This document shows positions 1 to 64,000 of a stretch of DNA of 64,000 nt, one piece after another. Source of the stretch: Sulfobacillus thermotolerans. Its GTDB lineage: Bacteria; Bacillota; Sulfobacillia; Sulfobacillales; Sulfobacillaceae. Each line of letters starts with the position of its first letter. The first letter of the stretch is position 1. The notes under the pieces are model-generated. The model was not told where the DNA came from. It saw only the letters and a list, made by a program, of their open reading frames with translations, and searched no databases. A program made the position numbers and the translations under genes. The stretch is from positions 186,001-250,000 of the forward strand of contig CP019454.1 of the NCBI GenBank assembly GCA_002951815.1, written 5' to 3'.

Positions 1-591
1 GCCTATTTGGTGTTGCTGTTAGGGATATTAATGATTGGCAGCGTGATCGGGGTGGGACTCGGTTCGGTCGGGCTGTGGGTGGGCTTCATCCTCGCCATTT
101 TATCGACGATTATGGTCTCGCGCCGGGTCGGCAACAGCGGGCAGGCTTTGATGTGGGGCATTTTGGCGGCCATCGGTATGGGAATGATGATTTCGACCGT
201 CTTGTGGTATGCCATTCTTTATCAAGGGCCGCTCCTCTTTACGACCGTCATTGCTTTGCTGCTGGCGGTGTTGGTTGCCGCCGCGGTCGTCGCATGGATT
301 CCGTGGGATTTTAGCAAAATGGGGCCCTTGCTGTTTGTCGGTTTGATTGTCTTGCTGGTGGTCGGCCTGTTGTCGATGGTGATTCCGAGTATGGGCGGCG
401 TGATGATGTCCCAGGCTTACAACATTATTGGTGTCGTGATATTTACCGGGTATTTGATGGTGGACTTTGGCATCATGCGCTACCGGTCACGGGCCTTTCC
501 CGAGGACGGCATGGCCATCATGCTTGCGGTCTCACTGCTCGTCGACATTGTCAACTTGTTCCTCTTCTTGCTGCGATTGGGGCGGCGCTGA
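1..591 (+). CDS. Bax inhibitor-1/YccA-family membrane protein (5' partial)
   Basis: The reading frame is open from the first base, so the start lies outside the window; 196 residues are visible. The protein is almost entirely hydrophobic, with about six or seven consecutive membrane segments and short polar loops. Its C-terminus has the family's typical ending: an acidic loop (FPEDG), then a last helix with LLVDIVNLFLFLLRL and a basic tail GRR. Bax-inhibitor-1 proteins (YccA, YetJ) are inner-membrane proteins linked to calcium leak or FtsH modulation; the exact role here cannot be read from sequence. The gene is followed directly by its own terminator and so ends a transcription unit. Confidence 0.75.
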   Translation, partial: AYLVLLLGILMIGSVIGVGLGSVGLWVGFILAILSTIMVSRRVGNSGQALMWGILAAIGMGMMISTVLWYAILYQGPLLFTTVIALLLAVLVAAAVVAWIPWDFSKMGPLLFVGLIVLLVVGLLSMVIPSMGGVMMSQAYNIIGVVIFTGYLMVDFGIMRYRSRAFPEDGMAIMLAVSLLVDIVNLFLFLLRLGRR

Positions 592-608
592 GCCGTCCCT
601 CTTTTTTT
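579..608 (+). terminator. Rho-independent terminator overlapping the stop codon of the Bax-inhibitor-1 gene
   Basis: The arms GGGGCGGC and GCCGTCCC (8 pairs, one G-U) enclose a 5-nt loop that contains the TGA stop, and are followed by TCTTTTTTT. The stem begins inside the last codons of the gene. The 150 bases from here to the next start show no other clear element. Confidence 0.75.
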
Positions 609-761
609 ATCGCATCCCCTGATTCTTCCCCATATTTACTGCACTCACATCATGCAATTGCTGGAGCACGACCGGGTTTGTGTTCGCTTAGCGGCGAGCT
701 AGCTTTGCTATTGGCTACGGGCCGATGAATTCCATTGGCCCGACGGAGAGGATGATAAATC

Positions 762-2186
762 ATGCAAACATTGATGTTCGATGTCGTGACCATAGGAGGA
801 GGACCGGGCGCCACCCCGGGGGCTCAGTTGCTGGCTCAAAAAGGGCAGAAGGTGGCCATTGTGGAAAAGGGAGCGGGACTCGGCGGCACGTGTTTATTTG
901 AGGGCTGCATTCCGTCCAAGATCTTCTTAGAATCTGCCGCGCGGATCCGTGCGATTGGAGTGGATGTAGCCTTTGGCGTGCAAGGAGCCCATTTTGACTC
1001 GATTAATTTAGACCGCATCCGGGCACGCAAGCAGGAGATTTTGGCAAAGCGGGCGGGTGGTGCTCAAGTCGCGTGTGACAAGCTTGGAATAACCGTGATC
1101 CAAGGCGTTGCCGACCTTCTTGATCCGCACCATGTGACTGTTCAGACGGCGAATCACGAGACGATTCTTCTTGAGGCCAAGACGCTGGTCATTGCACCCG
1201 GGTCCGTCTCTCGTCCCTTGGAGGTGCCCGGCGCAGATAATGAGGGGCTGTGGACCAGTCAAGAGGCGTTAGAGCTTGCCGAAATTCCCAAGTCTCTCTG
1301 CATTATCGGCGGGGGATACATTGGCATGGAACTGGCGACCTTGTATCACGCACTCGGAAGTCAGGTGCACATTTTAGAGGCCGGTCCTCGCATTTTGCTT
1401 ACCGAAGATCCTGGCATCGCGGATCATCTCGTGCAGACATGGCAGAAAACGGGGGTATCCATCCCCATTGAAACGGGCATTACGCTCGACGCCATTGAAA
1501 GTACCGGGAAAGCTTTGGGCCATCAGCGCGTGCATTACCGCGCTGCGAACGGTGAAGTCCGCATACTCGAGGCGGACCGCGTCTTGATAGCGGTAGGGCG
1601 GGCCCCGGCCACGTCTCATCTCCATTGGGATCGGGTAGGCATTACCCTAGGGGCCCGAAAGGAAGTTCCGGTCAATGAGTTCTATCAAACCGTCGTTCCC
1701 AGCATTTATGCTCCGGGGGACGTCAATGGGGAGGTGATGCTGGCGCATGCCGCAACGCGTCAATCCCTCATTGCCGCGCAGCATATCTTGGGCCGAACGA
1801 CGGTTCCCAACGCGCTGGTAGTGCCCCATGTGGTCTTTACGGACCCGGAAATTGCCGCCGTTGGTGCCGATAGCCGTGACTTAGCTGCGCATCCGCAATG
1901 GGCCATGACATCTTGGCCGTATCGTCAAGACGCCCGGGCGTTGATTATGGGGGACGCGGAAGGTTTTGCGCAGATGATTTGGGATCAAAAGACGCATGCG
2001 TTGTTAGGGTTGCAAGTGATTGGGGCGGAGGCGGGTGAATTAATTGAGGAAGCCACCTATATTATCACCCACCACGGCACCTTAGAATCTCTGGTTGAGT
2101 CGATTCATCCCCACCCGACACTCAATGAAGTGGTGAGTGAATTGGCGGCTCATGCCCTTGATGAGGCGGAAAGACCCGAGGAGTAA
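762..2186 (+). CDS. Dihydrolipoyl dehydrogenase-like FAD/NAD(P) disulfide oxidoreductase
   Basis: This 474-residue class I pyridine-nucleotide disulfide oxidoreductase has an FAD-binding GGGPGA near residue 12, the redox-active disulfide in GGTCLFEGCIPSK (about residues 42-54), a second Rossmann motif GGGYIG near 184, a conserved YAPGDV (about 320) and a C-terminal HPHPTLNEVV carrying the catalytic His-Glu pair. Length fits Lpd. No E1/E2 dehydrogenase genes are nearby; it is followed by an FmdE-family gene (46 bp) and a sulfite/sulfonate-type exporter, forming a probable three-gene operon. Because the same chromosome encodes lipoate-binding sulfur carriers, reoxidation of a lipoyl carrier is a plausible job, but that is inference. 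Mercuric reductase is unlikely, since the vicinal C-terminal cysteines are absent. Confidence 0.85.
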   Translation: MQTLMFDVVTIGGGPGATPGAQLLAQKGQKVAIVEKGAGLGGTCLFEGCIPSKIFLESAARIRAIGVDVAFGVQGAHFDSINLDRIRARKQEILAKRAGGAQVACDKLGITVIQGVADLLDPHHVTVQTANHETILLEAKTLVIAPGSVSRPLEVPGADNEGLWTSQEALELAEIPKSLCIIGGGYIGMELATLYHALGSQVHILEAGPRILLTEDPGIADHLVQTWQKTGVSIPIETGITLDAIESTGKALGHQRVHYRAANGEVRILEADRVLIAVGRAPATSHLHWDRVGITLGARKEVPVNEFYQTVVPSIYAPGDVNGEVMLAHAATRQSLIAAQHILGRTTVPNALVVPHVVFTDPEIAAVGADSRDLAAHPQWAMTSWPYRQDARALIMGDAEGFAQMIWDQKTHALLGLQVIGAEAGELIEEATYIITHHGTLESLVESIHPHPTLNEVVSELAAHALDEAERPEE

Positions 2187-2232
2187 TCAAAGACCTCACA
2201 GGAAAATCATACTAGACTAGGAGGAAGTTCCG

Positions 2233-2874
2233 ATGAATATAGATCATTTGACCGCCATTACCGACGAAGAGCTGAAAAATGCTCAGTATTTTCATGGGCA
2301 CAAATGCCCCGCCATGCCGCAAGGATTGCGAGCCGGCCATTTAGCGATGGATATCCTTGGTGTTTCGCGCGCGCAAGGTGGAGGAGAATTGCAAGCCATT
2401 GTGGAAATCGGCGATCATCATTTTTCGGGCTGTTTTGCCGATGGCGTTCAATTTGCGACGGGCTGCACGTTTGGGAAAGGCAACATCACCAAACAGCCTT
2501 TAGGAAAATTTGCCCTGACGCTCATTGATACGGCGACTAAGCGCGCCGTCCGAGTCACGGCAAAATATGAACGGATGAAAGTCTGTCTTGACATGCCCTT
2601 TTTCACCCTCAGAAAGTCTGGTGTGCCGCCATTTAAGCTGGATCCCGAGGTGGTCGAGCCGCTCATTGACGATGTTGTCCACCGGGACTGGAAAGAGATG
2701 TTTGATGTCAAGCTCTTTGACGAGTATCCCGTCGAGAAACATGAAGAAACCTTCGAGGCCGTCGAGTGCGCGCATTGCAAGGAAATGGTTGTGACCCGTT
2801 ACACCAAAGAACTCGAAGGCCAACGGTATTGTCTTGTCTGCTTTGATGCTCAGGCGTTTCGAGCTAAGGACTGA
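2233..2874 (+). CDS. FmdE-family protein with C-terminal zinc ribbon
   Basis: This 213-residue protein opens with the FmdE domain signature (FHGHKCPAMPQGLRAG, about residues 18-33) and has a conserved cysteine pair region near FSGCFADGVQFATGCTFGKGN. The last 40 residues form a zinc ribbon with CAHC and CLVC knuckles. FmdE proteins are named after a subunit of archaeal formylmethanofuran dehydrogenase but are widespread in bacteria without that enzyme, where their function is unsettled; they bind metal. A strong AGGAGG lies just before the ATG. It sits between an Lpd-like flavoprotein and a TauE/SafE exporter, with only 6 bp to the latter, so all three probably act together, possibly in sulfur or metal-cofactor metabolism. 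Confidence 0.8.
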   Translation: MNIDHLTAITDEELKNAQYFHGHKCPAMPQGLRAGHLAMDILGVSRAQGGGELQAIVEIGDHHFSGCFADGVQFATGCTFGKGNITKQPLGKFALTLIDTATKRAVRVTAKYERMKVCLDMPFFTLRKSGVPPFKLDPEVVEPLIDDVVHRDWKEMFDVKLFDEYPVEKHEETFEAVECAHCKEMVVTRYTKELEGQRYCLVCFDAQAFRAKD

Positions 2875-2880
2875 TGAAGA

Positions 2881-3627
2881 ATGATTGCGCTGGTTGCGGT
2901 TCTCATATTTTTGGTGTCAACGGTCTTTGCGATGTTGGGAATGGGCGGCGGGATGCTACATGTGCCGATATTGCTGTGGTTTGGCTATCCCTTAAAGACC
3001 GTCGCCCAACCCGTAGGGATTCTTCTCAACGGCATCACCACATTGGTCGCGCTCGTGGTTTATGCCCGCAACCGATTGGTGGACTGGAAAGGGAGCTGGG
3101 GGATGGCGGCAGCTGCTTTGCTAGCAGCGCCGTTAGGAAGCATTGTGGCCCGTATGGTGGCGGATCGCTTGTTAATCATTCTGCTGGTCCTCATGATTTT
3201 CTTTGCTGCCATCAGAACCTTAATGACCGCTCACAAAGCCGAACCCGAGAAGTTTGCCCCGAGCCGGATGCGCCAAGTGTTAGGCACCATCGTCGTGGCG
3301 TTCGCGGCTTTTCTGGGGGCGATGCTGGGACTTGGGGGCGGCACCCTTATCAGTCCCATGCTCATGTGGATGGGGTATCCGACGAAGAAAGCCGTGGCGA
3401 CATCGGCATTCGTCGTCACTGTATCTAGCGCCTCGGGGTTTGCTGGACGCGTGGGTCATATGGCAGCGTCGTGGGAGCTGATCTTGGTCCTGTCGTTGGC
3501 TGTGATGCTGGCGGCATGGTTAGGAAGCTGGGTAATGGCCACGCGTGCTAAGCCTAAGTGGGTCAAGTACGGTTATAGTCTATTGTTAGTGGGAGTGGGA
3601 ATTAAGCTATTAATCCCGATTCTCTAG
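2881..3627 (+). CDS. TauE/SafE-family membrane transporter
   Basis: This 248-residue protein has about seven or eight membrane segments and the family's internally repeated glycine-rich motif: MLGMGGGMLHVP near residue 19 and MLGLGGGTLISP near 148, each followed by a helix and a YPxK turn (GYPLKT, GYPTKK). This two-fold repeat is diagnostic of TauE/SafE (DUF81) permeases, which export sulfite or organosulfonates or move other anions. It starts 6 bp after the FmdE gene, with no strong Shine-Dalgarno of its own, suggesting translational coupling. In a sulfur oxidiser that makes sulfite in the cytoplasm, sulfite export is an attractive but unproven role. Confidence 0.85.
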   Translation: MIALVAVLIFLVSTVFAMLGMGGGMLHVPILLWFGYPLKTVAQPVGILLNGITTLVALVVYARNRLVDWKGSWGMAAAALLAAPLGSIVARMVADRLLIILLVLMIFFAAIRTLMTAHKAEPEKFAPSRMRQVLGTIVVAFAAFLGAMLGLGGGTLISPMLMWMGYPTKKAVATSAFVVTVSSASGFAGRVGHMAASWELILVLSLAVMLAAWLGSWVMATRAKPKWVKYGYSLLLVGVGIKLLIPIL

Positions 3628-3754
3628 GTGCATCCTGGGTAGAAGAAGGAGCATGGGAGAAGGCAGTCAGGATCTCGACCCTGGCTGTCTTCTAGCGTTT
3701 GGGTCGATGGACCTAGAAATCTCATCCCTGGGTGGCCATAAAGGAGTTATGGCG

Positions 3755-6118
3755 ATGGATATGCCACGCTCATCATCTCGGATGCTGCAATGGGGTCTGG
3801 CTGCTTATTGGTTTTCCTTAAATATGGAAGGAGCCGCGCTCCTTACCATTTTAATTCCGATGACTTTACTTAAAGTCTCTCCAGAGGGACATGTCAGTCA
3901 GTTATCGCGTATCGTGTCCTTGGCCGCGCTATTCACCATGATTGTGCCCCCTGTTGCAGGAGTCTATTCGGACCGTCAAAAACGCCAGGGAAAACGCCGC
4001 ATGCCGCTGATGTGGTGGGGGACGGCGCTGAATATTACGGGCTTGTTAATCATCCCGTGGGTGTCGCGAGCCTCTATTCTAACAGGAATCGTGTTGGTTA
4101 CCGTTGTGGGGCAAGCGGCATCGCAGACAGCGTACCAGGCGATGATGCCAGAAATCTTGCCCTCAAGCAGGTGGGGAAAAGCATCGGGTTACATGGGGCT
4201 CGCAAGTTTGCTGGGAACAATCACCGGCCTTGGGACCGCGGGCTTTGCACCTAGTGGAATTCGGTATCCTTTATTAGCGGGAATTATGGCGGTTGGCATG
4301 CTCGTGACCACCTTTGGTGTGCGAGAACAAGCTGGAGCGCCAGAAGAAGGTGTTCCCCATGTGACGGTGGCAAATCATAAAAAGTTTATCCGTGTTTTTT
4401 GGGCGCGTTTCCTGGTCATGTTGGGACAAACCTTTCTCATGACCTTTATTTTGTACTTTTTCTCGGAAGTCTTGCATGTATCACAACCGGCAGCCCATAC
4501 GGCCTTTGTGGCGGCCGAAGCGCTCCTGGGTGCAGCGTTGTCCACGGTGATCATCGGCTGGCTGTCAGACCGTATGAGCCGGCGCGTGGTGGTCTTCCTG
4601 GCGGGATTACCGATGGCGGCTGCATCATTGGGATTTGCGTTGGACCCGACTATCCAAGCCATGACGCTTTGGGCGCTACTTTATGGGACGGGATATGGCG
4701 CTTTTTTATCCGTAGACTGGGCTCTTGGTTTGGAGTCGATTCCGGATTTGGCCAATGTGGCCCGCGATTTAGGGGTATGGGGCATCGCCTCGAATTTACC
4801 CACCGTGATTGCTCCCGCTATAGGGGGATGGATTTTGGTGCATGCCCTGAACCCTCGGCAAGGCTACACGACGCTTTTCGTCACGGCGGCCGTCATGTTT
4901 TTACTGGGATCTCTGGCCGTCCTCACTTTGGGTAAACCTTCGGCTAAAAAACCCTGGTCCCCATTATTGGCATGGCTCGTCTATATCATCGTCACGCCCT
5001 ATGTACGGATCCGCTACCGGGTTCACGTAACAGGCAAGGTACCAGCTCACCCCCAGGCCCTTCTCGTGGTCGGAAACCATGGCCAAGATATCGAGGGGCT
5101 TGTAGTCCCCTTGCTGTTGTTTCGGACCCAGCCGTGGGGTTCACGGGTGATTTCAGCAGGGTCACAACGTTTGTTTGAACCAGGGTTTTTTACCACCCGT
5201 TTACCAGCGCGCTGGGGATACTGGTTCAGTGCTTTCAATGTAGGTCCTATATTGTGGCGCTTGGGAGTGCGGCCCATAGAAAACCAACCGCTGTTCCGCC
5301 CCATTACGAGTTGGGCGTATCATATATTTCAAACGCAGGGCAATCTTCTGGCCAGCGCGGTATTCACCGAAAAGGCGCTTACGAGTTTTGCCGTAGCGAG
5401 GACAAATAAGGAGCCGATGCGGTTACGCGACCTTTGGCAAGCGCGCTATGCACGGCTAAGCACTTGTCCCGTCAGTGTCACCGCGCTGCAAGAGCCCTAT
5501 CGGCAGCAAATGCGACAGCAACTAGCGGCGCGTATTCGGCAACAAATCGCGGAACTATTAAATGACGTGCGCGATGGCGATATATTGTATTTGACACCGG
5601 AAGGCCGCTATACACAAGATGGACGGGTGGGCCGCTTCCGTTTGCTTTGGACTTTAGCTCAACAACGGATAGAGGAGGTTGTAGGCATTGCCACGGCGTA
5701 TGACGTGTTGCGTCCGGGTCCTTTGCACGTCTGGATGAGGTGGACCGAGAGGATGAAAGCCTCTTGGGCGCAAACCATTTTGCGGGCAAGGCGGCCGATT
5801 ACGGCGAGTCATGTGGTGGCGGTAGCGGTTAAAGGCATGGCCGATGAATCGTCTGTCATGGCTCGGGCGAAGGCGTTGATAGCTGAAATTCCTGCGAACG
5901 CTCAGGTCGCAAGCGATTTGGCGACACGGCCAGATGAGGTGTTGACCCGGGCATTGCACTTTCTTTGGCCCCGGCATCAGCTCGGTGTGGTATCAGACCC
6001 GCGCTTACCAGGGGTACCGGATCTTTTGCAGTATTACCGTAATCAATGGGATGAAACGCTAGCAGCGTTAACCCAGATAAGCTTAGAGGAAGATCAAGAT
6101 CAACCCAAGCCAGAATAG
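3755..6118 (+). CDS. MFS transporter fused to a PlsC-like acyltransferase domain
   Basis: About 787 residues from the ATG at 3755, which has AAGGAG eight bases upstream; an in-frame ATG at 3653 with GAAGGAG is the alternative and adds 34 poorly hydrophobic residues. The first 420 residues are a 12-helix major-facilitator domain with the MFS loop SDRQKRQGKRR and a second SDRMSRR. The remaining 370 residues are soluble and resemble glycerophosphate/lysophospholipid acyltransferases: VVGNHGQDIEG (block I) and YLTPEGRYTQDGRVGRF (block III). Block I reads HX4E rather than the usual HX4D. The arrangement recalls LplT-Aas, where a lysophospholipid flippase feeds an acyltransferase, so membrane lipid remodelling is the likely role. 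Substrates are unknown. Confidence 0.75.
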   Translation: MDMPRSSSRMLQWGLAAYWFSLNMEGAALLTILIPMTLLKVSPEGHVSQLSRIVSLAALFTMIVPPVAGVYSDRQKRQGKRRMPLMWWGTALNITGLLIIPWVSRASILTGIVLVTVVGQAASQTAYQAMMPEILPSSRWGKASGYMGLASLLGTITGLGTAGFAPSGIRYPLLAGIMAVGMLVTTFGVREQAGAPEEGVPHVTVANHKKFIRVFWARFLVMLGQTFLMTFILYFFSEVLHVSQPAAHTAFVAAEALLGAALSTVIIGWLSDRMSRRVVVFLAGLPMAAASLGFALDPTIQAMTLWALLYGTGYGAFLSVDWALGLESIPDLANVARDLGVWGIASNLPTVIAPAIGGWILVHALNPRQGYTTLFVTAAVMFLLGSLAVLTLGKPSAKKPWSPLLAWLVYIIVTPYVRIRYRVHVTGKVPAHPQALLVVGNHGQDIEGLVVPLLLFRTQPWGSRVISAGSQRLFEPGFFTTRLPARWGYWFSAFNVGPILWRLGVRPIENQPLFRPITSWAYHIFQTQGNLLASAVFTEKALTSFAVARTNKEPMRLRDLWQARYARLSTCPVSVTALQEPYRQQMRQQLAARIRQQIAELLNDVRDGDILYLTPEGRYTQDGRVGRFRLLWTLAQQRIEEVVGIATAYDVLRPGPLHVWMRWTERMKASWAQTILRARRPITASHVVAVAVKGMADESSVMARAKALIAEIPANAQVASDLATRPDEVLTRALHFLWPRHQLGVVSDPRLPGVPDLLQYYRNQWDETLAALTQISLEEDQDQPKPE

Positions 6119-6138
6119 CGGATATACGACAAAAAGCT

Positions 6139-6156
6139 GGGAGCGCGTACGCTCCC
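6139..6156. terminator. Hairpin after the MFS-acyltransferase gene (weak terminator candidate)
   Basis: GGGAGCG-CGTA-CGCTCCC forms a perfect 7-bp stem 20 bp after the stop codon, but no T-run follows on either strand. The 346 bases from 6119 to the tRNA also contain a small palindrome ACCAAATATTGGT (6231-6243) and the tRNA promoter; no gene is visible. Confidence 0.4.
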
Positions 6157-6409
6157 GAGGTGGAATCCGAGCCCTCAACCAATTCCATGGCACGGCCGCA
6201 ATCCGTTTCCGTGCGTCCCACAGTCATTATACCAAATATTGGTAGTTAATCAAGTGGTTTGTTATTTGCTATCGTATGCACTTTTGTCATATCCTATGCC
6301 GAGACGGTCTAAAAAGTGCCAGAGTAATGATTTCGCGGCCGATGGCCCTATTCTCAGGCAAGTCTACAACGCCAGTCGGCAACCATGGCGCTTTGGCACC
6401 GTCTGATTA

Positions 6410-6438
6410 TTGACAGAACCGGGTCTAAAAGATAAAAT
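6410..6438 (+). promoter_or_regulatory. SigA-type promoter for tRNA-Arg and tadA
   Basis: TTGACA (6410-6415), a 17-bp spacer and TAAAAT (6433-6438) lie 26 bp before the 5' end of tRNA-Arg. The -35 is a perfect consensus match and the -10 is one base off. Confidence 0.75.
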
Positions 6439-6464
6439 GAATTGTTGTTGTGCAGGGCATATCT

Positions 6465-6540
6465 GCGCCCGTAGCTCAGGGGATAGAGCAGAGGTTTCCT
6501 AAACCTTGTGTCGGTGGTTCGAGTCCTCCCGGGCGCACCA
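6465..6540 (+). tRNA. tRNA-Arg (anticodon CCT)
   Basis: A full cloverleaf can be folded: acceptor GCGCCCG/CGGGCGC, D-stem GCTC/GAGC, anticodon stem GAGGT/ACCTT with loop TTCCTAA (anticodon CCT), and a T-arm with TTCGAGT. CCA is encoded. Confidence 0.95.
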
Positions 6541-6578
6541 AAATTGGGGATTTTTCTACGATAGCGTATGAACCTTTT

Positions 6579-7022
6579 ATGGAGCTAGCCCTAAAGGAAG
6601 CCGAGCGCGCCGCGCAATCCGGGGAAGTGCCGGTTGGGGCCGTCTTAATTCTTGACGATGGGACTGTCATTGCACAAGACCATAATCGCCGTGAAAGTGA
6701 CCACGATCCGACTGCCCATGCAGAAATGCTTGTGATTCGAGCGGCATCCCAAAAACTGGGGCGATGGCGTCTGACTGGGACGACGTTGCTTGTGACGCTT
6801 GAGCCTTGTATAATGTGTGCGGGTGCTATTATATTAAGTCGGATAGATCGATTGGTTTTCGCTACACGGGATCCCAAAGCTGGCGCTGTGTTGAGCCTGT
6901 ATCAAGCGCTATCGGATGACCGTCTCAATCATCGCGTGGCGATTCATGAAGGTCTCTACCAACAACAGGCACAAACGCTGTTGCGGGACTTTTTTCGGGC
7001 CCGGAGAATAAAGGACAAGTGA
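6579..7022 (+). CDS. tadA: tRNA-specific adenosine-34 deaminase
   Basis: This cytidine-deaminase-fold protein of 147 residues shows the zinc and catalytic motif HAE (in DPTAHAEMLVIR, about residue 50) and PCIMCAG (about 80), with the family's GEVPVGAVLI near the N-terminus. TadA converts A34 of tRNA-Arg(ACG) to inosine; PCIMC is typical of TadA rather than cytidine deaminase. The longer frame that begins at 6450 runs through the tRNA-Arg gene and cannot be translated as such, so the start is placed at the first ATG after the tRNA. No good Shine-Dalgarno precedes this ATG, so the exact start is uncertain. It lies 38 bp after tRNA-Arg, probably on the same transcript. Confidence 0.9.
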   Translation: MELALKEAERAAQSGEVPVGAVLILDDGTVIAQDHNRRESDHDPTAHAEMLVIRAASQKLGRWRLTGTTLLVTLEPCIMCAGAIILSRIDRLVFATRDPKAGAVLSLYQALSDDRLNHRVAIHEGLYQQQAQTLLRDFFRARRIKDK

Positions 7023-7029
7023 ATAGTGC

Positions 7030-7123
7030 GGAGAGGTGTCTGAGTTGGTCGAAGGAGCCCGACTCGAAATCGGGTAGGCGGCTAAAACCCGTCTCGTGGG
7101 TTCGAATCCCACCCTCTCCGCCA
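7030..7123 (+). tRNA. tRNA-Ser (anticodon CGA)
   Basis: This is a class II tRNA with acceptor GGAGAGG/CCTCTCC, anticodon stem CCCGA/TCGGG with loop CTCGAAA (anticodon CGA), a long variable arm and encoded CCA. It begins 7 bp after tadA. Confidence 0.95.
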
Positions 7124-7135
7124 CGATATTGATCT

Positions 7136-7228
7136 GGAGGGGTGGCCGAGCGGTTTAAGGCGCACGCCTGGAAAGCGTGTTGGTGGGCTAATCCTGCCTC
7201 GAGGGTTCGAATCCCTCCTCCTCCGCCA
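7136..7228 (+). tRNA. tRNA-Ser (anticodon GGA)
   Basis: This is a class II tRNA with acceptor GGAGGGG/CTCCTCC, anticodon stem CACGC/GCGTG with loop CTGGAAA (anticodon GGA), a long variable arm and encoded CCA. It follows tRNA-Ser(CGA) by 12 bp. Confidence 0.95.
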
Positions 7229-7254
7229 TTTGCATCATGTATTCGCCGTAGAGA

Positions 7255-7387
7255 GGCCATGGAGCAGCATCGATTGGGTCCCGCGCGGACAACACCTGTG
7301 AACCCCGTCAGGCCCGGAAGGGAGCAGCGGTAAGCGGGAACGTTGTGGTGCCGCGGATCACCTGATCGGTGCTGCCCTATGGCTTTT
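7255..7387 (+). ncRNA. ffs: Signal recognition particle RNA (small bacterial type)
   Basis: The conserved SRP domain IV is visible around 7300-7340: the GTCAGGCCCGGAAGGGAGCAGC core with the GGAA tetraloop and asymmetric internal loop that binds Ffh. The flanks pair over a long distance (GGCCATGGAGCAGC at the 5' side with GCTGCCCTATGGC at the 3' side), giving a rod of about 130 nt ending in TTTTCTT. Placement just before dnaX matches many Firmicutes. Ends are estimated from the pairing. Confidence 0.9.
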
Positions 7388-7412
7388 CTTCTATTCCTCA
7401 GGAGGGATGACT

Positions 7413-8990
7413 GTGGCCCACCAAGCACTATACCGCGTCTACCGGCCTCGTGACTTCCACGAGGTGATGGGGCAACGACGGGTGGTGGATACCTTACGCG
7501 AAGCGGTTCGGCAGAATCGTCTCACGCATGCTTATTTGTTTGCGGGTCCTCGTGGGACGGGTAAGACCAGTGTGGCCCGCATTATGGCAAAGGCGTTAAA
7601 CTGCCAATCGCCTCATGCTTCTGGGGAACCCTGCTTAGGATGCTCTGCCTGCAAAGCGGTGGAGCAAGGTCAGCATTTGGATGTTATAGAAATTGACGCG
7701 GCGTCCAACCGCGGCATTGACGAAATGCGGGATATTAAAGAGCGCATTGGGCAAGCACCGGTAATGGGGCGTTATAAGATTTACATTATCGATGAAGTGC
7801 ACATGTTGACCACAGAGGCTTTTAATGCCCTATTAAAGACGTTGGAGGAGCCGCCTGAGCACGTCATCTTTATTCTTGCGACCACAGAGGCTCAAAAGCT
7901 GCCGGTAACCGTCTTGTCGCGTTGCCAGCGCTACGAGTTTCAAAGACTTTCTGTGGGCGTGATTGAAGAGCGCCTGCGTCAGGTTGCAGAGCAAGAAGGG
8001 TTTGTAGCCGAGCCCGACGCGATTGAGCTCATCGCCGAGTATGCCGACGGGGCTTTGCGTGACGCGCTTAGTTTGCTAGACCAAGCCTTGGCGGTCGGAC
8101 AAGGAACTCTGAGCCGAACGGTTGTAGCGGACTTGGTGGGTACGGTGGATCCTGCCCTTATGCTGCGGTTGATGACAGGATTGAGCCAGTCTGAGACCTT
8201 GGCTGAGGTGATGGTGACGTTGGATACGGTGTATCATTTAGGGCGCGATTACCGCAGTGTCCTGCGTGACCTTGCTAAGCAGATTCGGGATGTGATTATA
8301 TGGCGACAAGCCGGGCATGATCTTTTTCCGCAATATCGGCAGCAGTGGCTTGCCGAAGTGGATCAGGCTCTTCCCACTCATATTGCTCCAGCTCAGTGGT
8401 TCCATGCGTTAGAAATATTAGCGGAAGCCGATACGCGTTTGCGCGGGGGATTTCCGGCGCAATTGTCTGTAGAATTGGCACTGCTCAAGATTCGTGAGGA
8501 GTGGGGACTCGGACCTCCTCCACCTGTCGTGGAGGCGGTTCACGCTCAAAAGCCCCCGACCAAGACCCCTTTGTCTCCTAGGGCCGAGCCCGCGAACACG
8601 GGTTCCATCGCACCAGAGCCCGTACCCGTTCAAGGGGGTGGAGGTACTGGCAACCGAGTACCATTGCTCTTAGAGACGATTCGTCAAGAACGGCTGTCAA
8701 CCCATGCACTCTTGAATGATGCCAAGGTCATTGAGCGCGATGCACAGAACTTGGACATCATCTTTTCTTTTCCGGCTCACCGTGATTTAATGATGACCAC
8801 GCAGAATAAAGCTTTGCTGGATCAGGTGATACAGCGGATATATGGGCCTGGAATGCGGTATCATTTAACCACAGCTGACAACGCCGCCGAGACCGGCGCA
8901 CCGCCGTCTCAATCGGTTGCTCCCCCGCTTGAGGACAGCATCCGTGAGTGGTTGGGGCCTGACGTGCCTATTCGTACGGTGAGCGACTAA
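7413..8990 (+). CDS. dnaX: DNA polymerase III subunit gamma/tau
   Basis: The N-terminus YRVYRPRDFHEVMGQ and the AAA+ signatures identify DnaX: Walker A GPRGTGKTS near residue 45, a four-cysteine zinc module (CQSP...CLGCSAC), Walker B IIDEVHML and the SRC sensor/arginine-finger motif. The C-terminal third is proline-rich and variable, ending in a tau-like domain; at about 525 residues it is a mid-length DnaX. The GTG at 7413 has GGAGGG at a normal distance, whereas the ATG at 7407 abuts it. No slippery A6G-type frameshift site was seen. It loads the sliding clamp and links polymerases to the helicase. It heads the dnaX-ebfC-recR operon, as in Bacillus. Confidence 0.95.
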   Translation: MAHQALYRVYRPRDFHEVMGQRRVVDTLREAVRQNRLTHAYLFAGPRGTGKTSVARIMAKALNCQSPHASGEPCLGCSACKAVEQGQHLDVIEIDAASNRGIDEMRDIKERIGQAPVMGRYKIYIIDEVHMLTTEAFNALLKTLEEPPEHVIFILATTEAQKLPVTVLSRCQRYEFQRLSVGVIEERLRQVAEQEGFVAEPDAIELIAEYADGALRDALSLLDQALAVGQGTLSRTVVADLVGTVDPALMLRLMTGLSQSETLAEVMVTLDTVYHLGRDYRSVLRDLAKQIRDVIIWRQAGHDLFPQYRQQWLAEVDQALPTHIAPAQWFHALEILAEADTRLRGGFPAQLSVELALLKIREEWGLGPPPPVVEAVHAQKPPTKTPLSPRAEPANTGSIAPEPVPVQGGGGTGNRVPLLLETIRQERLSTHALLNDAKVIERDAQNLDIIFSFPAHRDLMMTTQNKALLDQVIQRIYGPGMRYHLTTADNAAETGAPPSQSVAPPLEDSIREWLGPDVPIRTVSD

Positions 8991-9006
8991 TTCGAGGAGG
9001 GTTATT

Positions 9007-9336
9007 ATGGGATTTAACCCCAACAACATGCAAAAAATGATGAAGCAAGTCCAAAAGATGCAGGCGGATATGGCTCGGGTTCAAGAAGAATTGCAGACGG
9101 AAACGGTCGAAGTGGAAATTGGCGGCGTAATCAAAGCCGTGTTTAATGGACATGGGGAGATTCAGTCGATTACCATTAGCCCAGAAGCTGTTGATCCCAA
9201 TGATGTGGAAATGCTCCAAGACATGATTTTGGCTGCTGTTCGTCAGGGTCACGCTAAATCACAAGAATTGGCGAGCACTCGCCTGAATGACGTCACCAAG
9301 GGCATGAATATCCCTAATATTCCCGGGCTCATGTAA
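9007..9336 (+). CDS. YbaB/EbfC-family nucleoid-associated protein
   Basis: This 109-residue protein has the family hallmarks: [22 protein letters not shown] at the start (a helix), [14 protein letters not shown]-type strands, a PEAVDP turn and the second helix [15 protein letters not shown]. YbaB/EbfC dimers bind DNA without strong sequence preference and are almost always encoded between dnaX and recR, as here (16 bp after dnaX, 2 bp before recR). A GAGGAGGG Shine-Dalgarno precedes the ATG. Confidence 0.95.
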
Positions 9337-9338
9337 CC

Positions 9339-9935
9339 ATGATTTATCCGGAACCTATTCAGGATCTTGTGAGCCAATTAGCCAAATTGCCGGGAGTTGG
9401 TCCGAAAACAGCCCAGCGTTTGGCTTTTTTCTTGCTGAATATGCCCCAAGGTGAAGCGGAATTGCTAGCGAATGCCATTGTCAATGCGCGCAGCAAAATT
9501 CGGTATTGTTCTGTGTGCTTTAACTTTACTGACCGCGATCCGTGCGCCATTTGTCGCAATCCATCCCGGGATGTTCGTACGATTATGGTCGTGGAACAAC
9601 CCAAAGACGTTGTCGCGATGGAAAAAACCCGGGAGTTTAAAGGGCGTTATCATGTCCTACACGGGGCCATTTCGCCCATGGAAGGCATTGGACCGGAAGA
9701 CTTGCGGGTAAAGGAATTGCTCGCGCGCATTCAACAAACTCCGCCACAAGAAATTGTGTTAGCGACCAGCTCGAGTTTGGAGGGGGAAGCGACGGCCTTG
9801 TATTTGGGGCGCTTGTTGAAACCATTAGGTATGAAAGTTACGCGGATCGCCAGGGGCCTGCCTATGGGCGGCGACCTCGATTACACCGACGAGGTTACGT
9901 TGCTGAAAGCCTTAGAAGGTCGCCAAGAAATATAG
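9339..9935 (+). CDS. recR: Recombination mediator RecR
   Basis: This 198-residue protein matches RecR over its full length: helix-hairpin-helix [17 protein letters not shown] (about residues 11-27), a C4 zinc finger [16 protein letters not shown] (57-72), a Toprim domain starting VVEQPKDV, and the Walker-like C-terminal [17 protein letters not shown]. RecR works with RecF and RecO to load RecA at gaps. It is translationally coupled to the YbaB/EbfC gene. Confidence 0.97.
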
Positions 9936-9987
9936 CACGTCTTGTGCAGTTTGGCATATGATGGCAAAAAGCCTAGGTGGTGCTGGG

Positions 9988-10170
9988 ATGAAACGTCAAA
10001 GACCCGATCCATTCCACCATCCCGGGTGGGATGAGGATGACTTTTCATGGCTTTCGCGGCAATGGTTGCTAGGCGCTTGGCGCCCTGGCCATCAAGAGCC
10101 TCAAGAATTCTCGGCTAAGCGGCTGAGTGAAGGGCGGCACCATTGTTGGCGCATGCCCCCAGGGTATTAA
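9988..10170 (+). CDS. Small hypothetical protein between recR and bofA
   Basis: This 60-residue ORF starts at an ATG preceded by AGGTGG at eight bases; an upstream in-frame ATG at 9958 is possible but has no Shine-Dalgarno. The sequence is rich in Trp, His, Pro and Arg (HHPGWDEDDFSWLSRQW) with no recognised domain. Many Firmicutes carry a small gene here (YaaL/DUF2508), but I cannot see convincing similarity. It may be a real small protein transcribed with recR. Confidence 0.4.
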   Translation: MKRQRPDPFHHPGWDEDDFSWLSRQWLLGAWRPGHQEPQEFSAKRLSEGRHHCWRMPPGY

Positions 10171-10180
10171 ATGGCATGGC

Positions 10181-10201
10181 CTGTTCATAGACTATGAACA
10201 G
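10181..10201. promoter_or_regulatory. Perfect 9-3-9 palindrome before bofA
   Basis: CTGTTCATA-GAC-TATGAACAG is a perfect inverted repeat that ends immediately before the G-rich Shine-Dalgarno of the bofA-like gene. It could be an operator or an RNA hairpin controlling translation. There is no T-run, so it is not a typical terminator. Confidence 0.45.
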
Positions 10202-10212
10202 GGGGGAAAATT

Positions 10213-10485
10213 ATGGATCCGCGGATCGTCATCGCCTTATTGTTTGGGGCCCTTATGGTCTATATCGTCGTCACATCGCTCGCCCAACCGGTTGGATGGG
10301 CCAAGCCCGTCCTGATTCGTGCCTTTGGGGGGCTGGTCTTGCTCAAAGTTTATGATCTGGCAGCTGTCCATTTGGGATGGCTGCCTATTGGGTTCAATCT
10401 GGTGAGTGCGGTTGTGGCGGGGATCTTGGGCGTGCCAGGATTTGCGGCCCTCATCGCCATTCGGTACGGCATATCCGGTATGTAG
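10213..10485 (+). CDS. bofA: BofA-like pro-sigmaK processing inhibitor
   Basis: This 90-residue integral membrane protein has three hydrophobic segments and the BofA signature NLVSAVVAGILGVPGFAAL near its C-terminus. BofA sits in the outer forespore membrane and, with SpoIVFA, holds the SpoIVFB protease inactive until engulfment is complete. Location after recR is the same as in Bacillus. The G-run before the ATG is the ribosome-binding site and is preceded by a perfect palindrome. Its presence implies that the organism, or its lineage, sporulates. Confidence 0.85.
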   Translation: MDPRIVIALLFGALMVYIVVTSLAQPVGWAKPVLIRAFGGLVLLKVYDLAAVHLGWLPIGFNLVSAVVAGILGVPGFAALIAIRYGISGM

Positions 10486-10575
10486 CAGCGTCATGGTTTG
10501 CGTTTTCTTCACGGCCGTCCAGGACGTCTTGGCACGGTCTTTAGGGCTCCGGCGACCGGCTTTTGGGCGGGTTCC

Positions 10576-10605
10576 TTGACCCTGCGGCAGACGCTGGGCT
10601 ACACT
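10576..10605 (+). promoter_or_regulatory. Probable SigA promoter for gltX
   Basis: TTGACC (10576-10581), an 18-bp spacer and TACACT (10600-10605) lie about 60 bp before the gltX start. No T-box leader is recognisable in the intervening sequence. Confidence 0.55.
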
Positions 10606-10666
10606 GCATAAGAAAAGATGACGAAATGCGTGTAGGAACACGGCTTTCTTCGCAGGAGGGGAACAT

Positions 10667-12121
10667 ATGGTTAGGGTACGATATGCGCCGAGTCCAACCG
10701 GCACCTTGCACATTGGGGGGGCCAGAACGGCGCTATTTAATTATTTATTTGCGCGCCATCATCATGGGCGCTTTATTTTGCGTGTCGAGGATACCGACCA
10801 GGCACGACTTGTGGAAGGCTCAGAAGAGAGCATGATGCGGGGACTGAAAAGTTTGGGCTTGGTTTGGGATGAAGGGCCCGATGTGGGCGGAGACTATGGA
10901 CCTTATCACCAGTCCGAGCGCTTGGCGCGCCACAAGGCGGCGTTACAGCAACTTCTCGATGCCGGCCAGGCTTATCGTTGTTATTGCACCCCGGAAGAAT
11001 TAGCCGAAGAGCGAGCACGGCAAGAAGCCCTCAAACAGCCGCCACGCTATAGCGGCAAGTGCCGCATGCGTCCGCAAGATGATCCCATTCATACGTCGGG
11101 AAAGCCGTTTGTGGTGCGGATGAAAGTCCCGGAAGAGGGGACGACCGTGGTGCAAGATTTGATTCGGGGACCGGTGACCTTTGAAAATCGGATTTTAGGA
11201 GATTTCGTCCTTGCGAAATCCGATGGCACACCCGTCTACAATTTTGCGGTGGTACTCGACGATTATGATATGGCCATCACCCACGTGATTCGGGGCGAGG
11301 AGCATCTCTCCAACACGCCCAAACAAATCTTAGTCTATCAGGCGCTAAACTTGGACCTTCCTGCCTTCGCGCATGTTCCCATGATTTTAGCTCCCGATCA
11401 TACAAAATTGTCCAAACGGCATGGCGCGACTTCTGTTGAGGAGTACCGGCAGCAGGGTATTCTACCTGAAGCATTGACGAACTATCTCTTGCTCTTGGGA
11501 TGGTCTGCTCCAGACGATACCGAAATCATGACCCTTGAGCAAGCGGCGCAGTGGTTTGACTTGGACCGAGTACAACATACGGCTGCAATTTATGACATTA
11601 AGAAGCTAGAGTGGATGAACAGCCAATACCTCCGGTTGCTGCCGGTGGACCGGATAAAAGAGGCGGTGACGCCCTTCCTGGCGGCAGAAGGTATTGTCCC
11701 GGAATCAGGGCCGGACCTGGATACCGTTATCGCCTTGGTGCGCGAACGGGCCCGGACGTTGGTGGAGTTGGCGCAAGGGATGGCTTATTTTTATGTGCGG
11801 CCCCAAACATTCGAGGCCAAAGGTGTTCAAAAGCATTTTGACGCCACCACCCCCGAGCGGTTGCGAGCGCTAGCGGAAGTCTTAAGCCAACTGTCGACAT
11901 GGGACCATGACAGCCTGATGGCGGCGTATGATGCGGAAGCGGCTCGTTTAGAGGTCAAACGGGCGGCGTTGATTCACCCTTCCCGATTGGCGGTGACAGG
12001 CCGCACGGTGGGTCCGGGCTTATTTGAACTGCTGGAGGTCTTAGGGCAAAAAGAGACCGTGGACCGTCTCTTGGAGACGGCCACGGCCATTGAGAATGGG
12101 CATATTACGCCAACACCTTGA
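10667..12121 (+). CDS. gltX: Glutamyl-tRNA synthetase
   Basis: This 484-residue class I synthetase has the HIGH-type signature SPTGTLHIGGARTAL at residues 9-23 and the KMSKS-type HTKLSKRHGA near 245, with the GluRS-specific GEEHLSNTPKQ before it. It charges tRNA-Glu, and in organisms lacking GlnRS also tRNA-Gln for later amidation. The start has an ideal AGGAGGGG. Its last 17 bp overlap the 3' end of the convergent selD gene. Confidence 0.97.
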   Translation: MVRVRYAPSPTGTLHIGGARTALFNYLFARHHHGRFILRVEDTDQARLVEGSEESMMRGLKSLGLVWDEGPDVGGDYGPYHQSERLARHKAALQQLLDAGQAYRCYCTPEELAEERARQEALKQPPRYSGKCRMRPQDDPIHTSGKPFVVRMKVPEEGTTVVQDLIRGPVTFENRILGDFVLAKSDGTPVYNFAVVLDDYDMAITHVIRGEEHLSNTPKQILVYQALNLDLPAFAHVPMILAPDHTKLSKRHGATSVEEYRQQGILPEALTNYLLLLGWSAPDDTEIMTLEQAAQWFDLDRVQHTAAIYDIKKLEWMNSQYLRLLPVDRIKEAVTPFLAAEGIVPESGPDLDTVIALVRERARTLVELAQGMAYFYVRPQTFEAKGVQKHFDATTPERLRALAEVLSQLSTWDHDSLMAAYDAEAARLEVKRAALIHPSRLAVTGRTVGPGLFELLEVLGQKETVDRLLETATAIENGHITPTP

Positions 12122-13148
12122 CCTTGGCAGGACCGGGGGTCACGTACCCAATGCGGTAAACCGCAATCTTGGCTTGCTCGAACGCGGCCTCTAAGGAGGC
12201 GGCGTTCTCTTTTTTGACCGTAAACAGCAAACCACCTGAGGTAACCGCGTCAGCTAGCAACGTCAACAACTGGAGATCTATCGCCGGATCCGCATCAAGA
12301 TGCGGGCTCACGTACTCTAGATTGCGACGGCTGCCCGACGGAAACCGCCCGAGTTGCGCGAGTTCCTTGGCGCCTGGTAACGTGGGAACACGCGAGGCCT
12401 CAAGGACGATGCTAACGCCTGCACCTTGGGCCATTTCCCAACTATGCCCTAGTAGACCAAATCCCGTAACGTCCGTACAAGCGGTGGGATCTCCCACTTG
12501 TTTAATGGCATCGCGTGCGGCGCGGTTCAAGGTTGTCATCATGGTGACCACGCTGTTCGTCCATTCGGGACGCGCTTCTCCATCTTTGACAGCTTTGATG
12601 ACCACGCCACTCCCAATCGGTTTGGACAGATACAACAAGTCGCCGACTTGCGCCGTGCTGTTGCGCCATATGTGATCGGGGTGGACAAGGCCTGTGACGG
12701 CATATCCCATTTTCGGCTCGTTGTCATCGATGGAGTGTCCACCAAGTAAATGGCAGGACGCTTCATCTAAAATCGACTGACCGCCTTGCAGCATGGCTCC
12801 GACTTCTTCGGGTGACAACACGCCTTCTGGCACCGCTAGAAGATTCAATGCGGTCACGGGAATGCCTCCCATGGCATACACGTCAGATAATGAGTTGGCG
12901 GCCGCGACTTTGCCAAATAGTTCAGGATCGTCGACAACAGGTGTCAAAAAGTCCACGGTTTGCACAAGGGCTTGATCTGGCGTGAGGCGGTAAACGCCCG
13001 CGTCATCGTGGGTTTCGTTGCCCACTAAGACATCAGAATCCGCATGAAGGCGGGGTGGCACAAAGCTTAGTGCCTTCGTTAGGTCCTCCGGACCTAACTT
13101 GCACCCTCATCCCGATTTGCTGGTCATCTGTGTTAAGCGCGGGTGCAT
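12105..13148 (-). CDS. selD: Selenide, water dikinase, itself a selenoprotein (in-frame UGA at codon 14)
   Basis: SelD makes selenophosphate from selenide and ATP. The conventional ORF begins only at 13061 (MPPRLHADSD) and lacks the catalytic N-terminus. Reading upstream in the same frame gives an ATG at 13148 with GGAGGTGAGG four bases before it, then 13 codons, a TGA at 13107-13109, then GCKLGPEDLTKAL and straight into the ORF. SelD active sites read Cys or Sec followed by GCK, so the TGA falls exactly on the catalytic residue. Downstream, HDDAGVY, VDFLTPVVDDP and DVTGFGLLGH match SelD. Total length 347 codons including UGA is normal. A SECIS-like hairpin follows the UGA. No selA, selB or tRNA-Sec is in the window. 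Confidence 0.9.
13070..13109 (-). promoter_or_regulatory. Bacterial SECIS element with the selD UGA codon
   Basis: Reading on the minus strand, the UGA is followed after nine bases by GTTAGGTCC-GGA-GGACCTAAC, a perfect 9-bp stem (13098-13078). A lower stem GTGC/GCAC is separated from it by small internal loops. Position and size, and the AGGUC at the top of the stem, fit bacterial SECIS elements recognised by SelB, such as the one in fdhF. Being inside the coding region, it is translated as KLGPEDLT. Confidence 0.8.
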
Positions 13149-13166
13149 ATCCTCACCTCCTGGATC

Positions 13167-13209
13167 CTCCAGAAAGCCTGGCGGAAAATTTTCCATGATG
13201 ATTCTGGAG
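13167..13209 (-). promoter_or_regulatory. Inverted repeats in the selD leader
   Basis: CTCCAGAA (13167-13174) and TTCTGGAG (13202-13209) form a perfect 8-bp stem enclosing the self-complementary GGAAAATTTTCC (13183-13194). It lies about 20-60 bp before the selD start on the minus strand and could be a leader RNA structure or protein-binding site. No riboswitch family was recognised. Confidence 0.4.
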
Positions 13210-13276
13210 ACAACGAGGCCTCCAGTATTCTGTATCATAGCACAGTCATAAGGGCAAAGAGTTTGAGCGATGGATT

Positions 13277-13305
13277 AAACCCCCCGGCTGTTATCCGGAG
13301 GGTTT
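13277..13305 (-). terminator. Terminator after the GH18 gene
   Basis: On the minus strand AAACCCTCCGG pairs with CCGGGGGGTTT (10 of 11 positions) around a 7-base loop, 25 bp after the GH18 stop. The T-run is short (TTTAAT), so strength is moderate. It separates the GH18 gene from selD downstream. Confidence 0.6.
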
Positions 13306-13330
13306 GACTTCAATGGCGCTGGCTCAAGGG

Positions 13331-14872
13331 CTATTGTTTTCCATACCAGATGGAACGGATGACGGTCCACAAGTGCGGATCCTCATCGCCGAGGCGCCAA
13401 ATGGCGACCCCACCGAGATGATCGTGTTTGGCCAGTTCCAGCTTAAAGGCATCACTATAGCCGTTTTCAAACCACACCGTGTGGGTCGTGCCATTCGCAG
13501 CTTGGTACTGAAACGTGGCTTCATCATACGTCGAATTCCACGTGATGGGCACCCCGTAGTGGGCAGCCAGGTTCACCGCTTGCTCGTCATGGACCTCTAC
13601 GGTATTGCCGTCTGAAGACCAGTTATAGCCATAAGCTGCAAGTCCTAAAACAATCTTGGAAGCTGGGATGCGGGCTAAAGCGTAGTTGACTACATTAGTG
13701 ACCCATCCGATAGGAGCGACAGGCCCTGGCGCTGAGCCGATGTCATGATAGTCATACGTCATGAGGACCACTTTGGTGGCGTATTGCCCCAAAAATTGAT
13801 AATCATAGGCGCGTCCGTAGGGATCCGTGGAGGTGCGGGGAATAACGGCCACCGTGACCTCTTTCCCTAAGGGGCTAAGAGATTGACTGAGCGACTGGAT
13901 AAAGGCATTGAGTCCAGAACGGTCTTGGGCACTTAAACCTTCAAAGTCAATGTTGTAGCCTTGGTAATCGTCTTGAACTGCCAATTGCGTCAGCTCGGCG
14001 ACTACCGCACTGCGTGTGCTGGCGTTCGTCAGGATCGCGTCATTACCGCCAGCATTGGTGACTAACGGGAGAACCGTAATGTGATGAGCTTGGGCATACG
14101 CACGCACCGTAGCGCGCTGATAGCCCATACGCCCGATCAAGCCATCGGCATGGACCGTGTACCACAACGGCGCAATCGTGTTGATGCTACCGAGGTTCTC
14201 TGACAAGCTGGTTTGCGATGCGGTAGACTGCGGCGTATATTGCGTGTAATATCCTAGCACCATCTTATGAGCGGAAGGGGCTAAAGGCGGATTCCCTGAT
14301 GAGGGGGAGGGGGCCGCGGAAGATGACGGCGCATAGCCCATGGCGACCATTAAGGCGTGCACCGTTTGGGGACCGACTACTTCATCGACTGCAATACCCG
14401 CGTGCGCTTGAAAGGCAAGCACGGCACGTCCTGTTTGTTGATTGAAGACCCCATCGGCAGGACCGGGATTGTATCCTAATTGGGATAAATCGCCTTGCAA
14501 GGTGGTCACAGCAGGACCGTAGTCCCCCAGCGAAAGCATGTGCTGTCCGAGTGAGCCCTTGATGGGCATATACAGTTGAGTAAGGTCGTCCTCCAAGGTC
14601 TTTTCTGTGATGGGGCCCGCAATGCCGTCGACGGCAATATGATTGCGCGCTTGAAAGGCACGCACAGTCCGTGCCGTCGCCGCGGTGTAATGCCCTGTTA
14701 CGGGGGTGTGATAGCCGAGGTCGTTGAGTTGCTGTTGTACAACGGCGACGGTGTCGCCGGTACGGCCTATGGTGAGATCGGGAAATTCTGCGGCCCAAGC
14801 GGGTCCGACGGCAAGGAGCGCGAGGCTGCAACTTAGAGCCGCTCCCGCCGTCACCATCCAACGTTTGTGCAT
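13331..14872 (-). CDS. Secreted glycoside hydrolase family 18 protein with two peptidoglycan-binding domains
   Basis: From the ATG at 14872 (AGGAG seven bases upstream) the 513-residue product begins with a clear signal peptide (MHKRWMVTAGAALSCS, hydrophobic core, AWA-AEF cleavage). Two PG_binding_1 repeats follow, each with a LGY...G.Y/F...T..AV.AFQ pattern and a GP.T end. The rest is a GH18 TIM barrel with the catalytic YNIDFEGL (DxE) and later LMTYDYHD. This architecture resembles spore-cortex or cell-wall glucosaminidases such as SleL/YaaH-type enzymes, though those usually carry LysM rather than PG_binding_1. It probably trims peptidoglycan outside the membrane. The longer frame upstream of 14872 lacks a start signal. 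Confidence 0.85.
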   Translation of the reverse strand: MHKRWMVTAGAALSCSLALLAVGPAWAAEFPDLTIGRTGDTVAVVQQQLNDLGYHTPVTGHYTAATARTVRAFQARNHIAVDGIAGPITEKTLEDDLTQLYMPIKGSLGQHMLSLGDYGPAVTTLQGDLSQLGYNPGPADGVFNQQTGRAVLAFQAHAGIAVDEVVGPQTVHALMVAMGYAPSSSAAPSPSSGNPPLAPSAHKMVLGYYTQYTPQSTASQTSLSENLGSINTIAPLWYTVHADGLIGRMGYQRATVRAYAQAHHITVLPLVTNAGGNDAILTNASTRSAVVAELTQLAVQDDYQGYNIDFEGLSAQDRSGLNAFIQSLSQSLSPLGKEVTVAVIPRTSTDPYGRAYDYQFLGQYATKVVLMTYDYHDIGSAPGPVAPIGWVTNVVNYALARIPASKIVLGLAAYGYNWSSDGNTVEVHDEQAVNLAAHYGVPITWNSTYDEATFQYQAANGTTHTVWFENGYSDAFKLELAKHDHLGGVAIWRLGDEDPHLWTVIRSIWYGKQ

Positions 14873-15309
14873 ATTTTCGCTCCTGTTCTGCGTCTTCGGA
14901 GTTAGCTGACGGGTTAGAGGACAGGTCCTCTTGACTCCCGGCGGAATCATTCACCCCAAAAAGCATCGGGTTCTCCGTACTCCTAAGAAGCACCTTTTAG
15001 GAGATTCGACGGAATTAACACGTAAATACGCGTCACATGTTACGTTACGGGACAGCGCTTATACTGTCAGCTCGAAAAATGCTGGATAGTCCCGGGATAA
15101 ACAGCGTTAGCTGGTAACAGCAGGAGTCTTTGGCGAAATTGACATATTCTAAGGCTAATGGGAATTTTCGACAGATATGAGGATATTGGGGCGAAAAGAG
15201 AGGAAAAATAGGGACACGATACATAAAGGCGTATCATGCCCATGAAATCTGTGGTAAAAAGCCACACGATAAGCCTATACTACCTAAGGATATGAATAGG
15301 AGGGGTTTT
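14873..15309. other. Intergenic region between divergent GH18 and methyltransferase genes
   Basis: No gene is visible in these 437 bases. A possible -10 TATACT (15276-15281) for the methyltransferase has only a weak -35 (TGGTAA). TAACACGTAA (15014 region) and TTACGTTA about 15 bases later form an imperfect inverted repeat. Short minus-strand ORFs here look random. Confidence 0.4.
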
Positions 15310-16476
15310 GTGGCTGGGAGCCTGCGTTTAAAAACGGGACCGCACCGAGTGCTTGAAGGGGCTCCGTGGGTATATCGTGGAGAGATGTATCATGCCGATT
15401 TAACGCCAGGAACGGTGGTCGAATTAACCGAGGTCAATGGACGGTTTGTTGGCAAAGGGTTTTTCAATCCGGCATCGCTAATTGCCTTTCGTCTGCTCAC
15501 GCGTGATGTGCATGACGTGATTGATGGGGCATGGTTTCGCCGCCGGGTGCGTGACGCGGCGCAGATGCGACAGGATTTACTTGGGCATAAAGATGCTTAC
15601 CGCGTTGTCAATTCCGAAGCCGACCAATTGCCAGGGTTGATTGTGGACAAATATGGGCCGATGCTGGTGGTGGAAATTTTAAGTTTGGGATTGGTGCCCT
15701 TTACCGCGGATATTGTCGAAGAGCTTGTCGCGATTTTTCAGCCCCAAGGAATTTACGAGCGGGGGGACGTTCCCGTGCGCACGAAAGAAGGATTGCCGCG
15801 CACGAACCGCATGTTGTTTGGAACCATGGTGTCCCCTGTCCATATCATAGAAAATGATGTGGTCATGCTAGTGGATCTGGCAGACGGCCAGAAAACAGGC
15901 CATTTTCTTGACCAATATCCCAATCGTCGGCGTACCGGGGAATTGGCTGCGGGCCGGAGAGTCTTTGATGCGTTTTGCCACACGGGGGGCTTTGGTCTTA
16001 CAGCCGCCAAACACGGCGCACAATCTGTCATTGGGATTGATATCGATGAGAACGCGGTGGCGCGCGCTCAAGAGAACGCAGCGGCGAATGGGTTGAACCA
16101 GGTGGAATTTCTCACCGCCAATGCGTTTGACTGGCTGAGGAAAGAAAGTGAAAAAGGACCCCAATACGATTTGGGGATCTTGGATCCGCCGGCGTTTACG
16201 AAGTCCAAAGATACAGTGGCTGGGGCGATTCGGGGCTACAAAGAGATTAATTTACGGGGCATCAAATTGCTGAAACCAGGGGGGATCCTGGTGACCTCCA
16301 GCTGCTCTTACCATATGTCCGAAGCGCAGTTTATTGAAGTCGTACGGGACGCGGCGAAAGACGCCAAACGCGTGGTCAAGATCTTGGAAATACGTGGCCA
16401 AGGACTCGATCATCCGATGTTGCCGGGATTGCCAGAATCGCGATATCTCAAGTGCTTGGTTTGTTACGTGAGCTAA
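15310..16476 (+). CDS. Class I SAM-dependent rRNA methyltransferase, RlmI-type
   Basis: The product has an N-terminal PUA domain (AGSLRLKTGPHRVLEGAPWVYRGE) and a Rossmann methyltransferase core: VFDAFCHTGGFGLTAAKHGA (SAM motif I), GIDIDENAV, and LGILDPPAFTKSK (the DPP motif IV of m5C methyltransferases). The family methylates C1962 of 23S rRNA in E. coli (RlmI). The GTG at 15310 has AGGAGGGG six bases upstream; the ATG at 15292 would place that Shine-Dalgarno inside the coding region, so GTG is preferred. It is 388 residues, normal for the family. Confidence 0.88.
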   Translation: MAGSLRLKTGPHRVLEGAPWVYRGEMYHADLTPGTVVELTEVNGRFVGKGFFNPASLIAFRLLTRDVHDVIDGAWFRRRVRDAAQMRQDLLGHKDAYRVVNSEADQLPGLIVDKYGPMLVVEILSLGLVPFTADIVEELVAIFQPQGIYERGDVPVRTKEGLPRTNRMLFGTMVSPVHIIENDVVMLVDLADGQKTGHFLDQYPNRRRTGELAAGRRVFDAFCHTGGFGLTAAKHGAQSVIGIDIDENAVARAQENAAANGLNQVEFLTANAFDWLRKESEKGPQYDLGILDPPAFTKSKDTVAGAIRGYKEINLRGIKLLKPGGILVTSSCSYHMSEAQFIEVVRDAAKDAKRVVKILEIRGQGLDHPMLPGLPESRYLKCLVCYVS

Positions 16477-16604
16477 TTGTCAATAGTCTGGGTTTTGTTA
16501 ATCCAACCTTAACAAGGAATTAAACCACTCATAATGTGCGAATGGCATGATAAAGCTAAGGAAAATACCGTTGGCGCCGATAAGGCGGCAGGAGGAGCTT
16601 TATC

Positions 16605-18017
16605 ATGTCATCTGAGTCTACTGATTTCCAGTCCGCAATGGATCACGCTAAATTAAAAGGCTTGCATTGGAAAATTTGGTTTTTGTCCGCCATGGGAGTG
16701 TTCCTTGACGGATTTGACCTCTTTATTATTGGAGTGGCTTTGCCACTGATTTCTCACCAAATGCATATGTCCAAGACCGGTCTGGGACTCGTAGGCGCTG
16801 CGGCTCCCCTAGGGGCTATGATTGGGGCCTTCACGTTAGGCCGATATACTGACAAGTTGGGTCGAAAGGCGATGTACTTTTTTGACCTTCTTTTTTTTGT
16901 CGTGTTCACAGGACTTTCCGCACTCTCTTGGAGTACGATATCTCTTCTCGTTTTCCGCTTTCTTTTGGGTATAGGCATTGGCGCAGACTATCCCATCAGC
17001 TCCACATACGTATCAGAACTCATGCCCAAAAAGATTCGCGGCCGCATGCTTTCTTCCGCCTTTAGTTTTCAAGCGTTGGGCGCGTTGTTTGGTGCGGCGG
17101 TTGGTCTTGCCATCTTAATGTTGGACCCCGCTCCTAATGCGTGGCGGTTTATGCTGGCCATTGGTGTCGTTCCGGCCATCATCGTGCTCGTCTTGCGGAC
17201 CACGGTGCCCGAAAGCCCCCGGTGGCAAATGGAGCACGGTGACGCGGAAAAGGCTCGGACCTCCGCTGAAGCTTTGACAGGGCAAGCGATTGCCGTCGAA
17301 CCGGTGCGCAAAAGCACATTGCAGTACAAGGACTTATTTAGCGCGGCCTACCTCAAACGCACCATTTTGGTAACGGTGCCATGGTTCTTGATGGATATTG
17401 GACTCTATGGCATTGGCATTTTCACGCCGACGATTTTGTCCGTCATGGCCTTCGCGGGGCATGGTAACTTCATTCATAAAGACATTTTGTCAACCCAAGG
17501 CGCGATTTTCTTGGACGTCTTTTTAGTCGTGGGTTTTGCCTTAAGCATTACTCTTATTGAGCGGCTTGGGCGCATCCGGCTCCAAATGATAGGGTTCGCG
17601 GGGATGGCCGTGGCGATGGCGTTGCTCGCGGTTGTCGGTGTGCCCAAAGGGGCCCAAGGAGACTCCACGTTGTTAATTTTCTTTGGATTTGCCTTGTTTA
17701 ACCTCGCGGTGAATATGGGCCCCAACGCCACCACCTGGATTTTGCCAACCGAGGTCTTCCCCACCAGCCTGCGCGCATCGGGTCATGGTCTCGCGGCCGC
17801 ATCCGGAAAATTTGGCGCAGCCGTGGGTATTTTCTTGTTGCCGGTCTTAGAGCAAGCGTGGGGGTTAGGGGTCACGTTAGGGATGATTGCGTTGGCTTCC
17901 TTTATTGGATTGCTGATTACCTGGCTTTTTGGGTATGAGACAGCTGGCCAATCTTTGGAAGAGGCCGGGGGCAATGGGAATGAAAAAGGGCCGCGAACGA
18001 AGCAAGTGACGGCCTAA
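16605..18017 (+). CDS. MFS transporter, sugar-porter type
   Basis: This 470-residue, 12-helix major-facilitator protein has sugar-porter hallmarks: FLDGFDLFIIGVALPL in helix 1, GRYTDKLGRKAMYF after helix 2, the GIGADYPISSTYVSELMPKKIRGRM motif after helix 4, and PTEVFPTSLRASGHG after helix 10. These fit the branch of organic-acid/aromatic and sugar carriers. The substrate cannot be assigned. AGGAGGAGC precedes the ATG and a strong terminator follows, so it is a single-gene unit. Confidence 0.88.
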   Translation: MSSESTDFQSAMDHAKLKGLHWKIWFLSAMGVFLDGFDLFIIGVALPLISHQMHMSKTGLGLVGAAAPLGAMIGAFTLGRYTDKLGRKAMYFFDLLFFVVFTGLSALSWSTISLLVFRFLLGIGIGADYPISSTYVSELMPKKIRGRMLSSAFSFQALGALFGAAVGLAILMLDPAPNAWRFMLAIGVVPAIIVLVLRTTVPESPRWQMEHGDAEKARTSAEALTGQAIAVEPVRKSTLQYKDLFSAAYLKRTILVTVPWFLMDIGLYGIGIFTPTILSVMAFAGHGNFIHKDILSTQGAIFLDVFLVVGFALSITLIERLGRIRLQMIGFAGMAVAMALLAVVGVPKGAQGDSTLLIFFGFALFNLAVNMGPNATTWILPTEVFPTSLRASGHGLAAASGKFGAAVGIFLLPVLEQAWGLGVTLGMIALASFIGLLITWLFGYETAGQSLEEAGGNGNEKGPRTKQVTA

Positions 18018-18022
18018 GGAAA

Positions 18023-18054
18023 AAGCCTTCCGGCACAAGCCGGAAGGCTTTTTT
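18023..18054. terminator. Bidirectional Rho-independent terminator
   Basis: AAGCCTTCCGG and CCGGAAGGCTT (11 perfect pairs) enclose a CACAAG loop and end in TTTTTTA. The A-run on the other side allows it to serve the convergent Fe-S carrier gene as well. Confidence 0.92.
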
Positions 18055-18066
18055 ATGGAGACGATG

Positions 18067-18435
18067 TTAGTGGCTGCACGAATTGGCGGCGCCGGGATCA
18101 TCCTTAGTACGGAAGGAGTGACCACATCCGCAGGAAGAAGCCGCATTGGGGTTATTGATGGAAAAGCCACCGCCCATCATTGAGTTCACATAATCGACTT
18201 CGATTCCCTCCAGATAAGGAGCACTTAAGGGATCGATCACCACTTTGACCCCATTAAACTCAAAGACGTTGTCATCCTCTTGGGCAGCGTCCAGGGCCAT
18301 GCCATAGCTGAAGCCACTGCACCCACCCTTACTGACATAAATGCGCAGGGCTAGGTCCGCATGATCCTTTGAGGCCATAAATTCCTTGACCTTATCGGTG
18401 GCAGTTTCACTCAGTGTAATCATTACGACATTCAC
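18067..18435 (-). CDS. A-type iron-sulfur cluster carrier (IscA/ErpA/HesB family)
   Basis: This 122-residue protein has the three family cysteines: GGCSGFSYGM (about residue 39) and the C-terminal SSCGCGHSF (about 104-106), plus the IDPLSAPYLEGIEVDYV stretch. A-type carriers accept and deliver [4Fe-4S]/[2Fe-2S] clusters. About 15 residues follow the CGC motif, including another Cys and His, slightly longer than the classical length. The start has CCCGGAGGTGAATGTC before the ATG. The window encodes several Fe-S enzymes (Hdr subunits) that would need such a carrier. Confidence 0.92.
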   Translation of the reverse strand: MNVVMITLSETATDKVKEFMASKDHADLALRIYVSKGGCSGFSYGMALDAAQEDDNVFEFNGVKVVIDPLSAPYLEGIEVDYVNSMMGGGFSINNPNAASSCGCGHSFRTKDDPGAANSCSH

Positions 18436-18503
18436 CTCCGGGAGAAGTATTATAAAGCATCGGGTTATAGCTATCCTATCATAGATCCATCGTGCGTATC
18501 ACA

Positions 18504-18971
18504 CTATTTTTTACTGCTTTTGGACTCCTGTTCAAGAATGCCAAAAACATTAAGTAGTTCAGAAAGGCCAAAAATAAGAGCGTCGCGCGACTTCTGATCT
18601 AAACGTTCGGCAAATCGGCTAAATTGAGCCTGTCGGCGTTCAAAGACGAGTTCAGCCAGTTGTTTTCCATAGGAAGAGAGGCGTACTCGCACCACGCGTC
18701 GATCTTGATCATCGCGCTCGCGTCTGACCAGGTTCATGTTGATCAGGCGATCGACCAGTCGTGTCGCCGCGCTTTCTGTAAGTCCTAACTGTTCAGCCAG
18801 TTCACCCATGGGCAAATTGGGCACGCCATATAAGGCAAACAAGGCGTTCATTTGGGACGGCGTAACCTCGAGGCCAATCAACTCACGACTAGCTTCGGCT
18901 TCGAGATAACGCATTATACGCGGGAAAAGTCGTTGAATTTCATTAATGAACGATTGTAATTGGTCATCCAT
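18504..18971 (-). CDS. MarR-family transcriptional regulator
   Basis: The 155-residue product from the ATG at 18971 (AAGGAGGG upstream) has the winged-helix MarR core: LTESAATRLVDRLINMNLVRRERDDQDRRVVRVRLSSYGKQLAE, with the recognition helix followed by the DxRRVxVRLS wing. An in-frame upstream ATG at 19046 lacks a ribosome-binding site. It is divergent from a beta-oxidation operon and a palindrome overlaps that operon's -35 box, so it is the likely repressor, probably released by a fatty acid or acyl-CoA (as in FadR/FarR-like MarR proteins). Confidence 0.9.
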   Translation of the reverse strand: MDDQLQSFINEIQRLFPRIMRYLEAEASRELIGLEVTPSQMNALFALYGVPNLPMGELAEQLGLTESAATRLVDRLINMNLVRRERDDQDRRVVRVRLSSYGKQLAELVFERRQAQFSRFAERLDQKSRDALIFGLSELLNVFGILEQESKSSKK

Positions 18972-19033
18972 CTGGGGCCCTCCTTGCGTCTGTTGTTTCA
19001 TCATATCAAATCTTCGGCTTTTCGCTAATAAAT

Positions 19034-19069
19034 TTGTCGTTGACAACTATTGCATTAGGGCGATATACT
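19034..19069 (+). promoter_or_regulatory. SigA promoter of the beta-oxidation operon with overlapping MarR-type operator
   Basis: TTGACA (19040-19045), an 18-bp spacer and TATACT (19064-19069) form a strong promoter. The palindrome TTGTC-GTT-GACAA (19034-19046) covers the -35 hexamer, an ideal place for repression by the divergent MarR protein. Confidence 0.7.
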
Positions 19070-19197
19070 GGCCCTGCAAAACGTCACAGTCTAAAGGAAT
19101 GGGGCGCCATGATCCCGATATTACGGACGCATCAACGAGTCTTTCTGCGATTCCGAGGGGGAGGTGGCGTTTTTTCTTATGATCAGGAGGGGTGCGG

Positions 19198-20052
19198 ATG
19201 TATGTCAAGAAGGTCGCGGTTATTGGCGCGGGGACCATGGGCGCCGATATTGCTTATACGCTGGCTTTGACGAATATTCCTGTGGTTCTGCGGGATGTGG
19301 ATGATTCGGCGCTTAAGAGGGCCCAGGAACACATTCAAGGACTTTTTGCCCAACGGGTCGCGAAAGGACGTCTCACGGCTCCAGATGCCGACCAACGCTT
19401 CACCCGGATCGTGTTTAGTGGGGATCCTGCAGCTTTGCAAGATGTGTCCGTGGCGATTGAAGCCGTGCCAGAAAAAATGGCTTTGAAACAGAAAGTTTTT
19501 CAGGAACTCGACCGCTTGCTTCCGCCACTGGCCATTTTAGCGACAAACACCTCGGCCCTTAGTGTGACAGAGATGGCTCGCGTAACGTCCCGTCCCGAAC
19601 GCGTGGCCGGCATGCACTTTTTCTATCCTGCGCACATGATGAAGCTGGTCGAGATTATTGCTGGATCGGATACAGAGCCTGATGTTCTCAAGACCCTCAG
19701 TCGACTTAGTGAAGAAATTCGGAAAATTCCGGTGGTCGTGAAGGAGTGCCCAGGCTTTGTGGTGAACCGCGTGTTGACAGCCTCCATGGCCGAGGTGATG
19801 CGGTTTAAGGCCGAATATGGCTATAGCGCGCAAGAGATTGATGACGTTATTGTGAGACATCAGATTGCTCCCTTGGGACCTTTTACGTTGGCGGATGCTT
19901 TAGGTCTGGATATTGCCTGGGATGTCGCACAAACGCTGCAAGCAGCTTATGGAGACCGTTTCGATCCGGGTCCCGAGTTGCCGCAACTGGTAGCGGAAGG
20001 GCATCTTGGGGTGAAAACGGGCCAAGGCTTTTATACCCACAACAGGTCATGA
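19198..20052 (+). CDS. 3-hydroxyacyl-CoA dehydrogenase
   Basis: This 284-residue protein has an N-terminal NAD-binding GAGTMGADIA (residues 11-20), the catalytic-domain segments NTSALSVTEMA and MHFFYPAHMMKLVEII (His of the His-Glu pair), and a C-terminal dimerisation domain ending in LGVKTGQGFY. It oxidises 3-hydroxyacyl-CoA to 3-ketoacyl-CoA. ATG at 19198 has AGGAGG seven bases before it; the GTG at 19192 is less well placed. It is the first gene of a four-gene operon with a second C-terminal-domain protein, an enoyl-CoA hydratase and an acyl-CoA ligase. No thiolase or acyl-CoA dehydrogenase is present here. Confidence 0.93.
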   Translation: MYVKKVAVIGAGTMGADIAYTLALTNIPVVLRDVDDSALKRAQEHIQGLFAQRVAKGRLTAPDADQRFTRIVFSGDPAALQDVSVAIEAVPEKMALKQKVFQELDRLLPPLAILATNTSALSVTEMARVTSRPERVAGMHFFYPAHMMKLVEIIAGSDTEPDVLKTLSRLSEEIRKIPVVVKECPGFVVNRVLTASMAEVMRFKAEYGYSAQEIDDVIVRHQIAPLGPFTLADALGLDIAWDVAQTLQAAYGDRFDPGPELPQLVAEGHLGVKTGQGFYTHNRS

Positions 20053-20067
20053 AAGGATGGGGAAAAA

Positions 20068-20376
20068 ATGGAGGTAGAACGCGAACAAGAATTAATAGAT
20101 CGGTTTACGCTGGCCACGTATTTAGAAGCAGCTAGACTGTATGAAGAAGGCATTGCCACTGCTCAAGCGATTGACATTGCGATGCGGGCCGGTGCAGGGC
20201 TTCCTCAAGGGCCGTTGGCGTGGGCGGATAGTATCGGCTTGGATGTTATTTATGAGAAGCTCACGCGCCTGCAACACGAATTGGGCGATCGGTTTGCGCC
20301 TCCAAAATCTCTGACGGAGCGGATCGGGCGGGGCCAACTGGGTGTCAAAACGCACGCAGGTTATTTCAATTATTAA
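20068..20376 (+). CDS. Stand-alone 3-hydroxyacyl-CoA dehydrogenase C-terminal domain protein
   Basis: The 102 residues correspond to one 3HCDH C-terminal domain (LATYLEAARLYEEG ... IDIAMRAGAGLPQGPLAWADSIGLD ... LGVKTHAGYF) with no Rossmann domain. In many bacteria this domain is the second C-terminal repeat of one longer enzyme; here it is a separate gene 15 bp after the 284-residue dehydrogenase, with its own GGATGGGG site. It probably pairs with that protein to complete the usual two-domain C-terminus. It shows no sign of decay. Confidence 0.8.
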   Translation: MEVEREQELIDRFTLATYLEAARLYEEGIATAQAIDIAMRAGAGLPQGPLAWADSIGLDVIYEKLTRLQHELGDRFAPPKSLTERIGRGQLGVKTHAGYFNY

Positions 20377-20400
20377 CGGACAATGGGAGGTGAATACAAC

Positions 20401-21153
20401 ATGGCACTAATTACCGTCGAACAGAGGGACCGTGTCGCTGTCTTGCGCCTGAGTCATCCTCCTGTGAATGCCTTAAGCTTTTCCTTGTTGCAAGAACTCG
20501 ATCGTGCGCTCACCGAGGCGATTGAGAATCATACCGTACGAGCGTTGGTTATTACGGGAGATGGTATGTTTTTTGCTGCGGGTGCCGATATTCCGAGCTT
20601 TTTGCAGATGGGAGCAGGCGTTAAGGATTTTTTGGCCTATGGCGTGGCCTTGTTTAATCGCATCGAACAGTGTCCCAAGCCTACTATTGCGGCCATCGGC
20701 GGCCCTGCCTTAGGCGGTGGCAATGAATTAGCGATGGCCACCGATATGCGCATTGCGTCCGACGCGGCACGTTTTGGTCAGCCCGAAGTAAATTTAGGGA
20801 TCATACCGGGCTGGGGTGGGACGGTTCGTATGCCCAAATTAATCGGTCGGTCTCAAGCGGCGCGCTTATTACTCACCGGCGAAGCCATTGATGCCCAGGA
20901 GGCCTTGCGTATTGGTTTAATTCATGAGGTGGTGCCTGCCCATCTTTTATTGGACTATGCCGTGAATCAAGCAGACCGCTTAGCAGCTTTGCCGCCTTTA
21001 GCCCTGCAAGCCATTAAGAAACTTCTGGTCGATCCGGGTCTTGGACAAGCGGCGGAAACCGACGCGATGTCGGATCTCATGGCGTCATCGGATGCAGCGG
21101 AGGGTATTATGGCCTTTCTCCAAAAGCGACGCCCAGAGTTTCGAGGGCAGTAG
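20401..21153 (+). CDS. Enoyl-CoA hydratase/isomerase family protein
   Basis: This 250-residue crotonase-fold protein has HPPVNALSFSLLQEL, the oxyanion-hole strand GMFFAAGADIPSF and the signature IAAIGGPALGGGNELAMATDMRIA. Both catalytic acidic positions of true hydratases (the Glu in GGGNELA, and the Glu in GQPEVNLGIIPGWGG) are present, supporting hydratase activity. The ATG at 20401 has GGGAGGTGA nine bases upstream. It hydrates 2-enoyl-CoA for the dehydrogenase encoded upstream. Confidence 0.92.
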   Translation: MALITVEQRDRVAVLRLSHPPVNALSFSLLQELDRALTEAIENHTVRALVITGDGMFFAAGADIPSFLQMGAGVKDFLAYGVALFNRIEQCPKPTIAAIGGPALGGGNELAMATDMRIASDAARFGQPEVNLGIIPGWGGTVRMPKLIGRSQAARLLLTGEAIDAQEALRIGLIHEVVPAHLLLDYAVNQADRLAALPPLALQAIKKLLVDPGLGQAAETDAMSDLMASSDAAEGIMAFLQKRRPEFRGQ

Positions 21154-21155
21154 CG

Positions 21156-22805
21156 ATGAGCGTCTATGACGAAAAACCTTGGTTGAAGCATTATGGGAAT
21201 GTGCCACCAGAGATTGCGCAACCCCTTCGACCCTTAACCGATGTCATTGAACGCTGGAAAGACTGTGACGATAGAACGGCCGTGGTATTGGAAGACAGGA
21301 CTATAAGCTATCCCGTTTTGTGGTCCATGGTAAACCGCGTGGCGGAAGGATTGCGGCGGTTGGGCGTTCAAAAAGGTGACCGCGTGGCCATTATCTTACC
21401 GAACAGCTTGGCCTTCTTACAAGCCTATTTCGGGATTTTGCGTTTGGGTGCGGTGGTTGTCGCGCTTAATCCGTTGTATACTTCATCAGAGCTGGCCGCG
21501 TTATTAATGGATGCTGCCCCACGCGCCCTGATTGTCCCGCCACAAGCCGTCGATCGGTTGCCTTCAGGCCTTCCCTGGCCCGTATGCATCGCCGATATGA
21601 ACAATGACCAAGCGGTGGAAGAAAAGGCGTGCGCAGCATATCCGCAAGCTTCCTCCTTTAGTGCATGGTTGTCGTTGCCGGAATTGGCTACTCCCCCGGA
21701 CATTGAGCCTGAGCATGATTTAGCGCTCCTGCAGTATACAGGCGGCACGACGGGGTTGCCCAAAGGCGCGATGCTGTCCCATGGGAATCTATGGGCCAAT
21801 GCCGAACAGTCGCGCCTATGGATGCAAGACATTGTGTCTGCCGATCACCAAGACACCATCTTGATTGCTTTGCCATTATTTCATGCGTACGGGATGACGG
21901 TCGGCATGAATTTGGGCTTGTTGATTGGAGCGCGTTTGGTCTTTATGGTCCGTTTTCATCCCGAACAGGCCGCATTCTGGATTGAACGCACGAAGCCAAC
22001 CCTCTTTCCCGGAGCCCCTACGATGTATGTGGCGCTCGCGCAATATGCGGCTCAACATCATTTGGACCTCACCTCGATTAAAGGGTGTATCAGCGGCTCG
22101 GCTCCGTTGCCCGCCCAAGTACAAGAAGACTTTGAAAAACTAACCAAAGGGCGGATTGTAGAAGGGTACGGTTTGACCGAGGCGTCTCCTGTGACACATT
22201 GTCAGCCTTTATGGCCGGTCGATGTGAAATCGCCAGGCATTGGATTTCCGTATCCGTCTACAGCTGTGCGGATTGTCAATGCGTCCGGTGAAGATGTTCC
22301 TGTTGGCGAAAAAGGTGAATTGTTGGTGAAAGGGCCTCAAGTCATGCAAGGATACTGGAATCGACCGGAAGAGAGCCAAATGGCGTTGAAAGAGGGATGG
22401 CTTTATACGGGAGACGTGGCGACGATGGATGAAGACGGATATTTCCATATTGCTGACCGTAAAAAGGACCTCATTATTTGTTCCGGGTTTAACGTGTACC
22501 CGCGGGAAGTGGAAGAAGTGCTCTACCAGTATCCGGGGATCGAAGAAGCCTGCGTCATTGGGGTACCTGATCCCTACCGAGGAGAGACCGTTAAAGCCGT
22601 TATCGTGCCGCGCACGGGCGTCGCGTTGGACGCCCGTGCGCTCGATGCGTTTTGTCAAGAGAGGTTGGTTTCATACAAACGTCCGCGGATTTATGAGATG
22701 GTGGACCACTTGCCGAAATCAGCGATCGGCAAAATTCTACGCCGAGAGCTAAGCCGCACGGCGGCGCAGAATGACCAAAAAATAGGCGGCAAAGAAAAGA
22801 CCTAG
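21156..22805 (+). CDS. Long-chain acyl-CoA synthetase (AMP-forming)
   Basis: This 549-residue adenylate-forming enzyme has the P-loop-like LLQYTGGTTGLPKGAMLSH, VEGYGLTEASPVTH, YTGDVATMDEDGYFHIADRKKDLIICSGFNVYPREVEE and the C-terminal catalytic Lys in KSAIGKILRRELS. It activates fatty acids to acyl-CoA and fits the FadD/LcfA group. It begins 2 bp after the enoyl-CoA hydratase. Its last 57 bp overlap the 3' end of a convergent small membrane-protein gene. Confidence 0.93.
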   Translation: MSVYDEKPWLKHYGNVPPEIAQPLRPLTDVIERWKDCDDRTAVVLEDRTISYPVLWSMVNRVAEGLRRLGVQKGDRVAIILPNSLAFLQAYFGILRLGAVVVALNPLYTSSELAALLMDAAPRALIVPPQAVDRLPSGLPWPVCIADMNNDQAVEEKACAAYPQASSFSAWLSLPELATPPDIEPEHDLALLQYTGGTTGLPKGAMLSHGNLWANAEQSRLWMQDIVSADHQDTILIALPLFHAYGMTVGMNLGLLIGARLVFMVRFHPEQAAFWIERTKPTLFPGAPTMYVALAQYAAQHHLDLTSIKGCISGSAPLPAQVQEDFEKLTKGRIVEGYGLTEASPVTHCQPLWPVDVKSPGIGFPYPSTAVRIVNASGEDVPVGEKGELLVKGPQVMQGYWNRPEESQMALKEGWLYTGDVATMDEDGYFHIADRKKDLIICSGFNVYPREVEEVLYQYPGIEEACVIGVPDPYRGETVKAVIVPRTGVALDARALDAFCQERLVSYKRPRIYEMVDHLPKSAIGKILRRELSRTAAQNDQKIGGKEKT

Positions 22806-23087
22806 TGTAGGAATTCCGTAGCTAGCCGCAACAATCCGCACATGCACAAACGCAAGCCACAAGAGGCCGGCCGATCCGAGCCACGGACTGACCGGCCCGC
22901 TATTGCGCCCGCCAATGGAAATCAGCACGGCGGCTAACAGAAGAAATCCTATCCACCACCAAAGGCCATGGCCCAAGGACAACAAGGAAAAAGTGACGGC
23001 TAAAATCAGAAGCCGCAAAAGGCCCCGGCTGTGAAAGCGCCAAGGAGGAGTGGTAGTTCTGGGCACGGCAGAAAGTTTGGGACGCAT
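22749..23087 (-). CDS. Small hypothetical membrane protein
   Basis: From the ATG at 23087 (MRPKLSAV) the product is 112 residues with three or four hydrophobic segments, including LLILAVTFSLLSLGHGLWWW and LGLFFAAYFLVILRRR, and a basic tail. A GGAGG lies about 11 bases upstream, somewhat far. An upstream in-frame start at 23162 has no ribosome-binding site. No family was recognised. Its 3' end overlaps the acyl-CoA synthetase by 57 bp on the opposite strand, which leaves some doubt about the annotation. Confidence 0.5.
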   Translation of the reverse strand: MRPKLSAVPRTTTPPWRFHSRGLLRLLILAVTFSLLSLGHGLWWWIGFLLLAAVLISIGGRNSGPVSPWLGSAGLLWLAFVHVRIVAASYGIPTLGLFFAAYFLVILRRRAA

Positions 23088-23352
23088 TATGCAAAAAACC
23101 TCCAAAACCGGTTTGTTGAAGCTCATCGCAAGCTCGAATGTGTTTGCCGCGCCCGTAATCAAAGCGGGCTTGGAAGCGAAGCTTGTCTAGCTCATAGTAT
23201 CATTGCCGTGCGTTTTTGACTAAAAATTAGAGCGATTTGGGGTGGGAATTCGCACGCAGGCGACCTGTCACGTGCTTTGTGTCTTTGGGTAGACTAAAAA
23301 ACAAAAGACGCCTTGATGAGGAGGACAACGAAATTCCTGGGCCTCGAGAATA

Positions 23353-23381
23353 TTACCTTTTAAATTGGTAGATGGTATAAT
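23353..23381 (+). promoter_or_regulatory. SigA promoter of rpoE
   Basis: TTACCT (23353-23358), a 17-bp spacer and a perfect TATAAT (23376-23381) lie 29 bp before the rpoE start. Confidence 0.65.
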
Positions 23382-23410
23382 ACGGGGGAATTTAGTGTGC
23401 ACACGGGGGT

Positions 23411-23704
23411 ATGGCTATGCAGGTCACTGATGCAGCGTATGAAGTATTAAAAGAACACGGGCAGCCGATGGAAGTGCAGGACTTGCTCGATGAGACGTTG
23501 CGCAAACTGGGCCAAGACCGGGAAGCCCGTCAAGTGGCAAGAATTTACACAGAAATTAATCTTGATGTCCGCTTTCAATATCGTGGCAACTCGATGTGGG
23601 GATTAAAGGAATGGTTGCCTAAATCGGTAGCAAAAGGGTCGACCGGTCGGTCGGGCGGCTACGACGACGAAGAGAACGGCGACGTGGAGGAGGACGAGGG
23701 CTAA
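23411..23704 (+). CDS. rpoE: DNA-directed RNA polymerase delta subunit
   Basis: This 97-residue protein has the HARE-type winged helix of RpoE delta (TDAAYEVLKEHGQPMEVQDLL ... FQYRGNSMWGLKEW) and then a short, very acidic tail (DDEENGDVEEDEG). Delta in Bacillus has the same N-terminal domain plus a longer acidic tail and helps RNA polymerase recycle and choose promoters. The gene sits directly in front of pyrG, the standard Firmicute order. The tail is shorter than in Bacillus, but the domain is intact. Confidence 0.85.
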   Translation: MAMQVTDAAYEVLKEHGQPMEVQDLLDETLRKLGQDREARQVARIYTEINLDVRFQYRGNSMWGLKEWLPKSVAKGSTGRSGGYDDEENGDVEEDEG

Positions 23705-23779
23705 CCTTCGGACTCCTTCTCCTTTTGAGTAAAAATCAATAGGCGGACAGCAAGAATTGTTATGAGGCATGGACATTAA

Positions 23780-25447
<1,668 letters not shown>

Positions 25448-25493
25448 CGGGGGGGCTGTCTTATACCTAACGCTCTAAGAGTCTATCGCAACA

Positions 25494-25522
25494 GGTCCGG
25501 TGCCGGGTTCGGGTACCGGACC
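25494..25522 (+). terminator. Terminator-like hairpin after pyrG
   Basis: GGTCCGGT and ACCGGACC form an 8-bp stem with a GC-rich 13-base loop, followed by TCCTTATTTG, a weak T-run. It lies about 45 bp after the pyrG stop. Confidence 0.5.
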
Positions 25523-25676
25523 TCCTTATTTGCTCGCTAGTGGGGATGGTGCATCAGAACTAAACTGCGGTTGATGGGGTATAAAGCTATGGAAGAGGGC
25601 GAAGATAAGGGCAGTGACGACCGTGTATTCGGCTATCAGCGGTCAAAATTACACCTGTCAGGAGACGACGTTGCTT

Positions 25677-26258
25677 ATGTTTACGCAATCGGCCTTTCTT
25701 CCCATTGCCATTGGATTTTTTGGACTGGGCACCAACTACTTTGTGTGGGGGGGACAAGCCCTCTTCAACCACCCACCGAACGGCCCCGAAATTGATAAAG
25801 CGGTGGCGATTTGGGGGATCTGGATGGGGGGCTTCATGCAGTTCATCACCGGGGTCTATCTCATGGTGGGTTTGAGCTGGTTTCCCGTATACACCTCAAA
25901 GGCGCCCTTATATATGGCTGCCGTAGCTTTTACCGCGTATGGCGTGCACTGGTTTGCGATCGGATGGCGCCGATATATTCGGTCGCCAGGAGGCGCTGAA
26001 GGATGGATGGCCATTGCCTATGCAGCCCTTTCCTTATTGGGAACCTTGATCTTTTTAGATGCCGGAGACGTGCCTGTGGGCATCTTGTTTATCATTCTGT
26101 TGCTCATTTACTTATCGGAAATTCCTACCCGACTCGCTGGTTGGAATCCTGGAGCACGCTTAGTGGGGTTGTGGCAATTTCTGGGCGCTATCTGGCTCAT
26201 GTATTTAACGTACGGTGTGGTATTCAACACCTCTTTAGGAGGACACTGGTGGGTTTAG
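25677..26258 (+). CDS. Six-helix membrane transporter, GPR1/FUN34/YaaH-like
   Basis: The 193-residue product has about six membrane segments. AIGFFGLGTNYFVWGGQ near the start, GGFMQFITGVYLMVG in the second to third helix and AFTAYGVHWFAIGW in the fourth resemble the glycine-rich motifs of the GPR1/FUN34/YaaH (SatP) acetate-succinate carriers. AmiS/UreI channels have a similar layout and are the alternative. ATG at 25677 has AGGAG about 12 bases upstream; a GTG at 25614 would add 21 mostly polar residues. A strong hairpin follows the gene. The substrate is not assignable from sequence. Confidence 0.55.
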   Translation: MFTQSAFLPIAIGFFGLGTNYFVWGGQALFNHPPNGPEIDKAVAIWGIWMGGFMQFITGVYLMVGLSWFPVYTSKAPLYMAAVAFTAYGVHWFAIGWRRYIRSPGGAEGWMAIAYAALSLLGTLIFLDAGDVPVGILFIILLLIYLSEIPTRLAGWNPGARLVGLWQFLGAIWLMYLTYGVVFNTSLGGHWWV

Positions 26259-26281
26259 TGCTTGCGTATGCAAGGCGGACG

Positions 26282-26320
26282 AGGCTTTCCAAGAGAAGGG
26301 GCTTGGAAAGCCTCTTGGGT
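26282..26320 (+). terminator. Strong hairpin after the transporter gene
   Basis: AGGCTTTCCAAG and CTTGGAAAGCCT (12 perfect pairs, 8-base loop) are followed by CTTGGGTTT. The T-run is poor but the stem is strong, and it separates the transporter from the pspA promoter. Confidence 0.6.
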
Positions 26321-26344
26321 TTGCGTAGCGGTCATGGATACTCT

Positions 26345-26374
26345 TTGACAAGGTTTTTGCAGACAGAATATACT
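26345..26374 (+). promoter_or_regulatory. SigA promoter of pspA
   Basis: TTGACA (26345-26350), an 18-bp spacer and TATACT (26369-26374) lie 30 bp before the pspA start. Confidence 0.7.
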
Positions 26375-26403
26375 GAAGCAAAAGAGGAGAGGAGGCTCGA
26401 CAC

Positions 26404-27126
26404 ATGGGATTGATTTCACGGGTGTCCACCATCTTTAAATCGAAAGTCAACAATATCTTGGATAAGGCTGAAGACCCTCGCGAGACCTTAGAATATTCCT
26501 ATCAGAAGCAAGTCGAGCAGCTTCAGCAAGTTCGGCGTGGAGTGGCCGAGGTTGTGACGTCGAAAAAGCGTATCGAATTGCAGCTGAATAAGCTACAACA
26601 AATGGCCGCGCAATGGGACCAAGATGCGCGCGACGCGGTAGCTGCCGGCCGTGACGATTTGGCCCAAGAAGCCTTGACCCGCAAGCAAACAGTGGTTGCG
26701 CAAATGCAAGGACTGCAAACGCAAATTGCGGATTTGGAGAAAGAGGAGCATCGCCTGCAAGATGCCCAACAAAAGCTGTCGTTGAAAGTGGAGACGTTCC
26801 GGACGCAAAAAGAAGTTATCAAGGCGCAATACTCCGCGGCCCAAGCTCAGGTGAAAATTGGGGAAGCGTTTTCAGGGTTGGGCGAGGACATGGCGGATGT
26901 TAACATGGCGTTGCAGCGGGCGCAGGACAAAACCCAGGCCTTGCAGGCACGCGCTCAGGCCATTGACGCGTTGTCCGAGGCATCTTCGTCGACCCTACAG
27001 CTTGATGCAGCCCCATCGACAGGGGATTCCATTCGCGACGAATTGAATCGTCTCAAAGGGTCAACATCGGTGTCCGATGAGTTGGCAAAGCTGAAAGAAG
27101 AAATGGGCAAGGGAGAACCCTCATGA
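26404..27126 (+). CDS. pspA: Phage-shock protein A / IM30 family
   Basis: This 240-residue protein is almost wholly helical and coiled-coil. It begins with the amphipathic helix LISRVSTIFKSKVNNILDKAEDPRETLEYSY, the membrane-binding part typical of PspA/Vipp1, and contains RRGVAEVVTSKKRIELQL. PspA assembles ESCRT-III-like scaffolds on damaged membranes to limit proton leak, highly relevant in an acidophile. The stop codon overlaps the pspAA start by 4 bp. It has its own sigma-A promoter, and no sigma-54-like site was seen. Confidence 0.92.
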   Translation: MGLISRVSTIFKSKVNNILDKAEDPRETLEYSYQKQVEQLQQVRRGVAEVVTSKKRIELQLNKLQQMAAQWDQDARDAVAAGRDDLAQEALTRKQTVVAQMQGLQTQIADLEKEEHRLQDAQQKLSLKVETFRTQKEVIKAQYSAAQAQVKIGEAFSGLGEDMADVNMALQRAQDKTQALQARAQAIDALSEASSSTLQLDAAPSTGDSIRDELNRLKGSTSVSDELAKLKEEMGKGEPS

Positions 27127-27389
27127 TTGTTAGGATTTTGGCAGAAGGCCAGTATGACGTGGACGGAGCGACATTAGACGCTATTCATCGTCTGGATGAT
27201 GAAGTCATGCAGGCCATCATGAACAACGATGCTGGGCGCTTTCATGCTCTCTATGGGAAGCTCGTAGCACTGGCACGAACGGGCCGCCGAATTGAACCGC
27301 ATGAATTCGCGGAATCGGATATTATACTTCCAGCGGCCGATACCAGTTTAGCGGAAGCAAAGAAACTGTTCAGTGGCACAATCGACTAA
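27123..27389 (+). CDS. PspA-associated protein PspAA
   Basis: This 88-residue protein matches the PspAA family known mainly from Actinobacteria and other Gram-positives: MIVRILAEGQYDV at the start, LDEVMQAIMNND-type helix, and SDIILPAADTSLAEAKKLF at the end. PspAA is encoded with PspA and thought to modulate its assembly. It overlaps pspA by 4 bp (ATGA), showing translational coupling, and ends 7 bp before the convergent pspAB. Confidence 0.85.
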   Translation: MIVRILAEGQYDVDGATLDAIHRLDDEVMQAIMNNDAGRFHALYGKLVALARTGRRIEPHEFAESDIILPAADTSLAEAKKLFSGTID

Positions 27390-27396
27390 CATGATC

Positions 27397-27954
27397 TTAA
27401 AGGGGAGGATCCCAGAGCGCGTACCATCGCTCCGGGTCTTTTTCTATGGGCATAAAAGGCTTCAGGGTTTGGGCAATCCGAAATTCCCGGGCTTGGTCGC
27501 GACGATGGGAGAGTTGAGGGACAAAGGGGTAAAAGGCCGCCCGACGATAAGTGTAAATCAAGTACCATGAGGGCGTGAAGGCAAACATCGCGGCCAGAAG
27601 ACTATCGCCATATCCGGCTTGCTTTAACATATCTGCGGTTAAGTGCAGCGCGTTGATGACATCTTCGGGATCTTTTCCCTCAAAGACAATCCAGCGATAG
27701 CCTTGTTGGTCGTCCACGTGATGGGCTGTGACCGGCATATCTTTGCCGCCTAAGGTGAGAATTTGTTGGACATCCTTTTCTAAGGATTCATACCCTGAAT
27801 TGTCAACGGTACGTAGAATAATGGCCGCTTGGCCAGCAAACGTACTGTCAAGACGAGTCTCAAGATCTAATAAAGCGGTTGAGAGGGCAAAGAGTTGATC
27901 GGTTTTGCCCTCCGGTATTTTTGTTCGGCCGAACAGCGCATCAAAGAATCCCAT
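27397..27954 (-). CDS. PspA-associated protein PspAB
   Basis: This 185-residue soluble protein starts MGFFDALFGRTKIPEG, the signature N-terminus of PspAB, and carries LFALSTALLDLETRL. PspAB is found next to PspAA and an HtpX-type protease in Actinobacteria. Here it is downstream of htpX on the minus strand (24 bp gap) and convergent with pspA-pspAA, so the four genes form two facing operons of one envelope-stress set. Confidence 0.85.
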   Translation of the reverse strand: MGFFDALFGRTKIPEGKTDQLFALSTALLDLETRLDSTFAGQAAIILRTVDNSGYESLEKDVQQILTLGGKDMPVTAHHVDDQQGYRWIVFEGKDPEDVINALHLTADMLKQAGYGDSLLAAMFAFTPSWYLIYTYRRAAFYPFVPQLSHRRDQAREFRIAQTLKPFMPIEKDPERWYALWDPPL

Positions 27955-27978
27955 ATGATCCTCCTCACGTGATGGCGG

Positions 27979-28884
27979 CTATTTCTCCATATCTTCCTGC
28001 ATTTTTTGCAGATACGCGATGCGATGTGGCAAAGACGGATGTGTGGAGAAAATTTCCATCAGGCTATCTTTGCGAATCGCGGGGAAGATAAAGAACGCGT
28101 TAAAGTTTTCCGCCTGGCGCAAGTCCCTTTGCGGCGTCCGTGCCATATTGGCATTGATGCGCTGCAAGGCACTGGCAAGATAGCCAGGATGACCGGTGAG
28201 AATGGCTGAACCGCGGTCAGCTGCATATTCCCGGTACCTGGACAAGGTCCGAATGAGGACGTAACTAATCGCCCAGACAAGAACAGATACCAACCACACC
28301 ACCATAATCGCCTGCCCTCCGCGGCGGCCGCGATCTTCTTCGGCCATAAAACCGAAGAAAAAGAATTGTTGAACGATGAAGGCGGCAATCATTGCAAAAA
28401 AGCTGGCAATGGTAATCACCGCGACGTCATGATTCTTAATATGGGTCAACTCATGGGCTAATACCGCTTCTAATTCTTGTTCCGGAAGCTGATCCAACAA
28501 GCCTTGGGTTACGGTGATCGTCGCCTTTTTAGGACTGTGTCCTGTAGTAAAGGCATTCGGCATGCGAGTCGGCATCACGGCAATTTTGGGTACAGGGATA
28601 TCCGCGAGTTGTGCGAGACGCTCGACCATAGCATACAGCTTGGGTGCTTGCTGGGGCGTAACAATCCGTGACCCTGTCGTTAATAGCACCAGGCTGTCTG
28701 AAAAGAAATATTGACTAAAGGCTAATGCCATAATGATTAAAATCAGTAACGGCAATGCCACGCCTGCGTCCCATAACACCACAATAAACGCCAAATACAA
28801 CGCCGCTAACAACATCATGGTAATGAACATCCGAAACGATAAACCAAAATCGTGGCCATACCAGGCCGCAGTTTTTTTTGCCAT
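27979..28884 (-). CDS. htpX: HtpX-like M48 zinc metalloprotease
   Basis: This 301-residue membrane protease has two N-terminal hydrophobic segments (about 18-60), the PVPKIAVMPTRMPNAFTTG stretch, the zinc-binding HELTH (in AVLAHELTHIKNHD, about residue 140), two further membrane segments near 155-215 and the third ligand region REYAADRGSAIL. HtpX degrades misfolded membrane proteins with FtsH. It heads a two-gene operon with pspAB. Confidence 0.92.
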   Translation of the reverse strand: MAKKTAAWYGHDFGLSFRMFITMMLLAALYLAFIVVLWDAGVALPLLILIIMALAFSQYFFSDSLVLLTTGSRIVTPQQAPKLYAMVERLAQLADIPVPKIAVMPTRMPNAFTTGHSPKKATITVTQGLLDQLPEQELEAVLAHELTHIKNHDVAVITIASFFAMIAAFIVQQFFFFGFMAEEDRGRRGGQAIMVVWLVSVLVWAISYVLIRTLSRYREYAADRGSAILTGHPGYLASALQRINANMARTPQRDLRQAENFNAFFIFPAIRKDSLMEIFSTHPSLPHRIAYLQKMQEDMEK

Positions 28885-28958
28885 CGACGGTATGCTCCTT
28901 TCCTCTTATAGTATAGTCTACGTCCTAAAGGTCTTGCACTCAAGCTTAAGAGACGATT

Positions 28959-28977
28959 GTTATGAGAATCAGTCTCA
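28959..28977 (-). promoter_or_regulatory. Possible Fur-like box upstream of htpX
   Basis: On the minus strand the sequence containing ACTGATTCTCATAAC agrees with about 14 of 19 positions of the Fur consensus and contains the inverted repeat TGAGA-N5-TCTCA. It lies some 75-90 bp before htpX. The match may be chance. Confidence 0.25.
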
Positions 28978-29123
28978 TTTTACTGCGGCAAAGGCTTGTC
29001 TAGTGTGGTGCGATGAGCTAAAACGTATGCGAGAAATTGTGCTGGGTAGACTCCTGTGGCAAAAAACGGCTCGACAAAGTTCTTGCAAAATCTCATCACG
29101 GAGAGTAAAATGGTTTTTGCTGC

Positions 29124-29197
29124 TGGGGGATGATGTAGCGGTAGCATAGGTGACTCTGGATCACCTCGCCTAGGTTCGAATCCTGGTCCCCCAGCCA
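29124..29197 (+). tRNA. tRNA-Gln (anticodon CTG)
   Basis: The cloverleaf has acceptor TGGGGGA/TCCCCCA, anticodon stem GGTGA/TCACC with loop CTCTGGA (anticodon CTG), a T-arm with TTCGAAT and encoded CCA. Confidence 0.93.
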
Positions 29198-29202
29198 ATT
29201 AT

Positions 29203-29278
29203 GGCCCCATAGTCTAGAGGCCTAGGACGCCGGACCCTCATTCCGGAAACAGCGGTTCGAATCCGCTTGGGGCTACCA
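29203..29278 (+). tRNA. tRNA-Glu (anticodon CTC) with unusual C33
   Basis: The cloverleaf has acceptor GGCCCCA/TGGGGCT (first pair G-U), D-stem GTCT/GGAC, anticodon stem CCGGA/TCCGG and a 7-base loop CCCTCAT. This reads as anticodon CTC with C at position 33, where nearly all tRNAs have U. CCA is encoded. It follows tRNA-Gln by 5 bp and a strong terminator follows. Confidence 0.88.
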
Positions 29279-29283
29279 TTTAG

Positions 29284-29310
29284 TAACCGCTGTGAAGCGG
29301 TTATTTTTTT
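29284..29310 (+). terminator. Rho-independent terminator of the tRNA-Gln/tRNA-Glu unit
   Basis: TAACCGCT-GTGA-AGCGGTTA forms an 8-bp stem with a tetraloop followed directly by seven T residues. Confidence 0.95.
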
Positions 29311-29434
29311 ATGCTCATCGTCCGACGGCCTCCATAATTCTCGCGCGGACTAAGACTGTTGCCAACAAGAATTTGGCAAGAAAAATCCAAGGCTGGGTTT
29401 GAACGAACGACCCGATCCTTGGATTTTAGTGGTG

Positions 29435-29950
29435 TTAAGGTTGAACGGTGGTGAGCATATGCCATTTGATGCCGCTGACGTCCTCTACGGTTACGGTGAC
29501 CTGAGTGCCCGGGGGAATAGGGCGATTGATAGCGAGTCGTATCGTGCCCTTGGCGGAAAGCGGCACGATGAGTCCGTGCGGGCCTGGGGCGATTTTTTCA
29601 AAATGATAGACGTTGTGAATAGATTCTTTTGAGATCTTGTGCAGTTGTTGACCATTCCATATCTCATAGACCTTTCCGGCGCTAGATGTGAGGGCCACCA
29701 TGGAGGTAAATTCCCCATAGACGCCAGAACCTCCGGTATTATACACTTCTAGATCAAGCATGTGCGGTGTGACGTGGGTGCCGGTTAACACTAAATCAGG
29801 TTTTTTGCTGTAGTTGACTAACTTTCCCCACAGACCATGGTGAAAGACTTGATAGGTGAATAGGGTGATGACCACCCCGACAATCAACATGCCAAGGGCT
29901 TGCCGTTTTTGGTTTTTCGTTTCAACGGCTTCGTGTTTGATCGCCATCAT
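29435..29950 (-). CDS. doxA: Thiosulfate:quinone oxidoreductase small subunit DoxA
   Basis: The 171-residue product has one N-terminal membrane anchor (QALGMLIVGVVITLFTYQVF, residues 17-36) and an exported beta-rich domain, the layout of DoxA of archaeal TQO. AAGGAGTG precedes the start. It lies 32 bp downstream of doxD on the same strand. TQO oxidises thiosulfate to tetrathionate on the outer face of the membrane and passes electrons to the quinone pool. The assignment leans on doxD beside it, since DoxA itself is poorly conserved. Confidence 0.75.
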   Translation of the reverse strand: MMAIKHEAVETKNQKRQALGMLIVGVVITLFTYQVFHHGLWGKLVNYSKKPDLVLTGTHVTPHMLDLEVYNTGGSGVYGEFTSMVALTSSAGKVYEIWNGQQLHKISKESIHNVYHFEKIAPGPHGLIVPLSAKGTIRLAINRPIPPGTQVTVTVEDVSGIKWHMLTTVQP

Positions 29951-29982
29951 TTTTCACTCCTTATGCGAGGTACACTGCAGTT

Positions 29983-30552
29983 TTAAGCTAATCTGATGCG
30001 CCAAGGGCCAATGTGAACATAACCATCCCAGTTTCTGAGCAGCCACCGATCCAAACTCCAAGGGCCAGCTCCGGAGAACATAAAAACCATCGCAGCAATC
30101 CCTTCCACGGTACCGATTTGCCATTCGTCCACACATGTGGTTCCTTGCCAGCCGTCCCCCCACAAAATCCCAAAACTTAACAGGACTGCTCCAAGAGCGG
30201 AAAGACGGGTCAGAGTTCCGGTGATTAAAAATAATCCAACCAAGAATTCGATCCACGTGAAGATAATTAAGAATCCAAAGGCTGTGTGCGGGTGAAGAAT
30301 TAACGTGTTCATTAGATGATTCAGAGGCCAAATGGCATGTGGGACCATGGTGGAGAATTTTCCGCCAATGTTGTGTTTGGAGGCATATTCGAGCTTGCTC
30401 GGGGCATTAAACCAGCGCCGGAACGCAGCGGAAATGAACATCCAGCCTAGGACGAAACGGGTTGCAATTAAATAGTTGTTGGGAATCCACCGCACAACAT
30501 GGTCTTCTGGACGTTTTTCTCGATCATCTTGTTGTAGGGTTTCTGTGGCCAT
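29983..30552 (-). CDS. doxD: Thiosulfate:quinone oxidoreductase large subunit DoxD
   Basis: The 189-residue product from the ATG at 30552 (GAGGAG nine bases before) has about four membrane helices and the DoxD signature: LIATRFVLGWMFISAAFRR near the start, WIEFLVGLFLITGTLTRLSA, and WGDGWQGTTCVDEWQIG, a loop seen in the archaeal DoxD proteins. The longer frame reaching 30780 has no ribosome-binding site and is polar and basic, so it is not used. DoxD with DoxA forms the thiosulfate:quinone oxidoreductase. A LuxR-type regulator is divergent. Confidence 0.88.
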   Translation of the reverse strand: MATETLQQDDREKRPEDHVVRWIPNNYLIATRFVLGWMFISAAFRRWFNAPSKLEYASKHNIGGKFSTMVPHAIWPLNHLMNTLILHPHTAFGFLIIFTWIEFLVGLFLITGTLTRLSALGAVLLSFGILWGDGWQGTTCVDEWQIGTVEGIAAMVFMFSGAGPWSLDRWLLRNWDGYVHIGPWRIRLA

Positions 30553-30722
30553 CTTGAGCATCTCCTCATTGCATCGGAATAAGAATGTTACCCTTTCGGG
30601 ATTTCTTGCAACATCCCGTCTGTTATTCGCAGTATGCCCGCCTTGGGGCCTGCTGGCACAACAAGCGTAGACGTTAGAGCTTCTGATTAACCATTGGCTG
30701 TGCCTATGATTTTGTCTAAGAG

Positions 30723-30776
30723 GGCCAAAAGGCCAAGGTATCAGTGCCCGAATGGTAGTGTTCGGACCAAGGTCCG
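30723..30776. promoter_or_regulatory. Palindromes in the doxD-luxR divergent region
   Basis: GGCC-AAAA-GGCC (30723-30734) and the perfect 14-base palindrome CGGACCAAGGTCCG (30763-30776) lie 56-109 bp before the regulator gene; GAATGGTAG occurs twice (about 30750 and 30808). These are candidate binding sites for the divergent LuxR-type protein controlling itself and doxDA. Confidence 0.45.
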
Positions 30777-30831
30777 TCAACGTACACTGGGGATGACAAA
30801 TCTGTTTGAATGGTAGAGGTGGAGAAGGACC

Positions 30832-31770
30832 GTGGAAGTCGAAGCGTTTGGGTATTCCAGTTCTGTTATTGTGAGGCGCCTACGCTTTATCATTCCTTTG
30901 ACCTGTTTCCTTGAAGTGTTATTACACCCTGCAAATAGTGAAGGCTTTGCCGTCATCGGTTTCGTGGCAGTTATCGATGTCTTGCGTCAGGAATGGTTCT
31001 TGGCCTCAAAGGGATCATTGTCTTCAACGGCATGGCGTGACGCCGTCTATGCGCTGCTTATCTATGTTCTCTACCTGACCCAAGCCCGGTTTCCTGCTCT
31101 TGCGCTCTCCCCTGTTCCAGTAATGGAGTTAGCATTAATGGCCAATCCTTCGATGGTCAAAAAAATCCTGCCCACTGTGGCAGGATTAATTGCGATTCGC
31201 CGCATAGTGTTGGCACGCCAAGGATTATTATTCTTACATATGGTTTGGCCGCTTTGGATTTTGGCGGCAGCCCTAATGGCGCTGATAATAGCCGGGCTAG
31301 TCCGGCAGCATGATCATACCAAAGAATCTGCTAATACCCTTATCCAGCGTCATCAGCAACTATTAACGCAAGTGATTGAGCGCCTTTTCGAGGAGACCCA
31401 CGTGATAATGGCTGATGCCGAGCGCGAGCGCCTCGAGGCATTGATTACCCAGCTGTGTCGCTCGGGCGGGGGGAAGCTCTCAGAAGAACTGAGCCATATC
31501 GTCGCTTGTGCTATAAAAGAACATGAGGAGGTCTTACATCTTTTCACGCCTCGTGAGAAAGAAATTCTTCAGGGAATGGCACGCGGATACTCTTACCGGC
31601 AGATTGCGGTCCATCAGCAGGTTAGTGAGGGAACGGTGCGGGCTCATGCGGCTAACATTATGCAAAAAATGGGTGTACACTCGCGTAGGGATGCTGTGCA
31701 TTGGGCTCAACAGCAGCACATGCTTCCGGTACAGCCCGGCTCAGCTCCAGCCAATACGCGTCAAGAGTAA
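30832..31770 (+). CDS. Membrane-anchored LuxR/NarL-type transcriptional regulator
   Basis: The first 165 residues of this 312-residue protein contain about five hydrophobic segments (for example LRFIIPLTCFLEVLL, FAVIGFVAVIDVL, MVWPLWILAAALMALIIAG). A helical linker follows, and the last 75 residues form a LuxR HTH: LFTPREKEILQGMARGYSYRQIAVHQQVSEGTVRAHAANIMQKMGV. There is no receiver or kinase domain. It starts at GTG with GGAGAAGGA upstream. Being divergent from doxDA, it may sense membrane, quinone or external sulfur state and control thiosulfate oxidation; this is inference. Confidence 0.8.
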   Translation: MEVEAFGYSSSVIVRRLRFIIPLTCFLEVLLHPANSEGFAVIGFVAVIDVLRQEWFLASKGSLSSTAWRDAVYALLIYVLYLTQARFPALALSPVPVMELALMANPSMVKKILPTVAGLIAIRRIVLARQGLLFLHMVWPLWILAAALMALIIAGLVRQHDHTKESANTLIQRHQQLLTQVIERLFEETHVIMADAERERLEALITQLCRSGGGKLSEELSHIVACAIKEHEEVLHLFTPREKEILQGMARGYSYRQIAVHQQVSEGTVRAHAANIMQKMGVHSRRDAVHWAQQQHMLPVQPGSAPANTRQE

Positions 31771-31799
31771 GGGCAAGCCGGTAAGGGGAGGATACGACA

Positions 31800-32207
31800 G
31801 TGATAACCACGTGGACAACGTGTTTGCGTTGGGCGGAATGTGATGTGGCCGGCATCATTTATCACGCTCATTTATTTGATTGGTTTTCTGAGGCGCGAAT
31901 TCATTGGCTTCGAGCGCACAATATGGATTACTATAAGATCTTGAGACCGTTAGGTCTTGAGTTGTTGGTACGACACGCTGAAGCAGACTTTATTCATGCT
32001 ATGCGTCCCGGAGACCGCTGTGACGTGCATGCGTCACTCACTGGGCTTACGCCCACACGCGCGACCTTTACGTATCAGGTCACGTCGCAAGGCCAGGAAA
32101 CGAGTCGGGGAATCACCGAACATATTTTTGTGCTCAATGGGCATGCTGCTCGCCTGGACCGTTCTTTGCCTGAGTACTATGGTTCTTTGCAGCAGTTGTT
32201 GTCCTAA
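31800..32207 (+). CDS. Hotdog-fold acyl-CoA thioesterase
   Basis: This 135-residue protein begins at GTG (GGGGAGGA upstream) and has the 4HBT signature CLRWAECDVAGIIYHAHLFDWFSEAR with the catalytic Asp (ECD) and a following helix. It is close in form to YbgC/4-hydroxybenzoyl-CoA thioesterases, which hydrolyse acyl-CoAs. It lies 29 bp after the LuxR gene and 21 bp before the dehydrogenase gene pruA, so it may share a transcript with either. The substrate is unknown. Confidence 0.8.
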   Translation: MITTWTTCLRWAECDVAGIIYHAHLFDWFSEARIHWLRAHNMDYYKILRPLGLELLVRHAEADFIHAMRPGDRCDVHASLTGLTPTRATFTYQVTSQGQETSRGITEHIFVLNGHAARLDRSLPEYYGSLQQLLS

Positions 32208-32228
32208 ACACAACAGGAGGCAAAAATC

Positions 32229-33779
32229 ATGGCCATTAAACCCTATCACTACGAGCTTCCACTGGATTTTAATCAACCTTCACATCGCAAAGCCATGGAA
32301 TCGGCGCTGCGCGAAGTCAAAGAGCAATTTGGTCTATCCTACCCGCTGTTAATCGGCTCCGAACGCGTTGACACGGAAAAAAAGATTACCTCGACCAATC
32401 CCGCCCATCCCGACCAAGTCGTAGGATTTGTCTCCAAAGCCGAAGCGAGTCACATTGACCAAGCCATTAAGGAGGCGTGGCGTGCCTTTGACTCATGGAA
32501 GAAGGTGCCCGCCGCAGACCGAGCACGCTACCTCTATAAAGCGGCAGCAATTATGCGCCGTAAAAAATTGTTTTTGGCAGCCGTAGAGGTCTACGAAGCT
32601 GGCAAGACCTGGGCGGAAGCGGAAGGCGACGTCAACGAAGCGATTGATTTTATGGAGTATTATGGTCGGCAAATGGAGCGGTTGGGAGCGCCTGTGCCCT
32701 TGACCCCTTTAGACGATGAAGACGACCAGGCCTTTTATGTACCCATCGGCGTGGGCGCAATTATTCCCCCGTGGAACTTCCCGTTGGCGATTTTGACGGG
32801 AATGACAACGTCTGCGATCGTGGCCGGAAATTGTGTCATATTAAAGCCGGCGAGTGCGACCCCGGTGATTGCCGCGCATTTTGTCGAGATTATGCATGAA
32901 GCAGGGCTGCCATATGGCGTCTTGAACTTCGTGCCGGGCGATGGCGGCACGATTGGTGATTATATTGTGACGCACCCGCTTATTCGCTTCATCAGCTTTA
33001 CGGGCTCTCGAGAAGTCGGCTTGCGCATTAACCAATTAGCGGCCCAAGTAGCTCCCGGCCAAAAGTGGATTAAGCGCGTCGTGGCGGAAATGGGGGGCAA
33101 AGACGCCATTGTTGTGGATGAAACTGCCGATCTCGACAAGGCAGCACAAGATATTGTAACATCGGCGTTTGGATTTCAAGGACAAAAGTGTTCCGCATGC
33201 TCCCGCGCCATTATTGTTGATGAAGTCCATGATGTGTTGTTGAATAAGATTGTGGAACGGACCAAAAAGCTGGTTGTCGGCGATCCCGATAATTTTAACA
33301 GTCAAATGGGTCCCGTGATTGATCCCAAAGCCTTTGAAAAGGTTCATAGTTATATTCAGTGGGGGAAAGAACACGCGCATCTCGAAACCGGTGGCGGGAC
33401 CATGGACCGCGACGGCTATTTTATTCCGCCCACGATTTTCTCGGATGTGAAGCCAGGGAGCAAGCTGGAACAAGAAGAAGTGTTTGGGCCAGTGTTAGCG
33501 GTGATTCGGGCACGTAATTGGCAAGATGCGCTAGCCATTGCTAATGATACCGAGTACGGGTTGACGGGGTCGGTGTTTACTGCTAAAAGAGACCGCATAG
33601 AACAAGCCAGTGATGAATTTGAAGTAGGTAACTTGTACATTAACCGCAAATGTACGGGAGCCATTGTCGGAGCTCATCCCTTTGGAGGATTCAATATGTC
33701 AGGAACGGATTCGAAAACGGGCAGTCCTGACTACCTCCTTCTATTTATGCAAATGAAAGTGGTGGCGGAACGCTTCTAA
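32229..33779 (+). CDS. pruA: L-glutamate gamma-semialdehyde dehydrogenase (1-pyrroline-5-carboxylate dehydrogenase)
   Basis: This 516-residue aldehyde dehydrogenase has the family's [13 protein letters not shown] (catalytic-base Glu), GQKCSACSR (catalytic Cys near residue 322), PPWNFPLAI (NAD binding) and [10 protein letters not shown]. The N-terminal leader [22 protein letters not shown] and the C-terminal [21 protein letters not shown] are typical of the PruA/RocA group rather than other aldehyde dehydrogenases. It oxidises glutamate semialdehyde from proline or arginine breakdown to glutamate. No proline dehydrogenase lies nearby. AGGAGG precedes the ATG. Confidence 0.93.
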
Positions 33780-33788
33780 TGGTGCGGG

Positions 33789-33813
33789 GCAGGGAGATCA
33801 CCCATCTCCCTGC
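33789..33813. terminator. Hairpin between convergent pruA and ABC-F genes
   Basis: GCAGGGAGAT and ATCTCCCTGC (10 perfect pairs) enclose CACCC, filling the 34-bp gap between two convergent genes. T-runs are poor on both strands, but the stem and place suggest a shared terminator. Confidence 0.65.
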
Positions 33814-35406
33814 TTAGGACGTTCTGGGAGCAATGCGTCCCTCGCGATACGGATCCTTGTCCCAGATAAACGCACTGCCCGTGGACCACAGGGTATGCGT
33901 GCTTGTCGCTTGCAAGAAGGCCCGGTCGTGACTCGAGATAATCACGGCGCCGGGGTAGCCAATGATCAGGCTTTCAAGAGCTAAGCGCATGCGGATATCG
34001 AGGTGGTTGGTAGGTTCATCTAAGAGGAGCAAGTCAGTTGGTTGCATCAGCACTTCGAGTAGCTTAAGGCGCGTGCGCTCTCCTCCAGACCACCCATCAA
34101 TCATCGACTCCAAGAGGTCCTTGGAGAGACCAAAGTGGCTTCCCAAATAATATATTTCTTCGCGTACAAAGCCTTGGTCATAAAGATAATCCATACCGGT
34201 AACGCCTTGAGGCAGTTTTGTTACCGCATCTTGAGGCAGATATCCAATGGCCGTATCTTGCATCCAGTGAACTTCGGAACGGGGCACCGTCAGGGCTTCC
34301 AGTAGTGTCGATTTTCCCGTTCCGTTAGGCCCAATGAGGGCCACCTTGGCATGGGGAGGCAATTTAAAACTTAGGGGCTCCCACACACGATGAGGGCGTT
34401 TAAGAACTAAGGATTGAATGTGGGCTAACGGCTCATGGCCGCTGTGACCGGAGCTGTTGTGCAACAGCTGCAAATCGCGCGGGCGTGTAGAGGGCGCCGT
34501 ACCAGTTCCTAGCTTTTCTAACCGCTTCATGCGGCTTTGGGCTTGTTTGGCGCGAGTACCGGACCGAAATCGAGCGATGTATTGTTCTAGGCGTAGGCGT
34601 TCCTCTTGTAACCGTTGATACTGAGCTTCTTCTGTCTTTAAGCGTTCCTCACGCAGATTGCGGTATTTCGTCCAATTTCCCGCCGTCGACCAAAAAAACC
34701 CGTCCTCCCATGACACAATACGTGTGGCGATGTGGTCTAAAAATGCCCGGTCGTGAGACACTACAACGCATGCGCCCCGAAAGCGCCGGATTTGCTCTTC
34801 CAACCACTGCAGCGTGGTCACATCCAAGTGGTTATTGGGCTCATCGAGCAGCCAAATATCCGCGCCGGACAAAATAATTTGCAACAGTGCTAGTCGATGT
34901 TGTTCTCCGCCGGAAAGATGCTGGGGAGAGTCATTGAAACGGGATTCAGCAAAGCCCAGCGCAATGAGACCCGCCCGAACGGTCGCTTCCCATTCATATC
35001 CGCCCATGTCCGAAAATTTTTCGGAGAGCCTGCCCCACTGCTCGGTTAACTCGATAAGTTGTTCAGAGGTCATATCCGGGTTGGCCATGGCTTGTTCGAC
35101 GTGCTGCAGCTGTTCTTGAGTTTGCCGAAGCTGGCCGTTGGCGTCCGCTGCACAGGCCCAAATTGTCGAGCAAGAAGGCTTTTGCCACTGATTAAGTTGG
35201 GTGATATAAGGGGCGCCCATGACTTTTATGGAGCCGGAGTCGGGTTCGATGGCTCCTGACAATAAACCTAAAAAGGTGCTTTTGCCCATCCCGTTGGGTC
35301 CAACAATGCCAATTCGGTCACCAGCATTAATATTTAATGTGATGTTGTTAACTAAGGCGCGACCGCCCATTGAAAGTTGGGCCGATTGTACAGAAAGCCA
35401 AGCCAT
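33814..35406 (-). CDS. ABC-F family ATP-binding protein
   Basis: This 530-residue protein has two ABC domains and no membrane part: Walker A GPNGMGKST (about residue 38) and GPNGTGKST (about 355), signature LSGGEQHRLALLQ and WSGGERTRLKLLE, Walker B LLDEPNNHLDV and LLDEPTNHLDI. Between them a charged helical linker (EEAQYQRLQEERLRLEQYIARFRSGTRAKQAQSR) is the P-site tRNA interaction motif type of ABC-F proteins. Members act on ribosomes as translation factors or give antibiotic protection. ATG at 35406 is favoured; a TTG at 35415 lies very close to GGAGG. The function within the ABC-F group is not resolved. Confidence 0.9.
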   Translation of the reverse strand: MAWLSVQSAQLSMGGRALVNNITLNINAGDRIGIVGPNGMGKSTFLGLLSGAIEPDSGSIKVMGAPYITQLNQWQKPSCSTIWACAADANGQLRQTQEQLQHVEQAMANPDMTSEQLIELTEQWGRLSEKFSDMGGYEWEATVRAGLIALGFAESRFNDSPQHLSGGEQHRLALLQIILSGADIWLLDEPNNHLDVTTLQWLEEQIRRFRGACVVVSHDRAFLDHIATRIVSWEDGFFWSTAGNWTKYRNLREERLKTEEAQYQRLQEERLRLEQYIARFRSGTRAKQAQSRMKRLEKLGTGTAPSTRPRDLQLLHNSSGHSGHEPLAHIQSLVLKRPHRVWEPLSFKLPPHAKVALIGPNGTGKSTLLEALTVPRSEVHWMQDTAIGYLPQDAVTKLPQGVTGMDYLYDQGFVREEIYYLGSHFGLSKDLLESMIDGWSGGERTRLKLLEVLMQPTDLLLLDEPTNHLDIRMRLALESLIIGYPGAVIISSHDRAFLQATSTHTLWSTGSAFIWDKDPYREGRIAPRTS

Positions 35407-35529
35407 AAAATACAAAACCTCCGCGCTGACGCTTTTCTCTGTATCTTAACACAGGGCGAATGCGTCAGTCGTGATGCATTAAGTTCCGCAAGCTGGGCGA
35501 AACTAATTCCACACAGAAGAAATTGGGAG

Positions 35530-35558
35530 TTGCATACGCAGCAAAAGGGTGTTATTAT
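35530..35558 (+). promoter_or_regulatory. rRNA operon promoter
   Basis: TTGCAT (35530-35535), a 17-bp spacer and TATTAT (35553-35558) lie about 117 bp before 16S. Two leader hairpins follow: CTGTCC-GCGA-GGACAG (35566-35581) and ACCACC/GGTGGT. Confidence 0.7.
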
Positions 35559-35609
35559 ATCAAAGCTGTCCGCGAGGACAGTGAGACCACCCGGTTTAGT
35601 GGTGGTGCC

Positions 35610-35643
35610 CGGTCCTTGAAAACTATATCGTCATGAACGCGTC
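35610..35643 (+). other. 5' strand of the 16S rRNA processing stem
   Basis: This segment (CGGTCCTTGAAAACTATATC onward) is almost fully complementary to 37203-37236 after 16S, bringing both ends of pre-16S together as a long helix of the kind cut by RNase III. Confidence 0.75.
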
Positions 35644-35675
35644 AAGGGAAACAGAAACAGTCAGCAAGACAATGA

Positions 35676-37190
<1,515 letters not shown>

Positions 37191-37202
37191 GGGAATGCTC
37201 CC

Positions 37203-37236
37203 GACGCGGCATGACGATATGGTTTTTGGGGACTGG
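37203..37236 (+). other. 3' strand of the 16S rRNA processing stem
   Basis: It pairs with 35610-35643; the core GCATGACGATAT matches the reverse complement of the upstream strand, with a few G-U pairs. Confidence 0.75.
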
Positions 37237-37270
37237 GAGAACTCGTTGATGAGTTCATCAGTTCTATGAA

Positions 37271-37346
37271 GGGCCGATAGCGCAGTGGTTAGCGCACCCG
37301 CCTGATAAGCGGGAGGTCGGTGGTTCAAGTCCACCTCGGCCCACCA
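37271..37346 (+). tRNA. tRNA-Ile (anticodon GAT)
   Basis: The cloverleaf has acceptor GGGCCGA/TCGGCCC, anticodon stem CCCGC/GCGGG with loop CTGATAA (anticodon GAT) and encoded CCA. It is the only tRNA in the 16S-23S spacer; the frequent tRNA-Ala is absent. Confidence 0.96.
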
Positions 37347-37370
37347 TTTTGGACCTTGACAACTTTACAG

Positions 37371-40273
<2,903 letters not shown>

Positions 40274-40309
40274 TGAAGTTGTTAGGGCCCGAGATGGTCC
40301 GACCCCTTT

Positions 40310-40424
40310 GTCGGTGCCTCAGAGGAAGTGTGTTGACCCGTTCCCATGCCGCACACGGTCGTCCCCCACTCCCTCGCTGGTGGTACTGGATCCGCAGGGA
40401 TCTGGGAGGCCCAGTCGTGCCGAC
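40310..40424 (+). rRNA. 5S ribosomal RNA
   Basis: The terminal stem GTCGGTGC/GTGCCGAC, the loop B-C core CCCGTTCCCATGCCGCACACGG and the later TGGTACTGGATC identify 5S rRNA. It is about 115 nt and lies about 36 bp after 23S. Confidence 0.93.
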
Positions 40425-40435
40425 AAGTTTTTTCA

Positions 40436-40466
40436 CCCCTCGTCTGAAATAGACGAGGGGTTTTTT
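40436..40466 (+). terminator. Terminator of the rRNA operon
   Basis: CCCCTCGTCT-GAAAT-AGACGAGGGG (10 perfect pairs) followed by six T residues, 12 bp after 5S. Confidence 0.95.
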
Positions 40467-40534
40467 ACGGTTCCAAAGTTGTATAGAGCCGCATAGAATA
40501 CCGCTTGGGGTTTTTGCACGGTGAGGGTGCTGGC

Positions 40535-40885
40535 TTACGCCGAAAGAGGTGGAACGGACCCATAATTGTTACTCATAGGTTCGCTGGGCAACACGAAAAA
40601 GACCAAGAGAACAATCGCGCCGATGAGGGGAACGGCACTGATTAGAAGCCACCACCCGGATCGGCCAACGTCGTGTAACCGGCGGAATTGTAAGGCTAAA
40701 CTTGGCATAAAGACGGCCAAGCCATAGAGCCACGTCATGAATGCTAAGGGATGCACCAATGCCGTGATTACGGATAGGGCGAAAATGACGAGCATATTAT
40801 ACAAAGTGAACATCCAGAATTCGCGGCGCGAGGCGCGGCCTGCAAAATCGAAATAATGTTGCCAGACCCGAGAATACCATGACAT
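40535..40885 (-). CDS. DUF805 family membrane protein
   Basis: This 116-residue protein has the DUF805 N-terminus FDFAGRASRREFWMFTLYNM, the conserved LQFRRLHDVGRSGWWLL and four hydrophobic segments. The family is widespread and of unknown function. It is a single gene between the rRNA operon and the TetR-MMPL pair, with GAGGAG upstream of the ATG. Confidence 0.88.
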   Translation of the reverse strand: MSWYSRVWQHYFDFAGRASRREFWMFTLYNMLVIFALSVITALVHPLAFMTWLYGLAVFMPSLALQFRRLHDVGRSGWWLLISAVPLIGAIVLLVFFVLPSEPMSNNYGSVPPLSA

Positions 40886-41156
40886 AGAATACTCTCCTCT
40901 AGAGGATTTAGAATCGTATTAATCATACGCGATAGTTCTGAAAATGCATGGATGTCTGGAACAAAAAATTTCAATCAAATCTTGAACGGGGATATACATC
41001 CGCCGCGTAGAGGCGGTCGCTAATCGTCCTTGTGAGTGGGCTGTCGTGGGTTTATTGCTTACCTCTTTGTACTCATTCACTGCGCATATTGGATTTCCAC
41101 CTTGCATGAGAACTAGACACCAACACAGTCACCATCATGCTAGATGCCTGACATTC
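40886..41156. other. Intergenic stretch upstream of the tetR promoter
   Basis: I see no gene in this stretch. A 62-residue minus-strand ORF (40919-41107) has no ribosome-binding site or recognisable domain and looks random. Confidence 0.4.
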
Positions 41157-41203
41157 TTGACAAAACCCGCATAATAACGTATAAGGAAATGGGTGACCAG
41201 TCA
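41157..41203 (+). promoter_or_regulatory. tetR promoter with downstream operator
   Basis: TTGACA (41157-41162), a 17-bp spacer and TATAAG (41180-41185) form a good promoter. GGGTGACCAGTCA (41191-41203) sits at the expected transcription start; its reverse complement, TGACTGGTCACCC, recurs exactly inside the palindrome at 42051-42066 in the next gene. Confidence 0.7.
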
Positions 41204-41211
41204 GTCAGTGC

Positions 41212-41826
41212 GTGAAAGGTGCTGTTGTCATTTTGGAAATGCCTACTAAGCGATTAGAATTGCTCTATGCTGCTGCCCGTGCCTTTGCTGAACAAGGCTT
41301 TGACAGTGCCAACATTAACGAGATTGCCAGCCAGGCGGGGCTGGGCAAAGGCACCGTATATTTGTATTTTGCCAATAAAAAGGCGTTGTATTTAGGTGTG
41401 ATTGAATATACGGTCACCTCTTTTAACAACCTGGCCGATCACATTATGGCTTTGCCGGTGTCAAATTGGGAGAAAATTGAACAGGTCGTTCACACGTTTC
41501 TGACCCTTGATGAGGAGTTTATCCCCTTTCTCACGCTATGGGCCCGCCATCAATTTCATCACGCGACGGAATTTCAAGAAGATATGGCCCAGATTTTTTC
41601 ACGGTTACGCCAGCCTTTGTGCGAAATTGTGGCAGCTGGAGTCGAACAGGGGGAATTTCACACCGAATACCCGGAAACAATGGGGTATGTGATTTTATCG
41701 CTATTGGCGATGCTTGTCCCCGAGCTACAAGTGCCGTACGGGATGCCTACTATTCCCCGTGACCAACGCAGTACGCTGGCACTGGATGTCATTCGTAAAA
41801 TCCTCGGCGTAAATTTGGAACCATGA
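41212..41826 (+). CDS. TetR-family transcriptional regulator
   Basis: The product, up to 204 residues, has the N-terminal TetR HTH: RLELLYAAARAFAEQGFDSANINEIASQAGLGKGTVYLYFANKKALYLGVI. The rest is helical, as expected of a ligand-binding domain. The GTG at 41212 has no Shine-Dalgarno; TTG at 41233 or ATG at 41239 with AAAGGTG upstream are alternatives, all before the HTH. It is about 200 bp upstream of an MMPL exporter and shares an operator with it, so it very probably represses itself and the exporter. Confidence 0.88.
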   Translation: MKGAVVILEMPTKRLELLYAAARAFAEQGFDSANINEIASQAGLGKGTVYLYFANKKALYLGVIEYTVTSFNNLADHIMALPVSNWEKIEQVVHTFLTLDEEFIPFLTLWARHQFHHATEFQEDMAQIFSRLRQPLCEIVAAGVEQGEFHTEYPETMGYVILSLLAMLVPELQVPYGMPTIPRDQRSTLALDVIRKILGVNLEP

Positions 41827-42028
41827 TATAGAGAAAAAATGTATCGTTATTTAAAATCGACGCACGCAGCGATGACGCGAAGTCTATGGCCTTTACAGGA
41901 CCCGACCACATGTCTCCCCCATTTACGCGGAGAAAATGGCCTGTTGTGGAACACTTAAAAGTACGAGACGGTTGCGTTCTGTCAACGACTGAAGCCCCCC
42001 ATGGCGTGGAAGGAGCAGATGATTTTAA

Positions 42029-44293
42029 ATGGCTTTTAAAATTACGAACTGGGTGACTGGTCACCCAAAAAGAATTATTGTTCTATGGATAGGACTATGG
42101 TGTCTCTCCCTATTCTTCGCGGTGCGATTACCTGGGACGTTAACGACGGGCGGCTTCAATAATCCCCGCAGTCCATCGGCGCACGCTCAACGGGTGATTG
42201 CCGAGGATTTTCCGCACGCCAGTCCCAATACCGTGGTGGCGTTGGTCCGGCGCCGGACGGAAACTGTTGCGAATCCGGCGTTCCACACGGCGGTCAACCG
42301 CCTCGCCTGGTATCTCCAGCACCAGCCTGCGGTGGCAGCGGTCAGCACGTATTATACGACACACGCCACAGCCCTCGTTGGCGATCACGGGCACGCGACA
42401 ATTCTCGCCATTCGATTGCGGGCGACGAGCGGTAACGCCGCCCAAAATTTGGTACCAGCTCTCAAGCGAACGATTGCACGCCATATCGGTCCCAGATTTC
42501 AATGGTGGGTCACCGGAGGGCCTGCGCTGAATGAGTCGTTAAACATCGCAACCCTCCACGGCGTTTCCCGGGCTGAGCAGATTGCGTTTCCGTTATTGCT
42601 GCTGATCTTATTGCTCGTCCTGGGGACGATCGGCGCGGCGCTGGTGCCTCTTCTTCTAGCCGGGATGGTCTTGCCGATCACAATGGCGGTGGCCTATGCT
42701 ATTGCGCGCCAGAGTCCCCTCAACGTCCTCTTAACGGATGCCATCAGCATGATTGGCCTCGGCGTCATCGTGGACTATGCCGTGTTTATTATCAGTCGCT
42801 ATCGCCAGGAGCGGATGCGGTATGAGACGCCCGTGGCTATCCAACGCGCCTTGACGACGTCGGGGCGGGCGGTATTTTTTTCTGGTCTGACCGTTATGGT
42901 CAGCCTCTTAGCCTTGTTGTTACCCCGGCTGATGATTCTCACCTCGATTGCAGTGGGCGGAGCGCTCGTCGTGGGCTGGGCCGTGCTCGCCTCGTGGACC
43001 TTGCTGCCCGCGTTATTAATGGTCCTGGGCCCCTTTATCGAACGCGGGCGGCTGCCGTGGTATCGTCCCAGCCCCGAGGCCGGATCGCGGGGATGGACGC
43101 GGTGGGCCACCGGCATTATGCGCCGGCCGTGGCGAATCCTCCTGCCAGGTATCGTGCTCCTGAGTCTTTTCATGGTGCCCGTCACCCAGTTACACATGCA
43201 AGTCCCCGTAGCCTCGGCACGTGCGCTGCCCGCCACATCCTCTGCGCGTCAGGGATTGGTCCAGTTGGAACGGCATTTTCCCTATCTCGACCTGTTCCCG
43301 ATCGACGTCGTCGTACAAAGTCATGGCACACCGATGGCCAGTCCGCAGAATTTACGCCAGGTCGCCGACATGGTCCGGGTCCTGCAAAGGCTTTCGACCG
43401 TCGCGCGCGTGCAAGGACCGACGACGTGGCAGCCACAGTGGTCAGTGGCAGACTATGTGCGCGTCTATCGCCATTGGCCGTCCCTGCCCCCGTTAGAACA
43501 GCAACAGGCGAGTGCATGGCTCAGCCCCCGGCATCCCCAGGTGGCCCTGATTGCGGTCGACAGTACCCAGAGTGCCAATAGTCTGAGAACCCATCAATTG
43601 GTGGACCGCATCCGCCAGACCCTATCGCGTATGCCCCTTCAGGGCTTGACGGTGTTCGTGGGTGGCCAAACCGCCGTGGGATATGACTTCGACCAGGCGG
43701 TGACGCAAAGCTTCCCCTTGATGATCGTCGTCGTCCTTGGGGTGTCGGGCCTCCTTCTCGCGTGGACATTTCGGTCGCTCATCTTGCCGCTCCAGGCCTT
43801 GGTGCTCAATGGCCTGGTGACGTTGGCGAGTCTGGGTGTCCTCGTGGCCGTCTTTCAGCAAGGGCTGTGGGGCCTGCTGCCAAGCCATCATACCGTCAAT
43901 TCGGTGACGCCGGTGGTGCTCTTTGGGTTAAGTATGGATTATGAAGTCTTTATCGTGAGTCGGATTCGCGAGAAACACGAGGCTGGGGCGACCACGGAAC
44001 ACAGTATCATCGCGGGCGTCAGTGAAACGTCGCGGTTAGTGACTGGCGCAGCGGTCATTATGATAGCGGTTTTCGTCGCGTTTGCCACGGTTCCCATCGG
44101 AGTCGTCCAGCAGCTGGGTATTGGATTGGCCACTGCCATTTTCCTGGATGCGGTCATCGTCCGGACGACGTTGGTGCCTGCCGTGATGCGGCTCCTCGGC
44201 GAGCGCAATTGGTGGGGCAGGCGATGGTGGAACCAGATGTCTGGTGACTCCCATCACAACGGAAACACTGCCCTTTGTCCGGAAAATAGGTAA
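42029..44293 (+). CDS. MMPL/RND-family transporter
   Basis: The 754-residue protein has the RND/MMPL layout: one helix near residue 15, a soluble domain to about 180, five or six helices with DAISMIGLGVIVDYAVFIISRYRQE (about 235-260), another soluble domain, and a second helix set containing VVLFGLSMDYEVFIVSRIRE. The two DYxVFxxSR motifs are typical of MMPL. These pumps export lipids, siderophores or hydrophobic toxins with proton energy. AAGGAG is 13 bases from the ATG. A TetR operator lies within codons 8-13. Base composition is somewhat more GC-rich than surrounding genes. Confidence 0.9.
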   Translation: MAFKITNWVTGHPKRIIVLWIGLWCLSLFFAVRLPGTLTTGGFNNPRSPSAHAQRVIAEDFPHASPNTVVALVRRRTETVANPAFHTAVNRLAWYLQHQPAVAAVSTYYTTHATALVGDHGHATILAIRLRATSGNAAQNLVPALKRTIARHIGPRFQWWVTGGPALNESLNIATLHGVSRAEQIAFPLLLLILLLVLGTIGAALVPLLLAGMVLPITMAVAYAIARQSPLNVLLTDAISMIGLGVIVDYAVFIISRYRQERMRYETPVAIQRALTTSGRAVFFSGLTVMVSLLALLLPRLMILTSIAVGGALVVGWAVLASWTLLPALLMVLGPFIERGRLPWYRPSPEAGSRGWTRWATGIMRRPWRILLPGIVLLSLFMVPVTQLHMQVPVASARALPATSSARQGLVQLERHFPYLDLFPIDVVVQSHGTPMASPQNLRQVADMVRVLQRLSTVARVQGPTTWQPQWSVADYVRVYRHWPSLPPLEQQQASAWLSPRHPQVALIAVDSTQSANSLRTHQLVDRIRQTLSRMPLQGLTVFVGGQTAVGYDFDQAVTQSFPLMIVVVLGVSGLLLAWTFRSLILPLQALVLNGLVTLASLGVLVAVFQQGLWGLLPSHHTVNSVTPVVLFGLSMDYEVFIVSRIREKHEAGATTEHSIIAGVSETSRLVTGAAVIMIAVFVAFATVPIGVVQQLGIGLATAIFLDAVIVRTTLVPAVMRLLGERNWWGRRWWNQMSGDSHHNGNTALCPENR
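42051..42066. promoter_or_regulatory. TetR operator inside the start of the MMPL gene
   Basis: GGGTGAC-TG-GTCACCC is a perfect 7-2-7 palindrome and shares 13 consecutive bases with the operator at the tetR promoter. It is placed 22 bp after the start codon, where a bound repressor would block elongation or cover a promoter just upstream. Confidence 0.7.
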
Positions 44294-44432
44294 GTTAAAA
44301 ATATGTTGGGCTAGTTTCCTAAGGCTACGCCGGCTGTTACAGAGCGCGTTGCATGCAGTACTTGGTGTCTCATAACCATCCGGACGGATATTAATAGGGA
44401 GTTCCTAAAAACCGAGGGGAATATGCTGTTGA
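44294..44432. other. Non-coding start of the gap after the MMPL gene
   Basis: No terminator with a T-run and no gene was recognised in this part of the 1.1-kb gap between 44294 and 45408. Confidence 0.4.
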
Positions 44433-44924
44433 AATGTTCGTAAAGGCGAGAAGTATCTGCTGACGTGTGTTAAGAACTGGCCACACTGGAATCCGGCCTT
44501 ATATAGAGTCGAAGAATCGGCCCTAACACCGAATAATCACTACCGATTTCAGCTGCGTGGTTTTGGTTGGGCGACATGCGGCATTGAGTATGAGGGTACT
44601 ACGTGGGCACTACACTACGTCCTTAAAGCCAAAAGAAATATAGAAACGGGCGATATTCGGCTTGAAGACGTGAATGGCACAACGGTACTCTCATATCATA
44701 TGGCACAATCAGGATGGGCTACGCATTTTCTTCCGATAAAACATATGGCCTGCTGGCGCGTAGAATGGTTAGCCCAATCTTGTGACGCCACACGAAAGAC
44801 GTATGCGCGAGGGGCCGTTATATCTTCGGTAGCGACGACTAGCAGGGTATCATCCCCGACGGTTGTCAGGGGGAAGGACTTTGCAAGGTGGGGCGGTATG
44901 AGAGCGGTTATGACCTTGTGGTGA
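44433..44924 (+). pseudogene. Possible gene remnant: open frame without a good start
   Basis: This frame is open for 163 codons, but the first usual start codon is a GTG only at 44670 and no ribosome-binding site is seen. The upstream part (KYLLTCVKNWPHWNPALYRV, then NNHYRFQLRGFGWATCGIEY) looks protein-like, with many Trp, Tyr and Cys and plausible strands, whereas the end after the CDATRK segment looks random. A decayed or truncated gene that lost its 5' end is possible, as is chance. No family was recognised. Confidence 0.3.
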
Positions 44925-45326
44925 GACGCGATACACGGTGGTGACCGAGTCGGCCGTCTAGCCGTAGGAGGTCAATAAAGAAGGTGCCAGTGAAATGCTT
45001 TCCTCTAGGCACACGCGCTCTTCATAAGGCCTAAGTCTTAAATCTTACGATCCGTTGAGTTTCAGCGGGCTTGTTTGGAATGTTTTACCTCAAGGTATGG
45101 GTGCACGGGACGCTACGATGAGAAAATGCCGTCAATCTAGGCCTTTGAGCATAGGGTTTCATATGGTTGGACTCTGAGGAAAAAGCGACAGAAATCCACC
45201 GTTTTACTTGGTGATTTCGTTCACAGGAATAATAATCGAGGGCCATATGACCCTTTTTACGCGGGACAGAAGTTCCTAGTAGTGGGGTTGCGACTAGAAA
45301 ATAATAAATTGAGATTCGGTCCACTG
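44925..45326. other. Rest of the gap before the dsrE2-DUF1641 pair
   Basis: I see no gene or clear promoter here. A minus-strand ORF at 45085-45369 has no ribosome-binding site or domain. Confidence 0.4.
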
Positions 45327-45346
45327 TGACAGGTGTTGTTCTGTCA
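45327..45346. promoter_or_regulatory. Inverted repeat upstream of the DsrE2-like gene
   Basis: TGACAG-N8-CTGTCA is a perfect 6-bp inverted repeat centred about 72 bp before the dsrE-like start. It may be an operator for this sulfur gene pair. Confidence 0.35.
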
Positions 45347-45408
45347 TGCTTCGCGAATCCATCTCCCATCTTGGTCCTGACACATGAGCCGTACGATTAA
45401 GGAGGCCT

Positions 45409-45792
45409 ATGATGAAAAAAGTTGCGATTATTTCGAGTGCTGGTGATATTGAGGGTGCATACAAGACGCTGAACGTCGCCAATGCGGCGGCGGCGATGGA
45501 TGCTGAAGTTAGTGTATTTTGCACCTTTGGGGGCCTACAAATGCTTATGAAAGATCCCCAATATCCGCTGAGTCCCGGTATGGAACCCTTTAAAGAACGC
45601 GCTGCCACCTTGCCTTCGATTAAAGAATTACGCGAAATGGCTATGGATATGGGCGTGAAATTCATTGCTTGCCAGATGACCATGGACTTGATGGGCATTG
45701 GTCCCGAGCAACTGATGGATGATATTGTGACGGCGGGTGCCGCAACCTTTATGGAAGACGCTCTCGACGCGGATAGCACGGTGACCTTTTAA
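45409..45792 (+). CDS. DsrE2-like sulfur carrier protein
   Basis: This 127-residue DsrE/DsrF-fold protein starts MMKKVAIISSAGDIEGAYKTLNVANAAAAM (strand-helix of the fold) and has the conserved cysteine in KFIACQMTMDLMGIG, a DsrE2/peroxiredoxin-like signature of sulfur-trafficking proteins. A second ATG at 45412 is equally placed relative to AAGGAGG. DsrE2 proteins mobilise persulfide sulfur in sulfur oxidisers, often with TusA and rhodanese. Here it is followed 39 bp later by a DUF1641 protein. Confidence 0.85.
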   Translation: MMKKVAIISSAGDIEGAYKTLNVANAAAAMDAEVSVFCTFGGLQMLMKDPQYPLSPGMEPFKERAATLPSIKELREMAMDMGVKFIACQMTMDLMGIGPEQLMDDIVTAGAATFMEDALDADSTVTF

Positions 45793-45831
45793 TCAGTATT
45801 CGTAGGGCAAGGGAGAAAGGAGGCAGGTACG

Positions 45832-46887
45832 GTGGTCGTAGCGACGCGGGAACAGCAAACCCTCCACGAAAATTGGACTAGCGATTTGCTGGAATCAGTG
45901 ACCGACCGGATGGACAACCCCGAAGTGCTTGATGGCGTGGGGAAAATGCTGGAAATGCTGGGCATTATGAACGAAAGTGGCATCTTAGATATTGTCGTGA
46001 CCATGATGCAATTTGCGGGATTGATGCCGGATGCCGATCCCGCTGACGTGGTGGATAAGCTGTGGAGCTATTATGAGACCCATGCGGATTGGGTTCAAAA
46101 ATTACAGTCAGTGCAAGTAGACAACTTGCTGAGCTTGACCAAGTCCCTGAGCAATCAAGCGATTACAGAACCCACAAATGCGTTGCTGAAGGCGTTTGTA
46201 CAAGCCGGGGCACTGCAACAGTTGGTCGATACAATGGGTCAACCCGAAGTGTTGGAGGCCTTGCCCAAGATGTTGGACATGGTAGGTCGGCTCCAAGAAC
46301 ATGGGCTGCTCGACACCGTCCTATTAGGATTAGAGTATTTAGATGCGTTGCCTGAAGCGGCTGATGGAATGCAGGCGGCGGACCGATTGGGGCAGTGGCT
46401 TGAGCGTTCTCAAATTGTTGATACGGCTGCCGCGACCAATTGGGCCAATCTGATTACGGTGACACAAATAGCCAGTGGTGATGCGATGGTGCAGGTGCTG
46501 CGTTTGGCGGTGCAACTCCTAGAAGAGGTACCGCAAGACACGTTCTCCCGCTTGATTGGCATTACCGGACAACTCTTGACCATGCTAAGCGACATGCATG
46601 CCTGGGATTTAGTACAGGACCTCTTAAACATGGTGCAGAAGGTCAAAGACGCCGTTGATTGGTCCGCGTTATTCCCGGGCCTGATGGGAACGGATGGTCA
46701 TCTCAACTGGCCCGGTATGGTGAAAGTGATTCAAAATGTGGCTGAAGAGAACAAGCGAAAAACATCAACCTTTGGAGGTATGAAGGGGATGATGGCGCTG
46801 ATGCGCGACCCCGATGTGCAAAAAGGGATGCACTTTGCTATGAGTCTCGCTGGCCAACTCTCCCATTTCGCTTTGTCCGGGGGCTAA
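45832..46887 (+). CDS. DUF1641-family protein with repeated domains
   Basis: The 351-residue helical protein begins at GTG (AAAGGAGG upstream). It has at least two internal repeats with the form PEVL..L.KML.M.G..NE/EHG.LD.V (NPEVLDGVGKMLEMLGIMNE near residue 25 and QPEVLEALPKMLDMVGRLQE near 140). Its C-terminus is a typical DUF1641 end, GGMKGMMALMRDPDVQKGMH. DUF1641 proteins are often encoded with sulfide:quinone oxidoreductases or formate dehydrogenases and are thought to be membrane or assembly partners; function is unproven. No SQR gene is adjacent here. Confidence 0.8.
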   Translation: MVVATREQQTLHENWTSDLLESVTDRMDNPEVLDGVGKMLEMLGIMNESGILDIVVTMMQFAGLMPDADPADVVDKLWSYYETHADWVQKLQSVQVDNLLSLTKSLSNQAITEPTNALLKAFVQAGALQQLVDTMGQPEVLEALPKMLDMVGRLQEHGLLDTVLLGLEYLDALPEAADGMQAADRLGQWLERSQIVDTAAATNWANLITVTQIASGDAMVQVLRLAVQLLEEVPQDTFSRLIGITGQLLTMLSDMHAWDLVQDLLNMVQKVKDAVDWSALFPGLMGTDGHLNWPGMVKVIQNVAEENKRKTSTFGGMKGMMALMRDPDVQKGMHFAMSLAGQLSHFALSGG

Positions 46888-46921
46888 CCAAAAAGCTCAC
46901 ATGGATTGGTGTTGCAAGCAG

Positions 46922-46954
46922 AAAGAGGGCCCATGCAATTAACGGGCCCTCTTT
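46922..46954. terminator. Bidirectional terminator
   Basis: AAAGAGGGCCC and GGGCCCTCTTT (11 perfect pairs) enclose an 11-base loop between the convergent DUF1641 and phosphoesterase genes. Confidence 0.85.
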
Positions 46955-46960
46955 GGGTTG

Positions 46961-48649
46961 TTAAGACGGATCGCTGTCTAGGGGATGAGCAAAACCTTGA
47001 GGGCTTATAGGGCCGCGCGGCGTCGGTGAATGAGCCGGAAGTGCGGTGGTAAATTGGGCTGTGGTCATAGGGAGCACCGGCGTGGGGCCGATTGTCGTCA
47101 CTTGCGTATTAAGCACTGTGTCCGGTCCTACGCCGACGTCGAGGGTGGCTCCCCCATTAGCCGTGTGTGTTGATGAGAGGGCCCAGGCATGAATTTGATA
47201 ATAACCTGCGTCCGGGAACGTGAGCGTTAAAGACGCTTTTCCGTGGACGAGCATGACATGGTCTTGCCACCCTAGCGGCAGTTGCGTCCCTTGCGGCGCG
47301 ACTAACTGCAATGCGACGGGCTCGTTAAACGTCGGATCGGTTTGTAGCGCAACGGTTTTGGCCTCTATCGTCAGCGTCATACGTTGTCCAGGTTGAGCCG
47401 CTTGCGATTCACTAGGTTTATTGGTGATTTCTAAGGTATCGACGGGCACGTTAGGTAGACTGACCTTTGAAATCGGATGCGTCGACTGAAAAACTGAGAA
47501 GAGGTCATTCGCTTGCGCATCACGGGCCGTGAGCGGTGGCAACTGCCAAAGGTGTTCCATAAAAGCTAAAATGGACACATTGGATGTCAATGCACCGTCT
47601 AATCCGGGTTTGACCCAAGGCGAAATGATCACCATGGGCGTGCGCGTTCCATATCCATAGCGATAGTTTTGGGGAGGACTGACATGATCATAATACCCGC
47701 CGCCTTCATCATAGGTGATGAAAATGGCGGTCGATTTCCACTCAGGACTCTGCATCAAGGCCGTGACAAGTTGTCCCACCCAGGCATCACCTAACGAGAT
47801 TTCGGTAGGCGGATGTTCACTATAGAGCCACGTGGGGACGACAAATGAGAAAGACGGGAGATGGTTCGATACCACGTCGTTCATAAAGGTGTTGAGGTTA
47901 TGCACGTGGGCGTTCCACTCGGCCGCATTCTGATAAATCGGGGTGTACCATAACGTATTCCAATGGCGGACAAACCCTAAGCCATTTTGCGCGTCATTGC
48001 GAGATACGTAGTCGCCTTGAAAAATGCCCCAAGATTTCCCATGACTCGCGAGATCTTGGTATATGGTGGGAAAGGAAAATGTAAAATTCGGCGGGCTGTC
48101 CGAAATCCATCCACCTGCCGTACCGGCAATGGCGTATTCTCGATTGGGCTGGGTGGGTCCTGTAGCGGGTTGGAAGTTGTCTTCCGCCAAGACAAAGTGT
48201 TGGGCTAATTGCCATTCGTTAGGGATATTGGCGCGGCCAAATTCGGTAATGGCAGCTAGTCCGTTATCAGGATACACGGTGTAATAATTCATTTCGCCGT
48301 TGTGCATCATCATGATTTCCGGGGCCCGATTATGGTTAATGTCCACGGTGTCGCCGACATTGCCCGGTGCGTTCATAGGGGAAACGCCTGGCGCTTCGTA
48401 GTTTGTGTCGGGATTAGGCAGGGTAAGATTAGAGGGCAATCCGTTGGCATTGGGAAAGTGGCCAAAGAGGTTATCAAACGTGTGATTCTCCAACATAATT
48501 TCCACCACGTGGTGGATAGGAGGAGCGCTTGAAGACGGCGCGTTAACAGACGCCGCATATTGGGGTGGGGAGCTCCAAAAACTAATCAGCAACCCTGCTA
48601 TACCAGTGGCCGCGGTTAAAGCCCAAACGCGGCGACGAACACGTTGCAT
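46961..48649 (-). CDS. Secreted phosphoesterase (acid phosphatase / phospholipase C family)
   Basis: This 562-residue protein begins with a signal peptide (MQRVRRRVWALTAATGIAGL, cleavage near the YAAS). Phosphoesterase-family (PF04185) motifs follow: IHHVVEIMLENHTFDNLFGHF (metal-binding Glu-Asn and Asp region), then AIFITYDEGGGYYDHVSPP and a C-terminal beta-rich tail. The family includes phospholipases C and acid phosphatases; an extracytoplasmic acid phosphatase suits an acidophile. It lies downstream of, and on the same strand as, the sHdr operon but is separated from it by a terminator. Confidence 0.85.
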   Translation of the reverse strand: MQRVRRRVWALTAATGIAGLLISFWSSPPQYAASVNAPSSSAPPIHHVVEIMLENHTFDNLFGHFPNANGLPSNLTLPNPDTNYEAPGVSPMNAPGNVGDTVDINHNRAPEIMMMHNGEMNYYTVYPDNGLAAITEFGRANIPNEWQLAQHFVLAEDNFQPATGPTQPNREYAIAGTAGGWISDSPPNFTFSFPTIYQDLASHGKSWGIFQGDYVSRNDAQNGLGFVRHWNTLWYTPIYQNAAEWNAHVHNLNTFMNDVVSNHLPSFSFVVPTWLYSEHPPTEISLGDAWVGQLVTALMQSPEWKSTAIFITYDEGGGYYDHVSPPQNYRYGYGTRTPMVIISPWVKPGLDGALTSNVSILAFMEHLWQLPPLTARDAQANDLFSVFQSTHPISKVSLPNVPVDTLEITNKPSESQAAQPGQRMTLTIEAKTVALQTDPTFNEPVALQLVAPQGTQLPLGWQDHVMLVHGKASLTLTFPDAGYYQIHAWALSSTHTANGGATLDVGVGPDTVLNTQVTTIGPTPVLPMTTAQFTTALPAHSPTPRGPISPQGFAHPLDSDPS

Positions 48650-48784
48650 GGACGGATCATCCTTTCTTATGGGAATACGTAGGGTAGATGAGGGGAATCC
48701 TTTGAGAGCATACGAAAAGTCTGTGATCGTGCCATGGAGGATTTATGAAAATTTCATGAATAATTGGTAATAAGTGGAACGGAT

Positions 48785-48818
48785 ATAAAAAAGCAGGCGC
48801 GGAAATAGAACGCCTGCT
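48785..48818 (-). terminator. Terminator of the sHdr operon
   Basis: On the minus strand AGCAGGCG and CGCCTGCT (8 perfect pairs, 11-base loop) are followed by TTTTTTA, about 38 bp after the last gene of the operon. Confidence 0.9.
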
Positions 48819-48856
48819 CTTGTGCTTCAGCCTTTCAAGGTCTCGGTTGTTCGCCG

Positions 48857-49117
48857 TTACGCGGTGAGACCGTGAGTTTTGAGGAGATTGATCGCCGTAT
48901 TTCTGTCGATCACCCCAACATGCACAACTTGATTGTTGATAATGGTACTGGGAACACTGCGAATATATAGTTTCACCGCTAACTCGCGGCCTTCCAACGT
49001 CCCGACATCCACCTCCCGTACCGTGAATTTATACTCATCGGCGAGTTGTTTCCATTGCCGAATCGTAGCGGGACATGTACGGCACCACTGGGAGGTCGCG
49101 ACAATGACTTCGGGCAT
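48857..49117 (-). CDS. Small thioredoxin/glutaredoxin-fold protein with CRTC motif
   Basis: From the ATG at 49117 (AAGGAGGCG upstream) the protein is 86 residues: PEVIVATSQWCRTCPATIRQW (redox CRTC at about residues 11-14), YKFTVREVDV and the cis-Pro segment IRSVPSTIINNQ. This is a minimal thioredoxin fold. The longer frame to 49276 covers the lbpA end and is not used. As the last gene of the sHdr operon, 13 bp after lbpA, it probably reduces a carrier disulfide, such as lipoamide or a DsrE/TusA persulfide; this is inference. Confidence 0.85.
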   Translation of the reverse strand: MPEVIVATSQWCRTCPATIRQWKQLADEYKFTVREVDVGTLEGRELAVKLYIRSVPSTIINNQVVHVGVIDRNTAINLLKTHGLTA

Positions 49118-49130
49118 AGGACTCGCCTCC

Positions 49131-49571
49131 TTAGCTGCACCGCATACATTGAATTTTGTCGCGAACAATCTTTTCCCGGTAAAGACGCAAAGCCTCATCG
49201 CCCGTAACCAGATGATGCAAGTCTTGCTGCGGATCATACGATAACTTTGCAATCCATGCTGCACCGTAGGGATCAATGTTCAACAGTGCAGGTTCTTGCA
49301 ATAATGTGGCATTGGTCTCTACAATCGTACCGGAAACTGGGCAGACCAACGGGCCTGCCCACTTGCCACTTTCCAGCGATGCTAAAGACTTCCCTTGCTC
49401 AATCACTGCACCAACCCGTTTGGGACGAACAAAGAGAATACGTCCGGAGAGAGTTTGGGCAGGATCGGTCATGCCGACCGTGGCAATGCCATTTTCTGTC
49501 CGGACCCACACATTGTTTTCAATGTCATAGAGCAGATTCTCGGGGATATCACACCCTTGAATTTCGGCCAT
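49131..49571 (-). CDS. lbpA: Lipoate-binding GcvH-like sulfur carrier (sHdr-associated)
   Basis: This 146-residue GcvH-fold protein has the lipoylation loop LASLESGKWAGPL with Lys near residue 69, and the GcvH pattern VWVRTENGIATVGMTDPAQ and NIDPYGAAWIAKL. It ends in CMRCS, a cysteine pair not found in glycine-cleavage H proteins. No gcvP or gcvT is nearby; it lies 36 bp after hdrB2 in the sHdr operon. sHdr-linked LbpA proteins carry the sulfur intermediate on lipoamide during sulfane-sulfur oxidation. A second, distinct LbpA is encoded at 55932. Confidence 0.92.
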   Translation of the reverse strand: MAEIQGCDIPENLLYDIENNVWVRTENGIATVGMTDPAQTLSGRILFVRPKRVGAVIEQGKSLASLESGKWAGPLVCPVSGTIVETNATLLQEPALLNIDPYGAAWIAKLSYDPQQDLHHLVTGDEALRLYREKIVRDKIQCMRCS

Positions 49572-49607
49572 GATAAACCTCCTTGGTCCCCTGCTGACAT
49601 CGAGCAG

Positions 49608-50516
49608 CTACCGAATGGCCGGTTCGGCCAAAAAGTGCCGAATCAAGTCCAAAGACCCGGATTCCATATCCCCGACGTGCAGTTCCTCGGGGCGGTGGCC
49701 AAAGGCGATGCCAATCAACTGGGTATAATACATGACAGGGAGTTTGGCAGTATCCCCTACCATGCCGACTGCACGAAACTGCAGTGCGTCAAGTCCGCCA
49801 GCGCATTTGGGGCACATGAGAGCCAAAACGTCTGCACCACTGGTCTTGGCGGTCGATAAGATGCGGCCCGTGAGTTTTCCAGAAATTCTTTCATCGGACA
49901 GAAGATTTTTCCCGCCGCAGCAGGTGGTCTCGGCCCGGTGTTCGACCACGGTGGCGCCAAGGGCGGCCATTAAGTCATGCATAAAGTGGGGATGTTCTGT
50001 GTCTTCGCCAGCAATCTGCACAGAGCTAACCATTTTGGCAGGCCTTTGATACAAGCAGCCATAGTAGGGAGCGACGCGTAACCCAGTCAACGGCACCTTA
50101 ACATGTTTGGCGATCGTGTCGAGCCCGACCACGTTGACCAGGTACTCCAGTGTGTTGCGCACCGTGGGCTGCTCTTTAATGAGAGGCTCGTCAGCATCCT
50201 TCAGCATGGCCTGAATGTCTTCCAGATTCTTGCCGCCCTTTTGGACGGCGTACGCGGTCCGAGATAATTCGTGGTAGCAGACATTACACGAGACCATGAC
50301 CTCGGTTTCCCCTTGATTAATGAGATGTGCCAGATTGCGCGCGGGTAAAAAGTGACTTTTGATGCCTTCCCCTTTGAGTTCTCCTGCGCCGCAACACGAG
50401 TAATCCTCCACGTCCACCAAGGTCATGCCCAAGTCTTCCGCGATGACGCGTGTGCTGACATCATATGCCCGGTCGATGGTTTTCAACGAACATCCGGGAA
50501 AGTACGCAGTTTTCAT
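49608..50516 (-). CDS. hdrB2: Heterodisulfide reductase-like subunit B (sHdrB2)
   Basis: The 302-residue protein has two CCG domains: TAYFPGCSLKTIDRAYD with DYSCCGAGEL, and VAPYYGCLYQRP with AETTCCGGKN, the cysteine-rich motif that binds the non-cubane 4Fe-4S clusters in HdrB. In the sHdr complex it is one of two B subunits. The gene follows hdrC2 by 37 bp, and AGGAGG lies before its ATG. Confidence 0.93.
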   Translation of the reverse strand: MKTAYFPGCSLKTIDRAYDVSTRVIAEDLGMTLVDVEDYSCCGAGELKGEGIKSHFLPARNLAHLINQGETEVMVSCNVCYHELSRTAYAVQKGGKNLEDIQAMLKDADEPLIKEQPTVRNTLEYLVNVVGLDTIAKHVKVPLTGLRVAPYYGCLYQRPAKMVSSVQIAGEDTEHPHFMHDLMAALGATVVEHRAETTCCGGKNLLSDERISGKLTGRILSTAKTSGADVLALMCPKCAGGLDALQFRAVGMVGDTAKLPVMYYTQLIGIAFGHRPEELHVGDMESGSLDLIRHFLAEPAIR

Positions 50517-50553
50517 CTCATATGCCTCCTTAGTGTCTGACGGAATTCTTGGC

Positions 50554-51249
50554 CTATGCCCTGGCCGAATCGGTCAAGACAAAACGGCTACGGTTCCAGT
50601 GGCGTGGCCGCCCAATCAACAAGGTTTTAATGGCGCGTCCGTCCTTCAGCATTTTGACCGCTGCTTGGCGCAGGTCCGGACCAAACAATTCTTTTTGACG
50701 ACCGAGTTTGCTTAAGAATTCGGCCTGCAAGCGCGGCAAGCTAAGGCGTCCATACGTTTCCAGTTGATGACGGTAAGCCTCGTGGTTAGCGCGGTAGGCA
50801 GGATCCATCTTTTCGGGAACTTGCGTGCGCAACCACTGGCCAATGGACTCAATGACTTCGGCCGTATTGACTTCCTTTGGACAGTGATTGGTGCAGATAT
50901 AGCAGCCAACACACCTCCAGATCACGTCAGCATTTTTGATGAGGTCGTCTTTGCGCCCGACACGGACCCAGTAGATGAACTGACGTGGATTAAACGCCGG
51001 AATCTCTTGCGCTACCGTGCATCCCGCGGTACACATCCCGCATTGAATGCAGTTGTCGATGCTTTCTCCGATGGCACTGGCGCGCACTTCGTCCCAAGAA
51101 TCTAAATCTCGTTGAGAATGTACGCGTGTTTTGAGCATGGTGTTCCAGCGCCCGGAGATGTCAATGCCGTCCATGACCAGATTTTCTTCCTCCATGATTT
51201 GGTCATCTTCGAGCAACGAACGTTCAATAATACCAGAGCCTTTGGCCAC
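50554..51249 (-). CDS. hdrC2: Heterodisulfide reductase-like subunit C (sHdrC2)
   Basis: This 231-residue ferredoxin-like protein has two CxxCxxCxxxC clusters: CIQCGMCTAGC (about residue 67) and CVGCYICTNHCP (about 113), typical of HdrC. It starts at GTG, with AAGGAGGTGACC upstream. It transfers electrons between the flavin subunit and the CCG subunit of the sHdr complex. Confidence 0.92.
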   Translation of the reverse strand: MAKGSGIIERSLLEDDQIMEEENLVMDGIDISGRWNTMLKTRVHSQRDLDSWDEVRASAIGESIDNCIQCGMCTAGCTVAQEIPAFNPRQFIYWVRVGRKDDLIKNADVIWRCVGCYICTNHCPKEVNTAEVIESIGQWLRTQVPEKMDPAYRANHEAYRHQLETYGRLSLPRLQAEFLSKLGRQKELFGPDLRQAAVKMLKDGRAIKTLLIGRPRHWNRSRFVLTDSARA

Positions 51250-51273
51250 TTTAGGGTCACCTCCTTAAAGTCG

Positions 51274-52083
51274 TTATGACTGCATCCACGAATCCGGAGC
51301 TTCCACTTCTTGCCCCGTGGGAACGGCCTCCGGCGGGATCGGCAGACCCAGAAGATAGCTGACGACGCCGAGGACAGTCGGAATGGTCGAGAAAATAGAC
51401 TTAGACGTGGTGAAATACATCTTGTAAAGATAGTCCGCGTAAATGTACGCCAGAACTAAATCGACGGAGTACACGCCCCAGCGATGCAATCCTTGGTCTT
51501 GCAACACGCTGTCTAAGCCTTTAATCCGGGCAAACAATTCGGCGTAATTCGCACCATACGCATGAAATCGGTCATGCCCGTTAAGCCCCGGTTCATTCGT
51601 GAATTCGAGAAGATAGGGCAGAGCCCCGGTTGCGGTCTTCCACGAATAGACCCACTGCGGCCCCAATGGATATCGCCTGGGCGCGTAGAAATGAAGAAAT
51701 TCAATGGCGAGGTCATGAGCCTGTTCTTTAGCCACCATGGGCAAACTCATCCCCAAGGCACGGATTTGGTCATCGACATCGTCATCCATTTCCAACAAGG
51801 TCACCAAGTAGAGCTTCACCTGACTGAGAGGCATTTGAGACTGGATGGTGGGCAATGCGCGCCGCCAGCTGCGAAGGCGCCGTAAGGCGCTTTCCCATTC
51901 GGCATCCGTTGTCATCGCAACGGACAGAGGATTGGCAATATGGTGCAAGAGCCGAGACGTCTGATTTAGTTCTTGGAGAGTCTCTTCCAATGGGATATGA
52001 TCCAAGTTCTCTTGCACGCCGCGCCACGTCTCTTGCATTCTCGGGCTCTGGAGGCGCTCCATAAAGTCTTCAAACTCGCTCAT
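51274..52083 (-). CDS. Conserved hypothetical protein of the sHdr operon
   Basis: The 269-residue product is mostly helical and acidic near its N-terminus (MSEFEDFMERLQSPRMQETW), with a Tyr/Phe-rich C-terminal half (VLAYIYADYLYKMYF) and no cysteine motif. It overlaps hdrA by 4 bp (ATGA) and precedes hdrC2. sHdr clusters in other bacteria, such as Hyphomicrobium, have an uncharacterised hyp gene exactly between hdrA and hdrC2, and this is its positional equivalent. It may be a structural or docking subunit. No known domain was recognised. Confidence 0.7.
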   Translation of the reverse strand: MSEFEDFMERLQSPRMQETWRGVQENLDHIPLEETLQELNQTSRLLHHIANPLSVAMTTDAEWESALRRLRSWRRALPTIQSQMPLSQVKLYLVTLLEMDDDVDDQIRALGMSLPMVAKEQAHDLAIEFLHFYAPRRYPLGPQWVYSWKTATGALPYLLEFTNEPGLNGHDRFHAYGANYAELFARIKGLDSVLQDQGLHRWGVYSVDLVLAYIYADYLYKMYFTTSKSIFSTIPTVLGVVSYLLGLPIPPEAVPTGQEVEAPDSWMQS

Positions 52084-53126
52084 ACGACCACCTTCGTTTT
52101 CAGATACTGCATGACGGCGAGACTCGCCACGTCCCCTTCGGCTATGGCATCCTCAATCGCTTTCGGACCACTCGCACTGCCCGCCACGAACACCCCCGGT
52201 CGACTCGTGAGACTCGCATTTTTCATGGGTTCAGCTTGTTGCACAAAGCCGTGCGGCTCGAGGTCGATATGAAACTTTTGCGACAAGGTCCGAGTTCCCT
52301 GACTAGGTTCCATACCTGCGGCTAACACGACTAAGTCAAACGGCCATTCAAAGGGACCACGCACTAAGGTGTCTTCACCTTTCAAAACCGGCTGGCCATT
52401 TTTTTGGGTGACTTCCGCAATACGGCCTTTCACGTAGACGACCCCACTTTCTTCCTGAGACCGCCAATACAGAGTGTCTTCCCAAAGCCCATAGGTCCTA
52501 ACGTCCATGTAAAACATGCTGATGCGTGCTTTCGGCAATTGTTCGCGAATTTCGATCGATTGCTTGGCAGAAACCGCACAGCAAACGCGGGAACAGTACG
52601 TATTGCCAACCTGCCGGTCTCGGGATCCGACGCAATAGATAAAGGCAACGGACTGCGGGACTTCGCCATTAGAAGGACGACGAATGGGTCCTTTGGCAAA
52701 CATCTCTTCGAGTTCTGCCCCCGTAATCACATCCGGGAACAAACCATAACCGTATTTGCCATCACGGGTCGGATCGAAGTGATCAAATCCGGTCGCTAAG
52801 ACGACCGCCTGTGCAACCATTTGTTGCGGTTTGGGACCTTCGAGTTGGACTTGATAACCGTCACCGACTTCTTCTACCGTACCGACAGTCGTGTTGGTCA
52901 GGATTTTCACGTGCGCATTATTTTTAACCGACCCAACGAGCCGCTCGACTAATGCGGGACCGCTACTAAAGTCCGGCATCAAGACTTGGTATTGATGCTT
53001 TGCCACGGCGCCGCCGAGATAGTCATGCTGTTCGACCAAGGTCACATCAAATCCGAAATTTCCTAGGGTTGCCGCCGCTTGAAGTCCCGCCGGGCCCCCT
53101 CCGATGACGATCACTGAATGAGACAT
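52080..53126 (-). CDS. hdrA: Heterodisulfide reductase-like flavoprotein subunit A (sHdrA)
   Basis: The 348-residue protein opens with FAD-binding VIVIGGGPAGLQAAATLGNFG and an acidic strand end, followed by YLGG. It has the HdrA cysteine segment IYCVGSRD...YCSRVCCAVSAKQSIEI (about residues 180-210) and a late VVLAAGMEPSQGT. It is much shorter than methanogen HdrA, lacking the extra ferredoxin domains, as is usual for sHdrA. It oxidises or bifurcates electrons within the complex. AGGTTGCG precedes the ATG, and the stop overlaps the hyp start. Confidence 0.93.
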   Translation of the reverse strand: MSHSVIVIGGGPAGLQAAATLGNFGFDVTLVEQHDYLGGAVAKHQYQVLMPDFSSGPALVERLVGSVKNNAHVKILTNTTVGTVEEVGDGYQVQLEGPKPQQMVAQAVVLATGFDHFDPTRDGKYGYGLFPDVITGAELEEMFAKGPIRRPSNGEVPQSVAFIYCVGSRDRQVGNTYCSRVCCAVSAKQSIEIREQLPKARISMFYMDVRTYGLWEDTLYWRSQEESGVVYVKGRIAEVTQKNGQPVLKGEDTLVRGPFEWPFDLVVLAAGMEPSQGTRTLSQKFHIDLEPHGFVQQAEPMKNASLTSRPGVFVAGSASGPKAIEDAIAEGDVASLAVMQYLKTKVVV

Positions 53127-53149
53127 CTCGCAACCTCCTTGTTTTGGGG

Positions 53150-54379
53150 CTATACCGGCTGTTCGACCGGGGGAATATAAAGTTGTTCCGGTTCCTTGCC
53201 GGCGCGTAATTCTTCTAGGTATGCTTCATAGGCGGCTTTTGAAGACTGCCAGTCAATGCCCATCTTATCCAGGAGTTTTTGCCATCCAGAGGTGTGCCAT
53301 TGAATTTGCACCACCTTATAGGGATCGGCGCCTGCGGCTAAGGCCGCAAATTGGACATCGGCCATGACCGGCAGATCATAGTTGTAGCCGTGGGCTTTGC
53401 CAATCCATTGGTTCTTGTCAAGCGTGGTCGTGCATCCCGTGTCTTGCGTAATCGCGACATCGGAATGCGCTTCTTCGACCATCACCTTGATTTTGCGTTC
53501 GAGCGAGAATGAGCGGGAAAATTCGCGTTCAGTCAAGATGTGGCGGAAGCCAAATCCGCAGCAATCATACCAAGTGGAATAGTCAGCGACTTGAGCCCCC
53601 AAAGCGAGTAAAATAGCGGTCGTGGGCGCTGGGCGTTCGCCACCATAGATGTTGGGGTCATAGATGACGTCTTCAGGAATCAACTTCCACACGTGGCACG
53701 CGGGATGTACCGTCGTCACGATGTTTGACACGTCGTGAATGCGCATGGCTGCGACACGGTCGCGTAAAACGTGCAGCCATTCGCTGTAATGTACGATTTC
53801 TTCAGGAATCACCAGTTCCCGGCCGACTTTATGCATAATCCGCCGCACTTCATCGCGCAAGTCTTTGTGCTCAATTAAGAGATTGCGCATCTCTTTGTAA
53901 TTACCGAAGGACGTGCCACAGTGAATCAGTGGGAAATAGCCGGTTTCATAGGCGCGGTGCCAGTTCCGGACCGCTACACTGGCTAAGGCGACCAAGTTGG
54001 ACGTGCCCGAACCATGGTAGTTCCATGCGGTACAACTTGTTTGGTGCGTTTCGTCCAGATACTCTAACCCCATTTTGTTCATGAACCACATGATGCTCGT
54101 CGGGTATCCGGGGATATTGCCGCATTGCCCACACGATTTGTGATGCCATAGTTTGTTTGTGGGGATGCGTTTCGTGCGTCCTAATAAGGTTTCGACGGTA
54201 ATCGGCTGATTTTCTTCTGTAATGTGAATAACTTTTACCTCGCCCCGCGCCTCTAATTCGGCGAGCTCTTCACGTGGGTCGGGTTTCTGATTTTTTATAA
54301 GGGCACGCTTGTCGACAGTTTTGGTAACAAACTCCCAACCACTGGTCTTGATGTTTCTGTCAATCGAATTGGTGGCCAT
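53150..54379 (-). CDS. hdrB1: Heterodisulfide reductase-like subunit B (sHdrB1)
   Basis: From the ATG at 54379 (ACGGAGGAAAAAAG upstream) this is 409 residues; the longer frame to 54484 overlaps hdrC1 and is not used. Cysteine motifs: HKSCGQCGNIPGYPTS (about 90), THQTSCTAWNYHG, VHPACHVWK and DCCGFGFRH (about 295), then TQDTGCTTTLD. These are the two CCG domains of HdrB in divergent form, known for sHdrB1. It lies 22 bp after hdrC1. Together with hdrB2 it would bring two catalytic cluster sites to the complex. Confidence 0.92.
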   Translation of the reverse strand: MATNSIDRNIKTSGWEFVTKTVDKRALIKNQKPDPREELAELEARGEVKVIHITEENQPITVETLLGRTKRIPTNKLWHHKSCGQCGNIPGYPTSIMWFMNKMGLEYLDETHQTSCTAWNYHGSGTSNLVALASVAVRNWHRAYETGYFPLIHCGTSFGNYKEMRNLLIEHKDLRDEVRRIMHKVGRELVIPEEIVHYSEWLHVLRDRVAAMRIHDVSNIVTTVHPACHVWKLIPEDVIYDPNIYGGERPAPTTAILLALGAQVADYSTWYDCCGFGFRHILTEREFSRSFSLERKIKVMVEEAHSDVAITQDTGCTTTLDKNQWIGKAHGYNYDLPVMADVQFAALAAGADPYKVVQIQWHTSGWQKLLDKMGIDWQSSKAAYEAYLEELRAGKEPEQLYIPPVEQPV

Positions 54380-54401
54380 CTTTTTTCCTCCGTTTCTGGG
54401 A

Positions 54402-55115
54402 TTAGCGGCTAGATTCCACCATATCCCGGAGATCCTCAACCATATCCGCCACGACTTCATAGAGATTGGGGTCGATTTCTTCAATCAGACGAAACACGCC
54501 AGTTTCTTCGTAAATGGAATACAGCTCATACGATGTCTCCGGTGAAACCCGCCATGCTGACGTCGTGACCTGCAGGGTGTAAACAGGAATCGCTTTACGC
54601 TTAATGGCCAAATCGGTCGAACTCCAAGGAATTTTTGGACCCCAGTCGGGGAAGAAGTCCGGCTGAATCATATCCGGCGTCAACTGGTTCCCGATGGACA
54701 GCACTTTGAGCAATACACGCCCATAGGGCTTCAATAGACGGTGGACGGCCTCCATGCCGCGCCATACAGCGACTTCCCGCATAATCATCACTAAGCCGCC
54801 TGGGGAATTGTGGAACGGGCAACGCATAGCACAGGTATAACACTGAGCGCACGCCCAAATGTATTCATCCATCATGGCTTTGACGGCTTCCGCGTCACCC
54901 GATAACACGGTCTGCACGACGATGCGTGGAGAATAGTCAAAGAACCGGTGGGATGGACACGACCCACTACACACACCACAGTTGAGACAGCCATGAATCA
55001 CTTCCTCGTAACGCAAGTCGCTTTGAATCGCCTCTAGCAAACTTTGCGCGTCTTGCTGCCCCACATCATCGGGATCAAGCCGGAGATGGGTGACGGTGTC
55101 GTTGTCATGACTCAT
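54402..55115 (-). CDS. hdrC1: Heterodisulfide reductase-like subunit C (sHdrC1)
   Basis: This 237-residue protein has two 4Fe-4S motifs, CLNCGVCSGSCP (about residue 44) and CAQCYTCAMRCP (about 91). ATG at 55115 has AGGAGGTGAC eight bases upstream; a TTG at 55118 is in frame. It is the second gene of the sHdr operon, after the DsrE-like gene (39 bp gap). Confidence 0.92.
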   Translation of the reverse strand: MSHDNDTVTHLRLDPDDVGQQDAQSLLEAIQSDLRYEEVIHGCLNCGVCSGSCPSHRFFDYSPRIVVQTVLSGDAEAVKAMMDEYIWACAQCYTCAMRCPFHNSPGGLVMIMREVAVWRGMEAVHRLLKPYGRVLLKVLSIGNQLTPDMIQPDFFPDWGPKIPWSSTDLAIKRKAIPVYTLQVTTSAWRVSPETSYELYSIYEETGVFRLIEEIDPNLYEVVADMVEDLRDMVESSR

Positions 55116-55154
55116 CAATAGTCACCTCCTCTAAGCGAACAGATGCCGCTTTGT

Positions 55155-55523
55155 CTAGCTGAGATACACAAGCCGATCAGCCGATAACAGCAATTCATGA
55201 AAATCGGCGGCTCCGATCCACTCCATCGGCCACATGACCGCCTCGGGATCCAGATGAACCAAAGGTAAGCTCAACCGACATCCATAGAATGTGACCGACT
55301 GCTCTTGCGCGGTGTGGATGAAATCCATCAGCCGCTTGCCACTGCCATCCAGTGCTAAGGTGTTTTCGGCAAACCCTGGCTCAAAGATTGACAGCCCGCT
55401 TTGAGTGAAAATAATGGCCGCTTCATGGTCGAGGGCCCGCGCCACGGTAGCCATGAAAAAGACCGTAAAACAGCGCTCTGGCTGTTCCCGACCACGTGTT
55501 TGGACATACACAAATCGCGCCAT
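55155..55523 (-). CDS. DsrE-family sulfur carrier, first gene of the sHdr operon
   Basis: The 122-residue protein has the DsrE fold: strand ARFVYVQTRGREQPERCFTV, helix FFMATVARAL, HEAAIIFTQSGLSIF, and the conserved C in VTFYGCRLSL at the end of a central strand. It is shorter in its final part than the DsrE at 56644. It is the promoter-proximal gene of the sHdr operon and may deliver persulfide sulfur to the lipoate carrier. Confidence 0.82.
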   Translation of the reverse strand: MARFVYVQTRGREQPERCFTVFFMATVARALDHEAAIIFTQSGLSIFEPGFAENTLALDGSGKRLMDFIHTAQEQSVTFYGCRLSLPLVHLDPEAVMWPMEWIGAADFHELLLSADRLVYLS

Positions 55524-55931
55524 TTGATCTTCTCTCCTTTGCTTTTCGCATCAATCGGGCTGGTTCTTTAGAGCCAACGGCTGATTGGTGTCATCCTAGC
55601 ACCGATTGAATTGCGATTAAATAATCCGTGCGCATGAATTGCGTATGCATTTTACTCCGATCATTACAAAGTACAGCGACCAAGCGTCTTTACTACTGCT
55701 TGGTCAAATCCAACACCGCTTATCCCAAGTACGACAAAAACGCCACCGGCCCGCCGCTTTTGTTTGGTGAAATGACTCACAATGTAGGAGAGATAGGGCC
55801 ATGTGGTCCATATTGTGAGGGCCATTCGGTCCTACTGCGTTATGGCTTTAGAGCCAACAATGACTGTAGCGCCTCGTAGTGCCTGAACCCGTGGTCTAAC
55901 GGTCAGGCGGTGCGCGGAAGGGAGAATAATC
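55524..55931. promoter_or_regulatory. Divergent control region of the two sulfur-oxidation operons
   Basis: These 408 bp separate the minus-strand sHdr operon and the plus-strand lbpA-tusA operon. CTTTAGAGCCAAC occurs exactly twice in direct orientation (55566-55578 and 55846-55858), each preceded by GG(C/T), giving near-palindromic GG-T..TTAGAGCC units, one about 45 bp before each operon's first gene side. A weak -10 (TAGGAT on the minus strand, near 55590) fits activator-dependent transcription. An 83-codon ORF (55628-55879) is rejected as a gene. Confidence 0.5.
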
Positions 55932-56363
55932 GTGGCTGAATCCGAATGTATTATTCCTGAAGATCGGTATTACTGGATTGAGAAACATGTGTGGGCGCGG
56001 CCCCTCGGAGATTTAGTGGAAGTGGGCATAACGGACCCCGCACAAGGGTTGGCAGGTAAAATGTTGGTGTGTCGCATTAAGCGCGCTGGCCGAGAGCTCA
56101 AACGGGGCGCGAGCGCTGCGACGCTGGAGAGCGGCAAGTGGGTGGGCGGCGTTTCGACCCCGTTGTCCGGTGTTATTAAAGAGGTCAACGACGTGCCTGA
56201 AAAAGATCCCGAGGCGTTGAACCGCGATCCCTACGGAGCCTGGCTCTTTCGAATGGCTCCTAGTAACTGGGCGGAAGATGCCAAGGAACTGGTAACAGGG
56301 TCTCAAGGAGTGCAGGAATATCGCGAGAAGATCGCGCAAGACGGGATTCGCTGTGGTCATTAA
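55932..56363 (+). CDS. lbpA2: Second lipoate-binding GcvH-like sulfur carrier
   Basis: This 143-residue protein starts at GTG (AAGGGAG upstream). The lipoylation loop is AATLESGKWVGGV, and the fold is otherwise like the LbpA at 49131 (HVWARPLGDLVEVGITDPAQG, NRDPYGAWLFRM). It ends DGIRCGH with one cysteine, versus CMRCS in the other. It heads the plus-strand operon. Two LbpA types may serve different steps or partners. Confidence 0.9.
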   Translation: MAESECIIPEDRYYWIEKHVWARPLGDLVEVGITDPAQGLAGKMLVCRIKRAGRELKRGASAATLESGKWVGGVSTPLSGVIKEVNDVPEKDPEALNRDPYGAWLFRMAPSNWAEDAKELVTGSQGVQEYREKIAQDGIRCGH

Positions 56364-56392
56364 TCGGGTGTGGTGAAAGGGGGAGGACAGGG

Positions 56393-56614
56393 ATGGAACA
56401 GGTGGTGGATGTGCGGGGACTCTCGTGCCCGATGCCCATTATTAAAACCAAGAAGGCGATGGATCAAATTCAGCCGGGGGATGCGTTGGTAGTGTTGGCC
56501 ACAGATCCTGGCGCCGTTGCAGATTTTCAGGCGTATGCGCGGCGCACGGGTCATAAGTTGTTGCAGGCGGAGCAAGTGGAAAAAGAATTTCATTTCAAGT
56601 TGGAAAAGGTCTAA
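56393..56614 (+). CDS. tusA: TusA-family sulfur carrier
   Basis: The 73-residue protein has the TusA signature VDVRGLSCPMPIIKTKKAM with the persulfide-forming Cys at residue 12 and the second-half PGDALVVLATDPGAVADF. In sulfur oxidisers TusA carries sulfane sulfur to DsrE and the sHdr route. It lies between lbpA2 and a dsrE gene; GGGGGAGGA precedes the ATG. Confidence 0.95.
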   Translation: MEQVVDVRGLSCPMPIIKTKKAMDQIQPGDALVVLATDPGAVADFQAYARRTGHKLLQAEQVEKEFHFKLEKV

Positions 56615-56643
56615 TAGAACGGCCATCCTAGGAGGCGGTATAG

Positions 56644-57015
56644 ATGGAGACGAAAAAGATTCTGTACATTCAGACGTCTGGTCCGGATACGCCGGCGCGT
56701 ATGGCGTCGCCTTTTTTTCTCGCCACGGCGGGGTGTTTGTTAGACCATGACGTGACGATGCTTTTTACGATGCACGGAACGCAACTTATGAAAAAAGGTG
56801 TGGCGGAACAGGTGTTTGTCAAAGAAGGGGGCCAAACCCTGCAATATTTTATCGACCAAGCGCTAGAGGCGGGCGTCAAGTTCTTAGTGTGCACGCCTAG
56901 CTTGGATTTGAATGACATGACGAAAGACGACTTAATTGATGCAGTCACTGACGTGGTGGGAGGAACTTTTGTCAATGAAGAAGCGTTAGAGGCGGATCTG
57001 GTCATTTCCTTTTAG
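56644..57015 (+). CDS. DsrE-family sulfur carrier (DsrE3-type)
   Basis: This 123-residue protein has the strands KILYIQTSGPDTPARMASPFFL and VTMLFTMHGTQLMKKG, with the sulfur-binding Cys in VKFLVCTPSLDLNDM. The CTPSLDL motif fits the DsrE3 group found with TusA and sHdr. TAGGAGG is upstream. It would exchange persulfide with the TusA encoded just before it. Confidence 0.87.
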   Translation: METKKILYIQTSGPDTPARMASPFFLATAGCLLDHDVTMLFTMHGTQLMKKGVAEQVFVKEGGQTLQYFIDQALEAGVKFLVCTPSLDLNDMTKDDLIDAVTDVVGGTFVNEEALEADLVISF

Positions 57016-57053
57016 GGTCACCACCTAGGCGCAGGAAAAAAGGGGGTCGCGTT

Positions 57054-58148
57054 ATGCGCGTGGTCAATTTAGGGACGGTGTCCGTGCCCAGGTCTTTAGC
57101 CGTTTTTCATGCAGTGGCGCAAGAAGCAGCGCCTTCGGATGAAATGACGTTAGTGTTTGCGCGGCCTGCGGAAGCGTTTGTCTCGGTGGGATATCATCAG
57201 TTGGCCAGTCGGGAATTGAACGTGCCCTATTGTCGCTCTCATAACATTCCCATTGCGCGGCGGTTAGTCGGTGGAGGGGCGGTGCTTCTCGACCATAATC
57301 AGGTGTTTTGGCACCTGATTATGCCGGGGGCGCATGCATCGGTCAAAGATTTGTATCAGGCGTTGCTGCCCGCTCCTGTCGCTGCATACCAGCGCATGGG
57401 GATTAATGCGGCGATCCGGCCGCTGAATGACATTGTTGTGGGGTCGCGCAAAATTGGCGGGACGGGTGCCGCGACGATTGCGCACAGTCTGATTTTTGTG
57501 GGAAGTTTGATGTATGATTTTGATCGGGAGCTAATGGCGCATGTCCTCAATGTGCCTTCCGAAAAATTCCGTGATAAGACGGTGCAGGCGATGCGAGATT
57601 ACATGACGACAATGACAGAGCAGTTGCCACAGGGGGTTCCGTCAGCGGAGGAAGCGATTGACATTTTAAGTCAAGAGTTTGCTAACATGCTCGATACACC
57701 TGCGCATTATGAGGACTTGCGCGAGAATGAGGAAGAAGCGGCTAAGCAGTTCGCCGTTCAGTTGTTTGATCCCGATTTTGTCTTTCAAAACGAAGGCTGG
57801 ACGGTGCCTGGCACGAAAATTACCGGGGACGTTTACTTGTATGAAGGTCTTTACAAGGCGCCAACCGGATTGGTGCGAGCCATTTGGCGGGAACGGGAAG
57901 GCCTTATTGAAAGTGCGTGGCTTGGGGGAGATTTTTTGATTGAGCCTGCCCAGGCGCTGCAAGCACTGCAAGATGCTATTAACCAGGCGTCCTTGTCTGT
58001 GCAAGACCTGCCCGATTTTGTGGAGCGCTTGTTTCGTGAAGGCAAGGTGAAAGGTATTGCCGCTGATGATATCGTTCAAGCCTTTCTACACCGGGCGAAC
58101 TTAGAGGAAGCGGCAATGGCTGAAGGGGGAACCCAAAGGGGGGCCTGA
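57054..58148 (+). CDS. Lipoate-protein ligase family protein (sHdr-associated)
   Basis: This 364-residue protein has the biotin/lipoate ligase (BPL_LplA_LipB) fold: FVSVGYHQLASRELN, the nucleotide-loop IPIARRLVGGGAVLLDHNQVFWHL and the NDIVVGSRKIGGTGAAT segment containing the conserved Lys. Roughly the last 120 residues are an added helical domain with ITGDVYLYEGLYKAPTGLVRAIWRER, resembling the LplB accessory domain joined to LplA. It would attach lipoate (or octanoate) to the LbpA proteins of this cluster. It is followed 2 bp later by a regulator gene. No lipoyl synthase is in the window. Confidence 0.87.
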   Translation: MRVVNLGTVSVPRSLAVFHAVAQEAAPSDEMTLVFARPAEAFVSVGYHQLASRELNVPYCRSHNIPIARRLVGGGAVLLDHNQVFWHLIMPGAHASVKDLYQALLPAPVAAYQRMGINAAIRPLNDIVVGSRKIGGTGAATIAHSLIFVGSLMYDFDRELMAHVLNVPSEKFRDKTVQAMRDYMTTMTEQLPQGVPSAEEAIDILSQEFANMLDTPAHYEDLRENEEEAAKQFAVQLFDPDFVFQNEGWTVPGTKITGDVYLYEGLYKAPTGLVRAIWREREGLIESAWLGGDFLIEPAQALQALQDAINQASLSVQDLPDFVERLFREGKVKGIAADDIVQAFLHRANLEEAAMAEGGTQRGA

Positions 58149-58150
58149 AT

Positions 58151-58744
58151 ATGCCGTCGGGGCTGCGTGAAAAAATTGTGCTCTATTTGACAGACCATCC
58201 CGTGGTGACCACTGAAGAATTGCGGCAGGAAATGGGGGTTTCCAGACGGCATGTGCAACGAACCCTGCACCAACTGGTGAGCGAAGGGGTGGTGCGCATG
58301 TCTTTGTTACCGGGATCGCGCCATACGGGAGAATATCGCTTGGTTCCGAAAGAGAGTACGGCCATGCAACCGGTGAATCGGTTGCTCAGTGCGATTCAAG
58401 AAGCCGGAGGGCCGGCTTTGCGGGATCGTATTTTAGAAATTTTTATTGATGATTATTACCGCGGGCGCATGGACCACACACCTGACGATGTGTCGCGTGA
58501 TGAGTCCTTAATGATGAGCTGGAATAAGACCCCGAATGGCTGGTGGATTACTATGCAGCGATGCCCCTTTCCTTATTGGCGTGGAACGCAGTCCGTCTGC
58601 GATGCGGAAGCGCGGGCGTTTGCGCATCATCTTGATGCGCCGGTGATTCATTTGGCCGATGGAGAGCGAGGTGTCTGCCAGTTCTTTGTCCCTCTGCGTA
58701 CGGATATGGCGACGACTGAGAAGGGGGAACGGCACGATGACTGA
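58151..58744 (+). CDS. SufR-like winged-helix regulator with C-terminal cysteines
   Basis: This 197-residue protein begins with a DeoR/SufR-type winged helix (REKIVLYLTDHPVVTTEELRQEMGVSRRHVQRTLHQLVSEG). Its C-terminal half has cysteines in MQRCPFPYW (about 139), QSVCDAEARA (about 150) and ERGVCQFF (about 175), the spacing and CPF...C...C pattern of SufR proteins, whose [4Fe-4S] cluster senses iron-sulfur and oxidative state. Here it is inside the lbpA2-tusA-dsrE-lipoate ligase operon, so it probably couples sulfur oxidation genes to Fe-S supply or redox state. Target sites are unknown; repeats at 55566 and 55846 are candidates. Confidence 0.75.
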   Translation: MPSGLREKIVLYLTDHPVVTTEELRQEMGVSRRHVQRTLHQLVSEGVVRMSLLPGSRHTGEYRLVPKESTAMQPVNRLLSAIQEAGGPALRDRILEIFIDDYYRGRMDHTPDDVSRDESLMMSWNKTPNGWWITMQRCPFPYWRGTQSVCDAEARAFAHHLDAPVIHLADGERGVCQFFVPLRTDMATTEKGERHDD

Positions 58745-59435
58745 GGCTAAATGTGAAGAGATTCTCGTTATTGGGGATTTTCCTGATAATCATCCGGAAC
58801 AAGGGTTGCGAGATCTTGCGGCGATTCGTCCCGGAGCTGACTGGGAATACATCTCGCTAGGAACACAAGGTCCAGATTTTTACCGCGATTTGTTTTTTGG
58901 CGGCTATTTGGCCACGATGCAACGGGCTCGGCAACACATTGCGCAGAAATTGGCGGACAGTCCACCAGGTCGGCGCTTTGCTATTATTGGACGGGGTCTG
59001 GGCGGGTTGGTAGCCCTTTGGGCGGCGGCAGATAACCGGACCGCGCCGATCCAATGTGTCGTGTCCATTTCCAGCACGCCCAATTTAGATTACTTGAAAG
59101 ATAAACATCCCCATTATGGATGGCCCGCAGATGAGGTGAAAAAGGCACTCCTCGATTGGGATGTGAGTTATAAGGTGCCGCGCATTGGATCGCGGGCGGT
59201 GCTCTTGATCCATAGCGACAATGATAGCGAGATACGGGCCAATTGGGCTGAAGAATTTTTCTTATTGGCGACGGGCGTCAGCAAGTGGCCAGAGCGGTGG
59301 GACTATCACCGTATTCCAGGATTGCCGCATGTGTGGCCCGGCTCCCTTGGGGAACCTTGCCGAGAAGCTCTGAGTTATACCAAGCAGTGGGTCGACCAGT
59401 ATTTGGATGACACGGCGGTTGTTCCGAGTCGCTAA
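58737..59435 (+). CDS. Alpha/beta-hydrolase-fold protein lacking the nucleophile serine
   Basis: From the ATG at 58737 (GGGGGAACGGC upstream, 8-bp overlap with the regulator) this is 232 residues. The fold is recognisable from ILVIGDFPDNH (strand 3), FAIIGRGLGGLVALWAA (nucleophile elbow), AVLLIHSDNDSEI (acid strand) and IPGLPHVWPGS (His loop). The elbow normally reads G-x-Ser-x-G but is G-R-Gly-L-G here, so ordinary hydrolase activity is unlikely. Its conserved place at the end of this operon suggests a binding or non-canonical role. Longer upstream frames overlap the regulator and lack a start signal. Confidence 0.75.
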   Translation: MTEAKCEEILVIGDFPDNHPEQGLRDLAAIRPGADWEYISLGTQGPDFYRDLFFGGYLATMQRARQHIAQKLADSPPGRRFAIIGRGLGGLVALWAAADNRTAPIQCVVSISSTPNLDYLKDKHPHYGWPADEVKKALLDWDVSYKVPRIGSRAVLLIHSDNDSEIRANWAEEFFLLATGVSKWPERWDYHRIPGLPHVWPGSLGEPCREALSYTKQWVDQYLDDTAVVPSR

Positions 59436-59449
59436 CAAGACAGGTTTTT

Positions 59450-59478
59450 GCCTCCGGTTCGGGCGCGGAGGCTTTTTT
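59450..59478 (+). terminator. Rho-independent terminator of the lbpA2-tusA operon
   Basis: GCCTCCG and CGGAGGC (7 pairs) enclose a 9-base loop and are followed by six T residues, 14 bp after the last gene. Confidence 0.92.
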
Positions 59479-59640
59479 GATCCACGTTGTCTTAAACTTC
59501 GACGTGATAGAAGTCTGAGGCGCATATTCTTAATTGACCAAAAAATTATCAGAAGGTATAATTTTCCTTAAGATTTTCTTCCGAGCGTAAGAAGCCAATT
59601 GGTTTCCCTAGGCAGCATTACGCTGGCGACATGTGGCATT

Positions 59641-59871
59641 ATGAAACTGTTGCTCATCCATTATCCTTGTCTATCGATTCCGCGGGCCGGTTTCGTCATT
59701 GCCGAAACCTTAATTTGTTTAGCCGCTGTGTTTGCGCAGCAGTTTCGCTGGAGTGGACTTCCTGACCTCTTGTTTAACGGCTTTATTAGCGCCGCGTGTT
59801 CGGTCGAGATGATCGAATCCAAGACGCGCCCTCCCAAGGCGTCTCCCCCGCATCCTGCACCGAAACCGTAA
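59641..59871 (+). CDS. Small hypothetical membrane protein (weak)
   Basis: This 76-residue ORF starts at ATG 59641; an in-frame upstream start is at 59599. It has one or two hydrophobic stretches (AGFVIAETLICLAAVFAQQF) and a Pro/Lys-rich tail. No ribosome-binding site is clear and no family was recognised. It lies in the 534-bp gap between the terminator and the HMG-CoA reductase-like gene, which otherwise shows nothing. Confidence 0.3.
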   Translation: MKLLLIHYPCLSIPRAGFVIAETLICLAAVFAQQFRWSGLPDLLFNGFISAACSVEMIESKTRPPKASPPHPAPKP

Positions 59872-59969
59872 GGCTGTGTGTTTTATGCTAAGGGTTACTT
59901 TCTCGGTGACATTGTCCTCCTGTTTGATACAATAGGACAGAATGTCTAGCAGAAGGGAACGATGGATGG

Positions 59970-61226
59970 ATGAAATTTCGGTGGCCGCACCGGAATCATG
60001 CGAAGGCGATTGCGGAACGCCAGGCCTATCTCCGCGCGTTGCCGCAGATGGAGCAGAGCGGTCAAGAGATCTTTTCGTGGTCTTTGGGTCCTGAGCGATT
60101 AGCTTCTTTTCAAGAGTGTCTCACGGGGGAAATGGTCTTGCCTGTAGGGGTCATCGGTCCCCTCGTAATTGATATGGGGATTTATGAACGTGATGAAGCC
60201 CATCAATTGCAGGAAATAGGGCGCCACGCCGATCGTGTTTTTGTACCGGTTGCGCATACGGAAGGCGGACTGTCTGAATCGATGCTGCGCGGCATGCGGG
60301 TTATCGATTTGGCGGGTGGTGTAAAAACATGGCTTTTACAAGATGAAATGACTCGAGACTGCGCTTTTGTTTTTTCAACCGCTGCGGAAGCTGTCCGATT
60401 GGCGCGGTGGTGTGCCCAAGAGGAATCTCACTTGAAAGCATGGATTAACAATCCTGATCATCAGGATAAAGGTGCTGTGCGGGCGGCCATTTCGCGCCAT
60501 GCGCAATTGTTGCGGATTCGCACCCGGGTTGTGGGCCCTGTCTGTCATGTTCTTTATGGGTTTGACACGCAAGAAGCGTGTGGGCCGAATATGATGACGC
60601 GTAACGCCTATGCCTTAAATGAGTACATTGTCAATGCGCTTAGTTCCGAGGGGCTTGTCCCGCACCAGATTTTTTTAGAGGCCAATTTAGGCGGAGACAA
60701 AAAACCGAGTTATGAATACTTTGCGGGCGGACACGGCAAAACCGTGGTGGCGGAAGTGGTGCTTCCGGATGACGTGGTAGCGCGTCACTTGCATACCACG
60801 CCGCAAGGGCTGCAGATGCTCGAATGGGTGGGCTTGCACGGGGCGCATGCGTCCGGGATGCAGTCATTTGGATTTACGCCCGCGTCCGCTATCGCTGCAA
60901 TTTTTGCTGCGACGGGTCAAGATTTGGGGATGGTGGGAACTAGTAGCATGGCTCAGGCCACCGTGTCACGGACCCCTGAAGGAACTGCTTTTAGCATTAC
61001 CTTAGGGGGGATAGAGGTCGGTACGGTCGGCGGCGGCACACAGTTGCCCCATGCACAACAATACTTGCAAATGATGCAATGCCAAGGACCGGGTTCTTCT
61101 AAGCGCTTGGCCCAGATTATTGGGGCGTCCGCCTTAGCGCTCGAGATTTCCGCTGCAGCCTCCATGGCGAGTCGGGGCAGTGAAAATTTTTTTCGCACGC
61201 ACTGGCAGCGCGGTGGGCTCCGGTAG
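59970..61226 (+). CDS. Hydroxymethylglutaryl-CoA reductase-like enzyme
   Basis: This 418-residue protein matches HMG-CoA reductase: the catalytic Glu in GEMVLPVGVIGPLVI (about 43), PVAHTEGGLSESMLRG (substrate region), the Lys in LGGDKKPSY (about 244), the Asp in TGQDLGMVGTSSMAQ, and VGTVGGGTQLPHAQ, with a His near the C-terminal end (FFRTHWQ). All four class I catalytic positions seem to be present, although several flanks differ from the canonical motifs. It could supply mevalonate or run in reverse. No mevalonate kinase or HMG-CoA lyase is in view. Confidence 0.82.
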   Translation: MKFRWPHRNHAKAIAERQAYLRALPQMEQSGQEIFSWSLGPERLASFQECLTGEMVLPVGVIGPLVIDMGIYERDEAHQLQEIGRHADRVFVPVAHTEGGLSESMLRGMRVIDLAGGVKTWLLQDEMTRDCAFVFSTAAEAVRLARWCAQEESHLKAWINNPDHQDKGAVRAAISRHAQLLRIRTRVVGPVCHVLYGFDTQEACGPNMMTRNAYALNEYIVNALSSEGLVPHQIFLEANLGGDKKPSYEYFAGGHGKTVVAEVVLPDDVVARHLHTTPQGLQMLEWVGLHGAHASGMQSFGFTPASAIAAIFAATGQDLGMVGTSSMAQATVSRTPEGTAFSITLGGIEVGTVGGGTQLPHAQQYLQMMQCQGPGSSKRLAQIIGASALALEISAAASMASRGSENFFRTHWQRGGLR

Positions 61227-61239
61227 GGGCCCTCGTGCT

Positions 61240-62157
61240 TTAAACACATTGTGCGCGTTGAAATAACGGGGTTTGGCACAAGAGCGCCAGAAAGCAGGTT
61301 GAACAGCGTGACGATTTGAGCCCGCGAAACGAGAGTGGGGTGGGATTGGCAGACGGCTCGGGAGAGGACGTACTGAAGCGGACTGACGCGGGGCCACGTC
61401 CGCTGGGGGGGAGTGCATCGTAAAGCCCAATACGGCGCGCTTTGGTTTCAATATCAGTGCGCAGACGGTCTAGAAATGCCCGACCATCCATGCCGACTTC
61501 TTCGGCATCAGCATATAGCCGTTGATACATCGATTCCATAATTCCGAGCAGCTCGTCTTTCATGCCCATAAGGGCTTGCACGCGTTCTCCAGAGACCTGC
61601 GGGATCGAACGCTTGAGATAATATTCGGCAAACGCTTGGTGGCGTGATTCATCGCGCAAGATGCGCCCCGATAGTTTGCCAAAAAGGGCTTCAGGCTGTG
61701 CTTTGGCATACAGGGTATAAAAGTTTTTGGCGAAAATGTCACTAATGAGAATGCCCCACACCCAATCTAGACGATCCCCTTTGCGCAATCGGTTATGATA
61801 GCGCAGCATTTCCGGCATCTGTCGAATTGTGAGAGGTTCCGCGCCGAGACGGCGGTAAAGGTTGGTTAATACTTCGAAATGGCGTGCTTCATCCATGAGA
61901 AAACTGCTGAGATAGAGCTGGGCGCTGGTTTCGCCTGCGTTGGCCATTTGCGGCAGGACGACGCTGGCGCCAATCATTGCGGACTGCTCGCCTAGATACA
62001 CAGGGGTGAGCATGCGGGCTAACGCTAGTGATTGGGATGGAGAAAACTGAATGGGATCATTCCAGTCAACGTCGGCCGTTGACCACTGGGCTTTCACTCC
62101 TTTGTGGAAGAGGCGCACCAAAAGATCCTCGTCAAAACGTGGGAAAACTTTTATCAC
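61240..62157 (-). CDS. Ferritin-like diiron protein of the R2-like oxidase type
   Basis: The 305-residue helical protein has the ligand pattern of the ferritin-like/R2 superfamily: LGEQSAMIGAS (Glu), SFLMDEARHFEVL (Glu-x-x-His), and RILRDESRHQAFAEYYL (second Glu-x-x-His). Two EXXH motifs within four long helices support a diiron or Mn/Fe site. R2-like ligand-binding oxidases and N-oxygenases share this. The last 48 residues, after about 257, are Ser/Pro/Arg-rich and unlike the fold; a frameshift near the end is possible. It lies downstream of the acyl-CoA synthetase remnant. Confidence 0.75.
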   Translation of the reverse strand: MIKVFPRFDEDLLVRLFHKGVKAQWSTADVDWNDPIQFSPSQSLALARMLTPVYLGEQSAMIGASVVLPQMANAGETSAQLYLSSFLMDEARHFEVLTNLYRRLGAEPLTIRQMPEMLRYHNRLRKGDRLDWVWGILISDIFAKNFYTLYAKAQPEALFGKLSGRILRDESRHQAFAEYYLKRSIPQVSGERVQALMGMKDELLGIMESMYQRLYADAEEVGMDGRAFLDRLRTDIETKARRIGLYDALPPSGRGPASVRFSTSSPEPSANPTPLSFRGLKSSRCSTCFLALLCQTPLFQRAQCV

Positions 62158-62318
62158 CAGCGACCATCCTTTCGAGAATCATGCCAGGCTTCTTGCTTCG
62201 TGACATGTGGAAGGGGAAACTTTTGCGCTGAAGCAGCGCCTTCCAAAACGTTACCAAAAGTTCTAGGCCATTGCAAACGAATGGCTTGTGCCCAGCGATT
62301 TTGCACGGATACAACAAG

Positions 62319-62350
62319 CCCACGGATCGTCACGCCGAACAATCCGTGGG
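62319..62350 (-). terminator. Hairpin after the acyl-CoA synthetase
   Basis: CCCACGGAT and ATCCGTGGG (9 perfect pairs, 14-base loop) lie 17 bp after the acyl-CoA synthetase stop on the minus strand, followed by CTTGTTGT, a weak T-run. Confidence 0.6.
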
Positions 62351-62366
62351 TCTCACATGAGGCAAT

Positions 62367-63938
62367 TTAAGAGTCTTTGGCCCACTCTTTTTGGCGCAGT
62401 TCGATGCGGCGGATCTTCCCTGAGACGGTTTTAGGAAGATCTGTCACAAATTCGATCGCGCGTGGGTACTTATAGGGGGCCGTTTGGGTTTTCACGTGTT
62501 CCTGGAGCGTGTGGGCTAGCTCTGGTGAGGGAGCAATGCCCGGCCTTAACACAACAAAGGCTTTCACGATCTCGCCGCGCACGGGGTCGGGAGAGGACAC
62601 GACGGCTGCTTCCAATACCTCAGGCCGTTCAACTAACAACGATTCCACCTCAAAGGGGCCAATACGGTATCCGGAACTGATAATGACGTCATCAGAACGG
62701 CCGACAAACCAATAATAGCCGTCCTGATCAATGACGGCACGATCCCCTGTAATGTAGTAGTCTCCAACGAATCGCCTGGCCGTCCCTTCTTCGTCATTGA
62801 CGTATCCCTGGAAGAGGCCGGGTGGACGTGTGGGTCGAACGCGGATGGCGATATCGCCTTCTTGACCGCGGGGCAACGGTTGTCCCGCGCTATCAATGAC
62901 TGTCATCTCAAATTCTGGGGCGGGTTTGCCCATGGAGCCTGGGCGAACAAGAAGACCAGGGGTATTGGCAATGAGCAGGACAGTCTCTGTTTGGCCATAG
63001 CCATCACGGATTTCTAGGTTGGTGGCGCGGCGGAATAATTCGATGACTTCGGGATTTAGCGGCTCACCAGCGCTGACAGCGGAACGTAAAGTCGGAAAGT
63101 GCCACTGTGTGAGGTCTTCTTTCACCACCAGACGATAGACGGTTGGCGGCGCACAGACTGAGGTGATGGGATGCGCTGACAAAATTTTTAAGAAGTCTGT
63201 CGGGTTGAATTTGCCTTCCATGTTATCCACCGCAATGGCAGCGCCCACCATCCAGGGGCCAAACAACGAACTCCAAGCCGCTTTTGCCTACCCTGTGTCA
63301 GAGACGTTCCAGTGTAAATCAGATTCGTTTAATCCAAGCCAATAACGGGCCGTGATGGTGTGCGCACGCGGATAGTCTTGATTATGCAGAACCATTTTCG
63401 GGTAACCCGTGGTTCCGGAGGTAAAATAAATGAGGGTGGGATCGGAGCGAAGCGTGGGATTTCCTGAGAAGCGCTCATGGGATAAAGAATACGGATCCAA
63501 TGTCGCCCATCCTGGACGAGTGTCGCCAACAATAATGCGGATATCTACGGGGGCTTGCTGCTCATCGATTTTTTCGGCGGCATCAGGCGATACGATGGCG
63601 CACCGTGCCTGCGACGTTTCAAGGCGGTACTGTAAATCTTTAGCGGTTAGTTGCGTGGTACCGGGCATCGCAACGGCTCCTAGTTTATTGAGGGCGACCA
63701 TCACGGGCCAAAACGCCAGATCTTTGCCGAGAACAATAAGCACGCGGTCTTGGGGCGACACCCCTTGGTCGCGCAACCAGGCTGCGGTCTGATCGGAGAT
63801 GCGAGACATATCGGAAAAGGTATAGGAGCGACTATCTTCAAAATTCAGAAAATAAAGCGCGGTATCATTGGGATGTGTGGACGCCAAATGGTCGATGACA
63901 TCGCGTCCAAAGTTCCAGTAATCGGGTTGAGCCGACAT
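62367..63938 (-). pseudogene. Acyl-CoA synthetase (AMP-forming) interrupted by one in-frame TAG
   Basis: Two ORFs in the same frame, 63288-63938 (from MSAQPDYW, AAGGAGGCAG upstream) and 62367-63266, join into one 523-residue acyl-CoA synthetase if the TAG at 63288-63290 is read as Trp (TGG). N-terminal half: LIYFTSGTTGYPKMVLHN (P-loop), DLHWNVSDTG. C-terminal half: AKAAWSSLFGPWMVGA, IRDGYGQTETVLL, YITGDRAVIDQDGYYWFVGRSDDVIISSG and KTVSGKIRRIELR. In relatives the sequence reads DTGWAK, so a G-to-A change is the simplest cause. No other lesion was seen. It may be a recent pseudogene, a sequencing error or a suppressed stop. Confidence 0.8.
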
Positions 63939-64000
63939 CGCTGTCTCTGCCTCCTTGCATAACGAAACGCCTAAGATAGAAAATGATGGTGAGAACAAAA

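Follow-up and report, generated by a model that had tools for sequence, protein, structure and literature searches.

A predicted selenocysteine-type selD gene in Sulfobacillus thermotolerans and its order

The selD gene of Sulfobacillus thermotolerans, coding for selenide, water dikinase, carries an in-frame TGA at its catalytic codon with a hairpin immediately downstream, and we put the probability that it is a Sec-type gene, with UGA 14 decoded as selenocysteine by means of this hairpin, at roughly 97% on the strength of the sequence comparisons described here. What the sequences show directly is a conserved gene with a conserved UGA and hairpin, along with every gene of the decoding machinery. 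This is a well-known kind of gene in a new bacterial group: Sec-type SelD is the rule in the whole order, including the acidophilic Sulfobacillus, and selenocysteine biology as known stays unchanged.

The analysis started from a 64-kb stretch of the genome (hereafter, the window), in which the ORF of selD under translation table 11 runs on the minus strand from a GTG at 13061 to 12105. This standard ORF call shortens the gene by 29 residues and removes the catalytic site from the product. The first-pass annotation had proposed that the true start is the ATG at 13148, 87 bp upstream in the same frame, and the extension indeed corrects the gene: the added segment is open except for exactly one TGA, at codon 14, and a GGAGGTG motif (13160-13154) lies about 7 nt before the ATG. 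The extended N-terminus reads MHPRLTQMTSKSG-U-GCKLGPEDL, and the coordinates of all features are collected in Table 1. The protein matches the SelD models TIGR00476 (362.9 bits, cut-off 125) and NF002098 (323.5 bits, cut-off 299), as well as both Pfam AIRS and AIRS_C. In an alignment with SelD chains of solved structure, residue 14 falls in the column of Cys17 of E. coli SelD and Lys17 in that of Lys20 (U14-G-C-K17 compared with C17-G-C-K20), and residue 14 also aligns with the cysteine of Aquifex SelD. The hallmark of the SelD family, a catalytic Cys/Sec with Gly-x-Lys directly after it in the N-terminal loop, is present, and the TGA thus stands, as had been claimed from the sequence, exactly where SelD proteins have their catalytic Cys or Sec, with GCKL following. 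E. coli SelD (PDB 3u0o) shares the family, the fold family and the catalytic column Cys17/Lys20 with the protein described here, but has Cys in place of Sec, decoded without SelB.

Table 1. Positions in the window of the selD gene and its associated sequence features
Feature	Position	Strand	Basis
selD extended CDS, selenide water dikinase, 347 aa with Sec14 (predicted)	12105..13148	minus	ORF extension; TIGR00476; Pfam AIRS and AIRS_C
GGAGGTG, likely ribosome-binding site of the extended start	13154..13160	minus	sequence; inferred from consensus
In-frame TGA, codon 14, predicted Sec; column of E. coli SelD Cys17	13107..13109	minus	alignment and conservation
SECIS upper hairpin GUUAGGUCC-GGA-GGACCUAAC, 9 bp, 3-nt loop at 13087-13089	13078..13098	minus	folding, comparison with relatives
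Possible lower stem, GGUGC with GCACU, enclosing the upper hairpin	13069..13105	minus	query fold; unconserved in relatives

The mechanical ORF begins at GTG 13061, which could be taken to mean that translation really ends at the TGA and that a shorter SelD, devoid of the N-terminal catalytic loop, is made from that codon. Such a form would be missing two residues that the family keeps, the catalytic Cys/Sec and its neighbouring Lys. The peptides encoded on the two sides of the TGA, LTQMTSKSG upstream and GCKLGP downstream, recur throughout the order and agree with structurally solved SelD proteins of the Cys type. We consider termination at this codon extremely unlikely.

For the comparison across the order, 42 genomes were used, 38 of which contain selD. 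These genes span 3 families and 14 genera, down to approximately 55% protein identity, and every one of them (38/38) contains exactly one in-frame stop, a TGA; the closest named relatives of the query gene are those of Sulfobacillus sp. and S. benefaciens. In all 30 genes that were read base by base, the TGA occupies codon 14, nearly always within SG-U-GCKLGP. This uniformity bears directly on the possibility of a sequencing error, or of a mutated Cys codon (TGT or TGC) peculiar to this genome. Cys-type genes are the commoner kind overall, making up 81% of SelD genes in a prokaryote reference set, compared with 19% for the Sec type (PMC4561486). However, the TGT or TGC codons in relatives that the first-pass annotation had named as the sign of such an error did not appear, all 38 relatives with selD carrying TGA instead, and the TGA is surrounded by synonymous constraint and a hairpin, so that error or private mutation is vanishingly unlikely.

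Synonymous sites around the TGA vary unusually little. The 12-codon windows that cover codons 10-30 have the lowest synonymous diversity of the whole selD gene. At codon 19, 29 of the 30 genes have GGT, and the third position of codon 21 is G in 29/30, even where Glu becomes Ala.

The hairpin downstream of the UGA comprises 9 perfect pairs capped by a GGA loop, as had been predicted for its stem; the distance from the UGA to the stem is 8 nt, rather than the nine bases initially counted, and the distance to the loop is 17 nt. The AGGUC motif, which had been placed at the top of the hairpin, is located in the 5' arm of the stem, and we rejected it as the loop. A published model of bacterial SECIS elements (PMC13188914) specifies a loop of 3-9 nt with a G in the first two positions, a stem of 4-16 bp, a distance of 16-37 nt from the UGA and a minimum free energy (MFE) of -7.5 kcal/mol or lower. 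With 3 nt, GG, 9 bp, 17 nt and -21.3 kcal/mol, respectively, the selD hairpin lies within every one of these limits, although a scan of positions 12900-13300 against Rfam returned chance matches only and no bacterial SECIS family. The proposed lower stem of 4 bp is present in the query fold, where it has 5 pairs, one of them G-U, but its pairs fail in the relatives, and we rejected it as a conserved element.

Taken by itself, the selD hairpin is weak evidence, because 27 of the 2031 TGAs (1.3%) on both strands of the 64-kb window are followed by a similar one, with a stem of 9 bp or more under the same rules; for the same reason, it was rejected as stand-alone proof. The hairpin of the query is nevertheless far stronger than synonymous recoding yields: it folds at -21.3 kcal/mol compared with a mean of -8.7 kcal/mol for the recoded sequences, and none of 300 recodings folds as well. 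Stems in the 30 genes average 7.3 bp, compared with 4.1 bp after synonymous recoding, the mean MFE z-score is -2.1, and one stem pair alternates between C-G (13 genes) and U-A (10 genes). The signal varies among the relatives: for about a third of the 30, the individual hairpin P is near or above 0.1, the loop is AGA in 7/30, and in one relative (L041) the stem has only 4 bp under the simple model. Moreover, the conservation of the hairpin is partly owed to the protein because most of it lies in codons for conserved residues (GPEDL). Judging from these sequence comparisons, it is the conservation, beyond the hairpin alone, that settles that the UGA and the hairpin together exceed chance.

The source genome, a single contig of 3.32 Mb that is 99.6% complete, encodes the complete set of genes required for selenocysteine incorporation. 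We identified selA (543.7 bits, cut-off 268) at 1.98 Mb, selB (353.5 bits, cut-off 242) at 1.07 Mb and selC, the tRNA-Sec with anticodon UCA (65.8 bits, gathering score 47), at 1.82 Mb; together with selD, near 199 kb, all four genes reside at separate loci. The first-pass annotation had deduced a full selenocysteine system from selD and had named the absence of selB and tRNA-Sec as grounds for abandoning the idea; the genome search found both. A second match to the SelB model (189.6 bits, 419-aa frame) was assigned to EF-Tu, rather than to a second SelB, by its size and neighbour. The genome contains no second SelD, only ThiL/AIRS-type paralogues with 25-35% identity, and a search of the genome for selU, the selenouridine gene, showed it to be absent, so the known use of selenophosphate in this organism is selenocysteine.

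The same genome encodes a Sec-like tRNA-Cys whose variable arm is long, and in other organisms some forms of selC* tRNA-Cys carry a UCA anticodon (PMC7609411), which lends some plausibility to the notion that a suppressor or reassigned tRNA decodes the selD UGA as Cys or Trp rather than Sec. However, the Sec-like tRNA-Cys of this genome has a GCA anticodon, which cannot read UGA by normal pairing, whereas a dedicated tRNA-Sec with the UCA anticodon, SelA and SelB are all present. This explanation is very unlikely, and selenocysteine remains the strongly preferred reading of UGA 14.

Elsewhere in the order, selA scored above the cut-off in 36 of the 42 genomes. Two genomes of one genus (G011 and G012, 96-97% complete) contain no selD, no selA passing the cut-off and no tRNA-Sec, and look as though they have lost the whole Sec trait. 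In a further genome (G017), selA is kept and neither selD nor tRNA-Sec was seen, perhaps as a result of a fragmented assembly.

By analogy with the established SelA-SelB-SelC-SelD pathway, we infer the following course of Sec insertion, catalysis and feedback. Translation would start at ATG 13148, and SelB, bound to the mRNA hairpin, would bring Sec-tRNA(UCA) to the UGA at codon 14, placing Sec at the catalytic position in the flexible N-terminal loop (U-G-C-K). The resulting SelD would make selenophosphate from selenide and ATP, and SelA would use it to convert Ser-tRNA-Sec to Sec-tRNA-Sec, which would serve the synthesis of SelD, of formate dehydrogenase and, probably, of one protein resembling peroxiredoxins. 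SelD is thus almost certainly, as far as sequence can tell, a selenoprotein whose synthesis requires its own product, because the selenophosphate it makes would feed SelA, which produces the Sec-tRNA for SelD itself; the lack of a second SelD supports this self-dependence, which had been suggested at the outset. Given that SelD is the only copy and of the Sec type throughout the order, it is conceivable, though improbable, that under selenium shortage the selD UGA may also be read as, for example, Cys or Ser, yielding a low-activity SelD that restarts the loop, with the Sec-like tRNA-Cys of these genomes possibly forming part of such a back-up.

Selenocysteine-dependent SelD is familiar from other bacteria. 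Among bacterial selenoproteins, FdhA is the most widespread and SelD comes second (PMC1794560, PMC13188914), and in prokaryotic SelD the Sec is always found at this one position (PMC4561486). Sec-type SelD is listed for Symbiobacterium and many clostridia (PMC1794560). Compared with the Sec-type SelD (TIGR00476) of Pasteurellales, clostridia and Symbiobacterium, the gene described here belongs to the same family, has Sec at the same position and shows the same arrangement of UGA and downstream hairpin; the host group is the only difference. Within Sulfobacillus, selenocysteine-containing formate dehydrogenases were reported in 2014 for all genomes of the genus (PMC4378227), and a proteomic study of S. 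thermotolerans named a selenocysteine-containing peroxiredoxin (PMC7409299). The surprise implied in the first-pass annotation, of a selenocysteine system in an acidophilic sulfur oxidiser, is not supported: Sec-type SelD is standard (PMC1794560, PMC4561486) and the Sec formate dehydrogenases of Sulfobacillus were already known (PMC4378227). The formate dehydrogenase relies on the same Sec machinery in the same genus, but is a different protein; its gene, which is present here, carries a UGA and hairpin of its own, with a GGUCU loop where selD has GGA. None of the papers within reach of our literature search, which took in a minority of the subscription literature and no supplementary tables, names Sulfobacillus SelD as a selenoprotein.

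Within the source genome, fdhA, encoding the formate dehydrogenase alpha subunit (C1:3189918-3191786, minus strand, 3.19 Mb), has its in-frame UGA where it would be expected, within CNRT-U-HAPS, and the GGUCU-loop hairpin comes 18 nt after this UGA. The loop of the E. coli fdhF hairpin is much like this one. We also noticed a candidate third selenoprotein gene, AhpC/TSA-like, on the minus strand at about 151.1-151.7 kb of C1 (L102, UGA at base 901 of the reverse complement), which encodes FFYEADT-U-SAC, a UxxC motif, with a hairpin GCAACU-GGUCG-AGUUGC whose loop lies 20 nt after the UGA. GGUC is found in the loops of fdhA (GGUCU) and of this peroxiredoxin-like candidate (GGUCG), and not in that of selD.

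A separate observation concerns the Sec-like tRNA-Cys, located about 1.5 kb to the left of the window start (C1:184372-184458, minus strand). It has the anticodon GCA, U73, an encoded CCA, an acceptor stem of 8-9 bp and a long variable arm, and scores 49.7 bits as tRNA-Sec, above the gathering threshold; a normal tRNA-Cys is also present in the source genome. According to ARAGORN, 11 other genomes of the order have a tRNA-Cys with the GCA anticodon at the homologous place, and the tRNA-Sec model detected one more. The tRNA of the source genome resembles selC* tRNA-Cys, descriptions of which have to date come from anaerobes (review PMC7609411); it deserves more attention than the SelD finding and merits a study of its own.
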